NCBI GenBank assembly: GCA_017656235.1
Contig: JACDOF010000006.1
Coordinates: 1-64,000, forward strand
From: Brevibacillus sp.
GTDB lineage: Bacteria; Bacillota; Bacilli; Brevibacillales; Brevibacillaceae
DNA length: 64,000 bases
Direction: 5' to 3'
The position numbers and the translations under genes are program-made. Below, piece by piece: positions 1 through 64,000 of the stretch; the stretch's first letter is position 1; every line of letters begins with the position of its first letter. Under the pieces are notes generated by a model. That model had not been told where the DNA came from. It ran no database searches and worked only from the letters and a program-made list of their open reading frames with translations.

Positions 1-56
1 TATTAGGCACGCCGCCAGCGTTCGTCCTGAGCCAGGATCAAACTCTCCAAAAAAGT
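1..56 (-). rRNA. rrs: 16S ribosomal RNA, 5' end (partial)
   Basis: The reverse complement carries the universal 16S start (AGAGTTTGATCCTGGCTCAG) followed by the conserved bacterial continuation, and it runs off the left edge. The mature 5' end is placed near 56 by comparison with Bacillales 16S genes, which begin a few bases before GGAGAGTTTG. The rRNA operon is transcribed leftwards, so only about 55 bases are in the window. Identity is certain; the exact end is approximate. Confidence 0.95.
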
Positions 57-103
57 ACATATCATTTAATGATGATCCTTGACGCGGGCTTGGATTCTAT
101 CTG

Positions 104-116
104 GTTTTCAAGGAAC
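104..116 (-). promoter_or_regulatory. boxA-like rRNA antitermination site
   Basis: On the minus strand the 16S leader contains GTTCCTTGAAAAC, close to the boxA-like motif (TGTTCTTTGAAAAC) found before 16S and 23S genes of Bacillales. It lies between the rrn promoter and the 16S start, as expected for a Nus-factor loading site. The role is inferred from sequence similarity and position. Confidence 0.5.
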
Positions 117-171
117 TCTTGCCAACTAAAAAACCTAAAATCAACCATCACCTTCAGAGGCGACGCTTATT

Positions 172-200
172 AATATAGCATAGCATAACATGAATTGCAA
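172..200 (-). promoter_or_regulatory. rRNA operon promoter (sigma-A type)
   Basis: Minus strand: -35 TTGCAA (195-200), a 17-base spacer and -10 TATATT (172-177), about 120 bases before the 16S start. Spacing is ideal and both boxes are close to consensus, as expected for a strong rrn promoter. The remaining DNA up to the divergent gene at 365 shows no other gene. Confidence 0.75.
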
Positions 201-364
201 CAGGAATTTAATGTGAAAAATAATCGAAAGTCAAACGGGAAATACCGAGGACTAGGAGACAGAAAAAATCCCATACAGAAGAGTAATGATATCATCATCA
301 ACTCAATAAAGCAAGGAGCACCTGCAAACCATAAAGGCAGGAAGCAATCAGGAGGAGCAGCATA

Positions 365-1054
365 ATGCGCGTAGTTAGTTACAATATTCATAGTGGAAAA
401 GACGTATGGGGCCGAAAACGGTTTGATCAGATGGCGGAAATGCTGGAACACCTGCAGGCAGACGTAATTGCGTTACAGGAAGTGCATCAAAACAACCGTT
501 ATGGATACCAAGCCGAGCAGTTGGCCCATCATCTCAATCTATGTCTGGTTTACGGTCCAGCCATACAGACCCGTGATGGATCGTACGGGAACGCCCTGTT
601 GTCCAGACTGCCGGTGATTAGCGGCAGCACGCTGCCGTTGAAAGCAAAAAGGGAGCCGCGTTCCCTGTTGAAAAGCACGCTGCTGTTCGGCGGGCAGCCG
701 ATTGACGTCTGGGTGACTCACTGCAGCCTGGACCGCCACAGCAGAACGAAGCAGCTCCAAATCATTCGACGCGAAATCGGCATGCAGTCCGCAAGGCCGC
801 TTTTGATCGCAGGTGACTTCAATACGGGCACACCCCCGCTCTCACCGCCACTCCAAGACTGCGGAGCAGAAGCCGGAGGTGCTTCGATCCCGACCATGCT
901 CACCATGTCGCGAAGGATTGATTACATCTTTGCCTCATCGGAGTGGTGCGTACAAAGCTATCAGGTATTGCCCGAGAAGTGGTCCGACCATTATCCATTG
1001 GTTGTTACGCTAACACTGTCCGGGCGGCCAGTTCCGCCATCACGTACGACTTGA
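365..1054 (+). CDS. Endonuclease/exonuclease/phosphatase (EEP) family protein
   Basis: A 229-residue hydrolase of the DNase I-like EEP fold. The N-terminus has the family strand and metal motif (SYNIHSG), then LQADVIALQEVH with the metal-binding Glu, GNALLSRLP, an AGDFNT motif (Asp and Asn of the active site) and a C-terminal SDHYPLVV with the catalytic Asp-His pair. Substrates of this family range from DNA to sphingomyelin and inositol phosphates, so the substrate here is unknown. There is no signal peptide, so it is probably cytosolic. The start is set by GGAGGAG 9 bases upstream. The 3' end overlaps the convergent phosphodiesterase gene by 50 bases. Family assignment is secure. Confidence 0.85.
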   Translation: MRVVSYNIHSGKDVWGRKRFDQMAEMLEHLQADVIALQEVHQNNRYGYQAEQLAHHLNLCLVYGPAIQTRDGSYGNALLSRLPVISGSTLPLKAKREPRSLLKSTLLFGGQPIDVWVTHCSLDRHSRTKQLQIIRREIGMQSARPLLIAGDFNTGTPPLSPPLQDCGAEAGGASIPTMLTMSRRIDYIFASSEWCVQSYQVLPEKWSDHYPLVVTLTLSGRPVPPSRTT

Positions 1055-2486
1055 TATCAACCAGCCTGGCAGGCTGGGGAAACGGACGCTTGCTGCCGGC
1101 AATGAGCAGCGGGATCAGTGAATCCTGCTTGTGAAGCGACCCATGACTCCCTCCTCCGAGATGAGTGGGCATGTTTTTTGATTTGAATTCATAACCCGGA
1201 GCGGCAGTTATCACGATCGACGGAACATCTTGTGAAAAAAGCGCGCCGTACAAGCGGGAAAAGGCGTCAGGATACGCATCAAAAAAAACGACACCGGTAT
1301 CCGATCGATGAAGATCCAGCACCTCCCCCTCCCCATCAACCGTCCATGAGTTGCCATAGCAGTCTCGCAAAGAACCGCCCCGGCGAAACGAAAGCACGCC
1401 GTTTTCACCGCCCCGCATCACTTTGACCCATTCCCGCTCCTTCCAGGCAATCAAATCGATGCGCCGGTCCATGGATACCGCCTGAATCACTTGAGGAAGG
1501 AGTTCATCTCGCAGCGGATAAAGATATGCCATTCGCTCATTGTTGCAAATCACCAACTCATCACCTTGAACATGGGCTGATTCCAGGCGGTGAATGGCAA
1601 ACGGTGACAACAGGTGGTCAAGGTCGATATCATGTTGTTCAGTCGAACCGATCACAGTCTGGCCGTGGTCGCTTACCAGTATGATCACGTTTTTCTCCAG
1701 AGCCTGCTCCCACGAATCAAATGTTTGGAGAAAACGAACAAGCTGTTTATCCACAGCGGCCAGGTGCTCTTCCGCCAGATGAGGCGACTTGTGTACCATG
1801 TGGTCGTTATCCGGCAGATAAACCAGTGTAAAGTCTGGCTGTCTGCCGCTTCGTACAATCTCGATCAGGACGTCAATGGCGTAAGAATCGTTGATCCCGA
1901 GAGAGGATGCGAACGACTGTGACCAATTCCAGGGTACTTCCCGGAAAATGGCAGGTTTCACCAATGTTCCCATGGAAAAGATGGTTGGTCCGCTTACCAT
2001 CTCGTTCATGGAAAATCCGGTAACGGCATTCACTACGAAGGGAAGATGTACCTTGTGCCGTACGAGGCCGCGGTGTGCAATCACATTGATCGAACCGGAC
2101 GTATATCCCATCTCCTCCAGTTCCTCGTGAATCGTCCGTACCTCTTTGCTTAAATGACGCTCGTTCATGTCATAGATGGCATTCCGGACACACTGCACCA
2201 ACCCCATCGAAAGGATGGGCCAGGCGCCGTTGATGTAGTTGACCATCTTTCTTTCTGCAGGATCGTACCAGATTAACCCCGGAACTTTATGCCGGTCTGG
2301 ATATTCTCCGGTGATGAGGGAACAATCAATCGAAGCGGTCATTGTCGGGAAGACAGTGACACAATCGGGAATCAGCTGACCATGCTGATAAAGGAATTGA
2401 AAAGCGGGGGCTTTATCCTTCTTCATACAGTTGATCAGCACATCTGGCATCATCGAATCAATAAGGAAAAGAAGTACTTTTTTCAT
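1005..2486 (-). CDS. Type I phosphodiesterase / nucleotide pyrophosphatase (alkaline phosphatase superfamily)
   Basis: A 493-residue metal-dependent phosphohydrolase of the nucleotide pyrophosphatase/phosphodiesterase family. Visible motifs are an N-terminal LFLIDSMMPD (first metal Asp), PTMTAS (Thr nucleophile region), SLITGEYPDRHKVPG, YLPDNDHMVHK (Asp/His metal ligands), ILVSDHGQT (DHG) and a late HLGGGSHG His. These complete a two-zinc site. I choose the ATG at 2486 because CCTCCT (AGGAGG on the coding strand) lies 7 bases upstream; the open frame extends further without a ribosome site. There is no clear export signal. The physiological substrate is unknown. It ends inside the convergent EEP gene. 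Confidence 0.85.
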   Translation of the reverse strand: MKKVLLFLIDSMMPDVLINCMKKDKAPAFQFLYQHGQLIPDCVTVFPTMTASIDCSLITGEYPDRHKVPGLIWYDPAERKMVNYINGAWPILSMGLVQCVRNAIYDMNERHLSKEVRTIHEELEEMGYTSGSINVIAHRGLVRHKVHLPFVVNAVTGFSMNEMVSGPTIFSMGTLVKPAIFREVPWNWSQSFASSLGINDSYAIDVLIEIVRSGRQPDFTLVYLPDNDHMVHKSPHLAEEHLAAVDKQLVRFLQTFDSWEQALEKNVIILVSDHGQTVIGSTEQHDIDLDHLLSPFAIHRLESAHVQGDELVICNNERMAYLYPLRDELLPQVIQAVSMDRRIDLIAWKEREWVKVMRGGENGVLSFRRGGSLRDCYGNSWTVDGEGEVLDLHRSDTGVVFFDAYPDAFSRLYGALFSQDVPSIVITAAPGYEFKSKNMPTHLGGGSHGSLHKQDSLIPLLIAGSKRPFPQPARLVDIKSYVMAELAARTVLA

Positions 2487-2632
2487 GACCTTCCCTCCTG
2501 CTGACGACTTCATCTGTGTTAGTGTGGGCCAACAGGAGGTGAATATGCGGGGCAGAATACAAGTGGTCAGGCAGCCATTTGCTGTCTGACCACACCACAC
2601 GGAGCATCTCCATTATCTGTCTGCATCATCGT

Positions 2633-4168
2633 CTACTTCATGGTAAACGTAAGCGTGATCTCTTTGCCGCTCCGTTTCCACTCAATCGTGCCAGACGGAT
2701 ACGCTTTTGATTCGACAGGCGCGAAATCCACCGAAGCAGAGGTGCGATCCCCGGTCAAACTGGACAAAACGGAACCGCGGATGAACAGGGTCGCCCGCTC
2801 CGCTTCCCCCGTGAATTGAAACAGCGGAGCATATAAAGGAAACGAGACCCCGTTAATCCTCACCTCTTCTCCCGCCGTTTCACGAAGTTCGATCCGTTTT
2901 ACCCCAAGCGAAAGCAGTCCTTCGACAACTTGTGCGACATCGTCCTCAACTGCAATGTCCGGCTTCAGCCCCACCTGGTTGATCACGGTTCGCTTGGGTG
3001 TGTAGTATTCCTCCAGTGTGATTTTCAAGGCGTCCCCATCTTCCAGCGGAATGATTTGCTGCGCGCTGCCCTTGCCGTATGTCATGTTTCCGAGCAGCAC
3101 GGCGATCTCATGGTCACGAAGGGCCCCGGCCAGCAGTTCGGCCGCTGATGCTGTCCCTTCGTTGACGAGGATGCGAACCGGATACGGTACGGGACGTCCA
3201 TTGCGAACCCAGGTCTCGACCTTCACACCATTCCGGTTGACCGAATACATCAACAGTCCTTCTTCCATCAACTGACTGGCAACGTCACGTGCCGAATGCA
3301 AATAGCCGCCCCCGTTGTCCCGCAGGTCAATCAATAGTCCTTTAAGCGGAGCGCCTATTGAGATGCGATCCAGTTCATCGCGAAACTGGTACCCGGCCTC
3401 GGAACCAAACGTGCTGATGTGAATATAGCCTATATCTCCTGAAAAACGGGCCGCATTCACCTCTGGAATGGCCAGAAACGCCCTCATCAACGTGATGTCC
3501 AGCATCTGCTTTTGTTTCGGCTTGTAAACGGTGAGTACCGCGGTGCTGCCCGGCTCACCATACAGATCGTTCGGCACGTTCCCCTGATCGCCTGCTGCCT
3601 TTTTTCCATCCACAGCAAAGAGATAATCCCCTGGTTCTATGCCGGCTGCCTCTGCCGGAGAATCGGCGATGACGTCTTTAATTAACAGGTAGTCATCCGT
3701 CACGCGTAACAGCAGGCCAAATCCCACCGTCTCGTTTTCGAGATCATCCTGAAACAGACGCAGCTGCTCCGCGGTGAGAAACAGGGTGTGCGGATCGTTC
3801 AGCGTCTCCACCATTCCGTTGATCGCCCAGTGGTGCAGCTCATTCCAGCTCAACCCGTACCGTTTCCGCCATTCATCCAACTGTTCGACAAGCTCTTCGA
3901 ACGTGTCGCTGCTGGAGGTTACAACCAACTGCTTGCCTTTCATCTCGGCGACCTGTTCGGCGACATTGGACAGCGCCCCCTGCACCAACTGCTCGGCCTT
4001 GGGCCGGCTGATGTGATTTTCCAGCAGAACGTGATACACGCTTCCAATTTCCTCCAGAACCTGAGGCGGCTGCCCTGCGGCTGACAGTTTTTCTGCCCGG
4101 GCCGGCTCCCCAAACAGCAGCATGCCGACCAGGAACCATACCGTTATCAACCAATGGGGCTTATTCAC
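2633..4168 (-). CDS. Secreted S41-family (CtpA-like) serine protease with PDZ domain
   Basis: A 511-residue C-terminal processing peptidase. A hydrophobic N-terminus ending in GEPARA is a probable signal peptide. A PDZ domain follows (GFGLLL, DSPAEAAGIEPGD) and then the S41 core: LLIDLRDNGGGYLHSA, the nucleophile region NEGTASAAELLAGAL, and TYGKGSAQ with the catalytic Lys. The C-terminal part (after ELRETAGEEVRINGVSF) resembles a copper-amine-oxidase-like or stalk-type extension, uncertain. The start is GTG at 4168, preceded by AAAGGAGG inside the end of the upstream SLH gene; the two overlap by 8 bases, so they are probably translationally coupled. It likely acts outside the membrane, perhaps on the SLH partner or other surface proteins (inference). 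Confidence 0.88.
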   Translation of the reverse strand: MNKPHWLITVWFLVGMLLFGEPARAEKLSAAGQPPQVLEEIGSVYHVLLENHISRPKAEQLVQGALSNVAEQVAEMKGKQLVVTSSSDTFEELVEQLDEWRKRYGLSWNELHHWAINGMVETLNDPHTLFLTAEQLRLFQDDLENETVGFGLLLRVTDDYLLIKDVIADSPAEAAGIEPGDYLFAVDGKKAAGDQGNVPNDLYGEPGSTAVLTVYKPKQKQMLDITLMRAFLAIPEVNAARFSGDIGYIHISTFGSEAGYQFRDELDRISIGAPLKGLLIDLRDNGGGYLHSARDVASQLMEEGLLMYSVNRNGVKVETWVRNGRPVPYPVRILVNEGTASAAELLAGALRDHEIAVLLGNMTYGKGSAQQIIPLEDGDALKITLEEYYTPKRTVINQVGLKPDIAVEDDVAQVVEGLLSLGVKRIELRETAGEEVRINGVSFPLYAPLFQFTGEAERATLFIRGSVLSSLTGDRTSASVDFAPVESKAYPSGTIEWKRSGKEITLTFTMK

Positions 4169-6167
4169 GAGATAGACCTCCTTTCCGCACAGCCGCAGGC
4201 AGTTCAATCTGCTGATTGTCCACGGTACGATAGGTTTCTTCTCCAAGGTAGGAGATGTACTCGCCCGAGTCATACATCTCTTCGTAACGCCAGACACGCT
4301 TGGTCAGCATGCCGCTCTCTCGATCGAGATAATACTTGGTAACAAAGGCAGGAACATTTGTCAGCCTCCCACCGTCGACGGAAAGATCTTCTGACTTGCT
4401 GACCAGCGCATTGGCGGGAATCCACTCCGTGATCACATCGTACCTGTTTCCTCGCTGGAGCAGGTAACGGGCGTGCAGCATGTTCAGCCGTTCCGGCACT
4501 GACAGCGAATCGACCCATTCATGGACGTACTCGATGGAGCCGCCATGTTCCACTTGCCAGCTCGCCGTATCGTAGTCGTACCTGTACAACCGCTCAGCTG
4601 CCAGGTCTTTGTACATCTCCATTTTTTGCAGGATCAGCTTGTCTGGTGCCTGATACACGCCTGTCAGATGGCTTAGCCGATTTCGCTGGTCGAGCTGGTG
4701 TACGTATCGAAAGATGTAGCCGCCAAGCACCGACTCACCTTCAATCTCTACTCCTGGCATTTCCTCCAATCGGGTTATGGAAGCAGCCAACCGTTCAGCC
4801 ACCTCATGTTGCTGGCTGATCAATGCCAGCTCACGCTCAAGAGCGGACAGCGTCCCCGGCTCAAGATGTCCTGCTTCACGCGCCTGCCCCAACAGCTTCT
4901 TGGCTTCTTCCAGGCGACCATCGGCAATGAGATAATGCAGAGCATTGGTCAATCCTTCTGGTGAAGCCGTAAGCTGCAGATAACGCTCCAACGCCTGCTC
5001 TTTTGCCCCGCTTCTCATCTCCATAGCGGCAAGGTAGAGGGAAAAATCAAGCCATTCGGCAGAGCCTGACTGCAGCGTGTCCAGATAAGGAAGCAGATGA
5101 TCCAGACTGTCTTTATACACGGTAGGCTGCTCCCCTTCCAACTGAAGGGCAAGGTCGTATACATTGGCCATCAGCAATCGAAGCACTTCAGGTACCGCTT
5201 TGTTCGCCGCAAAATACTCGTCAATGGCCCGCCGGGCGTGGAGCATGTTTTCTGAAAGTGGAGTATCCTGGTCCCAGCTCAAGTAGTATTGAACTCCTAG
5301 CTGGTTGGAGAACGAAGTAGCAGCCAGTTTGCGCAAGCGGGCAAATCCCCATTCTTCCCCGGCCAAAACCGCCTCCACCGCCTCCCGATAGGTCCGCCGA
5401 ACCAAGGGCGTCTCCTCACTCATGTAAGCGTCAAACAACGGGAACAGATCTGAAATGTTGTGAACCAACGGAAATTTCTGTCCATGGTAGTCAAGCAGGG
5501 GCAAGGGGAAATCTTTTTCCAGCACTTCATTCAACCGGACGGCCAGAGCAGCTGCTTCGCCACGCTTGATTTGTTTCTCATCCGTCCCGGAAAACGGTTC
5601 CCCGCTGCCATCCTGTCCCGTCGTTTGGTTGTAGAGTTCAAAGATGCGAAGCAGTTGCCCCGCTTCTTCACGAGTTATGGGCTGGTTGGGGTGGAGTCGT
5701 CCGCCGGGGAATACCTCCTCCAAGGCGCCGGGCCCATACAGCCGTTCCATCACCAGCGAAACGCGAAGCACCGACGGATACATCCAGGTCAGGCGGTCCA
5801 CATCGACGTAAGGGAGATAAGGTTCGCGGAATCCTTCCCCCCAACCGTACTGGTCGTATTCGGTCAAAAGCGTAAGCGGAAACAAGCGATGCTCAGCCGT
5901 TAACAAGAGACGATCCAACAGCACGATGAACTCTGCCCGGGTCATGGGCCGATCCGGTTCAAACCGGTTGGAGCCGTCCACACCGCCTAACAATCCCATC
6001 TGATAACTGCGCAAGATGGCTTCTTTCGCCCAATGATGCTCAACATCTTCAAACTGCTCTGATAGCTCCTGTTCTGCCCAAACGGAAGGAATCCATGAGG
6101 CTGCAAGCATGAGCGGCAAAAACAGGCAGGTAAAAAGCCAATTGGTAAGTCTCCGTTTCGTTTGCAC
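4161..6167 (-). CDS. S-layer homology (SLH) domain surface protein
   Basis: A 668-residue exported protein. After a signal peptide (hydrophobic stretch ending SVWAEQ) there is a clear SLH repeat (FEDVEHHWAKEAI ... FEPDRPMTRAEF) and a second, more degenerate one (YVDVDRLTWMYP ... LHPNQPITREEAGQLL). SLH repeats bind pyruvylated secondary cell-wall polymer, so the protein is probably wall-attached. The remaining 450 residues are mostly helical with no domain I recognise, and the end (YEEMYDSGEYISYLGEETY) looks beta-rich. The start is a GTG at 6167 with AGGAGG 6 bases upstream; a nearer ATG is in another frame. It is coupled to the S41 protease downstream and starts 10 bases after the zinc-ribbon gene. 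Confidence 0.85.
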   Translation of the reverse strand: MQTKRRLTNWLFTCLFLPLMLAASWIPSVWAEQELSEQFEDVEHHWAKEAILRSYQMGLLGGVDGSNRFEPDRPMTRAEFIVLLDRLLLTAEHRLFPLTLLTEYDQYGWGEGFREPYLPYVDVDRLTWMYPSVLRVSLVMERLYGPGALEEVFPGGRLHPNQPITREEAGQLLRIFELYNQTTGQDGSGEPFSGTDEKQIKRGEAAALAVRLNEVLEKDFPLPLLDYHGQKFPLVHNISDLFPLFDAYMSEETPLVRRTYREAVEAVLAGEEWGFARLRKLAATSFSNQLGVQYYLSWDQDTPLSENMLHARRAIDEYFAANKAVPEVLRLLMANVYDLALQLEGEQPTVYKDSLDHLLPYLDTLQSGSAEWLDFSLYLAAMEMRSGAKEQALERYLQLTASPEGLTNALHYLIADGRLEEAKKLLGQAREAGHLEPGTLSALERELALISQQHEVAERLAASITRLEEMPGVEIEGESVLGGYIFRYVHQLDQRNRLSHLTGVYQAPDKLILQKMEMYKDLAAERLYRYDYDTASWQVEHGGSIEYVHEWVDSLSVPERLNMLHARYLLQRGNRYDVITEWIPANALVSKSEDLSVDGGRLTNVPAFVTKYYLDRESGMLTKRVWRYEEMYDSGEYISYLGEETYRTVDNQQIELPAAVRKGGLSRE

Positions 6168-6177
6168 ACCATTCCTC

Positions 6178-6675
6178 CTAGACAAGAATGCGCCCACATT
6201 CATCACAATAGACAAGCTCTCTGGCCCGTCTCCACTCGGCCAGTTTGCTCAAGGAGAGGGTCAGGTTGCAGCCGGTACACGACTTGTTGCGCACTTCCAC
6301 GATGGGCTGTCGCTTGATGGCGGCCACCCGCTCGTAAGCAGCAAGCAACTGCTGATCCAAGTCATCCTCCAGTTGGCTTTTTTCCCAAAGGTGCCGCTGA
6401 ATCTCCTGGTGCACTACCGCCTCCCTGTCCACCCGCCATTGCAAAAAATCCTCCCAGGCCCGTCTTGCCATATACAGTTCCTGCTCCAGCAGCATTCTGG
6501 CAATTTGCTGTTCGGGCTCATCCGAAACAGGAGCTTCCCTCATTTTTTGTTCCAGGCGGGCAACAGCATCCCGCAACCGGTGTTCTTCCGCCTCCAGATC
6601 AGCGAGGGCCTGTTCCGCCTTGGTCAACTTTTCCTTGGCGAGATGCCATCTCCACAAACGTTTCGCCGCAATCAT
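6178..6675 (-). CDS. C4-type zinc-ribbon coiled-coil protein
   Basis: A 165-residue protein with an N-terminal long helical coiled coil (EKLTKAEQALADLEAEEHRLRDAV and following) and a C-terminal zinc ribbon made of CTGCN ... YCDECGRIL, two CxxC pairs. This architecture matches the PF02591 family (zf-RING_7), often encoded next to Nif3-like genes in many bacteria, which is also the case here. Members are thought to bind nucleic acid or ribosome-associated partners; the function here is unproven. Family members are often about 230-240 residues, so this copy is short at the N-terminus. Confidence 0.8.
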   Translation of the reverse strand: MIAAKRLWRWHLAKEKLTKAEQALADLEAEEHRLRDAVARLEQKMREAPVSDEPEQQIARMLLEQELYMARRAWEDFLQWRVDREAVVHQEIQRHLWEKSQLEDDLDQQLLAAYERVAAIKRQPIVEVRNKSCTGCNLTLSLSKLAEWRRARELVYCDECGRILV

Positions 6676-6694
6676 CCAGTTCCCCGCTTTCCTT

Positions 6695-7810
6695 TTACAA
6701 GAATTGGAAGGGATCGGTAGGGGTTGCCGAGGCCGTTACTTCTGTCTGATACCCATCGGCATCAAGGCGTTTCGCCAGGTAATCAGCCAACTTCTGCTTC
6801 ATGATTTTTTCGATGTTGTGTCCGGCATCAATCAGACGCAGACCGTCGGCCATGGCATCGTGAGCAATATGGTAGTATATGTCCCCGGTGATCAGGACAT
6901 CTGCCCCGCGGAAGGCCGCCTTGCTGACGAAAGAGTTGCCGTCTCCCCCGACTACTGCCACTTTTTGCACGGAGTCGTCCAGGTTGCCGACGACGCGCAG
7001 CCCGCCCAACGAAAAGCGTTCCTTGACTGTAAGCGCAAGCTGGCGCAGCGTCAACGGCTCGGGCAGCCGCCCGATCCGCCCGATTCCGAAGCGCTTCCCG
7101 GGCAAATCGAGCGGGTAAAGATCAAACGCTGCTTCCTCATATGGATGCGCTTTTTTCATCGCTTGTACAACTGCTGATTGTGCAGTGGCAGGCAAAATCG
7201 TCTCCAATCTGACTTCTTCAACCTTTTCCAGCCGTCCCTCTGCTCCTATGTAGGGATTGGTTCCCTCACGCGGCATGAATGTACCTGTACCAACCACCTG
7301 AAAGGTGCAGTGACTGTAGTTGCCGATCCAGCCCGCACCCGCCTCGGAAATCGCCTGCATCACACCTTCGCAGTGAGAAACGGGCACGTAGACAACCAGT
7401 TTTTTGTACGGTTCTTCGTGCGCCGGATCGAGCACCTCCACATCCGTCAACCCGATCATTTCAGCCAGCCAATCGTTCAGTCCCCCAGAGGCAGCGTCCA
7501 GATTGGTATGTACCGTATAAACGGCGATGTCGTGCTTCAACAACTTCTCATATAGACGCCCTGCCGGCAGGTCGGTGCGCAAATGCTTGAGCGGCCTGAA
7601 TATTACCGCGTGGTGGGCAATGATCAAATCTGCTTCCTGCTCTATGGCTTCCTCCACCACTTCCTCCAGCACATCAAGCGCGACCATAACCTTGCGGATC
7701 GGTTTTTGCAGCGTGCCCACGTGCAACCCGATTTTATCCCCCTCTACAGCCAGCCATTTTGGAGCAAGTTCTTCCACGTAACGAATTACCGTTTGTCCGT
7801 TTGCAAACAT
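6695..7810 (-). CDS. yqfO: Nif3-like dinuclear metal centre protein (YqfO type)
   Basis: A 371-residue Nif3/YqfO protein. The two halves of the Nif3 fold show [11 protein letters not shown] (two His metal ligands), [13 protein letters not shown] and, near the end, [27 protein letters not shown], which together form the di-metal site. Between them (roughly residues 130-240) is the PII/CutA-like insert typical of Bacillales YqfO ([21 protein letters not shown]). The biochemical role of the family is unsettled; older annotation as GTP cyclohydrolase I type 2 is weakly supported. The ATG has GAGGTGG upstream. It overlaps trmK by 25 bases, as in B. subtilis where trmK and yqfO are adjacent. Confidence 0.9.
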
Positions 7811-8523
7811 GTAACCACCTCATCGATCCAATCCAATTCTTGCTTGATTTGCCGAGCGCGCTCTTTCGCCTGGGGACTACGGGAATGGGCCAACTGGCTC
7901 AGGATTTTGGCATGTTTCTCCCGTTCACGCCCCCAACGCTTGGCCAAAAGCGGCGGTTTGTCCCGCCATAAATGCGGACCTAAGCGAAGCAATTCCGCAA
8001 TTGGCCGCTCCTGATCCCGGTATGGTTTGTCCCCCTCGCCCGGTTCGGCTACCAGAATTTCGTACAAGACGCCATCCTCTTCCAGAATTGACTCCGCAAC
8101 AAGCTCCCAGTCATTTTGCAAAAGCCACTCCCGGACGAGTTCTTCGCCTACGTTGGGCTGCAGAATCAAACGGCGGACGCCGGGCAGTTTCGCCTTCCCC
8201 CGCTCCAAAATGGATGCGATCAACTGTCCACCCATGCCGGCTATACAGATGACTTCCACTTCGCCTGGTTCCAGTACCTCCAGTCCATCACCCCTGCGGA
8301 CCGAGGCCCGTCCCTCCGCAGTCGCCCTGGCCAGCTGCTGCCGGGCGGCGCGGTACGGGCCCTCATTCAATTCACCGGCCACGACAAAGGATGCCATCCC
8401 GCTGTTGAGGAGGTAAGCGGCCAAAAGGGCATGATCGGAACCGATGTCGGCCACTCGTGCCCCTGCCGGACAGTATGCGGCAATTTTGTGAAGTCGTTCT
8501 GAGATGGTAACCGTCATTGCCAT
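7786..8523 (-). CDS. trmK: tRNA (adenine(22)-N1)-methyltransferase TrmK
   Basis: A 245-residue SAM-dependent methyltransferase that makes m1A22 in tRNA. The Rossmann motif I is [15 protein letters not shown], followed by [12 protein letters not shown], a RRGDGLEVL and the motif IV-like [15 protein letters not shown] characteristic of TrmK (YqfN). The C-terminal half is helical. The start is uncertain between ATG codons at 8523 and 8517, both behind GGAAGGTG; an upstream ATG at 8544 lacks a ribosome site. Downstream it overlaps the Nif3-like gene. The sigA-trmK-yqfO neighbourhood is conserved in Bacillales, but here an acyl-CoA dehydrogenase and a membrane protein intervene. Confidence 0.9.
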
Positions 8524-8590
8524 ATTCACCTTCCGTCTTTCCATCGTGTCTATTCTACCCTATTTCCCCATGAAAGCCCAACGTAAAAAA

Positions 8591-8633
8591 ATCGCAAAAA
8601 ACCCCTGTCTTCACCGATGGAAGAAAGGGGTTT
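8591..8633 (-). terminator. Rho-independent terminator of the acyl-CoA dehydrogenase gene
   Basis: AAACCCCT (8599-8606) pairs with AGGGGTTT (8626-8633), and further pairing (CTTC/GAAG) extends the stem. On the minus strand the stem is followed by TTTTTTGCGATTTTTTT. It sits just after the dehydrogenase stop. Confidence 0.85.
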
Positions 8634-8646
8634 GTCAAAAATTCTG

Positions 8647-9786
8647 TCAACAACCGATTTGACGTGCGATGACCATGCGCAGCACTTCGGAGGTTCCTTC
8701 TCCGATTTCCAACAATCGGGCATCCCGGAACAGGCGCTCTACCTGGTATTCACGCATGTAGCCGTATCCGCCGTGAATCTGAATTGCCTGATGCGCAGCC
8801 GCCATGGCGATTTCCGAGGCGTACAACTTGGCCATGGCGGCTTCCTTGGTAAACGGCCGGCCTTGATCTTTGAGCCAGGCCGCCTTGAAAACCATGTTGC
8901 GAGCCAGTTCAATCTGCATGGCCATATCTGCCAGCTTAAACTGAATGGCCTGGAATTTGGAGATTGGCCGACCAAACGCATGGCGCTGCTTGGCATACGC
9001 CAGCGCCCGGTCGTATGCGGCCTGGGCAATCCCGACCGCCATTGCGCCGATCCCGATTCGGCCGCCATCCAGGGTAATCAGGAACTGTTTGAATCCTTCC
9101 CCCGGTTTGCCCAGAATATTCTCGTCCGGCACGCGTACATTGTCAATTACCAGTTCAGTTGTATTGGAGCTGTGCAGCCCCAGCTTTTCGTAGTTGTCGA
9201 TTACGGTAAAGCCCGGCGCATCAGTCGGGACGATAAATGCAGTAATCTGTCGCGAATCTTTTTCCTTGCCCGTTACTGCTGTCAACGGCAAAAATTTTGC
9301 ATAGCTGGCATTGGTGATAAAGCACTTGGAGCCGTTCAGCACCCACTCCTCTCCGTCTTTTACTGCCGTGGTGCGGGTGCCGCCTGCATCAGAACCGGCA
9401 CCGGGTTCGGTCAGACCAAACGCGCCAAGACTCTCTCCGGAACAGATCTGGGTCAGGTACTTCCGTTTCTGCTCCTCTGTTCCGAACAGATGCAGCGGAG
9501 CTCCTCCTAGTGAAATGTGCGCAGAATAGGTGATTCCTGTTGAAGCGCAGGCGCGACTCAGCTCTTCGACGACAATCGCGAAGCTGACCGTATCGGCCCC
9601 CGCCCCTCCGTATTCTTCCGGAAAAGGCAGCCCCAGCAGATTGAGGTCAGCCAATTGCCGAAAAATTTCGACAGGAAACGTTTTTGTCCTGTCGCGCTCG
9701 TCCGCTCCCGGCGCCACCACTTCATCGGCGAATTCACGGATCATGTTTTTGAGCATCTGCTGTTCTTCGGTGAATGCAAAGTTCAT
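8647..9786 (-). CDS. Acyl-CoA dehydrogenase
   Basis: A 379-residue flavoprotein of the acyl-CoA dehydrogenase family, which introduces the C2-C3 double bond in acyl-CoA and passes electrons to ETF. It has both family signatures: GAFGLTEPGAGSDAGG in the middle domain and QIHGGYGYMREYQVERLFRDARLLEIGEGTSE near the C-terminus, the latter containing the catalytic-base region of short/branched-chain types. Length is normal. It stands alone between a terminator and a promoter with a TetR-type palindrome, so it probably answers to acyl-CoA levels. Chain-length preference cannot be read from the sequence. Confidence 0.9.
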   Translation of the reverse strand: MNFAFTEEQQMLKNMIREFADEVVAPGADERDRTKTFPVEIFRQLADLNLLGLPFPEEYGGAGADTVSFAIVVEELSRACASTGITYSAHISLGGAPLHLFGTEEQKRKYLTQICSGESLGAFGLTEPGAGSDAGGTRTTAVKDGEEWVLNGSKCFITNASYAKFLPLTAVTGKEKDSRQITAFIVPTDAPGFTVIDNYEKLGLHSSNTTELVIDNVRVPDENILGKPGEGFKQFLITLDGGRIGIGAMAVGIAQAAYDRALAYAKQRHAFGRPISKFQAIQFKLADMAMQIELARNMVFKAAWLKDQGRPFTKEAAMAKLYASEIAMAAAHQAIQIHGGYGYMREYQVERLFRDARLLEIGEGTSEVLRMVIARQIGC

Positions 9787-9854
9787 GTCCTAAATCTCCC
9801 CCCTCGTTGTAAACGCTTCCCCAGCAAGCAAAACAGATTCTTTCCACTTCCGAC

Positions 9855-9868
9855 TGAGCGTTTGCTCA
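9855..9868. promoter_or_regulatory. Palindromic operator (TetR/FadR-like) before acyl-CoA dehydrogenase
   Basis: TGAGCGTTTGCTCA is a perfect inverted repeat (5-base arms, 4-base centre) lying just downstream of the -10 box of the dehydrogenase promoter. Position and form fit a repressor site; FadR-type TetR regulators of fatty-acid degradation in Bacillales use TGA(A/G)TGA-type palindromes. The cognate regulator is not in the window. Confidence 0.5.
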
Positions 9869-9883
9869 GAAATGTATGTCACT

Positions 9884-9889
9884 ATTATA
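9884..9889 (-). promoter_or_regulatory. -10 box of acyl-CoA dehydrogenase promoter
   Basis: The minus strand has a perfect TATAAT here, about 100 bases before the start codon and directly before the palindrome at 9855-9868. The -35 region (ATTCAA at 18 bases) is poor, which suggests a promoter that depends on other factors or is inherently weak. Confidence 0.5.
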
Positions 9890-9937
9890 CAATACGCTGT
9901 GACTCTTGAATACGTTTTTTTGCAGCATTCCTCAAGA

Positions 9938-9965
9938 CAAAAAAAAACCGGGAAGGAATCCCCGA
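9938..9965 (-). terminator. Terminator of the polytopic membrane protein gene
   Basis: On the minus strand a short GC stem (CGGG ... CCCG, 9950-9964) is followed by nine T residues. It lies immediately at the stop codon of the membrane-protein gene. Confidence 0.7.
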
Positions 9966-10952
9966 TTATAAACCCAGCCAGTGAAACCAGTAGCGGCGAG
10001 TGACAAAAAAGAAGGCAGAACTGACCAGCACTTTGATAAACAACAGCAGTTGGATCACATCGTGCTGCAGAGCATCAATGTAGAGCGAACTGATCTCCGC
10101 CCCGAAGAAATAGAGCAACCCGCAGATAGCCAGCGCTCCTGACAGCAGCGGCTGCCGTTCATGCAGGAGAAATCCGGAGCCGACCATCAGAAGCGCGAGC
10201 GGCACCCAGTACAGCTGCACAATCCACCAACTGTACGCTTCTCCAAGCAGCAAGACAGTGACAACTCCATAGATCACTCCGAGTCCGATCAGACCGCAGT
10301 ACAGCAAGTAGCCGTAGCGAAACCACAAGCCGTTCAGCAGCCAAAGAAAACAGACCACCGCCAGAAACAGCAGCGTAGCTGAGAACGGCAGATTCCACTT
10401 GCCCAGAAAGTACACGCCTGCCACAATCAGCAGCAAAAAACTGATGCCCAATGTCAGATGGGCCACGGCAGTCACTCGCCTTCTTGCCATCACCGACAGG
10501 ATATAGAAAATAAGGATAGCAATAGACAAAATGGCAATTTGCATTGGCGTGGTAAAACCGTTAAAATGAAAAGCAAGCAAGATCATGACAGCGATTACAC
10601 TGGCAGCAGCGAACCAGGCAAGGATCATTTTCCAAGAGACCGCGACGGTATCGGCTCCATTTTGGTACCCGTACCCGCCGCCTGCCGCACCCGTACCGAT
10701 ACCGGGTTCATACCCTCCTTGAACACCTGCGGAAATGCGCCCGGCAGCAGATGAACGGTTACGAGCGGTTTGCGCGCCATCTCTGTATAAAGCAGCACCG
10801 CTCTTGGCAGGGGATGCTTTACCTGGATCTGGCGGAAGTTCTCCTTCGGTATACAGGTTTAGCAAAAAAATGCAGTAATGTTCAGGAAGCAGCTGATTCT
10901 TCCGCCAATTGTTTATTTCGTTTACAATTATCTTTCTGCGCTGCTCATCCAA
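9966..10952 (-). CDS. Polytopic membrane protein of unknown function
   Basis: A protein of about 328 residues. The first 35 residues (LDEQRRKIIVNEINNWRKNQLLPEHYC) form a soluble helical head like that of DUF2157-type membrane proteins. A Gly/Ala/Arg-rich low-complexity linker follows (to about residue 95), then about ten hydrophobic segments. I favour the TTG at 10952, which has GGGGAGG 8 bases upstream; the frame is open to an ATG at 11045, but a plausible promoter overlaps that extension. It lies between sigA and the acyl-CoA dehydrogenase and ends at its own terminator. Function is not recognised. Confidence 0.65.
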   Translation of the reverse strand: MDEQRRKIIVNEINNWRKNQLLPEHYCIFLLNLYTEGELPPDPGKASPAKSGAALYRDGAQTARNRSSAAGRISAGVQGGYEPGIGTGAAGGGYGYQNGADTVAVSWKMILAWFAAASVIAVMILLAFHFNGFTTPMQIAILSIAILIFYILSVMARRRVTAVAHLTLGISFLLLIVAGVYFLGKWNLPFSATLLFLAVVCFLWLLNGLWFRYGYLLYCGLIGLGVIYGVVTVLLLGEAYSWWIVQLYWVPLALLMVGSGFLLHERQPLLSGALAICGLLYFFGAEISSLYIDALQHDVIQLLLFIKVLVSSAFFFVTRRYWFHWLGL

Positions 10953-11054
10953 ACGAGCCACCCTCCCCTGACAAAACGGTACCACCAGATTTACATATAT
11001 TGTATAATGGAATGTGACTTCGTCCACATTCTCTTTCAATGACATGCGATGAAA

Positions 11055-11095
11055 AGGAAAAGCCTACGCAACCGTCTGCATGCAGTTCGTAGGCA
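11055..11095 (-). terminator. Terminator of the dnaG-sigA operon
   Basis: GCCTACG (11062-11068) pairs with CGTAGGC (11088-11094), with an inner TGCA palindrome in the loop, and the minus strand continues TTTTCCTTTTC. It follows the sigA stop. Confidence 0.8.
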
Positions 11096-11114
11096 GATCT
11101 ACTTACCATATCGG

Positions 11115-12236
<1,122 letters not shown>

Positions 12237-12272
12237 CTACTTTCCCTCCTTCCTCGGGAATGTTAATGGTCG

Positions 12273-14126
12273 CTACCCTTCTTTTAAAGCATTTTCCAAC
12301 TCATGAATCCTCATCCCTAGAACGGCTGCCTGAATCACGGTTTGCCTGCGCACCTCTTCATCCGGTTCATTTGCGGCCTGAAGCGTCAACTTCTGCTGCT
12401 CTGCCCGCAACTCCTCCAGTTCGGCGCGCTTCGGGTAGTTGTTCACTAGTCGGATGTAGTCGCTGATCTCTTGCTCAGACACGTACTCCTTGCACTCCAT
12501 CATGGCCAATCCCGAGGCTAATTGCTTGCATTTTTCATCTTGCACGTAATGAATAAAACGACCGGGGTCTTCCGGGTACCCCTCTGCGTAGTAAGCGTAC
12601 AAATACGCAGCCAAGGCGCTGTGTTCGTCCGTGTAAAAACGGGCGTTGCACTCCTGCTGCACACGATCAGCCACCTCTTTGTGGCGCATCATGTAGTAGA
12701 GCAGCATTCGCTCTGCTGTTATATGGGCGGGAGGCAGCGTTTTGGTGAGCGCAGATTTGCCATTATTTATACTATTATTCCATGCTGGCGGTACTTTATC
12801 CCTTTGTTGGTGTAATTTTTGCCGCCGATACGCTTTTCGGGATTCTACCTTGATCGCATCGAGGGTGAGTGAAAACTCCTCGGCCAACTGCCGTTCATAC
12901 ATATCGCGCTCAACCGCGCTTGGCAGCTGGCTGATGATCTCCAGTGCCTGCTGTACAAACCGCGCTTTGTCGCTTTCGTCCCGGATCACGTAGCGAGAGC
13001 GCAGCTGCTTTAGCCGAAACGCCGTAACGGATACCGCCTGCAGCAGAACATTTTGCGAGAACGCCTCCGCTCCGTGGCGGCGAATGTACTCGTCCGGGTC
13101 GACTCCTTGCGGCAGTGGCGCCACCCGCACCGTACATCCGGCCTGCTGCAAAAGCTCCACCGCTTTTTCAGTCGCCTCCTGCCCGGCGGCGTCGCCATCG
13201 TAACATACGATTACCTGCTCGGCATTGCGTCGAATCAGCCTGGCCTGCTGTTCCGTGAACGATGTGCCGAGTGTGGCAATCCCATGCTGGATACCTGCCT
13301 GCCAGGCGGAGATGACGTCGACATATCCCTCAAACAGGATCGCCTGTTTCCGCTTGCGAATTGCCGAACGTGCGCGGTGCAGGTTGAAAATCACGCTGCT
13401 CTTGGCAAACAGGGGAGTCTCCGGGCTGTTCAGGTACTTTGGCTGCGATTCGCCAAGGGAGCGGCCGCCAAAGCCGATTACCTCTCCCTGCGTGTCGCAA
13501 ATGGGGAACATGATCCGTCCGCGGAAGCGATCGTAAATGCGCTGCCCGTCTTCGCTCCGGGCCAACAGGCCGGCCTCTACCATCAACGGCAGAGAGAACC
13601 CGCGCTTTTGCAGCCAGGTGGTGAGGAAATCCCAGGAATCGGGTGCGAAGCCAATCTGGTACTCGGCAATCGTCTGGTCGGTCAGGCCGCGTTTGCGCAG
13701 GTATTCCATCGCCTTCTGACCGTAGGGCATCTCCGTCAAGACATGATGATATAGTCTCGCCACCAGCTTATGGGCGTCATACATGGCCTGCTTAGCCGTG
13801 TTTTCTTTCCCACTATCCTGTGAATAAGAAGAGGGAAGCAGAATCCCTGCCCGATCCGCCAGTTTGCGCAGCGCTTCCGGAAAAGTAAGCTGCTCCATCT
13901 GCATGACGAAGGAAAATACATCTCCGCCTGCCTTGCAGCCAAAGCAGTGAAAAAACTGCCGTTCCGCGCTCACATGGAAAGAAGGCGTTTTCTCGGAATG
14001 AAACGGGCAAAGCCCGATCAATGACCGCCCGCTCTTTCGCAATTGGACATGTTCGCTGATCAGATCGACAATGTCGTTCGCCGCACGAATCTGCTGCACA
14101 ATCTCTTCAGAAGTGGAACGTGACAT
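12273..14126 (-). CDS. dnaG: DNA primase DnaG
   Basis: A 617-residue replicative primase. The N-terminal zinc-binding domain shows CPFHSEKTPSFHVS ... FHCFGCKAGGD (Cys-His-Cys-Cys). The RNA polymerase domain has the TOPRIM core with LFEGYVDVISAWQAGI (catalytic Glu) and VICYDGDAAGQEA (DxD). The C-terminal DnaB-interacting region is helical. ATG at 14126 is preferred over GTG at 14135 because GGTGGAG lies just upstream of the ATG. It is the first gene of a dnaG-sigA pair. Confidence 0.97.
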   Translation of the reverse strand: MSRSTSEEIVQQIRAANDIVDLISEHVQLRKSGRSLIGLCPFHSEKTPSFHVSAERQFFHCFGCKAGGDVFSFVMQMEQLTFPEALRKLADRAGILLPSSYSQDSGKENTAKQAMYDAHKLVARLYHHVLTEMPYGQKAMEYLRKRGLTDQTIAEYQIGFAPDSWDFLTTWLQKRGFSLPLMVEAGLLARSEDGQRIYDRFRGRIMFPICDTQGEVIGFGGRSLGESQPKYLNSPETPLFAKSSVIFNLHRARSAIRKRKQAILFEGYVDVISAWQAGIQHGIATLGTSFTEQQARLIRRNAEQVIVCYDGDAAGQEATEKAVELLQQAGCTVRVAPLPQGVDPDEYIRRHGAEAFSQNVLLQAVSVTAFRLKQLRSRYVIRDESDKARFVQQALEIISQLPSAVERDMYERQLAEEFSLTLDAIKVESRKAYRRQKLHQQRDKVPPAWNNSINNGKSALTKTLPPAHITAERMLLYYMMRHKEVADRVQQECNARFYTDEHSALAAYLYAYYAEGYPEDPGRFIHYVQDEKCKQLASGLAMMECKEYVSEQEISDYIRLVNNYPKRAELEELRAEQQKLTLQAANEPDEEVRRQTVIQAAVLGMRIHELENALKEG

Positions 14127-14152
14127 AATCTCCACCCTTCATGAAGACAGTG

Positions 14153-14181
14153 AAGATAGTTATTTCGTCAAGTTTCAACAA
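14153..14181 (-). promoter_or_regulatory. Possible dnaG-sigA promoter
   Basis: Minus strand: -35 TTGTTG (14176-14181), 17-base spacer, -10 TATCTT (14153-14158), about 27 bases before the dnaG start. Moderate match to the sigma-A consensus. Confidence 0.4.
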
Positions 14182-14325
14182 AATCCTTCTTGAAAAAACT
14201 TCTTTATCACATTTTCCCTTGCTTTTTTCCCCCTGAAATCTGCGCATCAGTCGTGCCGTGCGGTTTTCGCCGCAAGAATCCGCTCTTTACAGAGCCTTTC
14301 GACACAAGACGATAAAATCCTTTTT

Positions 14326-15162
14326 CTAGTGCTTATCTTTGCGCACACGGCTGCCGCGGATTTGCTCCAGGATGATGTTGGCCGTTTCCTCAACCGCCTT
14401 GTTGGACACGTCGATCACCGGACACTGGAGTTTCTCCATGATGTTCCTGGCATATGCCAGCTCGGCTTCGATACGCTCCGGTGTCGCGTAGTTGGCCTGC
14501 GAGTCCAGTCCCAGCGATTTCAGCCGTTCCGTGCGGATATCGGTTAACTGTCTGGAACTGATCGTCAGTCCGATAATCCGCCCCGGCGGAAGCTGAAACA
14601 GCTCTTCCGGCGGTTCCACTTCCGGGACGAGCGGCACGTTGGCCACTTTTAGCCGCTTGTTGGCCAGGTACATGGAAAGCGGCGTCTTGGACGTACGCGA
14701 CACACCGATCAGTACCACGTCAGCCCGCAGCAGCCCGCGCGGGTCACGTCCGTCATCGTACTTGACGGCAAACTCGATGGCATCCACCTTGCGAAAATAC
14801 TCTTCATCCAGCCGTCTGACCAGTCCCGGCTTCCCGGAAGGGGGAACCTGCAGGATTTGCTGCAGCGTCCCCATCAACGGTCCCATCACATCGACGACAG
14901 GGACGTCGGCAGCGGCTGCCCGTTCGATCATGTAGCTCTTCAAATCCGGTACAACCAGGGTAAACACGATCAGGGCATTTGACTCTTTTGCCGACTCCAC
15001 GATCTCGTCAATCGACTCCCTGTCTTCAATGTAGGGATACTTTTCGGTGTAAATGAGATGGCTGTCAAACTGGCTGGCCACGGCACGCACCACGAACTCG
15101 GCAGTCTCGCCGATCGAATCAGAGACAACATAGATGATTTGGCCAGGTTGGTTCCCTTGCAT
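14326..15162 (-). CDS. yqfL: Pyruvate phosphate/water dikinase regulatory protein (PPSR family, YqfL)
   Basis: A 278-residue bifunctional ADP-dependent kinase/Pi-dependent phosphorylase of the DUF299 family that switches pyruvate,phosphate dikinase (or PEP synthase) off and on by Thr phosphorylation. Signatures are the N-terminal IIYVVSDSIGETAEFV and the P-loop-like GVSRTSKTPLSMYLANK. Start ATG has AGGAGG upstream. It follows ccpN by 11 bases; in B. subtilis the ccpN-yqfL pair controls gluconeogenesis, and YqfL modulates CcpN activity. The dikinase target is not in the window. Confidence 0.93.
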   Translation of the reverse strand: MQGNQPGQIIYVVSDSIGETAEFVVRAVASQFDSHLIYTEKYPYIEDRESIDEIVESAKESNALIVFTLVVPDLKSYMIERAAAADVPVVDVMGPLMGTLQQILQVPPSGKPGLVRRLDEEYFRKVDAIEFAVKYDDGRDPRGLLRADVVLIGVSRTSKTPLSMYLANKRLKVANVPLVPEVEPPEELFQLPPGRIIGLTISSRQLTDIRTERLKSLGLDSQANYATPERIEAELAYARNIMEKLQCPVIDVSNKAVEETANIILEQIRGSRVRKDKH

Positions 15163-15173
15163 CTGATCTCCTC

Positions 15174-15824
15174 CTAAACACTCGGCTCTTGACCCAATTC
15201 AACAAATACCTTCACGATGGTCGTCTTCGTCACGCGTCCAAGGAGTTCAAGACTGCGGCTGTCTTCCTCCGTTGGCCGCACGACGGGAAGCGAATCAATC
15301 TGAAAGTCAATCAGCTTTTTGGCCGCCTCGAACAGGCTTTCGTCCGGCGAGACGGTGACAATGTTGGGCATCCTGCTCATGATGATGCTGACCGGAATTT
15401 CTTCCAGAGCCTTTTTCCCCAGTGAAGCGCGCAGCAAGTCCTTGCGAGACACGACACCTGCCAAATACCCTTTCTGATTCACGACGTAGAGCGTGCCGAC
15501 ATCTTCCAAAAAAAGAGTGACGATCGCGTCGTATACGGAAGCGGATTCCTTGACGGCGATCGGCAGGGCTTTGTAATCTTGTATCTTCAGTTTGTGCAGT
15601 CGTTCACTGATGACGTTTCCCTCCGGCCGACCTGCATAAAAGTAGCCGACACGGGGTCTCGCGTCGAGGTAGCCGCTCATGGTCAAGATGGACAGATCAG
15701 GCCTGAGTGTGGCACGAGTCAGATTGAGCCGCTCGGCAATCTGTTCTCCCGTGATCGGCCCCTCCTCCTTGACGATTTGCAAGATCATCTCTTGACGTTT
15801 GGTAAGTTCGATGATGATCACCAC
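15174..15824 (-). CDS. ccpN: Transcriptional repressor CcpN (HTH plus two CBS domains)
   Basis: A 216-residue regulator. The N-terminal winged helix (LTKRQEMILQIVKEEGPITGEQIAERLNLTRATLRPDLSILTMSGYL) is followed by two CBS domains (from about residue 85: ASVYDAIVTLFLEDVGTLYVV, and about 150: NIVTVSPDESLFEAAKKLIDF). This is the architecture of CcpN/YqzB, which represses gluconeogenic genes (gapB, pckA) under glycolytic conditions. Start is GTG at 15824 or 15821, with a poor ribosome site. It is separated from glyS by a terminator and presumably transcribed with yqfL. Confidence 0.92.
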   Translation of the reverse strand: MVIIIELTKRQEMILQIVKEEGPITGEQIAERLNLTRATLRPDLSILTMSGYLDARPRVGYFYAGRPEGNVISERLHKLKIQDYKALPIAVKESASVYDAIVTLFLEDVGTLYVVNQKGYLAGVVSRKDLLRASLGKKALEEIPVSIIMSRMPNIVTVSPDESLFEAAKKLIDFQIDSLPVVRPTEEDSRSLELLGRVTKTTIVKVFVELGQEPSV

Positions 15825-15941
15825 CGATTCTTTGCTTTTCTACCCTACTAGTATTACTCTATCGCCGATCATTTTCCTGCATGGACCGTCAGAAAATGCT
15901 TGCCAACTGTTCGGCTGTTTGTTCCATCATTACGCATGCAC

Positions 15942-15970
15942 AGCAAAACCTCCGTCAAGGTTGACGGAGG
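15942..15970 (-). terminator. Terminator of glyQS
   Basis: A perfect 10-base stem (15949-15958 with 15961-15970, two-base loop, probably opening to four) is followed on the minus strand by TTTTGCTG. It lies 10 bases after the glyS stop. Confidence 0.8.
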
Positions 15971-15979
15971 CACTGTCAA

Positions 15980-18058
15980 TCAGGCGAAAACCAGTTTGGT
16001 GAAGTCAGCGTACCGCTGGATATTTCCTGACAGCCGGGCGAGCAGGGCCAGGCGATTGCTGCGGAGTTGCGGGTCGTCCGCCATCACCATGACACTGTCA
16101 AAGAACTGGCGGATGGGCTCGCTGAGTTCAGTCAGGGTGTGAAGTGCGCTCTCCAGCTCTCCCGCCTTGTATTGCGGCGCCAGTTTTTCGGCCACAGACC
16201 GGAACGCCTGGTCCAACTGTCGTTCGGCGGCTTCCTGGAACAAGGCCGGGTCTACATCTTGCGACTCCGCTTTCTGTGCCAGGTTGTAGACGCGATTAAA
16301 CTGTTCCACCGCCTCTTTGAACGATTCCTTCTGCACGGCGTTCATCAGCACTTTTGCCTTGGTCACCGTCTCGCCAACCTGCGAGATGTCGGCAGCCAGC
16401 ACGGCGTCGATAACGTCATAACGAATTCCTTCTTCCTGCAGCACGTTTTTCAGGCGCAGCGCAAAGAAGTCGAACAAGTCCCGCTTCACCTCTTCAGCAT
16501 CACGCCTGCCGCTGCCTTGTTCGCGATATGCGGCCCAAGCAAGCGCAAACAGCTCGTCAAGCGAGAGCTTCCAGCCCCGGTCAAGCAGGATCTGCACGAT
16601 GGCCGCAGCTTGCCGACGCAGTCCGTAAGGGTCCTGCGAACCGGTGGGGACGATTCCAATCGAGAAGCAGCCGACGATTGTGTCCAGCTTGTCGGCGATG
16701 CCAACGACCGCCGCTGCGTCCAACTGCGGCAGCTTGTCCCCGGAAAAACGGGGCAGGTAGTGTTCAAATACGCCGCGCGCCACCTCGTCCCTCTCGCCCG
16801 ACTTACGCGCGTAGTCTTCGCCCATAATCCCCTGCAGTTCCGGAAACTCGTATACCATTTGCGTTACCAGGTCAAACTTGGCAATGGCGGCAATCCGCTT
16901 GGCGGTTTCCGCATCTTTCTGCGCGAGCGGCACCCGACCGGTAATTTGTTCGGTTACGCTCTCAATCCGCCGTACCTTGTCGCCGATTGTTCCCAGTTCT
17001 TCGTGGAACACGATGGAATCCAGACGCTTGAGGCACTCTTCAATCGGTCGCTTTTGGTCTTCTTCGTAGAAGAAGCGGGCGTCCGACAGCCGGGCGCGCA
17101 GCACTTTTTCATTGCCTCGCGCCACGTTGCCAAGCGAGCGGTCATCTCCGTTGCGTACGGTGACAAAGTACGGCAGCAGGTCGCCGTTTTGCGCTTCTAC
17201 CGGGAAGTAGCGCTGATGTTCCCGCATCGAGGTTACCAGCACTTCGCGCGGTATCTTCAGGAAGTCGCGATCAAACGAACCGTACAGCGCAGTCGGAAAT
17301 TCCACCAGATGAACCACTTCGTCCAGCAGACCTTCATCTACCGGAATCCGCCAGCCGTGTTCCTCCTCCAGTTTCCGCAGTTGGTTGATGATGGCAGTTC
17401 TTCGTTCCTCGGGATCAACCAGAACGTACTGTTCGGCCAACTTGGCCGCGTAGTCCGCCGGGCTGGCCAGAGTCACTTCCTGTCCCAGGAAACGATGGCC
17501 GCGGGTGGTGCGCCCTGCTTTCACACCCGTGATTTCCATCTCCACGACCTCTTCGCCAAACAAGGCAACCAGCCACCGAATAGGCCGCACATACCTCAGT
17601 TCGTGCGCACCCCAGCGCATGTTTTTGGGAAAATGCATTCCGGCAATGACCTCGCGGAGCGCAGGCAGGAGCTGTATCGTGTCTTTTCCTGCTTCGTTCT
17701 TGCGGGCGAAAACGTACTCTACCCCATTTACTTCCTTGAAGTAAAGCTGATCTACCCCAACACCGCTGCTGCGGGCGAACCCTTGAGCTGCCTTGGTCCA
17801 GGCACCGGTCTCATCCTGGGCGATCTTCCGCGCCGGCCCTTTGGCTTCCTCGTTGCGGTCGGCCTGTTTTTCGGCAACACCGCTGACGTAGACGGCAAAA
17901 CGACGGGGCGTCTCATAAGCGGTAATCCCTTCAAACGAGATACGCTCTGCGTCAAGCCATTTTTCCACTTTCTCCTTTAACTGTGCCGCCGCTCCCGCCA
18001 CAAAACGTGCCGGCATTTCCTCGGTCCCGATCTCCAACAACAAATCACGCTTGCTCAT
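15980..18058 (-). CDS. glyS: Glycyl-tRNA synthetase beta subunit
   Basis: A 692-residue beta subunit of the bacterial alpha2beta2 GlyRS. The N-terminus has the diagnostic [14 protein letters not shown], followed by [12 protein letters not shown], the HD-like core ([30 protein letters not shown] ... [18 protein letters not shown]) and a C-terminal anticodon-binding DALR-type region ([25 protein letters not shown]). Start ATG has GGAGG 8 bases upstream. It overlaps glyQ by 14 bases, indicating coupling of subunit synthesis. Confidence 0.97.
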
Positions 18059-18944
18059 GGACGCTGCCTCCTTTCTTCAGCATGGGAAAGCCGAGGCGTT
18101 CCCGCTCGGCGTAGTAGGTTTGCGCCACTTCACGGGAGAGGGTTCGTACGCGGGCAATATAGCCGGTCCGCTCGGTCACGCTGATAGCTCCCCGCGCGTC
18201 CAGCAGGTTAAACGTGTGTGAGCACTTCAAAACGTAATCATAGGCCGGAAAAACCAGGCGCTCTTCCATCAGGCGCTTCGCTTCCGCCTCGTACGTGTTG
18301 AACAAACGGAAGAGCATGTCCACATCGGACAGTTCGAAGGTGTATTTGGAGTGTTCGTACTCAGGCTGCAGGAAAACGTCTCCGTAGGTGTAGCCGTTCA
18401 CCCACTCCAGTTCGAAGACGTTTTCTTTCTCCTGGATGTACGAAGCGAGCCGCTCCAATCCGTATGTCAGCTCTACCGCTACAGGTTTGCACTCCAGGCC
18501 GCCCACCTGCTGGAAATAGGTAAACTGGGTGATTTCCATCCCATCCAGCCATACTTCCCAACCAAGCCCCCAGGCTCCCAGACCCGGATGCTCCCAGTTG
18601 TCTTCAACAAAGCGGATGTCGTGCTCCAACGGGTCAATCCCCAACTCGCGCAGACTGTCCAGGTAAATGTCCTGGATGTTGTCCGGCGATGGCTTCATGA
18701 TCACCTGAAACTGATGGTGCTGGTACAGGCGATTGGGGTTTTCCCCATAACGGCCGTCAGCGGGACGGCGGGACGGTTCCACGTAGGCCACATTCCACGG
18801 CTCCGGGCCGATGCTGCGCAGAAAAGTCATCGGATTGAGGGTACCCGCCCCTTTTTCCACATCGTATGGCTGGACGATCAGACAGTTTTGTTTCGCCCAG
18901 AAGTTTTGCAAAGTTAAAATGATCTCTTGAAACGACAACTTCAT
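18045..18944 (-). CDS. glyQ: Glycyl-tRNA synthetase alpha subunit
   Basis: A 299-residue class II catalytic subunit that activates glycine. Motifs include [47 protein letters not shown] (motif 2), [20 protein letters not shown] and [17 protein letters not shown] (motif 3). The start is taken at the ATG at 18944 behind AGGAGG; a GTG at 18956 is in frame but overlaps the ribosome site. Expression is controlled by the T-box leader upstream. Confidence 0.97.
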
Positions 18945-18964
18945 TTTCTTCGCCACCTCCTGTT

Positions 18965-19190
18965 ACGTAAAAAACCCCTCGTCGCTACACTGGGATCACA
19001 GTGTAGGGACGAGAGGTATATCCCGCGGTTCCACCCTACTTGGCAGACGCAGCAACAGCGCTGCCCACTTTTTGCGAAGTGATGCTCCGGAACGCCGTTC
19101 ATAGACGTAGCTATCAGGCTCCCACCCTCCCTGATTCGCTTGACAAGCCAGTGGTCTACTACTCTTTTCCTTCAACGCATCAATAACAGA
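18965..19190 (-). promoter_or_regulatory. T-box riboswitch leader of glyQS
   Basis: The minus strand has the invariant T-box sequence AGGGTGGAACCGCGGG (rc at 19023-19038). It is followed by a terminator whose long stem (about 18966-19012) ends in six T residues. Upstream is a stem I region starting with GAGTAGTAG-type AGUA motifs. Uncharged tRNA-Gly should stabilise the antiterminator and allow glyQS transcription. A candidate GGC specifier is at 19094-19096, but I could not fold the RNA to prove it. Confidence 0.93.
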
Positions 19191-19201
19191 TTTTACTGCT
19201 A

Positions 19202-19230
19202 ATCATACTCAAACTGAAAGGCAATGTCAA
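19202..19230 (-). promoter_or_regulatory. glyQS promoter
   Basis: Minus strand: perfect -35 TTGACA (19225-19230), 17-base spacer, -10 TATGAT (19202-19207), placed right before the T-box leader. Confidence 0.8.
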
Positions 19231-19259
19231 CGCAGGTGTGTCCCCGCACATCAGCGACT

Positions 19260-20015
19260 TCAGGAAAGGGAGAGCTTTTCCAACTGCTCGAGGAACGATC
19301 GGCTCTTCAGCCGCAGCTCCAGGTGCTCGTCCATAAAGCGGTGCAGGACGTGTCTAAGCTGGCTGCGTGTCGACGCTTTTACTTCGATTTCGCCCAATCG
19401 TTCCAGGTCGAACAGTTGAAACAGCCGCAGCAACTTCCAGGTAGCGGGGGCGACGGTTATCGCATACGGATCGCTTCCCTGACAGGCCGGACAGAGCAGA
19501 CCGCCCTGCGTGACGCTGAAAACGTAGGGCTCCTGCTCGCTTCCACAGCGCGTACAGCCGTGCAGATGGGGACGGATACCCGCTACCACGAGCATCTTGC
19601 TTTCAAAGATGCGGCATAGAATTTCCGGATCACGACCCTCATCCAGATAGCGAAGGGTCAGTGACAACAGCTGAAAAACAAAAGGATTGGCTTCCCGTTC
19701 TTCGCTCAGCCGATCTGTCAGTTCCGCGATGTAGGCCGCGTAAGCGGTGCGTGCAAGGTCCTGGCGAAGTTCCCGATACGACTCGATGATGTCCCCTTGG
19801 GACAGGTCGGGCATGCCCGTTCCAGGCCCTGCCTTGCACAGAAAGAAACCGTATGTAAACAGTTGAGACACGGCAGCGAGGCGGCTCTTCGGCTTTTTGG
19901 CGCCGCGAGCCATCACGCCTACTTTGCCGTGTTCTCGGGTGAACAGGGTGACGACCTTGTTGGATTCACCGTAATTTGTCGTTCGGATGACGATACCTTC
20001 CCACTTTACAAGCAT
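19260..20015 (-). CDS. recO: DNA repair protein RecO
   Basis: A 251-residue RecFOR-pathway mediator that loads RecA on SSB-coated DNA. The N-terminal OB fold ([42 protein letters not shown]) is typical. The middle is helical, and a zinc finger (CTRCGS ... LLCPACQG) lies near residue 155-180. The gene starts inside the end of yqzL (10-base overlap) and ends just before the glyQS promoter, matching the Bacillales order era-yqzL-recO-glyQ. Confidence 0.96.
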
Positions 20016-20158
20016 GCCGTCGATTCACCCAGTTCCTGCCGGGTGGAATCGGCTTCTTCATCGGCAAACTGACTCAGTTTTTGCTGGTCCCGATAAAGAA
20101 GATAGGCGTGGATGTCACCGGTAGAAGCGAAATAACGCCAAGAAAAGTCGCGAAGCAT
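20006..20158 (-). CDS. yqzL: YqzL family small protein
   Basis: A 50-residue protein between era and recO. It begins [20 protein letters not shown] and continues [17 protein letters not shown]. The core W-[KR]-x-F-x-x-TG-x-[IV]-x-[AL]-Y-LLY is the hallmark of the YqzL family, found at this exact position in Bacillales. Its function is unknown. The ATG at 20158 has AGGAAAGG 9 bases upstream; other in-frame ATGs at 20164 and 20167 are possible. It overlaps recO by 10 bases. Confidence 0.88.
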
Positions 20159-20286
20159 ATGCATCATCCTTTCCTGATTTCCGCTGATCCACTTCTGTCT
20201 TTAGGGTCCACCCATGTGATTCTTTCTATGCCATGGAAATATTGACACGTAAAGCCTTGAAAGCAAATGGCGGACGGCGAGCCGCC

Positions 20287-21634
<1,348 letters not shown>

Positions 21635-22033
21635 TCAATGGGTGATAACTTTTAGCAGGTGGGCCAGTTTGTCCGCCAGCGGCAGGCCAAAGACCCAAAT
21701 GCCGATGACGACAGCGGTCATTGCAGCCAGCAGTACGGCACCAGCAGCGGTGTCTTTGGCCATTTTCGCCTGTTCACGCCATTCGGAGGTGACGAGATCG
21801 ACGACCGCTTCGACAGCCGTATTCATCAACTCCATTGTGATTACCAGTCCAATGGCAAAAAAAACCAGCAACACATCGCTGCGTGGTATCTCAAGCCACC
21901 ATGCCGCCAGCAGCACGAGAAGGGCGGCCAGGACGTGAATTCGCATGTTTCGCTGTGTCTTCAGGGCATGGACGATGCCGTAACAGGCGTGCTGAACACT
22001 GCCCCAAAACCGCGTCTCCCTCACAACGGCCAC
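21635..22033 (-). CDS. dgkA: Undecaprenol kinase / diacylglycerol kinase family
   Basis: A 132-residue small membrane kinase. The core has the family pattern ACYGIVHALKTQRNMRIHVLAA and MELMNTAVEAVVDLVT, where the ExxNTAxE motif binds Mg-ATP, plus three hydrophobic segments. In Gram-positives this protein phosphorylates undecaprenol to recycle the cell-wall lipid carrier. Start is GTG at 22033, or GTG at 22024 which has the better ribosome site (AAGGTGG, 5 bases). It follows ybeY immediately. Confidence 0.92.
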   Translation of the reverse strand: MAVVRETRFWGSVQHACYGIVHALKTQRNMRIHVLAALLVLLAAWWLEIPRSDVLLVFFAIGLVITMELMNTAVEAVVDLVTSEWREQAKMAKDTAAGAVLLAAMTAVVIGIWVFGLPLADKLAHLLKVITH

Positions 22034-22034
22034 C

Positions 22035-22514
22035 TTACCTTGTCAGCCCGACGTTTTGCAGGATCTGTTCCTGACGGGCAAACATATCTTTTTCTTCCTC
22101 CTCAGTCCCGTGGTCATACCCCAACAAATGCAGAAAGCCGTGGACAGCGAGAAAGCCCAGTTCCCGCTCCAGAGAGTGACCGTATTCGTTCGCCTGTGCG
22201 ACGGCCTGCGGGACGGAGATGACGATGTCGCCCAAAAGGTTGGGCAGTTCCTCCTCCGCTTCTTCGTCGAGAAAAATTTCCATCTCGCCCTCTCCTGTCT
22301 CGTTCATGGCAAAGGAGAGCACATCGGTTGGCCGGTCAATCCCGCGGTACTGACGGTTTAACTGGTGAATCCGCTCGTTGTCCACCAACGTTACGACCAC
22401 TTCACCTGATACTCCTTCTGCTTTGGCCGCCTCTGTCAGGCAGGTTTTGATCAGTTGAAACTGCTGCTCCGTCAGTGACTGATCCTGTTCGTCAATCAAT
22501 TCTATTGTCAACAC
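22035..22514 (-). CDS. ybeY: Endoribonuclease YbeY (16S rRNA maturation)
   Basis: A 159-residue metalloprotein for 16S rRNA 3' processing and ribosome quality control. The zinc motif H-x3-H-x5-H is seen in AVHGFLHLLGYDHG, and LNRQYRGIDRPTDVLSFAM is the conserved upstream block. Start is GTG at 22514 with GAGGG 7 bases upstream. It lies only 44 bases after phoH, where pgpH is usually found. Confidence 0.96.
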   Translation of the reverse strand: MLTIELIDEQDQSLTEQQFQLIKTCLTEAAKAEGVSGEVVVTLVDNERIHQLNRQYRGIDRPTDVLSFAMNETGEGEMEIFLDEEAEEELPNLLGDIVISVPQAVAQANEYGHSLERELGFLAVHGFLHLLGYDHGTEEEEKDMFARQEQILQNVGLTR

Positions 22515-22558
22515 GTTTCGTCCCTCGTTTTCTGCGTAGTGTTCACGCGTTTTCGCCG

Positions 22559-23524
22559 CTACATCTGTGCCTCGGCTTTGGCGTATGCATCGATCACCTT
22601 TTGCACCAAGCTGTGCCGTACGACGTCCGATTCCTGGAACCGAATAAACGCAATCTCCGGTACCTCGGCGAGGATGCGCTCTGCTTCGCGCAGACCGGAC
22701 AGTTTCCCCTTGGGCAGATCAATCTGCGTCACGTCGCCGGTAATCACCATCTTGGAGCCGAATCCAAGCCGCGTCAAAAACATTTTCATCTGTTCAGGCG
22801 TGGTGTTCTGGGCCTCGTCCAAGATGACAAAGGAATCTTCCAGGGTGCGGCCGCGCATATAGGCGAGCGGAGCTACTTCGATCAGTCCGCGCTCCATCAT
22901 TTTCGCCACCTGTTCGGTTCCCAGCATGTCGTACAGGGCATCATACAAGGGCCGCAGGTAGGGATCCACCTTCTCCTGCAAATCACCTGGCAAAAAGCCC
23001 AAGTTCTCCCCTGCCTCCACGGCCGGCCGGGTGAGGACGATCCGTTTGACTCTGCCGTTCTTCAGCGCATTGACAGCCATCACCACCGCCAGGTACGTTT
23101 TGCCGGTCCCTGCCGGTCCAATCCCAAAGACGATGTCGTAGCGCTTGATAGACGACAGGTAGTGACGCTGCCCCAGTGTTTTGGCCCGGATCAGTTTGCC
23201 GCGCTGGGTGCGGGCTACCTCTTCCTCATACAGGTGAAGAAGCTGCTCCACTTCCCCACTTTCTGCCAGCGAGATGGCGTATGACACGTCTCTCTCGGTC
23301 AAGGTAATGCCCCGCCGGATCAACTGCAGCAGAATGCGGAACAGCCCTGCCAGCTTTTCCACCTCAGCCGCTTCTCCAGTAATCCTCAACTCACCGTCGC
23401 GGGTGACGATTTGGGCCGTCGTCCCTGTTTCAATCAGTTTCAGGTGCGAGTCGTGCGGGCCGAACAGCAGCAGCGCCTCGGATGCGTCCGCAATTGGAAT
23501 TTTCACCTCTTCTTTTACTTGCAA
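22559..23524 (-). CDS. phoH: PhoH-like ATPase
   Basis: A protein of about 321 residues with an N-terminal KH-like region and a RecA-like ATPase core: Walker A GIGPAGTGKTYLA and Walker B SFVILDEAQNTTPEQ, then RLGFGSKMVITGDVTQIDLP. PhoH proteins are linked to RNA metabolism and usually stand next to ybeY. The start is unsettled: GTG at 23536 overlaps its own ribosome site, while TTG at 23524 has AAGGAG 10 bases upstream and is chosen here. Confidence 0.93.
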   Translation of the reverse strand: MQVKEEVKIPIADASEALLLFGPHDSHLKLIETGTTAQIVTRDGELRITGEAAEVEKLAGLFRILLQLIRRGITLTERDVSYAISLAESGEVEQLLHLYEEEVARTQRGKLIRAKTLGQRHYLSSIKRYDIVFGIGPAGTGKTYLAVVMAVNALKNGRVKRIVLTRPAVEAGENLGFLPGDLQEKVDPYLRPLYDALYDMLGTEQVAKMMERGLIEVAPLAYMRGRTLEDSFVILDEAQNTTPEQMKMFLTRLGFGSKMVITGDVTQIDLPKGKLSGLREAERILAEVPEIAFIRFQESDVVRHSLVQKVIDAYAKAEAQM

Positions 23525-23548
23525 AAGGCCTTTCACTCCTTAACGTCA

Positions 23549-24772
23549 TCATTGGTCAGATGTATCAGCACCCGGCTGTGGAGCCGGCGGCAGCGTCACA
23601 ATCGGCTGCTCCTCGGTTATGTCTTCAATCACGGCGTAATGTACGCTCAAGTAAACTTTACCATCCTCCTCTTTTGTGTGCAAAACTTTTTCATCTTTAA
23701 TTCTTGCATCTTCACCCGCTTTTTTCAAAACATCATGTTGAGCGATTCGTTTGGCCAGCGCAATCGCTTCCTCCCGGCTTCGCTTCTGCTTCTGCTCTTC
23801 GACCGCGTACAGCGTCTCTTTTTTCCATCCCAGCGGCAAGCGGAAGTCTCCATACCCGAGGTAGGCACGCTCTTCGCTATGTTTAAAACGCTCAAACGGT
23901 TCCGGGCGAAGCGGCCACAGGCGGATCGCATATTCTCCGGCCAAAAGTGAGTAACGAGACTGCTGTTCGCCGGTGTAGCTGTATCTCGTTTGGGTGAGCG
24001 GTACCGAAACATTGACCACATACCACACTTCCCCCTCAACCCTGCCGCGGGCCGCCACCAGCGCCTGTCTTCCGCCGCTGCCGATGACTCCTGAAATCAA
24101 CACCTGACCTTTGTCAACAAACTGGTTAACCTTCACCACGGTCTTGCCCGCCTCGGCCTGAATGCGGTGAATCACGGCCTTTTTCTTGGCGATCAGATGG
24201 CGCGGACTATACATTTTGGGCGGCTCAGGCTGTTCTTTCTCCACCACCTGGATAATCGCCTTGGTCCCCTTCAGTTCCACACCGATCCAGGAAGCGTCCG
24301 GCACCATCGCCAGCAATTGCTGCTGCAGATACTGGGGTTCCTTTAGTTTGACCTTCCAGGCCCACGGTTTAATCCCGATTTTTGATGCTGCCTGCTGCAG
24401 TTCCTCGGCGGGGATGTTCCTGGCGCCGACGATTTCCACGCTCCAGATCAGGGAAGAGAGCATGTACAATCCGAGAAAAAAAAGAAAAATCCCGATCGTG
24501 AAACCTGGCCGAAGCCGCATGCGAATCAGCCAGAAAGGCATTCCTTCCCGCCTGACCACGCGGCAGCGACAGCCTGTCTCACGAAGAAGCGGCCGCAAAC
24601 GAAAATAGTCGCGAACCAGGATGTCGCATTCCCCTTCCTCAGGTGAGCGGCGTCTGATGTTCCAGATGTAGAAGCCTTCGCGCACAGCCATGTTGATCAG
24701 CCGCTCAAAACGCTTGCCGCGAACGGCAATCGTGACATGACCCTCCGTCCACTCCTTCAAAACATTGCGCAT
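23549..24772 (-). CDS. yqfD: Sporulation protein YqfD
   Basis: A 407-residue sporulation-associated membrane protein. The soluble N-terminus (EWTEGHVTIAVRGKRFERLINMAVREGFYIWNI) is followed by one strong transmembrane segment (GIFLFFLGLYMLSSLIWSVEIVG, about residue 90-115) and a large external domain. ATG at 24772 is fixed by AGGAGG 8 bases upstream; the longer open frame would run into yqfC. It is required for proper engulfment-stage development in Bacillus relatives and pairs with yqfC. The mechanism is unknown. Confidence 0.93.
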   Translation of the reverse strand: MRNVLKEWTEGHVTIAVRGKRFERLINMAVREGFYIWNIRRRSPEEGECDILVRDYFRLRPLLRETGCRCRVVRREGMPFWLIRMRLRPGFTIGIFLFFLGLYMLSSLIWSVEIVGARNIPAEELQQAASKIGIKPWAWKVKLKEPQYLQQQLLAMVPDASWIGVELKGTKAIIQVVEKEQPEPPKMYSPRHLIAKKKAVIHRIQAEAGKTVVKVNQFVDKGQVLISGVIGSGGRQALVAARGRVEGEVWYVVNVSVPLTQTRYSYTGEQQSRYSLLAGEYAIRLWPLRPEPFERFKHSEERAYLGYGDFRLPLGWKKETLYAVEEQKQKRSREEAIALAKRIAQHDVLKKAGEDARIKDEKVLHTKEEDGKVYLSVHYAVIEDITEEQPIVTLPPAPQPGADTSDQ

Positions 24773-24854
24773 TCTCCCATCCTCCTTCCCTGTTCGCCTG
24801 CTTTTTTGCCGAATCGTGTCCTGGTACCGTCGCCGCGGTTTTCCCCCGTGCTGC

Positions 24855-25136
24855 TCACTGTTCGATGAACCTGACGCCGGCAATCCTCCCTTCGAGCAGT
24901 ACCTCTTCCGGCAGAATCGCCCGGATCACCAACTGTTCACCATTGACAATCAACTGCCCATTGGTTAATAACAAACGGAGCTCTTTGTCACTAAAATGAA
25001 GAACTCCGCGGTGATTCTCTATGTACATTTGCAAATGTCCAATCATGGTGATGCGCGGGACTTCCAATACCACATCCTGCGGCAAATCCAGGACACCCGC
25101 TGCCAGATGGCGCAGTCGGCGACTCCATCGCTTCAT
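24855..25136 (-). CDS. yqfC: Sporulation protein YqfC
   Basis: A 93-residue protein of the YqfC/YabP family. It shows the compact beta-rich pattern LDLPQDVVLEVPRITMIGHLQMYIENHRGVLHFSDKELRL typical of small spore-cortex or coat-assembly factors. ATG at 25136 has AAGGGGG 7 bases upstream. It is the first gene of the yqfC-yqfD-phoH-ybeY-dgkA-cdd-era run. Confidence 0.9.
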   Translation of the reverse strand: MKRWSRRLRHLAAGVLDLPQDVVLEVPRITMIGHLQMYIENHRGVLHFSDKELRLLLTNGQLIVNGEQLVIRAILPEEVLLEGRIAGVRFIEQ

Positions 25137-25223
25137 GGAAAAGCCCCCTTCATTAATGTGGCGCTGCTGCGCTTGCCTGTGCATCTTTGGCGAGTCATAT
25201 GGTCGTGCGCGGAGGGAGTTTCT

Positions 25224-25251
25224 TCTATAACCCTATGCAGAAGGTCGTCAA
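25224..25251 (-). promoter_or_regulatory. Possible promoter of the yqfC operon
   Basis: Minus strand: -35 TTGACG (25246-25251), 16-base spacer, -10 TATAGA (25224-25229), about 90 bases before yqfC. It reads as sigma-A type; a sporulation promoter could also exist in this 230-base gap but I cannot identify one. Confidence 0.45.
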
Positions 25252-25363
25252 TCATGCGAACAAAAGTAACATTCCCTGATTGGGCATATGGCGCCGGAAG
25301 AGGGCGCGTGCGTCAGGAGGACGAGAAACAGCAAAAGACAGACGCAGGGGGTTGGCTTGATGA

Positions 25364-25402
25364 CAAAAAAATCTCGTACCACTGCAGATCGTGATACGAG
25401 AT
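25364..25402 (-). terminator. Terminator of the nfeD-floA operon
   Basis: ATCTCGTA (25371-25378) pairs with TACGAGAT (25395-25402), and the minus strand continues with seven T residues. It lies about 30 bases past the stop of the last operon gene. Confidence 0.8.
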
Positions 25403-25432
25403 CGTCATCGTTTCCATGATTTGCGTGAAGGT

Positions 25433-26047
25433 TCACAGTTGGCCCGGTCCGGAACGGTAGGGGGGACGGTAGGGCGCTTTGGCTCGTGGCGGTGCAAAAA
25501 TCAGAGCCCATTTCAGCCCTTCTCGGGGCGCTACCTTTGCTGACTGGAGAGGGCGACGGGGAACGGCTGTGTCAGGCTTCTGCATGCGGCCCCGAGCAGG
25601 ATGCGGTGTGCCGGCTGAGGACAGACTCCCCCTGTCAGCCGTCCCAAGCGAAGGCGTAAACGGGTTCCCGGAGGGACTCACCTTCCCGGACTCCCCTTCC
25701 GCCGCCAGCGGCTCCAACGAATCGGCTTCATCTGACTCCGCCCAGTCTGTCCAGACCCCTTCTCCTTTTTCCTGACCGGTTACCGGCTCTGCCCAATCAA
25801 ACGGGTAGGTACGTTCGCCGTCGGCGGTCGCGCTCTCCTTACCCCTCAGCGGTTTCTGCCTGGACTCCTGCTCACCAAATGGAAAATCCGTCATTTCGCT
25901 CAGCATCTTGCCCCATTTGGCTGCCCGCTGATTTCCTCTTCGAGTGGCTTTGCCAAACAGGAGGTAGCCAAAAAATCCGATGATCAGCGGCCAGAATTCG
26001 CTTGCGATGTCGAGGAGCAGTCCAATCAATTTGAACCAGTCAAGCAT
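25433..26047 (-). CDS. Hypothetical single-pass membrane protein downstream of floA
   Basis: A 204-residue protein with one N-terminal hydrophobic segment (FKLIGLLLDIASEFWPLIIGFFGYLLFG), then a positively charged stop (KATRRGNQRAAKWGK) and a long, Pro/Ser/Glu-rich disordered region. The C-terminus ends in GLKWALIFAPPRAKAPYR, which looks like a constrained short motif and may be a binding peptide. It is third in the nfeD-floA operon, at the position of B. subtilis yqfB but unlike it in size. A link with flotillin-type membrane domains is inferred from position only. Confidence 0.6.
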   Translation of the reverse strand: MLDWFKLIGLLLDIASEFWPLIIGFFGYLLFGKATRRGNQRAAKWGKMLSEMTDFPFGEQESRQKPLRGKESATADGERTYPFDWAEPVTGQEKGEGVWTDWAESDEADSLEPLAAEGESGKVSPSGNPFTPSLGTADRGSLSSAGTPHPARGRMQKPDTAVPRRPLQSAKVAPREGLKWALIFAPPRAKAPYRPPYRSGPGQL

Positions 26048-26062
26048 GGGCAATCAGCCCCC

Positions 26063-27064
26063 TTACTTGCTGTCGTGACCATCGGAAGCGGGATCGGCTG
26101 ATTCGCCGAATGATCTGCGCATCGCCGTATCGGCCACGATATTTTGCAGGTTGTAGTAATCCATCACACCCAGTTTTCCTTCCCGCAGCGCTTCGGCCAT
26201 CGCCAGCGGTACCTGCGCTTCCGCTTCCACCACTTTGGCTTTCATCTCCTGCACGCGAGCCAGCATCTCTTGTTCAAGCGCAACGGCCATAGCGCGGCGC
26301 TCTTCCGCCTTGGCCTGGGCAATTCGTTTGTCCGCTTCCGCCTGGTCGGTCTGCAGCTGCGCACCAATGTTTTTGCCCACGTCCACATCGGCAATGTCGA
26401 TCGACAAGATTTCAAAAGCAGTGCCGGCATCCAATCCTTTGCTCAGTACCGTCTGTGAAATGCGGTCCGGATTTTCCAAAACGTCCTTGTGCCGCTCCGC
26501 CGAACCGATTGTGGTCACAATTCCTTCGCCGACACGGGCAATAATCGTCTCTTCTCCGGCCCCCCCGACGAGCCGGTCAATATTGGCGCGAACCGTTACC
26601 TTAGCCTTTGCCCTTACTTCAATCCCGTTCATGGCCATGGCAGCGACGACCGGGGTTTCGATCACTTTCGGATTGACGCTCATCTGAACCGCCTGCAGGA
26701 CGTCGCGACCGGCCAGGTCAATAGCCGCCGCCCGTTCAAATCCAAGCGGAATGTCGGCCCGCTGTGCAGCGATCAGAGCATCAACTACGCGGTCCACGTT
26801 ACCGCCGGCCAGGTAGTGGCTCTCCAACTGGTTGGTGCTCAAATCAAGGCCGGCTTTTCGCGCCTTGATCAGGGGATTGACGATTTTCGCCGGCACGACT
26901 CGACGCAAGCGCATCGCGATCAAGGTGACCATGCCGACACGCACACCAGAAGCCAGTGCGGAAATCCAGAGCATGATCGGTACGAAAGAGAGAAAGATTG
27001 ACAACAAGACAATCACGACAGCAATGATGAAGATAGCCGGGAGAAATCCTCCATCAAAAGGCAT
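26063..27064 (-). CDS. floA: Flotillin-like protein FloA
   Basis: A 333-residue membrane scaffold protein (YqfA/FloA). An N-terminal membrane hairpin ([27 protein letters not shown]) leads into the SPFH-like core ([35 protein letters not shown]) and an EA-rich coiled region ([27 protein letters not shown]). It organises lipid-ordered membrane microdomains and is usually partnered with NfeD, encoded directly upstream here. Confidence 0.95.
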
Positions 27065-27084
27065 TTGTATCTACTCCTTTTTTA

Positions 27085-28458
27085 TTATTTTTCCCGCTCT
27101 TCAACGACGACGCGGGTACCTTCCACCTGTATGACGACTACCTCGGCGGCCGGAGCAATATACCCGCCAGCGCTAACCGCATCGACCCGCTTGCCCCCGA
27201 TGCGGACAATGCCGGCCGGACGCAGCGGCGTCAGCGTGGTACCGGTTTGCCCGATCAGTTCACGCTGGTCGCGCGGCGCGATGTACCCAGCTTCACTGCG
27301 CAGTTCGTCTTTCAGCACAAACTTGCTTAACAAGCCTTTGACCCCGTACCTCTTTACCAAGAGGAACGCGACAATGGCCGTAATCAAGGCGGCAATCCCG
27401 AGCGAAGCCAGCCCCTGCTCCGTATCATATGCCGCCAAAACCAGACCGGACGCGAGGCAGATAAATCCGATGATGCCGACGATCCCGCCGGGAAGGACGA
27501 TTTCCGCCAACATCAGGATGACTCCCAGGACGAACAGTCCTATGTGCAGCCACTCGGCAAAACCGGCGACATAATGACCAAAGAAGTACAATCCGAAAGA
27601 GAGCAGTCCTACCGTACCCGCGACGCCGAAGCCGGGGATGAACAGCTCAATCAGGATTCCCAGCAGACCAAGCAGCAGCAAAAAACTCATCACGAACGGA
27701 CTGGTCACAATGCGTGCCACCCGTTCACCAAGGGTGGGTTCGATGGTGGACACACGGTCGGGTTCGATGCCCAGATACTGGTACAGCTCTGTTTTGTCTG
27801 CGACGATCTTGTCGGCGTAGCCCAGTTCTGCTGCCTGGGTGGCATCAAGGGACAGAACCTTTCCCTTTTCTTTCAGCCCGGGTATTTCCAGGTCGATCTC
27901 GACCATTGCGCGGGCAATCCGGGGATCGCGCCCGTTTAACCGGGCTGCCGCCTCCATCTTTTCCGCCCAGGCCGAAATCACCTTGACGTCCGCAGCATTG
28001 CCAGCCAGATCAATCGGTGTCGCTGCCCCTATCGTGCTGCCCGGAGTCATCACAATTTGATCGGCATTGAGTGCGATAAACGTACCAGCGGAAAAAGCCT
28101 GATCGTCAATGTAGGCCACGACGTGCATGGTCGACTCGCGCACCAACTGTCCGATGTTCGTGGCGGCGTTGATTTCACCGCCCGGCGTATTGATGTCCAG
28201 AATAACCAGATCGGCCCCTTGTTCGGCCGCACTGGCAAACGCACGCGCCAGGAAGGCTTCCAGTCCGCGCTCGATTCCCTGTTCAACCGGGATGATGACA
28301 GCCTTCGTAAAGACGGTTTGGGCTGATTCCAACTGCGTCTCTGAGGTTCCTGTCGCCCGGGCCGATTGACTGCCGATAAGCAGCAGGAACAACGCGGCAG
28401 CCAACCAGACGATCATCAACACAAGACCTGTTTTCCGTCGAGGCAGAACAGCTTGCAC
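27085..28458 (-). CDS. yqeZ: NfeD-family membrane protease-like protein (YqeZ)
   Basis: A 457-residue long-form NfeD. It has an N-terminal signal/anchor, then a ClpP-like serine protease domain (VVAYIDDQAFSAGTFIALNADQIVMTPGSTIGAATP, with the Ser in SAG and the Lys base later), four membrane segments and a C-terminal OB-fold NfeD domain (GQTGTTLTPLRPAGIVRIGGKRVDAVSAGGYI). Start is GTG at 28458. It is first in an operon with floA, behind a sigma-W-type promoter. Confidence 0.93.
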   Translation of the reverse strand: MQAVLPRRKTGLVLMIVWLAAALFLLLIGSQSARATGTSETQLESAQTVFTKAVIIPVEQGIERGLEAFLARAFASAAEQGADLVILDINTPGGEINAATNIGQLVRESTMHVVAYIDDQAFSAGTFIALNADQIVMTPGSTIGAATPIDLAGNAADVKVISAWAEKMEAAARLNGRDPRIARAMVEIDLEIPGLKEKGKVLSLDATQAAELGYADKIVADKTELYQYLGIEPDRVSTIEPTLGERVARIVTSPFVMSFLLLLGLLGILIELFIPGFGVAGTVGLLSFGLYFFGHYVAGFAEWLHIGLFVLGVILMLAEIVLPGGIVGIIGFICLASGLVLAAYDTEQGLASLGIAALITAIVAFLLVKRYGVKGLLSKFVLKDELRSEAGYIAPRDQRELIGQTGTTLTPLRPAGIVRIGGKRVDAVSAGGYIAPAAEVVVIQVEGTRVVVEEREK

Positions 28459-28508
28459 TCCTTTCCCTCCCTCCTGTTACGTATTGTTTCTGATAAAAGC
28501 TACTAACA

Positions 28509-28536
28509 TATACGGACGGGTAAGGAGAATGTTTCA
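28509..28536 (-). promoter_or_regulatory. Sigma-W-type (ECF) promoter of nfeD-floA
   Basis: Minus strand: -35 TGAAAC (28531-28536), exactly 16 bases, then CGTATA (28509-28514). This is the sigma-W consensus (TGAAAC-N16-CGTA). The B. subtilis yqeZ-yqfAB operon is a known sigma-W target, so cell-envelope-stress control appears conserved. Sigma-W itself is not in the window. Confidence 0.8.
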
Positions 28537-28554
28537 AAAAAAAGAAAAAACATC

Positions 28555-28587
28555 AAAAAACCCGGTCTGCCGCAACAGACCGGGTTT
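28555..28587 (-). terminator. Terminator of the rpsU-yqeY operon
   Basis: ACCCGGTCTG (28560-28569) pairs with CAGACCGGGT (28576-28585); the minus strand continues with a T run. It lies just after the yqeY stop. Confidence 0.9.
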
Positions 28588-28593
28588 GCTTCA

Positions 28594-29040
28594 TCAGGTA
28601 TCCAGTTCATCAGCAACGATTTGTTGGACGAGGGTGCCGTCAGCTCTGCCTTTTACCTTCGGCATGATGGCTCCCATTACTTTCCCCATCTCCTTTTTGG
28701 ACGCTGCGCCGACAGCGGCTATCGTCTCGCGCACCAGTTGACGGATGTCCGCTTCGCTCAACTGTTCCGGCAGATAGGAGGTAAGCACATCGATTTCCTC
28801 ACGGGTCTTGCTCGCCAGGTCCTCTCGCCCGGCTTTTTCAAACTCTTGGAGGGAGTCACGGCGTTGCTTTAACTCACGGGTCAAGATGGTGAGCACATCG
28901 TCATCAGACAACGAATCACCCTTTTGAATCTCTTCGTTCTTGACAGCGGCTTTAATCATGCGAATAACAGAGAGCTTGACAGCGGCTTTGTCCTTCATTG
29001 CCTGTTTCATATCCTGATTGAGTCGCTCCAGTAAACTCAT
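28594..29040 (-). CDS. yqeY: GatB/YqeY domain protein
   Basis: A 148-residue all-helical protein of the YqeY family, related to the tRNA-binding tail of GatB. It begins [37 protein letters not shown] and contains [18 protein letters not shown] and [18 protein letters not shown], the standard blocks. The cellular role is not established; a tRNA-related function is inferred from GatB. It is next to rpsU as in most Bacillales. Confidence 0.94.
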
Positions 29041-29058
29041 GACAAGCCCTCCTGAAGA

Positions 29059-29232
29059 TTAGTACTTGCGCTTACGAGCAGCTTCAGATTTTTTCTTGCG
29101 CGCAACGCTCGGCTTCTCAAAGTGGCGGCGTTTGCGAAGCTCAGCCATCACACCCGCTTTTGCACTTTCACGCTTGAAGCGGCGCAGTGCGCTCTCCAAT
29201 GACTCGTTTTTACGAACGCGAACCTCAGCCAT
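29059..29232 (-). CDS. rpsU: 30S ribosomal protein S21
   Basis: A 57-residue basic protein: [21 protein letters not shown] ... [31 protein letters not shown] is canonical S21. The start at 29232 (ATG) has the ribosome site AGGGAGGGAAGAC just upstream and gives the normal length. Confidence 0.98.
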
Positions 29233-29295
29233 CTGTCTTCCCTCCCTCCGCTTGAAACCGTGAGACAACTGTTCAAGCACAGACTGTCAACTTTC

Positions 29296-29325
29296 ATTAT
29301 AGGGCAGACGGCCGTCTCCGGTCAA
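29296..29325 (-). promoter_or_regulatory. rpsU promoter
   Basis: Minus strand: -35 TTGACC (29320-29325), 18-base spacer that is itself partly palindromic (GACGGCCGTC), perfect -10 TATAAT (29296-29301). Confidence 0.75.
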
Positions 29326-29337
29326 CCATTCCCGAGT

Positions 29338-29667
29338 TTACTCTTGGTGAAAGCCCGCTAAAAAATGATAGTGCAGGTGAAATACTTCCTGTCCACCCTC
29401 GCGGCCGCAGTTGTTTACGATGCGAAACCCTTTCAGGTTCAGTTTCTTGGCCAACTGTTGTGCCACCTTGTGTATGTGTCCGATCAGCGGCAGGTCCTCT
29501 TCCGTTACGTCCATCAGGGTCGGAATCGGCTTGCGCGGAATTATCAGCAGGTGGATGGGAGCTTTCGGGGCAATGTCGTGAATCACGATCACCTGCTCGT
29601 CCTCGTACTCAAAGCGGGCGGGAATCTCCTTTTCCATAATCCGGGTGAATACACTTTTTTCCTCCAT
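29338..29667 (-). CDS. HIT-family nucleotide-binding protein (HinT-like)
   Basis: A 109-residue histidine-triad hydrolase. The catalytic HxHxH motif is VFHLHYHFLAG at the C-terminus, with the N-terminal IMEKEIPARFEYEDEQVIVIHDIAPKAPIHLLIIPRKPIP typical of the HinT/PKCI branch, which hydrolyses adenosine phosphoramidates. ATG at 29667 is chosen for GGAGGT 5 bases upstream; the open frame reaches much further without support. It precedes rpsU on the same strand, an arrangement common in Bacillales. Confidence 0.92.
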   Translation of the reverse strand: MEEKSVFTRIMEKEIPARFEYEDEQVIVIHDIAPKAPIHLLIIPRKPIPTLMDVTEEDLPLIGHIHKVAQQLAKKLNLKGFRIVNNCGREGGQEVFHLHYHFLAGFHQE

Positions 29668-29733
29668 AAGACACCTCCAAACATAGTAAGGATAATCGCG
29701 AAATATGTATGTCAGGAACATGCAGCTAGTTAC

Positions 29734-29762
29734 ATGATATCGAATCTGTCCAACACTGACAA
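29734..29762 (-). promoter_or_regulatory. Promoter of the HIT-family gene
   Basis: Minus strand: -35 TTGTCA (29757-29762), 17-base spacer, -10 TATCAT (29734-29739). The -35 lies within an inverted repeat ACTGAC-N7-GTCAGT (29755-29773), which could be an operator shared with the divergent murF. Confidence 0.6.
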
Positions 29763-29851
29763 GAAACGTCAGTCTCTGTTCCCTCCCTCTTGCCACATCC
29801 TGTTCCCCGTGGTAGCATGACTTCGACATGATAACAAAGGAGAGGCCGTTT

Positions 29852-31228
29852 ATGAAACCGATTCCCCTGCGGCAGGTTGCCGTCATGACAGAAGGCCTGC
29901 TGATCAGCGGCAACCCGGAAAAACTTGTCACCTCTGCCCACTTTGACAGCCGCTTGCTGGAAGAAGGGGGCATATTCATTGCCGTCGTTGGTGAACGCGA
30001 CGGACACGACTACCTGTCCGCCGCTGCGGAAAAAGGGGCCTGCGCTGCCCTCATCTCCAATGAAGCAAAGCTGCCGAGCAATCTGCCCGAAGATTTTGGC
30101 GTGATTTTGGTCAACGACACCGTTCGCGCTTTTGAAAAGTGGGGAGGCAAATACCGCCAGCAGTACGACCTGCCGATTATTGCCGTCACCGGCAGCAACG
30201 GCAAGACCACAACCAAGGATATGCTGGCGCACCTGTTGGGGCAGACGATGTCTGTCTACAAGACCTACAAGAGCTTTAACAATCACCTGGGGGTTCCTTA
30301 CTCGCTTTTGCAGTTGGATGAAAGTCACCAGGCAGCCGTTCTGGAATTGGGCATGAACCATGCCGGCGAGATTGACCGTCTCGCTGCCCTCGTCCAACCG
30401 CAGATCAGCGTGATTACCAACATCGGGGATGCCCATATCGAGTATTTCGGCTCACGGCAAAAAATCGCCCTGGCCAAGGGAGAACTGCTTCCCCATACGG
30501 CTGAGGACGGATTGGTTCTGCTCAACGGGGATTCGCCCTACCTGCGGCAAATCGCACACCTCTACACGGGGCGCATCCTGTATTACTCCGTTCAGGGTCC
30601 CGCTGATCTGTGGGCGGAAGAGATCAGGACGGACGAGCGCGGAACGTCCTTTCTTGTCCGTTTTTCTTCTGGAGAATCGTTCACCGCGGCGCTGCCCCTG
30701 TTCGGCAAACACAACGTGGCCAACGCCCTGCCCGCCATAGCCGTTGCCAAAGAACTGGGGCTCACGACAGAACAGGTGAAAGCCGCCCTGGCTTCCGTCC
30801 GTATTTCCGCGATGCGCTTTCAGGTGATTACCGCACCCGGCGGTGCTCTCCTGATCAATGATGCCTACAACGCCAGCCCTGCATCGATGAAAGCCGCGAT
30901 CGAAACGTTTGCGGAGATCTACCCGACAAGGCGAAAAGTGCTGGTGCTGGGGGAGATGTTGGAGTTGGGGGCGGAATCAGCCCGCCTGCACGCTGAAATC
31001 GGTACATACACCAGCCTCTACAAAGAACAGCTCGCGCTTGTGCTCACCATTGGAGAAGCGACGCGGCCGCTGTACGATGCCTATCAGGGCGAGAAACTGC
31101 ATGTCTCCAATAAAGCGGAGGCTGCTGCTGCTCTGCGAGACGTCCTGGATGCCGGCCACGCGATTCTGTTTAAGGCGTCCCGCGGAGTCCGGCTGGAGAC
31201 ACTTGTCGACGAACTCGCCCAGGAGTAA
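29852..31228 (+). CDS. murF: UDP-N-acetylmuramoyl-tripeptide--D-alanyl-D-alanine ligase
   Basis: A 458-residue Mur ligase that adds D-Ala-D-Ala to UDP-MurNAc-tripeptide. The ATP-binding loop is AVTGSNGKTTTKDML, followed by SFNNHLGVPYSLLQL, ELGMNHAGEIDRLA and NIGDAHIEYFGS, then the C-terminal NDAYNASPASMKAAIE. ATG at 29852 has AAGGAGAGG 6 bases upstream. In many Firmicutes murF follows ddl; here ddl is 3 kb away on the opposite strand. A short inverted repeat (31227-31248) follows the stop. Confidence 0.96.
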   Translation: MKPIPLRQVAVMTEGLLISGNPEKLVTSAHFDSRLLEEGGIFIAVVGERDGHDYLSAAAEKGACAALISNEAKLPSNLPEDFGVILVNDTVRAFEKWGGKYRQQYDLPIIAVTGSNGKTTTKDMLAHLLGQTMSVYKTYKSFNNHLGVPYSLLQLDESHQAAVLELGMNHAGEIDRLAALVQPQISVITNIGDAHIEYFGSRQKIALAKGELLPHTAEDGLVLLNGDSPYLRQIAHLYTGRILYYSVQGPADLWAEEIRTDERGTSFLVRFSSGESFTAALPLFGKHNVANALPAIAVAKELGLTTEQVKAALASVRISAMRFQVITAPGGALLINDAYNASPASMKAAIETFAEIYPTRRKVLVLGEMLELGAESARLHAEIGTYTSLYKEQLALVLTIGEATRPLYDAYQGEKLHVSNKAEAAAALRDVLDAGHAILFKASRGVRLETLVDELAQE

Positions 31229-31305
31229 CTCCCAAAAGCGGGAGAGTTATGTTCCACACAACTGCAATCCAAAAAGTGATTCTGTAAGGAGGGTGCATCC
31301 TGCAC

Positions 31306-32022
31306 ATGGAAAGTAGTCTACTCACCATTCTGCTCCTCGGCTTTTGGCTGGGGATCAAACATGCGATCGAACCGGATCACGTGATCGCGGTTTCGACCAT
31401 TGCCAGCCGCAGCCGAAATCTGTGGCGCTCGTCGCTGGCTGGTGTCTACTGGGGGATTGGCCACACCGCCACCCTGTTCATCGTCGGAATCATCCTGATC
31501 CTGATGAAAAGCAGCATTCCCGACAAATGGGCGATGTCGCTGGAGTTCACAGTCGGTGTCATGCTTGTGGGACTGGGACTGTCCAACGCGCTGCTGCTGC
31601 ACCGCCATGGGCAGCAGCCGGAAACGAGACGAATGATTGAGAGCCGGAGAGGTGCCCCATTGTCGTTCAGCACGTTCAAGGAGCATCAGCATGACGATCT
31701 CTCCTACTGGAAGTCGGCGGGAATCGGGTTGGTGCACGGTCTTGCCGGCAGCGCTGCCCTGGTGCTGCTGACCATGGAGCTTGTGCCGAGCGTCTGGGCA
31801 GGCGCCCTGTACATTCTCTGTTTTGGCGCAGGTACGGTGCTCGGGATGCTGCTGTTTACTACCGTGCTTGGTATTCCGTTCGTGTTGACGGTAAACCGCA
31901 CGCGTCTCAACACGGTTTTGACTCAGTTAACCGGTGTGATCAGCATCGTGTTTGGCCTCTACTATATGTACAACCTGGGTGTTACGGAGGGGCTGTTTCG
32001 CCTTTGGCTGCAAATCGAGTAG
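31306..32022 (+). CDS. NiCoT/UreH-like metal permease
   Basis: A 238-residue membrane protein with six or so hydrophobic segments. The first helix holds GIKHAIEPDHVIAVST, the H-x4-D-H type signature of the HoxN/NixA nickel-cobalt transporter and UreH families, and helix II ends GIGHTATLF. A central loop is His- and charge-rich (HRHGQQPETRR, KEHQHDD), as in metal permeases. Nickel or cobalt uptake is a family-level inference. The ATG at 31306 is 13 bases from AGGAGG, rather far; an in-frame CTG at 31300 is 7 bases from it. Confidence 0.8.
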   Translation: MESSLLTILLLGFWLGIKHAIEPDHVIAVSTIASRSRNLWRSSLAGVYWGIGHTATLFIVGIILILMKSSIPDKWAMSLEFTVGVMLVGLGLSNALLLHRHGQQPETRRMIESRRGAPLSFSTFKEHQHDDLSYWKSAGIGLVHGLAGSAALVLLTMELVPSVWAGALYILCFGAGTVLGMLLFTTVLGIPFVLTVNRTRLNTVLTQLTGVISIVFGLYYMYNLGVTEGLFRLWLQIE

Positions 32023-32050
32023 GAGGGGGAGGACAACCCCCATCCCCTCC
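32022..32050 (+). terminator. GC-rich hairpin after the NiCoT-like gene
   Basis: GGAGGGG (32022-32028) pairs with CCCCTCC (32044-32050). No T run follows, so it may be a mRNA-stabilising hairpin or a weak terminator. Confidence 0.4.
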
Positions 32051-32091
32051 CACCACCGTACGTCCCCTTTCTTATACGGCGGTTCATCCAA

Positions 32092-32122
32092 GTAAAAGAG
32101 CCTCTCACACGAAGAGACTCTT
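32092..32122 (-). terminator. Terminator of the marR-MFS operon
   Basis: The minus strand has AAGAG-CTC ... GAG-CTCTT pairing (32096-32122) followed by TTTTACTT, just after the transporter stop. Confidence 0.7.
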
Positions 32123-32135
32123 GATCTTCGCTTAT

Positions 32136-33719
32136 TTACCTTCCCTTCGCCGGTTCCGGCGCCAGCTGGGCCCCTGTTACGGGCGGCATTGCCCGTTTGA
32201 TCATTCTTGCTTTCCCGTAGAAGCTGCCGACCACAATCCCCAACACCACGATGGCAAAAGCGACGAGGAAGACGTGGTTGATGGCGACGGTCATGGCTTG
32301 CTTGAGCAGGGCAAGCAGTTCCACCGGAACGGCTGCTCGCACCTCCTGGTTCAACAGCAGCTGCGGGTTGCTGAATTTCTCCACCTGTGAAGCGAAAGCC
32401 GCCGGTACCCGGGAGGACAGCTTCTGCAGTTGAGCGGTCAGCTCGTGATTGAGAAACACCCCCATCACTGTAACGCCTACCGTACCGCCGATCGAGCGAA
32501 AAAAGACCAGCGAAGAGGTGGCGATTCCGCGAGTGGCTGCGTCCGTGGCGTTTTGCACGGCGATGTTCAGCACCGGGTTCATCGGCCCCATTCCCAGCCC
32601 GATCAGCACCATGTAGGCAATCACCAGCCAGAGCGGCGTATTCACCTCCACCAGAGAGAGCAGGAAAAAACTCGCCGCCATCATAAGCATGCTGTAGAAG
32701 ACGAAACCGCGGTACGAAACTTTGGTCATCAATCGGCCGGAGACCACGCTGCTGACAATCATCGCCAGCATCAGCGGCGTCAATACATAACCGGCGAGCG
32801 ACGCGCTGACCCCGATCACGCCCTGCACGTACAAGGGGATGTAGCTGACTGCGGCAAACATCGCCGCGCCGAGCAGAAAGCCCAACAGCAAGCTGACAGA
32901 AACAATCCGATTGCCGAACAGACGAAGCGGCAGCAGCGGCTCAGGTACCTTCGTCTGTACGTAGAGAAAAAGACCGGTCAGAACCGCGCTCGCAGCGAAC
33001 AAGCCGTTAATCTGCCAGGAGTTCCACGGGAATTCCACGCCGCCCATGATCAGCGCCAGCAAAAATGCGGACATGCCGGCCATCAAGAGCGCCGCGCCGG
33101 TATAATCGACGTACACCTTGCCGGACCCTTTCGATTCCTTCAGGCCGACGGCAATCACCACCATCGCGGCCAATCCGAGCGGCAGGTTGATCCAGAACGC
33201 CCATTTCCACGAAAGGTAATCGGTAATAAATCCACCAATCGCCGGACCGGCAACGCTGGCCAGCCCGAAGACGGCACCAAACAGGCCCTGTATCTTGCCG
33301 CGCTGCTCCGGCGGATACAAGTCGCCGATAATGACGATCGCGATCGGCATCAGGGAGGCACCGCCGATCCCCTGTAGGCCGCGGTAGACGATCAGCTCGG
33401 CGATGGTGGTGGCAAAACCGCACAATACAGAACCGAGGATAAACAACCCCAAACCGATTTGATAGATCAACCGCCGTCCGAACAAGTCGGACAGCTTTCC
33501 GAACAGCGGAACGAAAATCGTGGAGGTCAGCATGTAGGCGGAAAACACCCAGCTGTAGTACGTAAGGCCCCCCAGTTCGGCGACGATCCGCGGCATCGCC
33601 GTGGAAATGATGGTCGTGTCCAAAGCACCAAGCAGCATACCCAACATAAGGGCTGTCATTACCAGGCGCTGGGACGTTTGGTTTTTGCCCTCTGGCAGCG
33701 CATGATTAGCACCGGTCAT
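32136..33719 (-). CDS. MFS drug efflux transporter (DHA2/EmrB-QacA family)
   Basis: A 527-residue 14-segment major facilitator. It has the family motif C region LGALDTTIISTAMPRIVAELGG, motif A GKLSDLFGRR, RGLQGIGGASLMPIA, and GPAIGGFITDYLSWKWAFWINLPLG, all hallmarks of EmrB/QacA proton antiporters. The start ATG at 33719 has GGGAGG 8 bases upstream. It overlaps the upstream marR gene by 14 bases, so the regulator very probably controls it. The substrate is unknown, but hydrophobic or cationic drugs are usual. Confidence 0.92.
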   Translation of the reverse strand: MTGANHALPEGKNQTSQRLVMTALMLGMLLGALDTTIISTAMPRIVAELGGLTYYSWVFSAYMLTSTIFVPLFGKLSDLFGRRLIYQIGLGLFILGSVLCGFATTIAELIVYRGLQGIGGASLMPIAIVIIGDLYPPEQRGKIQGLFGAVFGLASVAGPAIGGFITDYLSWKWAFWINLPLGLAAMVVIAVGLKESKGSGKVYVDYTGAALLMAGMSAFLLALIMGGVEFPWNSWQINGLFAASAVLTGLFLYVQTKVPEPLLPLRLFGNRIVSVSLLLGFLLGAAMFAAVSYIPLYVQGVIGVSASLAGYVLTPLMLAMIVSSVVSGRLMTKVSYRGFVFYSMLMMAASFFLLSLVEVNTPLWLVIAYMVLIGLGMGPMNPVLNIAVQNATDAATRGIATSSLVFFRSIGGTVGVTVMGVFLNHELTAQLQKLSSRVPAAFASQVEKFSNPQLLLNQEVRAAVPVELLALLKQAMTVAINHVFLVAFAIVVLGIVVGSFYGKARMIKRAMPPVTGAQLAPEPAKGR

Positions 33720-34158
33720 GCTTCTCCCCTCCCAAATGTGTTTCCATCGTGTCTGTAATTTCCCGGATGGTGGCAATCATTTCCGCCAACCGTTCTTTTG
33801 GTATTCCGGCCAGGGCCTGCCCTGCCAACCGTTCGAACTCCCGCTTGATCTGCTCCAGCCGCTTCTCCCCTTCTTCCGTCAAGACGACCTGTACGATCCG
33901 CCTGTCTTCCGTACTCCTGACTCGCTTGACCAATCCCTGCTGTTCCAGCTTGTCGGCCATGCCGGTAGCGGCACCCGCCGACAAACCGAAGTGTTCCGAG
34001 ATCTCCGTCATCTTCAACGCTCCAACCTGTGACAGTCGAAACAGCAGGAAGATCAGTCCCTGCGAGAGCATTTCGTCTTTGGTCGCCAGGCATATCAGCC
34101 GTTTCATCTGCAGCTGCAGCGATCGAATGCCCAACAGCAATTCACGGATTTCCGACAT
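33706..34158 (-). CDS. MarR-family transcriptional regulator
   Basis: A 150-residue winged-helix protein. The DNA-binding core reads SQVGALKMTEISEHFGLSAGAATGMADKLEQQGLVKRVRSTEDRRIVQVVLTEEGEKRL, a complete MarR HTH and wing (DRR). The flanking helices form the dimer interface. It is co-transcribed with and overlaps the MFS efflux gene, so autorepression of a drug-responsive operon is likely. The start is uncertain among ATGs at 34158 and 34164 behind GGTGATG. Confidence 0.9.
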   Translation of the reverse strand: MSEIRELLLGIRSLQLQMKRLICLATKDEMLSQGLIFLLFRLSQVGALKMTEISEHFGLSAGAATGMADKLEQQGLVKRVRSTEDRRIVQVVLTEEGEKRLEQIKREFERLAGQALAGIPKERLAEMIATIREITDTMETHLGGEKHDRC

Positions 34159-34218
34159 GATCATCACCAGTTTTTTAGATACTAAATATTTTATTCACTA
34201 AAACTTTTGGCATATAAA

Positions 34219-34247
34219 ATAATAATCGTATCATATGCGGCAGTCAA
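34219..34247 (-). promoter_or_regulatory. marR-MFS promoter
   Basis: Minus strand: -35 TTGACT (34242-34247), 17-base spacer, -10 TATTAT (34219-34224). The 60 bases down to the start codon are very AT-rich with repeated TTTAGT elements (about 34180-34205), a plausible MarR operator area. Confidence 0.7.
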
Positions 34248-34249
34248 CA

Positions 34250-34276
34250 AAAAAATCCGACCAATACTGGTCGGAT
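34250..34276 (-). terminator. Terminator of ddl
   Basis: ATCCGACCA (34255-34263) pairs with TGGTCGGAT (34268-34276), followed by seven T residues on the minus strand. Confidence 0.88.
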
Positions 34277-34306
34277 CAGTCATAGACCTGATGATAGCCC
34301 ATGCAT

Positions 34307-35437
34307 TTATTCAAGCGCTTCCGCCGAAACCTGATTTCGCTGCTTGTCGGCATGCCGCTCCAAAGCCAGCTCCACCAAGCGGTTGATCAGCTCGCTGTAG
34401 GAAATCCCGGCTGCGGCAAACAGCATCGGATACATGGAGTAAGGGGTGAAGCCGGGCATGGTGTTCACTTCGTTGATGTAGAGCTGGTCGTTCTCTTCGT
34501 CCCAGAAGAAGTCGACACGGGACAAGCCGGCGGCATCGATTGCCTGAAACGCCTGTACTGCCAGAGAGGCAATCCGGTCGGCAACATGCTGGGGAATATT
34601 GGCAGGGATTTGCAGTTCGGTGCCCGCCCCTTTGTACTTGGCTTCGTAGTCGTAAAACTCTTTGGTTGCAATCACTTCACCCACAACGGACGTGACCACC
34701 TGCTCATTGCCCAACACGCCGATCTCCAGCTCTCGCCCTTTGATAAAGGCTTCCACGATCAAACGACGATCATATTGCGCAGCCAGCTTCAGTGCTTCCA
34801 ACAGGCCGTCCCGGTCTTTTGCCTTGCTGATGCCCACGCTTGAGCCCATGTTGGCCGGCTTGACAAAACAGGGATAGCCCAATTCCGCTTCGATCTGCCG
34901 GATTACGTCCTCCGAATCGGATTCCACCCGGGAACGAAGCACTCCCAGATACTTTCCCTGGGGCAGACCGGCTTGGGCGAAGACGTTTTTCATCATCCAT
35001 TTATCCATTCCGACTGCCGAGGCCATCACGCCTGACCCGACATAAGGAAGGTTGGCCAACTCCAGCAGCCCCTGCACTGTACCGTCTTCACCGTTAGGAC
35101 CGTGAATCACCGGAAAAATCACATCCACTTCGGTTCCCAGTCCCAAAACCGGTGCGTCTTTTCGCTTCTTCATCAGGACAAGTTGGCCCGTTTGTCCATC
35201 TTTCCCCTCCTCAGCCGCCTCTGGTGCGGCATTGAGCCGAAGCGATTCCACGCTGTTCAGCTTGCCGGCGATCGTCTCACCCTTAATCCAGTTCCCGTCA
35301 AGCTGGACGTAAATCGGTACAACCTCGTATTTGTCAGGATCAACCGCTTGGATGATGGACAGCGCGGTGCGCAGAGATACTTCATGCTCAGATGACTTTC
35401 CTCCGTAGACAACCCCTAAGCGTACTTTTCTCCCCAT
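34307..35437 (-). CDS. ddl: D-alanine--D-alanine ligase
   Basis: A 376-residue ATP-grasp ligase making D-Ala-D-Ala for peptidoglycan. Visible are VVYGGKSSEHEVSLRTA (substrate-binding Glu/Ser), HGPNGEDGTVQGLLELANLPYVGSGVMASAVGMDK, the ATP-grasp CFVKPANMGSSVGISKA, and DFFWDEENDQLYINEVNTMPGFTPYSMYP. The ligand-proximal residues suggest the D-Ala-D-Ala rather than D-Ala-D-Lac type, but this was not tested by alignment. It is a single-gene unit with its own terminator. Confidence 0.95.
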   Translation of the reverse strand: MGRKVRLGVVYGGKSSEHEVSLRTALSIIQAVDPDKYEVVPIYVQLDGNWIKGETIAGKLNSVESLRLNAAPEAAEEGKDGQTGQLVLMKKRKDAPVLGLGTEVDVIFPVIHGPNGEDGTVQGLLELANLPYVGSGVMASAVGMDKWMMKNVFAQAGLPQGKYLGVLRSRVESDSEDVIRQIEAELGYPCFVKPANMGSSVGISKAKDRDGLLEALKLAAQYDRRLIVEAFIKGRELEIGVLGNEQVVTSVVGEVIATKEFYDYEAKYKGAGTELQIPANIPQHVADRIASLAVQAFQAIDAAGLSRVDFFWDEENDQLYINEVNTMPGFTPYSMYPMLFAAAGISYSELINRLVELALERHADKQRNQVSAEALE

Positions 35438-35959
35438 CCGTACTATAACTCCCTTCTCAAGTGAGCAAACCAGATGAAAGCTTTCCGTCCCTGTATGCTA
35501 TGCAGCACGGTTCCTGTTTGCACCTAGCCTGCTCAGCGTCACCCTTTCAGCATACTGGATGAGCAGGGTGAATACAACATCTACTGACTGTTTCTTGGCG
35601 GGTTTCATACGCTATAAACGCTATAAAACGGAGGGATGAGCCATGAATGATTATCTCCTCTACTGCTCCATGGGTGGTTGGCAACGGAGTGAGGGGAGGA
35701 AAATGGCCGCTCTCCTGTCACACGCGTTGACTTGAGACGAACAGGGCATCATACGGTACTGGTCGGAACTAAAAACTCTCGCCGGGAACGAGTGCGGGCC
35801 GTTTTTCGCCTGCGAGCGGTTTGGCCAACCTGCCAGCGAAACGACGTATCCGCTTCTTCGCTGGTTGGCCACCGAAAGCGAGCGCGAAAAACGCCCCACT
35901 CGTGTTCACGATACGTTGTATGGATCTGAAAGGGGGCACTTTCGGCCCCCTTCTTATTC
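35438..35959. repeat. Intergenic region with long palindromic repeat, copy A
   Basis: A 522-base gap. Positions 35786-35907 form a long imperfect palindrome: outer arms GAACGAGTGCGGG ... / ... CCCACTCGTGTTC, inner arms GGCCAACC (35823-35830) and GGTTGGCC (35863-35870), plus GTTTTTCGC/GCGAAAAAC. The same unit recurs at 54.8-55.1 kb with near-identical arms. A separate 31-base piece (35677-35707) is the reverse complement of a piece flanking that second copy. Translations of the antisense frame are coincidental. No transposase is present. Confidence 0.8.
35643..35735 (+). CDS. Possible 30-residue micro-ORF
   Basis: An ATG preceded by CGGAGGGATGAGCC starts a 30-codon frame (MNDYLLYCSMGGWQRSEGRK and on) ending at TGA. 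A TATAAA lies just upstream. It lies within the repeat-bearing gap and its 3' half coincides with the repeat module, so it may simply be a chance frame. Very tentative. Confidence 0.15.
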   Translation: MNDYLLYCSMGGWQRSEGRKMAALLSHALT

Positions 35960-37489
35960 TTAATAAGGATCGATCTCTTTGCCGGTCTCGATGTCCACCA
36001 CCTTGGTCGGCTGCTCTGGCACCGGGATGATCTTGCTGGCGGGAGCCGGCTCCCCTGTTTCCACCCACTTCACCAGGATATCAAAACTTTGATGCACGTA
36101 GGGAAGCAGCGGCTGCAGTTGTTTCTCCGGATCTGTCTTGCTCCAAACCAGACTGTCCACATGGTTGCCCTGCTCGATCAAGTAGAGGCGGTGCAGGTCA
36201 GCTTTTCCGGCCTCGGCCACCAGTGATTGATAAGCGGTTCCGTGTACTTCGGGAAAGATCAAGGCATCCCAGGTCCCAAAGACGGAGATCAGCGGCACCC
36301 GAATGTCGCCGGTGTTCTCCACGGCTGCCACCCGCTTCTTGACATGGCCAGGCCGCTTCTGATAGTCGTAATGCTGATAAATCCAATCAAGACTGCGGTC
36401 ACGATTTCCGTCAGGTGTAAACCTCAAGTAGTCCCGCCAGTCAATGCGGTTGGGTGCGTCCGGATCAAACTCGTCGCGGTAGATGTTAAGCGAGACGAAC
36501 CAGTAAACCAGATCGTGATATGCCCACAGCTTCTCCGAACCTTTTGGCAGACCCGCCCGATACATCTCCTCCCGCGCCTGTTCTTGTGCCTCACCACTGC
36601 CGTAGATCGCCTGTTCGGCGTGATTCACCACGGTGGTAAGCGAGGTGATCAGGTTGGGCGCTTCCGCCCGCCAGAGCACACCTTCCCAGTCGACTCCGCC
36701 ATCGAAGAGCGGAGGTTCTTTCGTTTTTTTCGGATCATCGTGTTCAAGCGCGTAACGGACCACATACCCGCCGTTGGATATGCCGATTGCATACGTGGGA
36801 ATCGGATGCTGCTTGGAAACGAGGCGGCTGGCCGGATTGTCGGCATCAGCGGGGTCAATCAGCCGGTCAGGATAGTTTTTGGCCAGGTAGGTCTGGGCCG
36901 CCTTGGTAAGCTGGCGGAAACGCAGGTGCCACTCGGCCAACGAATCCTCTTCGGCGTACAAAGCATTTTTCACCTTGGCCAATGGATCTGCAGGATCGAT
37001 TTCCCCTTGGGTCCCCTTGTCGATCGCCGCAAACGCATATCCCTTTTCCAATACATAATCGCTGAACAACAGATCGGTCGAGGTCTCCGTGCGGGTGGCA
37101 GGGATGCCGCTTACAACAAGCTTGCCGTTCCACTCTTCCGGCACGCGGATCACAAAGTGGGCATCGTCAAACATGCCATTCACCTGAACCCCTCGCACTT
37201 CACCGGGATTGTACATCTTGTACCAGCCGGTTCCTTCCTCACTGCTGCCCCACTCGTAGGGGATCAGCCCAAGATTTCCATATACGGTGGCCGCCTGGTA
37301 CTGTCGCGGATTTTTGGTCGTCAGCCAGTTGCCGTCCACTCCGTCAAACACGGTTACAGTAACACTGTGCGCGCCGGGTATGACGGGTGAATAGGCCGCC
37401 TGTACAGACCAGCCGGTCGGGGCCAGGGTGAGCAGCGGGATCAGGAATGCGAGACAGGTCGTCAGTGCAGTCCATCTGTTCCTGGACAT
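35960..37489 (-). CDS. Secreted alpha/beta hydrolase of unknown specificity
   Basis: A 509-residue exported protein with a signal peptide ([20 protein letters not shown] ... SVQA). The nucleophile elbow is [19 protein letters not shown] (G-x-S-x-G), an acid is likely in [13 protein letters not shown], and the His in [12 protein letters not shown], giving a Ser-Asp-His triad. The overall organisation resembles tannase-like or oligomer hydrolases, but I cannot name the substrate. Start ATG at 37489 is behind AAGGAGG (9 bases); the open frame extends further without support. Stand-alone gene, followed by the palindromic repeat. Confidence 0.75.
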
Positions 37490-37693
37490 CAATACCATCC
37501 TCCTTTGCTGAAAGCGCTTGCTTCCTGTCCTCTCATACAAGCACAACCCGTACCAACGCCCGACAGATGGTGATTGGGGATCGTTCCATAACGTCCCGGC
37601 TAGTAAAGCGGCGAAAAACTGTCGCAGCATTTGGACAGTTTTCCGAAACAAAGTAGCGACATGTCGCCTATTCGCGTCATGCCGCACGTTGGG

Positions 37694-39055
37694 TTATGTC
37701 CGCTCTCTGACTTCAAAAATGGCAAACTTTAAATAATGCCCCTCGTCCACGCCGCTGATCTGCGGATGATCCTTGCCTGCACCACGCCATTCCACCAGGC
37801 GGATAATTTTCCTGGCATCAAAAGCTGCATCCTGTATCGTCTCAAGGAACAGAGAAGCCGACATGTGATGGGAACAGGAGGCAGTGACCAGAAAGCCGCC
37901 AGACCGAACCAGTTTTAATCCGTGCAGGTTGATGTCTTTGTATCCGCGCAAGGCACCCTCCAGCGCCCGGCGCGACTTGGCAAAGGCCGGGGGATCGAGA
38001 ATCACCACGTCCCACGAACGTCCCGCTTCCACGCTCTCGCGCAGGTAGTCAAAAGCGTTAGCGACGACAAACTGGACGCGGTGCAGAAACCCGTTCATGG
38101 TCACGTTTCGTTTGGCTGTTTCGATGGCATGCTCGGAAATGTCCAGTGCTGTCACTTTCTTGGCGCCGTGTTTGCAGGCGTTAAGCGTAAACGAGCCCGT
38201 GTGCGTAAAGCACTCCAGCACTTCGGCACCGTCCCAGAACGGATTTTTTACCACCTTTCCTCGCCGGTCAACCGGTTTTTTTACAAGGTTTCCCTCTTCG
38301 TCGAGCAGAGGCTGCACATCTGGTCGGCGGTTCCCCTTCCGGTCGTACAGCGGCTCCCCGTCCACGCCAACAGGCTGCAGGGTGATGCCGTGTTTGGCCC
38401 CCCAGCCGGTCATCAGCGGAGCAATAGCCGCCCGATTTTCCCGCTGATCGTAGAAGAACCCGGTCTTCTGTCCCTCCACGATGTCCACCACGTACTTTAG
38501 GCCGTTTTCTTCAATGATGATTTCACGCGGACATTCCCCGTACATTACCTCTTTGCCCTGCTCCAGTCCTTCCAGTTCGCGAACGGGTACGTCGTTGCGC
38601 AGGTAGATTCCCCTGGGTTGCAAGACCTCCAGCAGGGCCTGCTTAATATTTTCACGCTGCCGTTCCATCCCCAGAGACAAGAGCTGCACAACCAGCACGT
38701 CTCCGTAGCGATCGACAATCAGACCGGGCAGAAAGTCTGCTTCACCGTACACGAGGCGGCAGTAGCGGGGATCGTCCACAAAGCGGGTGCGAAACTCGGC
38801 AGCTGCCCGAATCCGCCGTACAAAAAAGGCGAGGTCTATGGCTTCGTTGGGATCATACGTAAGGATGCGAACGATGATTTGCGACTGGGGATTGATATAC
38901 CCCTTTGCCAAAACGTGTCCCTGATGGTTGGCGACGTCAACAATTGCGCCCGGCTCAAACGATCCCCGGATCTCCTGAACTTCCGACTGAAACACCCACG
39001 GGTGACCGGCCTCCAGCCGCTTTCTTCGATTACGGGTCAGAATTACTTGTGCCAC
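37694..39055 (-). CDS. RlmI-like SAM-dependent rRNA (m5C) methyltransferase with insertion
   Basis: A 453-residue protein of the RlmI/YwbD class. It starts with a PUA domain (VILTRNRRKRLEAGHPWVFQSEV), followed by the central domain (YGEADFLPGLIVDRYGDVLVVQ), and a Rossmann methyltransferase (VLECFTHTGSFTLNACKHGAKKVTALDIS, VILDPPAFAKSR, VTASCSHHMS). The Cys in ASCSHH fits a m5C enzyme. Residues about 216-272 form a charged, repeat-like insertion (DGEPLYDRKGNRRPDVQPL, DEEGNLVKKPVDRRGK) between GQKTGFFYDQREN and motif I that ordinary RlmI proteins (about 395 residues) lack. Start is GTG at 39055. Confidence 0.88.
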   Translation of the reverse strand: MAQVILTRNRRKRLEAGHPWVFQSEVQEIRGSFEPGAIVDVANHQGHVLAKGYINPQSQIIVRILTYDPNEAIDLAFFVRRIRAAAEFRTRFVDDPRYCRLVYGEADFLPGLIVDRYGDVLVVQLLSLGMERQRENIKQALLEVLQPRGIYLRNDVPVRELEGLEQGKEVMYGECPREIIIEENGLKYVVDIVEGQKTGFFYDQRENRAAIAPLMTGWGAKHGITLQPVGVDGEPLYDRKGNRRPDVQPLLDEEGNLVKKPVDRRGKVVKNPFWDGAEVLECFTHTGSFTLNACKHGAKKVTALDISEHAIETAKRNVTMNGFLHRVQFVVANAFDYLRESVEAGRSWDVVILDPPAFAKSRRALEGALRGYKDINLHGLKLVRSGGFLVTASCSHHMSASLFLETIQDAAFDARKIIRLVEWRGAGKDHPQISGVDEGHYLKFAIFEVRERT

Positions 39056-39136
39056 AGATATTCATCTCTCCTTGTCATGCTTGTCTGATTGCGGGCATAG
39101 CCTGTAGTATCGCCTGGACATAAGGGGGCCTTGTCT

Positions 39137-40084
39137 GTGCAAATCGCCTTCGAGATCGTACTGCCGTTTGTGCTGGGGCTTAGCTATTTCCTCCTCGGTA
39201 TGTACACCATGCGTGCCGGATTTCACCAGTTGGCCGGAGCCCGAATGGAATCCATTCTGCTTCGCTTTACGCGGACGTCCCTGCACAGTTTTGGCTCCGG
39301 CCTCATCTCCACATTTGTTCTGCAAAGCTCAAGTGCCGTTACGGTGCTGACGATCGGACTGACCCAGGCCGGCGTGATCCGCTTTCCGCAAACGGTTGGC
39401 ATCATCCTGGGCACCAATGTGGGTACTACGGTGACCACCGAATTGATCGCACTCCGGCTGGAGCAGTTTGCTGTGCCGATGCTCCTCATCGGCGTCGCCA
39501 TGTGGCTGATGAAGCCGTTGAAGCTTCGGGCAGTCGGCCTGATCATCGGAGGGTTCGGACTGATTTTTCTGGGAATGGACACCATGCAGGTAATGGCCAA
39601 ACCACTGGAGGAATCGCACACGTTTCGCACCTTGTTTTTGGAGAGCAATCACTCTGTCTGGATTGGCCTTTTGACCGGCACGTTGCTAACCGCGCTGATC
39701 CAGAGCAGTTCGGCCACGACCGCCATTACAATGGGGCTGATGGTGCACCAGGTGATGACCATGGAAACAGCCCTGGCTGTCGTCCTGGGTGCCAACATCG
39801 GTACCTGTGCCACGGCACTGCTGGCCAGTATCGGCACCAACGCGGCTTCCCGTCAGGTCGCCTGGCTGCACACCTGGTTCAATGCCGTCGGGTCATTGCT
39901 GTTCCTCCCGTTCTTGTCTAGTCTGGCCCAGATTGTACGTTTACTCACACTTGACCCAGCCATGCAAATCGCTCACGCCCAATTGATCTTCAATCTTGTT
40001 TGTTCCTTGCTCGGTTTACCGTTTGCCGCTCACATCGCCCGCTTTACGCAGTGGCTGGTACCGGACAAGAAACTGGCTTCCTAG
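39137..40084 (+). CDS. yqeW: Na/Pi cotransporter family protein (YqeW-like)
   Basis: A 315-residue membrane protein with the two inverted halves of Na/Pi-cotransporters (PF02690). Each half has the QSSSA(V/T)T signature: FVLQSSSAVTVLTIGLTQAG and ALIQSSSATTAITMGLMV, each followed by GTNVGTT or GANIGTC. There is no cytosolic PhoU-like tail, so this is the short form. The GTG at 39137 has AAGGGGG 8 bases upstream and is preferred to the TTG at 39131. In B. subtilis yqeW sits near mtaB as here. Phosphate uptake is a family-level inference. Confidence 0.88.
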   Translation: MQIAFEIVLPFVLGLSYFLLGMYTMRAGFHQLAGARMESILLRFTRTSLHSFGSGLISTFVLQSSSAVTVLTIGLTQAGVIRFPQTVGIILGTNVGTTVTTELIALRLEQFAVPMLLIGVAMWLMKPLKLRAVGLIIGGFGLIFLGMDTMQVMAKPLEESHTFRTLFLESNHSVWIGLLTGTLLTALIQSSSATTAITMGLMVHQVMTMETALAVVLGANIGTCATALLASIGTNAASRQVAWLHTWFNAVGSLLFLPFLSSLAQIVRLLTLDPAMQIAHAQLIFNLVCSLLGLPFAAHIARFTQWLVPDKKLAS

Positions 40085-40320
40085 CGAAACTGCTTATGCG
40101 CGTCCGGACCGTGACGAGCACCGTTGCCTGGCCAACCGAGCGTAAGAAACGTGAACGCGGGGGAAAAGCAAGGGCAACTCGGCGCTGCTCTGAGTTGCTG
40201 AGCCGGTTTGTCCTCCCCCCGCGGATCGTTTCGCAGCGGGCAGTCGTGCTTCTTTGGCTTCTTTGCTGGTCAGGCAACAGCGCGAGCAGGACTTTTGGCC
40301 CCTTCGGACTCATTATCAAA
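40085..40320. repeat. Repeat region C (palindromes and a 28-base block shared with copy B)
   Basis: This gap has no gene. 40158-40223 forms an imperfect palindrome (CGCGGGGG ... GCAACTC / GAGTTGC ... CCCCCCGCG). Positions 40265-40292 are identical to 55065-55092, and the following bases (CCCCTTCGG versus CCCTTCGGG) also align. The area is therefore a partial relative of the repeats at 35.8 and 54.8-55.1 kb. Confidence 0.65.
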
Positions 40321-40353
40321 AAAACCTCCTTATCCCCTTTTCTGGATAGGAGG
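40318..40353 (-). terminator. Terminator-like hairpin distal to deoC
   Basis: CCTCC-TATCC (minus strand) pairs with GGATA-GGAGG (40325-40353), followed by seven T residues. It lies 130 bases past the deoC stop and is probably the main terminator of the hrcA-to-deoC run. Confidence 0.7.
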
Positions 40354-40437
40354 CAAAGCGACACAAACAGACATGATCCACCCTCTTCGCGAAGTGTATC
40401 ACATCCAATTTGTATAAGGCAAAAAGGCCATACCAAT

Positions 40438-40464
40438 CAAAATACCATTTAATGGGAATGGTAT
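40438..40464 (-). terminator. Hairpin directly after deoC
   Basis: ATACCATT (40442-40449) pairs with AATGGTAT (40457-40464); a short T run (TTTTG) follows on the minus strand. Likely a first, weak terminator. Confidence 0.55.
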
Positions 40465-40485
40465 CAAGGCAGGCTGACTGTTTGC

Positions 40486-41151
40486 TTAGTAGCCGCTGCC
40501 TTGCGGGGCATCCCCGTTTACGATCGCAATTCCGGCACTGGCGCCAATCCGCGTCGCGCCGGCTTCAATCATCGCGAGTGCGGTCGCTCTGTCCCGGATG
40601 CCCCCCGACGCTTTCACGCCGAAGTCAGGTCCGACCGCTTTACGCATCAGCGTGATGTCTTCCACGGTCGCCCCGCCCGGCCCAAATCCGGTGGAAGTTT
40701 TCACATAGTGAGCGCCCGCTTCCACACACAGTTTGCAGGCTGTCACCTTTTCCTCGTCGGTAAGAAGGCCGGTTTCCAGAATCACTTTGACCAGTGCATC
40801 TCCCGCCGCCTCCACGACAGCAGCTACATCTCGTTTCACCAACTCCAGATCGCCCGACTTCAGTGCTCCGATGTTGAGCACCATGTCAACCTCTCCTGCT
40901 CCGTTGGCCACGGCATCGCGCGTCTCCGCCGCTTTTGCCTCCGGCGTGGTCGCCCCCAGCGGAAAACCAATCACCGTACATACCTTCACGTCACTTCCGG
41001 CCAGGTTCCCGGCAGCTCGCCGCACCCAAGTCGGGTTGACGCAGACCGAAGCAAAATCGTACTGTTTGGCTTCGCTGCACAATCGGTCGATCATCTCGGC
41101 AGTCGCATCCGGCTTTAACAATGTGTGGTCAATGTATTTGTTGATGTTCAT
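40486..41151 (-). CDS. deoC: Deoxyribose-phosphate aldolase (internal start within fusion)
   Basis: The 221-residue DeoC unit, which splits 2-deoxyribose-5-phosphate to glyceraldehyde-3-phosphate and acetaldehyde. It begins [16 protein letters not shown], with [27 protein letters not shown], the Schiff-base Lys in [11 protein letters not shown], and [14 protein letters not shown] with GVKASGGIR. An ATG at 41151 has GGAGG 8 bases upstream, matching the normal DeoC N-terminus and length. This reading is an alternative product of the fused frame, not a separate gene. Confidence 0.85.
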
Positions 41152-41583
41152 TTTTTCTTCCTCCATCCCGAGTTGGTACAGCGCAGCCTCAAGCACCCGC
41201 CGGTTGTTGTCGTACCCCCTGCTTCGCTGCTGTTCGAGAGCCGTACGCGGAGCAAACCAGTGAACAGCGTCAATCTCTTCCGTTTGAGGCGTCAAGCTGT
41301 CCGTCAGTGCTTCAATCAGGAAGTAATGGACTTCCTTTTGAACCGTCTCGCCTGTGGATTGATTGAGATAGGTGTAGGAAACAGTATCCAGTTTTCCGAT
41401 TACCTTCCCGCGGACACCCGTCTCCTCTTCGATCTCGCGCAGTGCCGTTTGTTCCAGTGTCTCACCCGGCTCCTGTTTTCCCTTGGCCAGTGAGAGTTTG
41501 CCAAATCGATCCTCAATCATCAAAAGGCGCAATTGACCGTCACGCCGTGAGAACACAACCCCGCCCGCCGACACTTCCTTCAT
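40486..41583 (-). CDS. Nudix hydrolase - deoxyribose-phosphate aldolase fusion
   Basis: A 365-residue continuous frame. Residues 1-140 are a Nudix domain: [13 protein letters not shown], then the box [23 protein letters not shown] (GX5EX7REUXEEXGU). Residues 145-365 are a complete DeoC. There is no stop between them. The start ATG at 41583 overlaps the mtaB stop by 4 bases (ATGA) and has GGAGG 10 bases upstream. The junction still contains a strong ribosome site and ATG for DeoC, so both fused and free DeoC could be made. A housecleaning Nudix enzyme tied to deoxynucleoside catabolism makes sense, but the fusion should be checked for a sequencing error. Confidence 0.8.
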
Positions 41584-42938
41584 ATGGCCGCTTCCTCCGG
41601 CAAACGGCGAACAGGTTCCTCGGCCACGCCCAGGAAGGAACCATGGCAGTACTCTGAACCAGGCTGATCCAACCGAACCCGGCACACCTTCCCGATCAGC
41701 TCCTCGCTTCCGGGGAAGACCAGGTTCAGGTAGTTGTCGGAATAGCCCATCATCAGACCGCTTTTCGGGTCCTCCTTGTACGGCCGCTCCGGAATGACTT
41801 CCAGCACTTCGCCCACAAAACGGTTGGCATAGGCAAGCGTCAGTTCCTGATTCAGTTCAAGCAGCTTGGCCACGCGCTCCCGCTTTATCTCATCCGGAAC
41901 TTGATCCGGCATGCGGGCTGCCGGCGTGCCGGTCCGCATCGAGTAAGGAAAGACGTGAAGCTCGGCGAATTCGATCTTTTTGATAAAGTCGTAGCCGTTC
42001 TGGAACTGTTCGTCCGTCTCCCCGGGGAATCCGACAATCACGTCCGTGGTGATGGCCACGCCCGGCAGTGCTTCACGCACCTTCAGCATCCGCTCGTAGA
42101 ATTGAGCAGTCGTGTACTTGCGGCGCATCCGTTTGAGTACATCGTCGTCACCAGCCTGCAGGGGGACGTGCAGATGGCGGCAAACTTTGTCCGACTGATC
42201 AATGACCTGGAGCACTTCGTCCGTGAGCTGGCTGGCTTCAATCGAGCTGATGCGAATGCGCTTCAAGCCGTCTACCTGATGCAGATCGACCAACAGTTTA
42301 GCCAGATTGTAGTCCGGCAAATCCTCGCCGTAACCCCCCGTGTGAATCCCGGTCAGAACGATCTCCATGTAACCGGCGTCCACCAGCTTGCGTGCCTGCG
42401 CAAGTACGCTTTCCGGCTTGCGCGAACGCATCAGACCGCGCGCCCAGGGAATGATGCAGAAGGTGCAGAAGTTGTTGCATCCCTCCTGGATTTTCAATGA
42501 GGCTCGCGTGCGATCGGTGAAAGACGGCACGTCCAGCTCTTCAAACTCACGGGCTTTCATGATGTTGCCAACGGCGTTGATCGGCTGCCGCTCGGCACGA
42601 ATCTGTTCCACATACTCGATCAGTTTCTCCCGTCCCTGCGTACCGACGATAATGTCCACGCCAGGGATGGCGGCGATTTCTCCAGGTGATGTCTGGGCGT
42701 AACAGCCGGTTACGGCAACGATTGCCTCCGGATTCCGGCGGATGGCGCGGCGAATCACCTGGCGGCTTTTCTTGTCACCGGTATTGGTTACCGTGCACGT
42801 ATTGATGACGTAAACATCGGCAGTATCACTTTCAAAGTCGGCGCGTCGATAGCCGTGCGCTTTGAAAAGCTGCCAGATCGCTTCTGTTTCATAACTGTTT
42901 ACCTTGCAGCCCAGGGTGTAGAAAGCAACAGTAGCCAT
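41580..42938 (-). CDS. mtaB: tRNA t6A methylthiotransferase MtaB
   Basis: A 452-residue radical-SAM enzyme converting t6A37 to ms2t6A in tRNA. The N-terminal UPF0004 domain has [27 protein letters not shown] and [10 protein letters not shown], three Cys for the second iron-sulfur cluster. The radical-SAM CxxxCxxC is [15 protein letters not shown], followed by [11 protein letters not shown] and a C-terminal TRAM domain. The gene is YqeV of B. subtilis and is in the expected place after rsmE. Confidence 0.95.
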
Positions 42939-42952
42939 TGCTCTCCCTCCTT

Positions 42953-43696
42953 TCAGCGATGTTGAAGTTCAAAGTGATACGATATACAGGCCAGCACGTA
43001 TTGACTGGCCGTCTCCGTACGCAGGATTCGCGGTCCCAGCGAAACGGGGATCACCCCCGCCTGTTCCGCACGGGAAACCTCAGCCTTGGAAAAACCGCCT
43101 TCGGGGCCAATGATCACCAAGAGCGAATCGCCTGGCTTCAGTTTTTCAAGTACCGTCGAAAGCGGTGTGGTGTCCTCTTGTTCGTACGCAATGGCACACG
43201 CTGTGTATCGGTCTGTATCGGCGAGCAGGTCGTCCAGTTTTCGTGGCGGCGCTATCTCCGGCACCGTCGTACGTTGGGCCTGCTCCGCCGCTTCCTTGGC
43301 GATCTTTTGCCACCGCTCCAGTTTTTTGGCCTCTTTTTTGACGTCAAGCTTGACGATGGTTCGCTCCGAGGAGAACGGCTGCAGCGCCTTCATGCCCAGT
43401 TCCGTTCCCTTTTGAACAATCCACTCCAGCTTGTCGCTTTTGGCCAAGCCCTGCGCGATGGTTACATCGATCGGCATCTCGCGCCGTTCTGAGAGCAAGG
43501 TCACGATTTCGGCTCGAACCGTTTGCTCATTCAATTCGACGATCCGCGCAAGCGCAGAGTATCCCTGACCGTCGCAGACAATCAGCTGGTCCCCGGGCTT
43601 GCGGCGCGTCACGTTGACGATGTGGTGCACATCATCGCCCCGTATCGTCACGTCCCTCTCGTTGATCTGGTGAGGCTGGACAAAATATCGCTGCAT
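42953..43696 (-). CDS. rsmE: 16S rRNA (uracil(1498)-N3)-methyltransferase RsmE
   Basis: A 247-residue SPOUT-class (trefoil knot) methyltransferase. The N-terminal PUA-like part (DVHHIVNVTRRKPGDQLIVCDGQG) precedes the knot, with IIGPEGGFSKAEVSRAE and SLGPRILRTETASQYVL, both diagnostic. ATG at 43696 is favoured over TTG at 43705 because GAGAGG lies 7-9 bases before it. It follows prmA by 19 bases. Confidence 0.94.
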   Translation of the reverse strand: MQRYFVQPHQINERDVTIRGDDVHHIVNVTRRKPGDQLIVCDGQGYSALARIVELNEQTVRAEIVTLLSERREMPIDVTIAQGLAKSDKLEWIVQKGTELGMKALQPFSSERTIVKLDVKKEAKKLERWQKIAKEAAEQAQRTTVPEIAPPRKLDDLLADTDRYTACAIAYEQEDTTPLSTVLEKLKPGDSLLVIIGPEGGFSKAEVSRAEQAGVIPVSLGPRILRTETASQYVLACISYHFELQHR

Positions 43697-43715
43697 AAGG
43701 GGCAACCTCTCAATT

Positions 43716-44654
43716 CTACCTGTTTTTTGCCACTATTGCTACCCAATCGTCCATGTAAGTTGTTTCCACCACATCCAGGTTGGAACCGGCCAGCGCCTGC
43801 TTGACGTCATGCTCACGCGCAGTGATGATTCCCGACGCGATCAACAGCCCGCCCGGTTTCAACACCCGCGCAATATCGTCAGTAAAGCGGATAATCACTT
43901 CGGCGAGGATGTTGGCCACAACCAGATCAGCAGGCCCCTCGATGTTGTCCAGCAGATTGTTCTGCTTGACCGTGATTTGACCGCTCACTTTGTTGATCTT
44001 GACATTGGACTGGGCGGAACGGACCGCCACCTCATCCAAATCCAGCGCAAGGATCTCCGCAGCCCCCAGCTTTGCGGCGGCGATGCTGAGGATACCGGTT
44101 CCTGTGCCCACATCGTACACCCGGTCGCCCGGTTTGACGTATTTTTCCAGAGCGCGGATGCAGAGTACGGTGGTTGGATGTGTCCCGGTGCCAAAAGCCA
44201 TGCCCGGGTCCATCTCGATGACCACTTCATCTTCCCGCTTTGGCTGGTATTCCTCCCAGACAGGCGTGATGGTAATCCGTTCCGAGATCGTCACCGGCTT
44301 GTAGTATTTTTTCCAGGCGGAAGCCCACTCATCTTCATGCACTTCCGTGAGGGTAACCGTACCTTTACCCAGATCCAGACCGCACAGAAGCAGTTGGTTC
44401 AAGCGGTTTTTGATCTCCTCGACGGTTTCGCCAAGGTAGCTGTTCACCGGCAGGTAAGCCTTGACGTACACCCCTTCACGGGGAAAGTCGTCAGGAGAGA
44501 GCTGATAGATCTCGCCGAATGGCGTATCCCACTCACGATGAAGCACTTCCGGATCTTCTATGACCACTCCGTTTGCACCCGCCTCGTGCAGGATATTGGA
44601 TACCGCCTCTACAGCCTCCGCCGTCGTATGAATCGTGATTTCCGACCAGATCAA
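43716..44654 (-). CDS. prmA: Ribosomal protein L11 methyltransferase
   Basis: A 312-residue enzyme that trimethylates ribosomal protein L11. The N-terminal substrate-recognition domain (WSEITIHTTAEAVEAVSNILHEAGANGVVIED) is followed by the Rossmann core: PGMAFGTGTHPTTVLC, VYDVGTGTGILSIAAAKLGA and DLVVANILAEVI (NPPF-like). I choose TTG at 44654, 9 bases after GGGAGG, which gives the standard length and N-terminus; the ATG further upstream lacks support. It is fourth in the dnaK region. Confidence 0.95.
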   Translation of the reverse strand: MIWSEITIHTTAEAVEAVSNILHEAGANGVVIEDPEVLHREWDTPFGEIYQLSPDDFPREGVYVKAYLPVNSYLGETVEEIKNRLNQLLLCGLDLGKGTVTLTEVHEDEWASAWKKYYKPVTISERITITPVWEEYQPKREDEVVIEMDPGMAFGTGTHPTTVLCIRALEKYVKPGDRVYDVGTGTGILSIAAAKLGAAEILALDLDEVAVRSAQSNVKINKVSGQITVKQNNLLDNIEGPADLVVANILAEVIIRFTDDIARVLKPGGLLIASGIITAREHDVKQALAGSNLDVVETTYMDDWVAIVAKNR

Positions 44655-44698
44655 GCTCTGCTCCCTCCCATTTTCCTCAGGCAAAGTAAAAGCCGCCA

Positions 44699-45826
44699 TC
44701 ATTCACCACGAAAAGCCCGCTTCATTTTGTCAAAAAACCCTTCGTCAGCTGCCGGGACTTCCTGCGGCGCCTCTCCGCTGATGCCGGCAAACTCGCGCAG
44801 CAGCTCTTTTTGCCGCTCGGTCAGTTTGCGCGGCGTCACCACTCGCACTTTCACGTGTTGATCCCCTCTGCCGCTGCCGCGAAGATAGGGTACGCCCTTG
44901 CCGCGCAGACGGAAGTAGGTCTCCGTTTGCGTCCCCGGCGGAATTTTCAGCTTCACTCGCCCGTCCACTGTCGGCACCTCGATTTCATCGCCCAGCGCCG
45001 CCTGCGCGAAGTTGATCGGCACCTGACAGTAAATGTCGTTTCCTTCCCGCTCAAAAAACTCATGCGGCTTGACGTGCAATACGACGTAGAGGTCTCCGGG
45101 CGGACCGCCATTGATGCCGGCCTCCCCTTCGCCAGGAACGCGCAGTTGGGCCCCATCGTCGACCCCGGCCGGAATGGTCAAATGGATTTTGCGGCGCACT
45201 TTGACCCGACCTTGTCCGCGGCATTCCGGACATTTTTCCTTTACCACTTTGCCCCTGCCACCGCACGTGCCGCAGACACGGCGGTTGACAATGCGGCCAA
45301 AGGGAGTGTTGGCCACCACTTCTTCCTGTCCGCTGCCGCCACAGGTACGGCAGGTCTCCGGGCTGGTTCCCGGTTTCGCCCCTGAGCCGCGGCAGGTTCC
45401 GCACTCCACCTCTTTGGGAATCTCCACATCAGTCTCTTTTCCAAAGATCGCTTCCGTAAACTCGATCCGCAAGCTGTACTGCAGATCGGCGCCTTTACGA
45501 GGCGCATTGGGGTTGCTGCGGCGGCCGCCGCCAAAAAACATGTCAAATATATCGCCAAAACCGCCCATACCGGACGTGTCGAATCCACCAAAGCCGCCAA
45601 AGCCCTGATTGGGGTCCTGATGACCGTACCGGTCGTACTGTGCTCTTTTTTGCGGATCGGAGAGCACGTCGTAGGCTTCTTTTACTTCTTTAAACTTCTC
45701 TGCGGCGTCCGGTTCCTTGTTGACATCGGGGTGGTACTGACGGGCCAGTTTGCGGTACGCCTTTTTGATTTCCTCGGTAGTGGCGTCCTTGCCCAGACCA
45801 AGCACCTCGTAGTAATCCCGCTTCAT
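44699..45826 (-). CDS. dnaJ: Chaperone DnaJ
   Basis: A 375-residue Hsp40. The J domain ([35 protein letters not shown] with HPD) is followed by a Gly/Phe linker, a zinc domain with four CxxCxGxG repeats ([32 protein letters not shown]) and two beta-sandwich peptide-binding domains. ATG at 45826 gives the canonical N-terminus. It partners DnaK and GrpE and has a separate promoter. Confidence 0.97.
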
Positions 45827-45864
45827 CGAAAGAATCACTCCCGTATCCCAATCAGTCAAAATTA

Positions 45865-45893
45865 ACTATAGCACGCTGTTGGAAAAGCTTCAA
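45865..45893 (-). promoter_or_regulatory. Probable dnaJ promoter
   Basis: Minus strand: -35 TTGAAG (45888-45893), 17-base spacer, -10 TATAGT (45865-45870), 39 bases before the dnaJ start and after the dnaK terminator. It would drive dnaJ-prmA-rsmE-mtaB independently of the heat-shock promoter. Confidence 0.65.
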
Positions 45894-45923
45894 CGAGCCG
45901 CGCTTTTTGCGATCTTGCTCTCG

Positions 45924-45961
45924 CAAAAAAAGTCAAAGTCACGCAAAACCTGACTTTGACT
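45924..45961 (-). terminator. Terminator after dnaK
   Basis: AGTCAAAGTCA (45931-45941) pairs with TGACTTTGACT (45951-45961), and the minus strand continues with seven T residues. The stem is also flanked by TTTT on the plus strand. It probably ends most hrcA-grpE-dnaK transcripts. Confidence 0.85.
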
Positions 45962-45979
45962 TTTGCCCATCGTGTTTCC

Positions 45980-47821
<1,842 letters not shown>

Positions 47822-47855
47822 TCAATTCCTCCTTCAATCTTCTCGCTTAGCTGGT

Positions 47856-48470
47856 TTATCCGTTTACCTTTACCATTGCCGGGCGCAGCACCCGATCCTT
47901 AAACTGATAGCCTTTTTGCAGTTCCTCGACGACGATGCCCGATTCATGGTTGTCGTCCTCCACCTGCATCACGGCCTGGTGGAAGTTGGGGTCGAACGGT
48001 TTTCCCTGCGCCTCAATCGGTGTCAGGCCCTCCTGTTCAAACACTTGCTGCATTTGACGGTATACCATCTGGATTCCCTGCAGCAGCGAATCGACGGTCA
48101 TCGTCTCTTTATCGGCATTCAAGGCACGTTCAAAGTTGTCAAGTACGGGCAGCAGCGCCTCGATCACTTTCTGTGAAGCGTACTTGGAGAGATCTTCCTG
48201 CTCTTTGCGGAAGCGCCGCCGCATGTTCTCCATATCGGCAAGCGCTCGCAGCATCCGGTTTTCATACTCGGCAGCAAGCTCTTTGTAGCGCTCCAGTTCG
48301 CTGGCAAGATCGACTTCCTGTCCAGCTGGCGGCACTTCCTCCGCGGACGACTGCTCACCACTGGACTCGGTCGCTTGCGGATCCATAGCCCGTTCTTCTC
48401 CTGCCGGCTGCTTCTCCCTTGATTCGTCCTGTTCTCCCCGTTCTTCTACAAACGGCTTCTCTTCACTCAA
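47856..48470 (-). CDS. grpE: Nucleotide exchange factor GrpE
   Basis: A 204-residue DnaK cofactor with a disordered acidic N-terminus, a long dimerising helix (LASELERYKELAAEYENRMLRALADMENMRRRFRKEQ) and the C-terminal beta domain (PFDPNFHQAVMQVEDDN ... VVEELQKGYQFKDRVLRPAMVKV). Start is TTG at 48470 with AGGAGG 8 bases upstream. It lies between hrcA and dnaK. A hairpin (48507-48527) separates it from hrcA. Confidence 0.97.
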   Translation of the reverse strand: MSEEKPFVEERGEQDESREKQPAGEERAMDPQATESSGEQSSAEEVPPAGQEVDLASELERYKELAAEYENRMLRALADMENMRRRFRKEQEDLSKYASQKVIEALLPVLDNFERALNADKETMTVDSLLQGIQMVYRQMQQVFEQEGLTPIEAQGKPFDPNFHQAVMQVEDDNHESGIVVEELQKGYQFKDRVLRPAMVKVNG

Positions 48471-48506
48471 CGAAACACCCTCCTAATTCAACCAATCATT
48501 TATGGG

Positions 48507-48527
48507 AGCGGACAAAAAAGGTCCGCT
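48507..48527 (-). other. Hairpin between hrcA and grpE
   Basis: AGCGGAC (48507-48513) pairs with GTCCGCT (48521-48527), without a following T run. The B. subtilis dnaK transcript is cut near the hrcA-grpE junction, so this could be an mRNA processing or stabilising element (inference). Confidence 0.45.
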
Positions 48528-48532
48528 GCACA

Positions 48533-49564
48533 CTACTTTCCTTCAAACGCATCCGTTAGTATGCGCGATAATCCCATCGCCAAGTAGTCGAGAACAGCAA
48601 TCACCTTGGCGTAGTCGAGGCGCGTTGGTCCGAGGATGCCGACTGTGCCCACCGGTTTTCCGTCCACGTAGTAAGAAGTTGTCACGATACTGCAGTTCTT
48701 CATCACGTCGATGCTGTTTTCCTGACCGATGCGTATCATCAGCCCGGTCTCGCGGTTGTTGAACAGCTTGATGAGCTGATCGTTTTGTTCCAGAAGTTCG
48801 AACAAATCCTTTACCTTCTCTACGTCGCGGAATTCCGGCTGGTTGATAATCTTGGCCCGACCGTGCAAAAAGATGCGGTCGGTTCCCTCGTTTTTAAAAG
48901 CCTCTTCTATTGTCACCAGCATCTCCTCGTACGGCTCCACATGACGCCGCATTTCAGACGCCACTTCGCGGTAGAGGCGCTGGCGAAGCTGCCAAAGGGG
49001 CACATCCTTCAACTTGCTGTTGAGAATGTTGACCAGTTTTTCAATCTCGGACGGCGGGATGTCTTGCGGCAGATCAAGCAGGGTGTTTTCCACTCGCCCG
49101 GTATGGGTGACAACGATCGCCACCGCCTGCTGCTCATTTAACGGAACGATCTGGATATGTTTGAGGCGATGCTCAAAAATCTCCGGTCCGAGCACGACCG
49201 AAGTATAGTTGGTTACTTGTGAGAGAATCGCCGCTGTCTGCTCGATCACCTGTTCAACGTGGGTGATGCGGTCAACGAAAATCTGCTTCAGATTAGCCAG
49301 TTCTTCCTCGCTCAGATTCTGCGGTTTGATCAAGTTATCGACGTAAAAGCGATACCCTTTGGTGGAAGGGACGCGTCCGGCAGAGGTATGCGGCTGCTCC
49401 AAATAGCCCAGTTCTTCCAGGTCGGCCATCTCGTTTCGGATCGTTGCCGAACTGATCCCCAAGCCTTCACGCTTGGAAATCGTTCGCGAGCCGACAGGTT
49501 CAGCCGAACGAATGTAGTTATCTACGATCGCATGTAAAATGCATCTCTGACGGTCAGACAACAT
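48533..49564 (-). CDS. hrcA: Heat-inducible transcription repressor HrcA
   Basis: A 343-residue repressor of class I heat-shock genes. The N-terminal winged helix (LSDRQRCILHAIVDNYIRSAEPVGSRTISKREGLGISSATIRNEMADLEELGYLEQPHTSAGRVPSTKGYRFYVD) is highly conserved. The C-terminal GAF-like domain includes GPTRLDYAKVIAVLDYLA. It binds CIRCE, a copy of which lies immediately upstream, so the operon is autoregulated. ATG at 49564 is preferred to TTG at 49573. Confidence 0.97.
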   Translation of the reverse strand: MLSDRQRCILHAIVDNYIRSAEPVGSRTISKREGLGISSATIRNEMADLEELGYLEQPHTSAGRVPSTKGYRFYVDNLIKPQNLSEEELANLKQIFVDRITHVEQVIEQTAAILSQVTNYTSVVLGPEIFEHRLKHIQIVPLNEQQAVAIVVTHTGRVENTLLDLPQDIPPSEIEKLVNILNSKLKDVPLWQLRQRLYREVASEMRRHVEPYEEMLVTIEEAFKNEGTDRIFLHGRAKIINQPEFRDVEKVKDLFELLEQNDQLIKLFNNRETGLMIRIGQENSIDVMKNCSIVTTSYYVDGKPVGTVGILGPTRLDYAKVIAVLDYLAMGLSRILTDAFEGK

Positions 49565-49585
49565 GTCGCTCAACGCCCCCTTTTG

Positions 49586-49612
49586 TTAGCACTCGACGAC
49601 ATTGAGTGCTAA
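49586..49612. promoter_or_regulatory. CIRCE operator
   Basis: TTAGCACTC-N9-GAGTGCTAA is a perfect match to the CIRCE inverted repeat bound by HrcA, 21 bases before the hrcA start. Confidence 0.97.
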
Positions 49613-49629
49613 AACATACTATTAAGGTA

Positions 49630-49652
49630 ACAAGTGTACGCGCATTTGTCAA
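49630..49652 (-). promoter_or_regulatory. hrcA operon promoter region
   Basis: Minus strand: perfect -35 TTGACA (49647-49652); the -10 at 17 bases is poor (TACCTT), with AT-rich TTAATA slightly further on. CIRCE lies just downstream. Confidence 0.55.
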
Positions 49653-49694
49653 CTTTCGGCATGTGCATTTATCCAGCCTGTACGCCTGTTTTGC

Positions 49695-50840
49695 TCAGTC
49701 TCGCAAAAACTGCACAAACACTTCATTTCCGAGCGGAAGGGCCTTTCTGGTCAGACGCAAGAAACCGTCAACTTCTTCCAGCATCCCTTTGTCCTTCTGT
49801 TCACGGATAACCTGGCCAAAATCCTGCTCAACCGTCCGTCCATACCGCCGGGCAAAGCGGCCCAGATCGACACCCCTGGTCAGCCGCAGGCCGAGAATCA
49901 GCTCGTTTTCCATCGCTTCGTCCGGCTCAACGTCGTATTCTTCGACTCGCGGCAGACCGCTTGCAGTCATCTGCATGTATACGGCAAGCGGACCGGCGTT
50001 GACGTGGCGGCGTCCCTCCACGTACCCATGGGCGCCAGCGCCAAGCCCGTAATATTCGTTATTGAGCCAGTACGTCTGGTTGTGTCGGCTTTCCCGTCCC
50101 GGCCGGGCGAAGTTGCTGATCTCATACATGGCAAAGCCGCTTCCCTCCATTTTCTCAATCAGGTAGAGGTACATCGCCAGTTCATCTTCTTCACTGGGAA
50201 GCGGAAGCTGATTCTTCTGGTAGAGGGTATGGAAGAGCGTATTCTCCTCCACTTTTAGACTGTATGCAGAAAGGTGGGTAAGCGGAAGGGCCAGCGCGCG
50301 CTCAATTGATCGAGAAAAGTCCTCCAACCGCTGCTCCGGCAGGCCGAACATCAAATCGATCGAGAGATTGTCAAATCCGGCGGCCTGCGCCATGTTGACG
50401 CTCTTGTCCACCTCGTCGGCACAATGGATGCGCCCCAGTCGTTTTAACAACCGGTCGTCAAACGATTGAGCGCCAAAGCTGATTCTGTTTACACCGTACG
50501 CTTTCATCACGGCCAGCTTCTCGCGGTCGATCGTTCCCGGGTTTGCTTCCATTGAGAATTCGCAATCAGGGGCAAGGATCTGCCCCAGATGCTTTTGCAC
50601 CGATTCCAGGAAAAAAAGCATCTGCTCGCTGTCGAGGAAGGTTGGCGTTCCCCCTCCCACGTAGATCGTCTCTACCCGCTCGGGAGGATGAGCGGAAAAG
50701 GTTAGCGCCATCTCCCGCTCCAACGCCTCCAGGTAATCCCAGATCAACCGCGGGTTGTTGGTGACGAAGGAATTGAAGTCACAGTAATGACACTTGTTGG
50801 TACAAAACGGAATGTGAATGTAAACGGATTGCGGAGGCAT
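49695..50840 (-). CDS. hemW: Radical-SAM heme chaperone HemW (oxygen-independent coproporphyrinogen oxidase-like)
   Basis: A 381-residue radical-SAM protein. The cluster motif is FCTNKCHYCDFNSF (C-x3-C-x2-C), with YVGGGTPTFL, EANPGTIDREKL, RISFGAQSFDDRLLKRLGRIH and LSIDLMFGLPEQ. The gene stands in the lepA-hemW-hrcA order of Bacillales. True HemN has extra N-terminal residues; this shorter type is usually HemW, which inserts heme rather than decarboxylating coproporphyrinogen. ATG at 50840 is behind GGGAGGAG. Confidence 0.92.
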   Translation of the reverse strand: MPPQSVYIHIPFCTNKCHYCDFNSFVTNNPRLIWDYLEALEREMALTFSAHPPERVETIYVGGGTPTFLDSEQMLFFLESVQKHLGQILAPDCEFSMEANPGTIDREKLAVMKAYGVNRISFGAQSFDDRLLKRLGRIHCADEVDKSVNMAQAAGFDNLSIDLMFGLPEQRLEDFSRSIERALALPLTHLSAYSLKVEENTLFHTLYQKNQLPLPSEEDELAMYLYLIEKMEGSGFAMYEISNFARPGRESRHNQTYWLNNEYYGLGAGAHGYVEGRRHVNAGPLAVYMQMTASGLPRVEEYDVEPDEAMENELILGLRLTRGVDLGRFARRYGRTVEQDFGQVIREQKDKGMLEEVDGFLRLTRKALPLGNEVFVQFLRD

Positions 50841-50875
50841 ACTCCTCCCCCCCTTTGGTGGTGAACTGGCCAAAA

Positions 50876-50908
50876 CACGGACGACCTGACGGCATGTGGT
50901 CAGGTCGT
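50876..50908 (-). terminator. Hairpin after lepA
   Basis: ACGACCTGAC (50881-50890) pairs with GTCAGGTCGT (50899-50908); TTTTGG follows on the minus strand. Probably an intrinsic terminator or attenuator before hemW. Confidence 0.65.
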
Positions 50909-50917
50909 GCCAACGAA

Positions 50918-52735
<1,818 letters not shown>

Positions 52736-52808
52736 CTATGATTGTCCCTCCCACATCCAGTGGAAACTATGTTCCGTTCAAGCCATACAAAAAAATGCAC
52801 TAGCGATA

Positions 52809-52837
52809 ATTATAGCAAACCCCTCTGCCGCCAGCAA
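52809..52837 (-). promoter_or_regulatory. lepA promoter
   Basis: Minus strand: -35 TTGCTG (52832-52837), 17-base spacer, perfect -10 TATAAT (52809-52814). Confidence 0.65.
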
Positions 52838-52893
52838 TAGGACCGGGATGGCACCAGCATGATTCTTTTTGTTCCACGCAGCACATCTGCCCG

Positions 52894-52929
52894 CCAAAAA
52901 AGCAGGGGACCACGATGGTATCCCCTGCT
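52894..52929 (-). terminator. Terminator of the ECF sigma/anti-sigma operon
   Basis: AGCAGGGGA (52901-52909) pairs with TCCCCTGCT (52921-52929), followed by TTTTTT on the minus strand. Confidence 0.9.
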
Positions 52930-52942
52930 GGCATTCTGCTGC

Positions 52943-54019
52943 CTATTCCTTCCCTCTCTCCTGTCCCTTGGCCTGATTGCGGGCGTGCAGTTCCTTGATC
53001 AGCCGGTTATGGTCGTCAGGCGAGGCCGTCAATTCGTCCAGCTTCTTCAGGATCGACGGCGGGTACATCTGCTCCAGGCTGGTTCGGTACAGACCCCCAT
53101 CCTTGGGCATCTGGTGTCCGGTCACCTCATAGCCGCTGCCGGCCGGCTCGATCGAAAACGTCATCGGTGCACTGAAGCCGGAACCGTTTCCTTGGCTGTC
53201 ACCATCACCTACGGGAGACTCGACCAGCGCCCAGGCATAAACCGTTTTGTATCCGGGCTGTTCACTCTCGATCCCGATGATCTGGATACTGGCGTAGCGA
53301 GGTTTGCCGATCCAGGAGAAGTCTCTGTGATTGGCCGTCTCCAGGTAGGTTGTAATCAGCGGTTCGACGATCGCCTGCGTGCCTGCCGAGTATCCTTCCT
53401 TCACTTCGACAAACAGGTGGCCCAGTGGTTCGTCGGCATCGAATACCTCCAACTTCCAGATGCCTGGGGAGGGAAGGGCAAACCCAGTCACGAGATGAGC
53501 GGCTGCGTCGTACAGCGGCTTGCCCGGTTTGTAGCTGCCCAGATCGATCTGCTCACCATGTTGGCTGACGCCGGATATGTGCACCCTGTCCGTGCGAGCA
53601 TCGTCAAGAAGCCAGGTAACCCGCTGGGCCTGCTTTTCATAAAAGGAACCGCTGATGATCCGCACAGGTTTTTGGCCGTAATAGCTGAAGGCCGTGCCTT
53701 GATAGCTGCCCACGGCTAGTGGGGAGGGCTGCCACGCTGCCGCTTCTCCCGGTCTCACGGCGAAGCGATCCGACCCGGCCCCCTGCCAGCCTGCCGGATT
53801 TCCCGTCAACTGCTGCAGCGTGAGGATGACAAAAAGGGAGCAAGCAGCAAGCGCGGTACCGACCACCCAGTGAAAACCATTCCAAAACTGTGAACGATTC
53901 CGCTTTTTGGCAATTCGCTCCCGGACATGCTGCTCCATCTGCGGTGTAAAGGTGAGGTCGCGCAGGTAACGGTTATCTGCTGACTCCTTCAGCTCCCGCA
54001 GCAATTTGTCTATATCCAT
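52943..54019 (-). CDS. Probable anti-sigma factor, DUF4871-like extracellular domain
   Basis: A 358-residue single-pass membrane protein: a soluble N-terminus of about 45 residues (KLLRELKESADNRYLRDLTFTPQMEQHVRERIAKKR), one transmembrane helix (GFHWVVGTALAACSLFVILTLQQL) and a beta-rich outside domain. Gene order and overlap (10 bases) with an upstream ECF sigma factor suggest it sequesters that sigma. It lacks the HxxxCxxC zinc motif of ZAS anti-sigmas. The outer domain with repeated GKPRYASIQIIGIE, SPGIWKLEVFDADEPLG resembles DUF4871 (YhfM-like) as best I can judge. It ends at a terminator. Confidence 0.65.
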   Translation of the reverse strand: MDIDKLLRELKESADNRYLRDLTFTPQMEQHVRERIAKKRNRSQFWNGFHWVVGTALAACSLFVILTLQQLTGNPAGWQGAGSDRFAVRPGEAAAWQPSPLAVGSYQGTAFSYYGQKPVRIISGSFYEKQAQRVTWLLDDARTDRVHISGVSQHGEQIDLGSYKPGKPLYDAAAHLVTGFALPSPGIWKLEVFDADEPLGHLFVEVKEGYSAGTQAIVEPLITTYLETANHRDFSWIGKPRYASIQIIGIESEQPGYKTVYAWALVESPVGDGDSQGNGSGFSAPMTFSIEPAGSGYEVTGHQMPKDGGLYRTSLEQMYPPSILKKLDELTASPDDHNRLIKELHARNQAKGQERGKE

Positions 54020-54564
54020 CCCAGCCCCTCCTCCATCATCATTTTCTTTAACTGCTGACGGGCGCGGTGCAGCCTGGTACGTACCGCTCCTTCCGTCAAA
54101 CCCAATACAGCGGCCGTCTCCGCAATAGACAATTCCCCGTAGTAGTGCAAAACAATCACCTGTCGATGACGGAACGGCAGAGCCATGACCAAACGGGTAA
54201 CATCATCCCGGTCAAGCTTGTTCAGCGCTTCCGCTTCAACACTGGCGCCGCTCCTGCTCTCAATAACGTCCATTGGTACGATCTTGCGAAACGCCCATGA
54301 GCGCAGATATCCTTTGCACTCATTGACCGCAATCCGGTAAACCCAGGTGTGAATTGAGCTTTCCCCGCGAAAATGCGGCAAATGCCGGTACACTTTGACG
54401 AACACTTCCTGTGTGATGTCCTCGGCCAGATCGCGATCCCTTACGAAGAAGTAAACCAATCTCAGCAGCTTGGTCCCGTATTGGCGCATCAACTGTTCCA
54501 ATTGAGCTTCCGGCGTACTCGCCAAACGGTCCCACTGTTCCTGCTCATCCGACAGCTGCCACAC
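54010..54564 (-). CDS. ECF-type RNA polymerase sigma factor
   Basis: A sigma-70 group 4 protein of about 184 residues. Region 2 is LMRQYGTKLLRLVYFFVRDRDLAEDITQEVFVKVYRHLPHFRGESSIHTWVYRIAVNECKGYLR. Region 4 is VMALPFRHRQVIVLHYYGELSIAETAAVLGLTEGAVRTRLHRARQQLKKMM. The start is unclear: GTG at 54564 abuts AAGGGGG, a CTG at 54555 is ideally spaced (8 bases), and the longer frame to 54663 would cover the likely promoter. It resembles SigX/SigV-like envelope-stress sigmas and overlaps its anti-sigma gene. Confidence 0.88.
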   Translation of the reverse strand: MWQLSDEQEQWDRLASTPEAQLEQLMRQYGTKLLRLVYFFVRDRDLAEDITQEVFVKVYRHLPHFRGESSIHTWVYRIAVNECKGYLRSWAFRKIVPMDVIESRSGASVEAEALNKLDRDDVTRLVMALPFRHRQVIVLHYYGELSIAETAAVLGLTEGAVRTRLHRARQQLKKMMMEEGLGWI

Positions 54565-54597
54565 CCCCTTGCGTTGCTGTTCCTGTCTCCTGTCTAT

Positions 54598-54625
54598 AGA
54601 TACAATAACCCCACCAGCTGTTACA
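54598..54625 (-). promoter_or_regulatory. Possible autoregulatory ECF promoter
   Basis: Minus strand: TGTAAC (54620-54625), 16-base spacer, GTATCT (54598-54603), resembling ECF promoters (TGtAAC -35). It would let the sigma factor drive its own operon. Confidence 0.45.
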
Positions 54626-54695
54626 AAAAACCTGGGGAAAATCGCATGCAGGATTTTCCTCATTCAAAAAAGCAAAATCGCGTAGTCGAAGGGAT

Positions 54696-54732
54696 AGAAA
54701 AAGAGCTTAAAACGCTTCATCGTTTTAAGCTC
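54696..54732 (-). terminator. Terminator downstream of the M24 peptidase gene
   Basis: A perfect 12-base stem, GAGCTTAAAACG (54703-54714) with CGTTTTAAGCTC (54721-54732), followed by TTTTTC on the minus strand. The repeat element lies between it and the peptidase stop. Confidence 0.85.
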
Positions 54733-54771
54733 ACAGCTTGTAGACAAAGGGTGTCTGGATAGGGAGAAGCA

Positions 54772-55110
54772 GCCATTTTCCTCTTCACTCCATTGCCAAC
54801 ACGGTGCTGACCCAGTTTCAAAGCTCTCGCACGGGACGAGTGTGGGCGGTTTTTTCGCCAGCGAACGGTTTGGCCAACCTGCCAGCGAAACGGCGTATCC
54901 GCAGGGAAATCGCAGCGGCAACAGCATCACGTCGGCAGCGGGACGTCGTTTTGCCGCTGCCCCTGCGGATCGTCGTGAAGCGGTCTTGAACTGCGTCTTC
55001 GCTGGTTGGCCCCCTTACGTGAGCGCGAAAAACGCCCCACTCGTGTTCACGACACGTTGTCTTCGCTGGTCAGGCAACAGCGCGAGCAGGACGATTGGTC
55101 CCTTCGGGAC
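54772..55110. repeat. Long palindromic repeat, copy B, with nested hairpin
   Basis: 54861-54902 matches 35812-35853 at all but about two positions; 54998-55060 matches 35857-35919 closely, with a long identical run around GCGCGAAAAACGCCCCACTC. Between these arms, where copy A has only three bases, B holds about 95 extra bases that form their own hairpin: CCGCAGGG/CCCTGCGG, GCAGCGGCAA (54912-54921)/TTGCCGCTGC (54951-54960), ACGTC/GACGT. A 28-base tail (55065-55092) equals 40265-40292. The 54772-54800 flank is an inverted copy of 35677-35707. No gene is present. Confidence 0.82.
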
Positions 55111-55136
55111 ACTTTGTCTCCTGTCTGAGCTTCATC

Positions 55137-56228
55137 TCAACCGAGCACTGTCAATTCTTTTGGAAAGCTGGTCAGCACTTCAACGCCAGAATCTGTCACC
55201 AATACGTCATCCTCAATCCGGACACCGCCCCATCCCGGCAGGTAGATGCCCGGCTCGATCGTAAAGACCATGCCAGGCGCAAGCTCATCCTGATTTTCAC
55301 CGTGAACGGATGGATATTCATGCACCTCCAGCCCCATTCCGTGTCCCAGCCGGTGTATGAAGAATGAGCCATAGCCGCGATCAGCGATTAGCTGGCGAGC
55401 CGTCCGATCCAGCGAGGCAACCGAGGCACCGGGCTTGACCGCTGCTATCGCCGCCTGGTTGGCTGCCAGCACCGCTTCATACACCTCACGCTGCTTTGGC
55501 GTCACCTCACCCACGACAAACGTGCGTGTAATGTCTGAAACATAACCATCCGCCGCCACGCCCATGTCGATCAGCAGAAAATCGCCATTTTGAATGCGGC
55601 GTTGGCCGGGAACACCGTGCGGCATGGCAGAATTTTCGCCGACCAGCACCATCGTGTCAAATGACGGGCCTTCAGCCCCCAGTTTTTTCATCAGGTACTC
55701 CAGTTCGGCGACCAGCTCGGCCTCTGCTTTACCGACCGTAACGTTTTTCAGTCCCTCCTTAAGTACGAGCTCGACGAGGTGAACCGCCCGCTTGATTCGT
55801 TCGATCTCATCCGGGGACTTGCGCAGCCGAAGCGAACGGAGCACAGGTTCCACATCGAAGTACTCCTTTACCTCCAGCACAGCCGACAACTCTTCGTAGC
55901 GCGTAACGGACATGTGTTTCTTCTCAATTCCCATCCGGGTCGTACGCGGCGGAAGCGACGCTTTGACCACCTGGTACGGATCTTCCGTATCAGCGACACC
56001 GACAATGTTTCCAACGACAGACGCTTGCTTGGCCGCCTCGATATCCAAAGCAGGCACGATCAGCACCGGCTCTTCCCCCTGCGGCAGGAGAAGTCCCAGG
56101 AAGCGTTCATGTGGTTCTGTCAGAAAGCCTGTCAGGTAAAAGACGTGCTGCGGAGAGGTCAAAAGCAGCGCCTCTGCTCTCTCTTCTTCCATGAATGCGT
56201 ACAGCTTTTCCAGTCGGGTTTGGTACAT
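55137..56228 (-). CDS. M24-family Xaa-Pro aminopeptidase (YqhT-like)
   Basis: A 363-residue creatinase/prolidase-fold metallopeptidase. The N-terminal domain (RLEKLYAFMEEERAEALLLTSPQHVFYLTGF) precedes the pita-bread domain with the metal ligands: LIDMGVAADGYVSDITRTFVVG (two Asp), HRLGHGMGLEVHEYPS (His), GMVFTIEPGIYLPGWGGVRIEDDVLV (two Glu). It removes N-terminal residues before proline. It may use peptides brought in by the neighbouring ABC transporter (inference). Upstream 224 bases to oppC hold no gene. Confidence 0.9.
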   Translation of the reverse strand: MYQTRLEKLYAFMEEERAEALLLTSPQHVFYLTGFLTEPHERFLGLLLPQGEEPVLIVPALDIEAAKQASVVGNIVGVADTEDPYQVVKASLPPRTTRMGIEKKHMSVTRYEELSAVLEVKEYFDVEPVLRSLRLRKSPDEIERIKRAVHLVELVLKEGLKNVTVGKAEAELVAELEYLMKKLGAEGPSFDTMVLVGENSAMPHGVPGQRRIQNGDFLLIDMGVAADGYVSDITRTFVVGEVTPKQREVYEAVLAANQAAIAAVKPGASVASLDRTARQLIADRGYGSFFIHRLGHGMGLEVHEYPSVHGENQDELAPGMVFTIEPGIYLPGWGGVRIEDDVLVTDSGVEVLTSFPKELTVLG

Positions 56229-56452
56229 ATCCCCAGCACCTTCTCTCTAACAGAATAAACAGCCCGCATATAGGCGATAGCCCGCCTTCAATTGGCGCAT
56301 GATATACCTAACTTGCGCCACCTGTCGGCCAGACGCAGGGAACAAAGGGAGTGGAACACGATATACTCTTATCTTACCAGACTTATGCGGGCACGGCGAC
56401 AGTTCCCCCTGCCAGCAGCCATTTACCTTGCACAGCCTGGCCAATGATTTCG

Positions 56453-57340
56453 CTAGTTCTTCATGCGCGGATCAAGTGCATCGCGCAGTCCGTCACCGAC
56501 CAGGTTAAATCCAAGCACGGTGAGCATGATCGACAAGCCGGGAAAGATCACCGACCACGGGGCGTGCTGGATATACTGTCTCGAGTCAGACAGCATGACT
56601 CCCCATTCCGGCTGTGGCGGCTGTGCCCCAAGTCCCAAAAAACCCAATGCAGCCGCCTCAATGATTGCCGTGGCAATCCCCAACGTTCCGGTGACAATGA
56701 TGGGGGCGAGGCTGTTGGGAAGGATGTGGTGAAAGATAATCCGGGCGTCTCCCATCCCGATCGCCCGGGCTGCCGTCACGAAATCTTCCTGTTTCAGGCG
56801 CAGGACAATGGAGCGCACCAGACGTCCGTACGTGGGAATATTGACGATCGCAATCGCCAGCATGGCATTGTTGAGCGACGGTCCCAGTATGGCCACAATC
56901 GCTACCGCGAGCAGGATGCTGGGAAATGCCAGCATGATGTCAAACACGCGGGAAATCAGCATGTCCACCCAACGGCCGTAATAGCCGGCAAGCAGCCCCA
57001 GAACGGTTCCGGCCAGGGCGGAGCCGAGCACCGCCAAAACGCCCACTCTGAGTGAGATCTGCGCGCCATAGATTACCCGGGTAAATATGTCGCGTCCATT
57101 GTAATCGGTGCCAAACCAGTGTTCTGCAGACGGCGGTTTGTTGCGGTTGACCAATTCCCCTTTATCGTACGGATACGGGGTGATATAAGGGGCCAACAGT
57201 GCCAGCAGGATAAAAAAGACGATAATGCCAAAACCGACGACAGCCAGTTTGTTTCTGATCAGAATCCGCCACGCGTCGCGCCAAGGAGAGGAGATTGTTT
57301 CTTGCACTGGTTGGACTTTCTCAATTTGTACTTCTGCCAT
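56453..57340 (-). CDS. Peptide/nickel ABC transporter permease (DppC/OppC type)
   Basis: A 295-residue permease with a short soluble N-terminus, an OppC-N domain (DAWRILIRNKLAVVGFGIIVFFILLALLAPYITPYPYD ... HWFGTDYNGRDIFTRVIYGAQISLRVG) and six membrane segments. The EAA loop is RAIGMGDARIIFHHILPNSLAPIIV. ATG at 57340 (M3 of the frame) is chosen, 9 bases after AGGAGG. It is last in the transporter operon, 15 bases after its DppB partner. Confidence 0.93.
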   Translation of the reverse strand: MAEVQIEKVQPVQETISSPWRDAWRILIRNKLAVVGFGIIVFFILLALLAPYITPYPYDKGELVNRNKPPSAEHWFGTDYNGRDIFTRVIYGAQISLRVGVLAVLGSALAGTVLGLLAGYYGRWVDMLISRVFDIMLAFPSILLAVAIVAILGPSLNNAMLAIAIVNIPTYGRLVRSIVLRLKQEDFVTAARAIGMGDARIIFHHILPNSLAPIIVTGTLGIATAIIEAAALGFLGLGAQPPQPEWGVMLSDSRQYIQHAPWSVIFPGLSIMLTVLGFNLVGDGLRDALDPRMKN

Positions 57341-57355
57341 TTTCATCAGCCTCCT

Positions 57356-58360
57356 TTAGCGGTATCGAATGCGCGGATCGACGTAGGCGTACAACAGATC
57401 GACCAGCAGGTTGATCAGGACAAAGATAGTGGCAATCACCAGAATGCCGGACTGGATAACCGGATAATCGCGGTTCCCGATTGCCGTGTAGATATACCTG
57501 CCGACACCGGGCCAACCAAAAATCGTTTCGGTGAGGATCGCTCCCCCGATCAGCAGGCCGGTTTGCACCCCGATAATGGTTAAAATGGGGATAAACGCAT
57601 TTTTCAGAGCGTGCTTGTACACCACGAAAAACTGGCCCAGCCCCTTTGCCCGGGCGGTGCGGATGTAGTCGGAGCGCATCACCTCCAGCATGCTGGAACG
57701 GGTAATGCGGGCGATGATCGCCATCGGGATCGTGCCCAAGGCAATGCCAGGCAGGATCAGATGCTCCAGGACATCGCGCAGTTGATCCCAGCGGCCGGCC
57801 AACATGGCATCAATGATGTACAGGTGGGTAATGGGCACAACCGGATCACGCGGGTTGTCTCGTCCCACCGAGGGAAGCCACTGCAATTCCTGCGCGAATA
57901 CCCACTGCTCCATCAATCCCAGCCAGAAGACCGGCATGGAAACACCGATCAAGGCGATCAGCATGGACATGTAATCAAACCAGGAGTTTTGTTTCCAGGC
58001 GGAGATGATGCCGGCATTCACCCCGATCAAGACGGCAAACAGCATGCTCACCAATGTTAATTCGGCGGTTGCAGCCAGATACGGCAGGATCTCTTCAGCA
58101 ATTGGCGCCTTTGTGTGCAGGGAATGTCCCAAATCTCCCCTGACGATGTCAGAGAGGTAATCGAAGTACTGCACGTACCACGGATTGTACAGCCCAAGCT
58201 GCTGTCTCAGCTCTTCCAATGCTTTCGGACTGGCTTTCTCCCCCAAGATCGTCAGCGCCGGATCACCGGGGATGGCGTGGATGATTGCAAATACGATGAG
58301 CGACATTCCCAACAGAACGGGAATGAGCATGAGCAATCTGCGCACTGTGTAGGACAACAA
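57356..58360 (-). CDS. Peptide/nickel ABC transporter permease (DppB/OppB type)
   Basis: A 334-residue permease. The N-terminus LSYTVRRLLMLIPVLLGMSLIVFAIIHAIPGDPA is the OppB/DppB signature, and the EAA loop is TARAKGLGQFFVVYKHALKNAFIPILTIIG. Six membrane segments. ATG at 58366 abuts the ribosome site, so TTG at 58360 (6 bases after GAGGAG) or 58357 is more likely. A strong hairpin precedes it. Confidence 0.92.
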   Translation of the reverse strand: MLSYTVRRLLMLIPVLLGMSLIVFAIIHAIPGDPALTILGEKASPKALEELRQQLGLYNPWYVQYFDYLSDIVRGDLGHSLHTKAPIAEEILPYLAATAELTLVSMLFAVLIGVNAGIISAWKQNSWFDYMSMLIALIGVSMPVFWLGLMEQWVFAQELQWLPSVGRDNPRDPVVPITHLYIIDAMLAGRWDQLRDVLEHLILPGIALGTIPMAIIARITRSSMLEVMRSDYIRTARAKGLGQFFVVYKHALKNAFIPILTIIGVQTGLLIGGAILTETIFGWPGVGRYIYTAIGNRDYPVIQSGILVIATIFVLINLLVDLLYAYVDPRIRYR

Positions 58361-58402
58361 AGCCATCTCCTCGCTTTCCTTCGCGTTAGCCACAAATATC
58401 AG

Positions 58403-58433
58403 CAGGGTAAGAAGAGGAACTCCTCTTACCCTG
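58403..58433 (-). other. Intercistronic hairpin between substrate-binding protein and permease genes
   Basis: CAGGGTAAG (58403-58411) pairs with CTTACCCTG (58425-58433), with further AGAGGA/TCCTCT pairing. No T run follows on the minus strand. Such hairpins often protect the binding-protein mRNA so that it is made in excess of the permeases (inference). Confidence 0.6.
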
Positions 58434-58446
58434 TCCTTTTTCCTGA

Positions 58447-60102
58447 CTATTTCAAATCTACGTTGCGCAGTGTTTCCGTCCCCTTCGGATGCGGCAGGTA
58501 ATTCAGTACATTGGCCTTGCCAGCCAGCGGCGGGGTAGCGTGCACAAGCGGAATCATCGGTGCGTCTTCAAAGATGACTTCTTGGGCTTGCTTGTACAGG
58601 TTGTCACGTTCTTCCAGATTGGTTACGGTTTGTGCTCTCAGAAGAAGTTGGTGGGCCTCTTCGCTGGCGTAGCGCGGAATGTTGTTGCCGTCGATCGTGT
58701 TTTTATCCAGCAAGGTGTAGAGGAAGTTGTCCGGGTCGCCGTTGTCGCCGTTCCAACCCAACAGACACATTTCGTATTCGCCCTTCCTCGTTTTTTCCAG
58801 ATACGTCGCCCATTCCATCGTCACAATCTCTGTCTCGATGCCGATTTCCTTGAGATTTTGCTGGATCGCCTCAGCGATTTTCTTGCCGTCCGGCATGTAC
58901 GGACGCGGCACAGGCATTGTCCAGAACTCTGCCTTGAAACCGTCGGGGTACCCTGCCTCCGTCAGCAGTTGTTTCGCTTTCTCCAGATTGAATTCGCGGT
59001 CTTTGACGCTGTCGTTGTGTCCCCATAGGGAAGGAGGCAGCGGATTGACAGCAGGTATACCCAATCCGGCGTAAAACGCGTCAATCAACTCCTGCTTGTT
59101 GATCGCATGACCAATGGCCTGCCGTACCTTCGGGTTGTCAAACGGTTTCTTTTCCGTGTTGAATGCCAGATAGCCGACGTTCATCGGCGGACGCTTGTAC
59201 AGCTGCAGGTCGGGATTGCTCTCCACATTTGGCACGTCCTCCGGGTTGAGACCATCCATCAGGTCAATTTCTCCGTTAACCAGCGCCGTCAGACGAGAAG
59301 CGTTTTCGGGGATCACTTTAAACACGACTTTATCCAGCTTGGGATATCCGCTGTCCCAGTATTCTGTGTTTTTAACCAGCGTGATGGAGTCATTGCGGTT
59401 CCAGCTTTCAAACTTGAACGGTCCGGTACCGACCGGATGCTCCGCCAGTGTCCCTGCCTCAATTGCCTTGGGTGAAGCGATGGCAAATGGAGACATGCCC
59501 AGATTGGCCAAGAAGGGAGCCAGTGTCCGGTTCAGTTTAAACTCCAGCGTGTGCGAATCAATCGCTTTGACCGATTCGATCACATGCGTCTCATCACCCT
59601 TGTATCCCCCAAACATGTCGTTGTAGTAGGGATACCCTTCCTCGTCGTGATAGGGATTGTTTTTGTCCATCCAACGTTCAAAGTTAAACACGACTGCCTC
59701 GGCATTGAAGTCCGTGCCATCATGAAACTTGACACCCTGCCGCAGTTTAAAGGTGTAGGTGAGGCCGTCGTCAGAAATCGTCCAGCTTTCAGCGAGGCCT
59801 GGAATGATTTCGGTGCTGGTTTCTTTATAGGTAACCAGCGTTTCGTAGATATTCTCTGTCACCCGGAATGTCTCGCCATCCGTTTCCCTGATCGGGTCAA
59901 GTGTCTTGGTGTCTGCTCCCCGCCCGTAAATCAACTGCTTTGGGCCGCTGCTTCCCGCATCGGTGACAGGTTCCTGCGCGGTCTGTCCGCCTTCTGCCGC
60001 GTTGGGTGGCGCCTGTGTTTCCTGCGAGCCGGTGCAGCCGGCCAACGCCATCGAAAGCGCCAACATTCCGGCCAGCACACTTGTCATCAGCCTTTTCTTC
60101 AT
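58447..60102 (-). CDS. Oligopeptide/dipeptide ABC transporter substrate-binding lipoprotein
   Basis: A 551-residue family 5 solute-binding lipoprotein. The lipobox is ALAGC after a signal sequence (KKRLMTSVLAGMLALSM). The SBP-5 signature appears in ETLVTYKETSTEIIPGLAESWTISDDGLTYTFKLRQGVKFHDGTDFNAEAVVFNFERW. It captures peptides (or related solutes) outside and delivers them to the permeases. Ligand choice cannot be read from the sequence. Confidence 0.93.
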   Translation of the reverse strand: MKKRLMTSVLAGMLALSMALAGCTGSQETQAPPNAAEGGQTAQEPVTDAGSSGPKQLIYGRGADTKTLDPIRETDGETFRVTENIYETLVTYKETSTEIIPGLAESWTISDDGLTYTFKLRQGVKFHDGTDFNAEAVVFNFERWMDKNNPYHDEEGYPYYNDMFGGYKGDETHVIESVKAIDSHTLEFKLNRTLAPFLANLGMSPFAIASPKAIEAGTLAEHPVGTGPFKFESWNRNDSITLVKNTEYWDSGYPKLDKVVFKVIPENASRLTALVNGEIDLMDGLNPEDVPNVESNPDLQLYKRPPMNVGYLAFNTEKKPFDNPKVRQAIGHAINKQELIDAFYAGLGIPAVNPLPPSLWGHNDSVKDREFNLEKAKQLLTEAGYPDGFKAEFWTMPVPRPYMPDGKKIAEAIQQNLKEIGIETEIVTMEWATYLEKTRKGEYEMCLLGWNGDNGDPDNFLYTLLDKNTIDGNNIPRYASEEAHQLLLRAQTVTNLEERDNLYKQAQEVIFEDAPMIPLVHATPPLAGKANVLNYLPHPKGTETLRNVDLK

Positions 60103-60203
60103 CTACTCATTACCCCCTTGACTTTTTTTGTCATATCCTTTCCGGCATGGCCCACTCTTCTTCTCTCCCGCATCCCCCCTTTGCAAGTGTTAGCAGGGCG
60201 AGG

Positions 60204-61172
60204 TTACTCGTTGTACAGATGACAGGCTGCATAGTGTCCGTCCCCCACGTCGCCGAGCGGCGGGCGCGTCGTCCTGCACACCTCCCTGGCTTCGGAACAG
60301 CGGGGATGAAAGGCACATCCGCCTGGAGGATTGGCTGGACTGGGCACGTCGCCCTGCAGGATGATGCGCTCCCGTTTGGCATCCGGATCAGGATTGGGAA
60401 CAGCCGACAGCAGGGCTTTTGTATAGGGGTGCAGCGGACGGTCATACAGCTCGTCCTTGGGAGCCAATTCCACAATCCGGCCCAGGTACATCACGCCGAC
60501 GCGATCGCTGATGTGACGAACAACACTGAGGTCGTGCGCGATGAACAAATAGGTAAGGCCGAACTCACGCTGCAGGTCCTGCATCAGGTTAAGCACCTGG
60601 GATTGAATGGAGACATCCAGGGCCGATACGGGTTCATCAGCCACGATCAGTTTGGGTTGGGTAATCAGCGCGCGGGCAATACCAATGCGCTGCCGCTGCC
60701 CGCCGCTGAACTGGTGCGGATAACGGCGCGCGTGGTAACTGGACAGTCCCACGATTTCCAGAATTTCATGCACGCGTTTTTTTCGTTCCTGCGAACTCCC
60801 GATACCGTGAACCACCAAGGGCTCCTCCAATATCTTCTCTACATTGTGGCGCGGATTGAGAGAGGCAAACGGATCCTGGAAAACAAGCTGCAGGTTGCGG
60901 CGTATGCTTCTCAACTCCCGCGGTTTCAGGCGCGTGATCGATACGCCATCAAACAAAATCTCGCCGGAAGTGGGTTCGGTCAGCCGCAGGATGGATCTGC
61001 CTGTCGTCGATTTTCCGCATCCGCTCTCGCCGACCAAACCCAGCGTTTCACCACTGCGTACGGAGAATGAAACGTCGTCCACCGCCTTTATCGTACCGAT
61101 CTGCCGCCCGAAAACACCGCCCGTGATCGGATAATAGGTCTTGAGGTTTTTTACCGTAAGTAGCTCTGTCAC
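60204..61172 (-). CDS. Oligopeptide ABC transporter ATP-binding protein (OppF/DppF)
   Basis: A 322-residue ATPase. Walker A is [18 protein letters not shown], signature [15 protein letters not shown], Walker [16 protein letters not shown], and the C-terminal oligopeptide extension holds [25 protein letters not shown], a CxxC-type cluster region typical of the family. Start is GTG at 61172 with AAAGGAG upstream. It pairs with the OppD protein encoded 21 bases upstream. Confidence 0.94.
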
Positions 61173-61193
61173 TTGCCTGCTCCTTTCTTCGTT

Positions 61194-62162
61194 CTATTGC
61201 GTCAGCCAGCAGCGGGCCAGATGTCCGGATTCCGTCTCTTTCAACTCCGGCAGCTCGCTTCTGCACTTTTCGGAAGCGCTTTCACAACGCGGCGCAAACC
61301 GACAGCCGATCGTCAGCGAACCGGGAACCGGCACGTTTCCCGGAATTGAATAGAGGCGGTCTTTTTTCTCATCCAGTTTGGGAATCGAGTGAATCAGCCC
61401 GATCGTATACGGATGTTTCGGATTCTTCAGAATGCTCCGCACGTCCCCTTCCTCCACGATTTGACCCGCGTACATCACGATCACCCGATCGCACATTTCG
61501 GCGACGACGCCCAGATCATGAGTGATCAGCATGATCGCGGTACCTGATTCCTTGTTGAGATTGCGCATCAAATCGAGAATTTGAGCCTGAATCGTCACGT
61601 CAAGGGCAGTGGTTGGCTCGTCCGCTATCAGCAGCTCGGGATTGCAGGCCATGGCCATCGCAATCATCACCCGCTGCCGCATCCCTCCCGAAAGCTGGTG
61701 CGGATACTCGTCGACGATCTGGTCTGCCCGCGGGATGTTTACCCTGCGCAGCATCTCGATCGCCCGTCGGCGTGCTTCCTGCTTGCCTGCCTTGGTATGC
61801 AGGCGAATCGCCTCCATAATCTGATCGCCAATCGTGTAGACCGGATTGAGCGATGTCATCGGCTCCTGAAAGATCATCGCGATCTCATTGCCGCGAATCT
61901 GGCGCATCCGCCTCTCGCTGGCCCGCAGCAGATCTTCCCCCTTGAAGCGGATCTGCCCCCCCACAATCTTGCCGGGAGGTCGCGGAACCAACCCCATTAC
62001 GGAAAGGGACGTGACGCTCTTTCCGCACCCGGACTCGCCGACAATGCCGAGTACCTCCCCTTTTTTGATGGATAAACCAATTCCGTCAACAGCAGGAACT
62101 TCACCGTAGTCTGTTACAAAGTGAGTCCGCAGATTTTCTATTTGCAAAATGGGATCTGTCAA
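61194..62162 (-). CDS. Oligopeptide ABC transporter ATP-binding protein (OppD/DppD)
   Basis: A 322-residue ATPase. Walker [21 protein letters not shown], signature LSGGMRQRVMIAMAMAC, Walker B LLIADEPTTALDVT, and the C-terminal IGCRFAPRCESASEKCRSELPEL. I choose TTG at 62162, 6 bases after GAGAGGTG, giving the normal TDPILQIENLRTHF start. It is the first gene of the operon oppD-oppF-SBP-dppB-dppC. Confidence 0.94.
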   Translation of the reverse strand: MTDPILQIENLRTHFVTDYGEVPAVDGIGLSIKKGEVLGIVGESGCGKSVTSLSVMGLVPRPPGKIVGGQIRFKGEDLLRASERRMRQIRGNEIAMIFQEPMTSLNPVYTIGDQIMEAIRLHTKAGKQEARRRAIEMLRRVNIPRADQIVDEYPHQLSGGMRQRVMIAMAMACNPELLIADEPTTALDVTIQAQILDLMRNLNKESGTAIMLITHDLGVVAEMCDRVIVMYAGQIVEEGDVRSILKNPKHPYTIGLIHSIPKLDEKKDRLYSIPGNVPVPGSLTIGCRFAPRCESASEKCRSELPELKETESGHLARCWLTQ

Positions 62163-62217
62163 GGTGCGCACCTCTCTTGCCGATATTATCTTTTTATCCC
62201 ATAAACTAACTGTGATT

Positions 62218-62246
62218 ATTATGACATTAACACAATATTTTGGCAA
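62218..62246 (-). promoter_or_regulatory. Promoter of the peptide transporter operon
   Basis: Minus strand: -35 TTGCCA (62241-62246), 17-base spacer, -10 CATAAT (62218-62223). Both boxes match at five of six positions. It lies directly after yqxA. Confidence 0.75.
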
Positions 62247-62274
62247 CCTGAGAAAATCATAACATGGAAAATGA

Positions 62275-62589
62275 TTACGGCGCAAACAGCGAAGCAAGCC
62301 ACTGAAACGTCGCCTTGGCCCCGTCCTTTACCATTTTGCCAAGCGCACTGCCTGCTTCGCTGACGTAATTGACCACCCGTTCCGGTCCGGCCTTTACCTG
62401 TGTGCCCGTTACGGCAATCTCCACCTGCCCTTTGTCAATCTTTGTAATGGAAAAGGTTTGCGGCTGCGTGGCGGGCAGACCATATACCCGCTGGATGCCT
62501 TTTTCCGCGGTCTGCAGACCGATGACCACGCCAGCCAGCAAAATGACGAGCATGCCGAAAAACTTGATCGTCACGTTCACCCGCTTCAC
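62275..62589 (-). CDS. yqxA: YqxA family protein (DUF3679)
   Basis: A 104-residue protein with an N-terminal membrane segment (VTIKFFGMLVILLAGVVIGLQTAEKGI), then a short conserved outside part. It is YqxA by family and by its place after spoIIP, with a 4-base ATGA overlap. In B. subtilis it is followed by lepA; here a transporter block intervenes. Function unknown, probably sporulation-linked. Confidence 0.88.
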   Translation of the reverse strand: MKRVNVTIKFFGMLVILLAGVVIGLQTAEKGIQRVYGLPATQPQTFSITKIDKGQVEIAVTGTQVKAGPERVVNYVSEAGSALGKMVKDGAKATFQWLASLFAP

Positions 62590-63773
62590 CTCTTGTCAGG
62601 CTTGTCACCGGCAGGAGCAGCGACCCGTTCGGCCTGCCAGTAAAACTCGGCAAACACCTCTGCCAACGCCTCTGCCGTATTGTAACTTTCTTCCAGCGTG
62701 TTTTCGATGGCGCCTATCTCTACCAACAGACTGCCCGGTGAGATCGACTGATTATACTCGCCATGTCCGTCTTTGACGTTCTTATCGTTAACTCCGCGAG
62801 ACAGACCGGGGTACTTTTTCTCCAACAGCTTGTGCAGCTGCCGGGCAAACTCCATGTTTTTCTGGTAGTTTTGGTTGGCCGTACCGATTACAAAGGAAAT
62901 GCGGGCGTAGGTCTTCCCGTTGATCGTAACCGTCGACTGCTCTCGCGGGATTGCGTCCCGGTGAATATCGAAAAAATACTGCAGATCCCGATTTTCCTGC
63001 TTGGCTGCGGCTACCACTTTGAGCGACTCGGCATAGGCCAGGGCATAACTGCGGCCCTGATCAAGCAGCCGCTGCTGGATGTCGGTCGTATTCACCACTG
63101 CACCGATCCCCAGATCGCGCAGCGCTTCCCCCAGCCTTTTGCCGACGAGGGTAATGTTTGTTTGGGGATGGTCGACAGATTGTCCGACACGCTTGGCTAC
63201 ATTGGTCCACGACTCGCGGTTGTGCGTATGGTAGATGAAAACCACGTCTTTGGCGGTTCGGTGAACAGGAGGCGTATCAGATGGCTCTGTTGGCGTCCCT
63301 GTTCCTCCTTCATCCCTGGCGTCGGGATCTTCGGGAGAGCCGGTCTCAGCGGGAGCGGCCGTTTCCACTGTCACGGTATGCGGAGGAGGCGATTCGACGT
63401 ATAGGCTCGACGCTTGTTCCTCCGCTTTTAGCCGTGGCAGCGGATCGGTCATGGCCAACAATCCGGGTATTCCCCGGCCCAACAACGTTCGCAGGTCTGT
63501 GGGGGTGACACCGGTGGTCAGTTCAAACAGTAAGCCGGTAAACGAGAGATCCTCGTTTCCCAACTGTGCTTGCAGCGTTTTTCCCAAAAGCGGGATTTCC
63601 GTTCCCATTAACCGAAGCAAGGCGAGATTGGAGAGATTGGAGGTGGCCGCCTGCAGAGTGGCGGAGTGCAGGATGGGCCTGTTGCTGTGCATGGCAAAAA
63701 ACGTGGTCAGGACAAACAGCAGCGCGGTACCGATCGCAAGCAAAACAAACTGGCGTTGAATCAGGGTTGCCAT
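62586..63773 (-). CDS. spoIIP: Stage II sporulation protein P (SpoIIP)
   Basis: A 395-residue forespore/mother-cell septum hydrolase (amidase and endopeptidase) that thins peptidoglycan during engulfment. An N-terminal membrane anchor (VLLAIGTALLFVLTTFFAM) precedes a disordered Pro/Thr/Glu linker and the SpoIIP domain: VFIYHTHNRESWTN (His ligand), YFFDIHRDAIPREQS, and VEIGAIENTLEESYNTAEALAEV with the catalytic Glu. The ATG has GGAGG upstream. Confidence 0.95.
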   Translation of the reverse strand: MATLIQRQFVLLAIGTALLFVLTTFFAMHSNRPILHSATLQAATSNLSNLALLRLMGTEIPLLGKTLQAQLGNEDLSFTGLLFELTTGVTPTDLRTLLGRGIPGLLAMTDPLPRLKAEEQASSLYVESPPPHTVTVETAAPAETGSPEDPDARDEGGTGTPTEPSDTPPVHRTAKDVVFIYHTHNRESWTNVAKRVGQSVDHPQTNITLVGKRLGEALRDLGIGAVVNTTDIQQRLLDQGRSYALAYAESLKVVAAAKQENRDLQYFFDIHRDAIPREQSTVTINGKTYARISFVIGTANQNYQKNMEFARQLHKLLEKKYPGLSRGVNDKNVKDGHGEYNQSISPGSLLVEIGAIENTLEESYNTAEALAEVFAEFYWQAERVAAPAGDKPDKR

Positions 63774-63891
63774 CTTTCTCCCTCCATTGCTGGATCCGTG
63801 TGCTTAGTCTATGACTATGCCATTGGTAGAGAGACTAGAACGGTTCAACCCCGTTTTTTTGCCTGCTTGCTAGAGTCATAGGATCCTTGGG

Positions 63892-64000
63892 TCAATGCGT
63901 GTAAGCGCCGGCGTTTTCCTGATCAACGGCCTGATGCAGGGCTTGATTTAATCCGCTTGAGATGATGTTGGCGATGTCTTCCATGAATTCGTCCACTTCT
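63892..64000 (-). CDS. gpr: Germination protease Gpr, C-terminal end (partial)
   Basis: The last 35 codons of a gene running off the right edge: [21 protein letters not shown], then [14 protein letters not shown] and stop. This matches the conserved C-terminus of Gpr, the protease that degrades small acid-soluble spore proteins at germination, and the gpr-spoIIP order is standard. Identified from a short stretch, but context makes it convincing. Confidence 0.85.

Follow-up and report, generated by a model that had tools for sequence, protein, structure and literature searches.

The closest known analogue in behaviour of the element family described here appears to be YPAL (RU-2) of Yersinia. 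In the passages that describe it (PMC2229807), YPAL is a small palindromic repeat that is not A+T-rich, lies in many intergenic copies and duplicates 3–26 bp of targets that span or adjoin a dyad symmetry, and its mobilising enzyme is left unnamed. Our family has the same small palindromic form and many copies between genes; it is not A+T-rich either, its target duplications also vary in length, and its enzyme too is unnamed. However, the same passages describe YPAL as about 168 bp long, with inverted repeats inside it and an open reading frame, whereas the units here are about 250–270 bp long with terminal repeats, fall into three hairpin types, form composites of up to 613 bp and are flanked by duplications of 17–37 bp that are terminator-like hairpins. 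The host, judging by its gene content, probably also belongs to a different phylum. The likeness to the 167–168 bp YPAL repeat is one of behaviour as described.

Other systems share single features with the family. For example, IS1272 and TnSha1, of the IS1182 family, also target terminator hairpins without a primary sequence consensus, but according to the relevant passages (PMC4923244) they insert bluntly, delete part of the hairpin, make no duplication and have their own transposase; here, the hairpin is instead present on both sides of 29 of the 44 elements examined. Similarly, IS1549 and the IS1634 family have long direct repeats of variable length without a model, as is the case here, but they are autonomous insertion sequences of 1.5–2 kb, and hairpin targets are not mentioned in the passages concerned (PMC2266710). 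The pneumococcal BOX, RUP and SPRITE repeats are, like ours, structured repeats that occur in clusters and insert into each other; as far as they are described in PMC10969869, terminator-like sequence is part of the SPRITE repeat, whereas here it serves as the target and varies from site to site. Finally, MITEs are typically A+T-rich and under 500 bp, in the words of part of the same source (PMC10969869). The elements studied here have the terminal inverted repeats of a MITE (CAG..AGACAAAG / CTTTGTCT..CTG, common to types I, II and III and to the composites) and, in the 29 of 44, a target site duplication, but one copy (copy B, below) has 58.9% GC and the longest composites exceed the usual size. 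A+T-richness and a length under 500 bp are usual and not obligatory MITE features; we regard the family as MITE-like and as behaving like YPAL, and claim no membership of YPAL or of any IS family.

The window, a stretch of 64,000 nucleotides from a 3.6 Mb genome in 31 contigs (G000), contains the element with which this work is concerned (copy B), a second copy of the same hairpin (copy A) and a truncated element of another type (Table 1). Copy B is a mosaic of a type I left end from which most of hairpin I is gone, hairpin II and a type III right end. The junction where the remainder of hairpin I is absent is identical in a copy at a different place, C5:152722-153058, as expected if the deleted form had moved. 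By eye, the sequence of its right terminal part also ends two type III elements (L223 and L209) on the right. As RNA, copy B folds at -176.2 kcal/mol (z -5.0 against 100 shuffles), and its GC content compares with 55.0% for the window. It starts about 9 nt after the stop codon of the M24 peptidase gene. A search of Rfam gave no matches at gathering score in the window.

Table 1. Positions of copies A and B, their parts and neighbouring features in the window.
Feature	Position	Strand	Basis
Copy A, type II without model positions 102-190 (loop)	35753..35928	+	
Terminator-like hairpin adjoining copy A right end	35929..35953	+	by eye
Truncated type III element	40109..40307	+	84% identity to type III query
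ECF-type sigma factor gene, left neighbour of copy B	54010..54663	-	Pfam Sigma70_r2, r4_2, Sigma70_ECF
Terminator-like hairpin adjoining copy B left end	54703..54732	+	12-bp arms, 6-nt loop
Copy B, 394-bp mosaic element with both ends	54734..55127	+	end-PWM matches at 54734 (25.2 bits) and 55127 (19.5 bits)
Left end and residue of hairpin I in copy B	54734..54799	+	left-end pattern at 54743
Type II module (hairpin II) of copy B	54801..55062	+	nhmmer 298 bits, model positions 1-261
Nested hairpin, forming the regular tip of hairpin II, with a stem, an AAATC bulge on the 5' side, a second stem and a loop	54897..54970	+	
92 bases in B, missing from A	54901..54992	+	pairwise alignment
Right terminal part of type III in copy B	55063..55127, left limit approximate	+	by eye
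Possible remnant of second hairpin copy, GAGCTTCATCTC	55127..55138	+	not above control
M24 peptidase gene	55137..56228	-	Pfam Peptidase_M24, Creatinase_N

When flanks were compared, hairpin II often proved to be joined on its left to another, different giant hairpin of similar rank, the two halves making up a unit of about 570 bp that opens with CAGCGTGTAGACAAAGGGTGTC and closes with GACACTTTGTCTGCAATCTG. Hairpin III stands alone in elements of 253 bp, and small deletion forms of I and II, as well as mosaics, could also be read. In the genomes G035 and G036, hairpin I is solitary, in elements of about 262–271 bp. The proposal made in the sequence-only reading, that copy B belongs to a modular element family, is thus borne out by three hairpin types and their composites with one common pair of ends. 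Allowing up to three mismatches, a search of G000 for the end patterns found at least 21 left-end and at least 41 right-end places, and a position weight matrix (PWM) of the ends matched 127 times in 309 kb, against 20 times in one mononucleotide shuffle. Tandem arrays of elements with short spacers, as if one target had been hit repeatedly, lie at C10:60139-61159 and C11:46211-46899 of the same genome. Element copies also stand at contig ends or no more than about 140 nt away from them (C2:113, C5:1, C13:89872 and C23:17387), so the draft assembly may break at such copies and undercount them.

Among the 39 genomes searched of the host's taxonomic family, its own included, type II occurs in one and type III in two (at least 21 matches in G000, counting two adjoining parts of one place, and at least two weak ones in G037, a genome of another genus), while type I occurs in three, which are all the searched genomes of the genus (at least 19 matches in G000, 15 in G035 and 19 in G036); all these copy numbers, from pattern and BLAST queries, are lower bounds. 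The type I relatives in the other two genomes of the genus are about 70% identical. At about 1480-1702 of locus L244 in G037, a type III-like sequence has the right end GACTTTGTCTGCAAACTG, which is nearly the same as that of the family. Outside these genomes, an exact 23-mer of hairpin II had no matches in the wider genome contigs, a search for exact matches only that may miss the nearest records; an exact 19-mer of hairpin I, searched for in the same way, had three (Streptomyces, a planctomycete and a Muribaculaceae bin), which we take as chance. A search of the open literature returned nothing recognised as this element family.

In G000, end pairs of 24 elements were picked by hand from the 127 PWM matches and 45 bp per side were compared; 13 of the 24 scored above 21.5, the 99th percentile in a control of 552 mismatched flank pairs. 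The control maximum of 54 came from two adjacent C10 elements with a common spacer, and the next-best mismatched pair scored 30. Several of the duplications are perfect and abut the element ends, for example 21 bp at C1:124323-124698, where AGGCATCCGCACCGGATGCCT stands on each side; 27 bp at C1:1118147-1118759 and 24 bp at C2:69504-69756 are likewise perfect. In the relatives G035 and G036, which together have at least 34 type I matches, 20 loci were studied, and 16 of these exceed the maximum of 380 controls, the count having been 13 before three right boundaries that overshot were shortened. No clear duplication was found in 11 of the 24 G000 elements or in four of the 20 elements of the relatives. 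Copy B is among the former (score 16), with a clear hairpin on its left and at best a remnant on its right.

In the 29 positive elements the duplication is 17–37 bp long (median 24) and has the features of a terminator. The 13 duplications of the relatives' first set fold at -0.60 kcal/mol/nt, compared with -0.13 for 169 nearby stretches, none of which was as low as the median. Beyond the right copy there is a T-rich tract in 22 of the 29, and ahead of the left copy an A-rich one in 15; at least one such outer tract is present in 28, compared with 1017 of 5000 random places. When 15 nt of flank were included per side, the uninterrupted central stem ended no more than 3 nt from both edges of the duplication in 18 of 29 elements, a number that rises to 24 with a limit of 5 nt, and in this the family resembles YPAL, with its variable-length duplications at dyad-symmetric targets. 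Many YPAL targets reportedly overlap rho-independent terminators, according to a 2006 study. When the duplication was folded alone, 25 of 29 had their outer pairs no further than 3 nt from both edges, a figure that is biased, as such a fold cannot pass the duplication. By the outermost pair of the whole flanked fold only six of 29 came within 3 nt, because the A/T tracts and other pairs lengthen that fold. The duplication covers the main stem and loop of the terminator, and its edges are near, though not always at, the base of the stem. Crude ORF calls around the 20 elements of the relatives showed no preferred gene orientation (++ 5, +- 6, -- 5, -+ 4). At C3:227593-228026 of G000, the flanking hairpins, with total lengths of 23 and 31 nt, have the same stem and different loops, which suggests that once a hairpin has been duplicated its loop changes more quickly than its stem.

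We consider it probable that these elements constitute a non-autonomous mobile family of at least three giant-hairpin modules, moved by a trans-acting transposase that duplicates terminator hairpins. Common ends, many copies, composites and copies of the same hairpin on both sides of 29 elements are direct observations. Beyond them, a putative transposase acting in trans would recognise a terminator hairpin, possibly in the form of an extruded cruciform or of exposed single strand, and would make staggered cuts in the two strands, close to the stem base on either side. The element ends would then be joined, and repair of the 17–37 nt gaps would duplicate the hairpin, so that the element would separate the near copy of the hairpin from the T-run. 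Because the near copy adjoins the CAG end of the element and not a T-run, transcripts of the upstream gene are predicted to pass through the giant hairpin and to stop at the far copy. The sequence-only reading had also suggested a site-specific insertion mechanism, for which there is evidence in the case of whole elements entering terminator-like hairpins and no support in the case of a hairpin inserted at a tip.

A more specific form of transposition, which we put forward tentatively and at somewhat below an even chance, is that the enzyme reads shape. The cuts would flank the stem base of the extruded hairpin, the length of the duplication would follow that of the hairpin, and the tip of the element would be kept by double changes as a recognised or copied structure. 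Blocks picked by eye show that types II and III and locus L242 of G037 have a common tip plan, namely a stem, an A-rich bulge on the 5' side only, a second stem and then 29–35 nt. Between II and III, five of the 17 pairs in the tip stems differ, and each is a double change. Such changes are explained alike by selection on the fold and by hairpin-templated repair.

The search of G000 for a mobilising enzyme covered two transposase families. A mobiliser of the Y1/RAYT, IS200/IS605 kind (REP-type, HUH) was a candidate from the outset, but its domain (PF01797) had no matches in G000, while the control matched in five of 14 genomes. Relict DDE transposases, truncated or interrupted, are present at C12:16.6-20 kb; Pfam gives only DDE domains, and we take the relicts to be IS1182-like, IS3-like and IS1634-like. 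Several of them lie together at C12:16604-19988 (L202, L294), with an apparent fragment of a group II intron protein beside them and an element match (C12:22104-22285) some 2 kb away. The IS1182-like relict was rejected as a partner, at 24.2 bits against a Pfam cut-off of 25.1 and with GACAAAG absent in the 7 kb read, and so was the IS1634-like relict, around which matching ends are absent. Around the C12 relicts, the search for a transposase whose ends match those of the elements found none, and 13 left-end loci were read by eye only.

An enzyme of the IS1634 or IS1182 family would make our preferred explanation more specific, and we think it unlikely, although it has some attraction. Duplications of 8–514 bp for which no model is proposed are described for IS1549 and IS1634 in part of PMC2266710, terminator hairpins are the targets of IS1272 (IS1182 family) in passages of PMC4923244, and the C12 relicts do include DDE transposases. 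However, those relicts are truncated or interrupted, the only GACAAAG ends around them are those of the element copy at 23 kb, and the family names are our own reading, Pfam assigning DDE domains only. Furthermore, IS1272 removes some of the hairpin without duplicating its target, according to the same passages (PMC4923244).

It is also conceivable, though we hold it to be distinctly improbable, that no transposition is involved, and that the elements are transcribed structured RNAs or terminators under selection, spread by recombination, with the paired hairpins serving as functional double terminators. Strong folding and base pairs preserved between species would fit, as would the tandem arrays on C10 and C11 with their hairpin-like spacers. 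In a consensus fold of 28 type I elements from three species, 96.5% of cells are paired, compared with 90.4% in shuffles; both sides are changed in 93 cells against 35.5, and the covariation score is 0.233 against 0.135 in shuffled and 0.034–0.080 in slid alignments, a result that we also count in favour of our preferred explanation. Two further measures do not favour structure: 12 pairs with double changes were reached by 260 of 500 shuffles, and 27 further pair types were reached or exceeded in all 500. Many of the double-changed cells may reflect few ancestral events. In type II, covariation is absent (one of 37 pairs, term 0.07, 35 loops), and for that reason we claim no RNA function from this type. 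Against an origin without transposition, the flanking hairpins of the 29 positives match within a site, several of them perfectly, and not between sites, the best of the 552 mismatched pairs reaching only 30 once the shared C10 spacer is excluded; moreover, one internally deleted form is found at two different places.

The nested hairpin of copy B was the starting point of this study. The sequence-only reading had described three paired blocks within it, and all three are found where they were claimed: CCGCAGGG (54899-54906) pairs with CCCTGCGG (54961-54968), GCAGCGGCAA (54912-54921) with TTGCCGCTGC (54951-54960), and ACGTC (54929) with GACGT (54942). The third is weak, being variable among copies and absent from the consensus fold of 35 copies. 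The hairpin has a single asymmetric bulge, AAATC, on its 5' side only, and its DNA fold has an energy of -25.9 kcal/mol, compared with -14.1 +/- 2.08 in 200 shuffles, none of them as good (z -5.67). Alignment likewise confirmed that both arms are common to copies A (35753-35919) and B, and that B has an extra block, of 92 nt and not the roughly 95 first estimated, with a GC dinucleotide at each border.

That reading had further taken the block for a palindrome inserted at the tip of another, and had allowed that most copies might instead be long-looped and A a deletion derivative; the latter is what we found. G000 was searched with 54800-55115, with three patterns and with copy A, and a type II profile built from 29 copies was run by nhmmer on the retrieved genome pieces, giving at least 67 matches above 45 bits. 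Of the listed matches, 40 reach across the loop, from model position 90 or lower to position 205 or higher, and all 40 have the long loop, with DNA length minus model span between -9 and +5 nt; of the others listed, 10 lie left of the loop or run into it and 17 lie right of it or begin inside it. In a stricter set of 37, 35 have 141–143 nt between the arm motifs, and two are fully displayed with the loop. Copy A and C8:122888-123022 each give one match on either side of the loop, and among the matches listed above 45 bits no others have both arms and a short loop. Nor does the supposed insert occur alone, since all 36 listed matches of the loop pattern in G000 fall within element matches that reach the left arm.

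The short copies carry scars. In copy A, whose left part we read as rearranged, TATCCGC remains from the start of the loop stem, its partner gone, while C8:122888-123022 retains the 5' arm of the loop hairpin and lacks model positions 121-202, a different interval from that missing in A. A third copy, C1:484726-484885, lacks positions 47-133, with its breakpoint at 484771/484772 and a left part of only 16.8 bits. With differing breakpoints and hairpin pieces retained in both, copy A and the C8 copy look like deletions, and together with the C1 copy like independent ones. Deletion scars and the majority of copies suggest that the long loop is ancestral, within a type confined to one of the 39 genomes and with no outgroup; copy A would be an element that later lost its tip. 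The nested hairpin of copy B is the ordinary tip of hairpin II, a giant-hairpin module. The opposite course, a site-specific insertion of a hairpin into the tip of a shorter palindrome with A ancestral and B derived, would account for the single 92-nt block at the tip that separates the two, but is highly implausible in view of the uniformly long loops, the differing leftovers in A and the C8 copy, the other breakpoints of the C1 deletion, the confinement of the loop pattern to elements and a comparable nested tip in type III.

In summary, a terminator hairpin left on both sides would mean that such an element could spread without removing transcription stops, and insertion would put a giant hairpin into the 3' untranslated part of neighbouring mRNAs. 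For long and variable duplications, which are described without a model in passages on IS1549 and IS1634 (PMC2266710) and are variable in YPAL too (PMC2229807), the family suggests a rule, namely that the duplication is the target hairpin itself.
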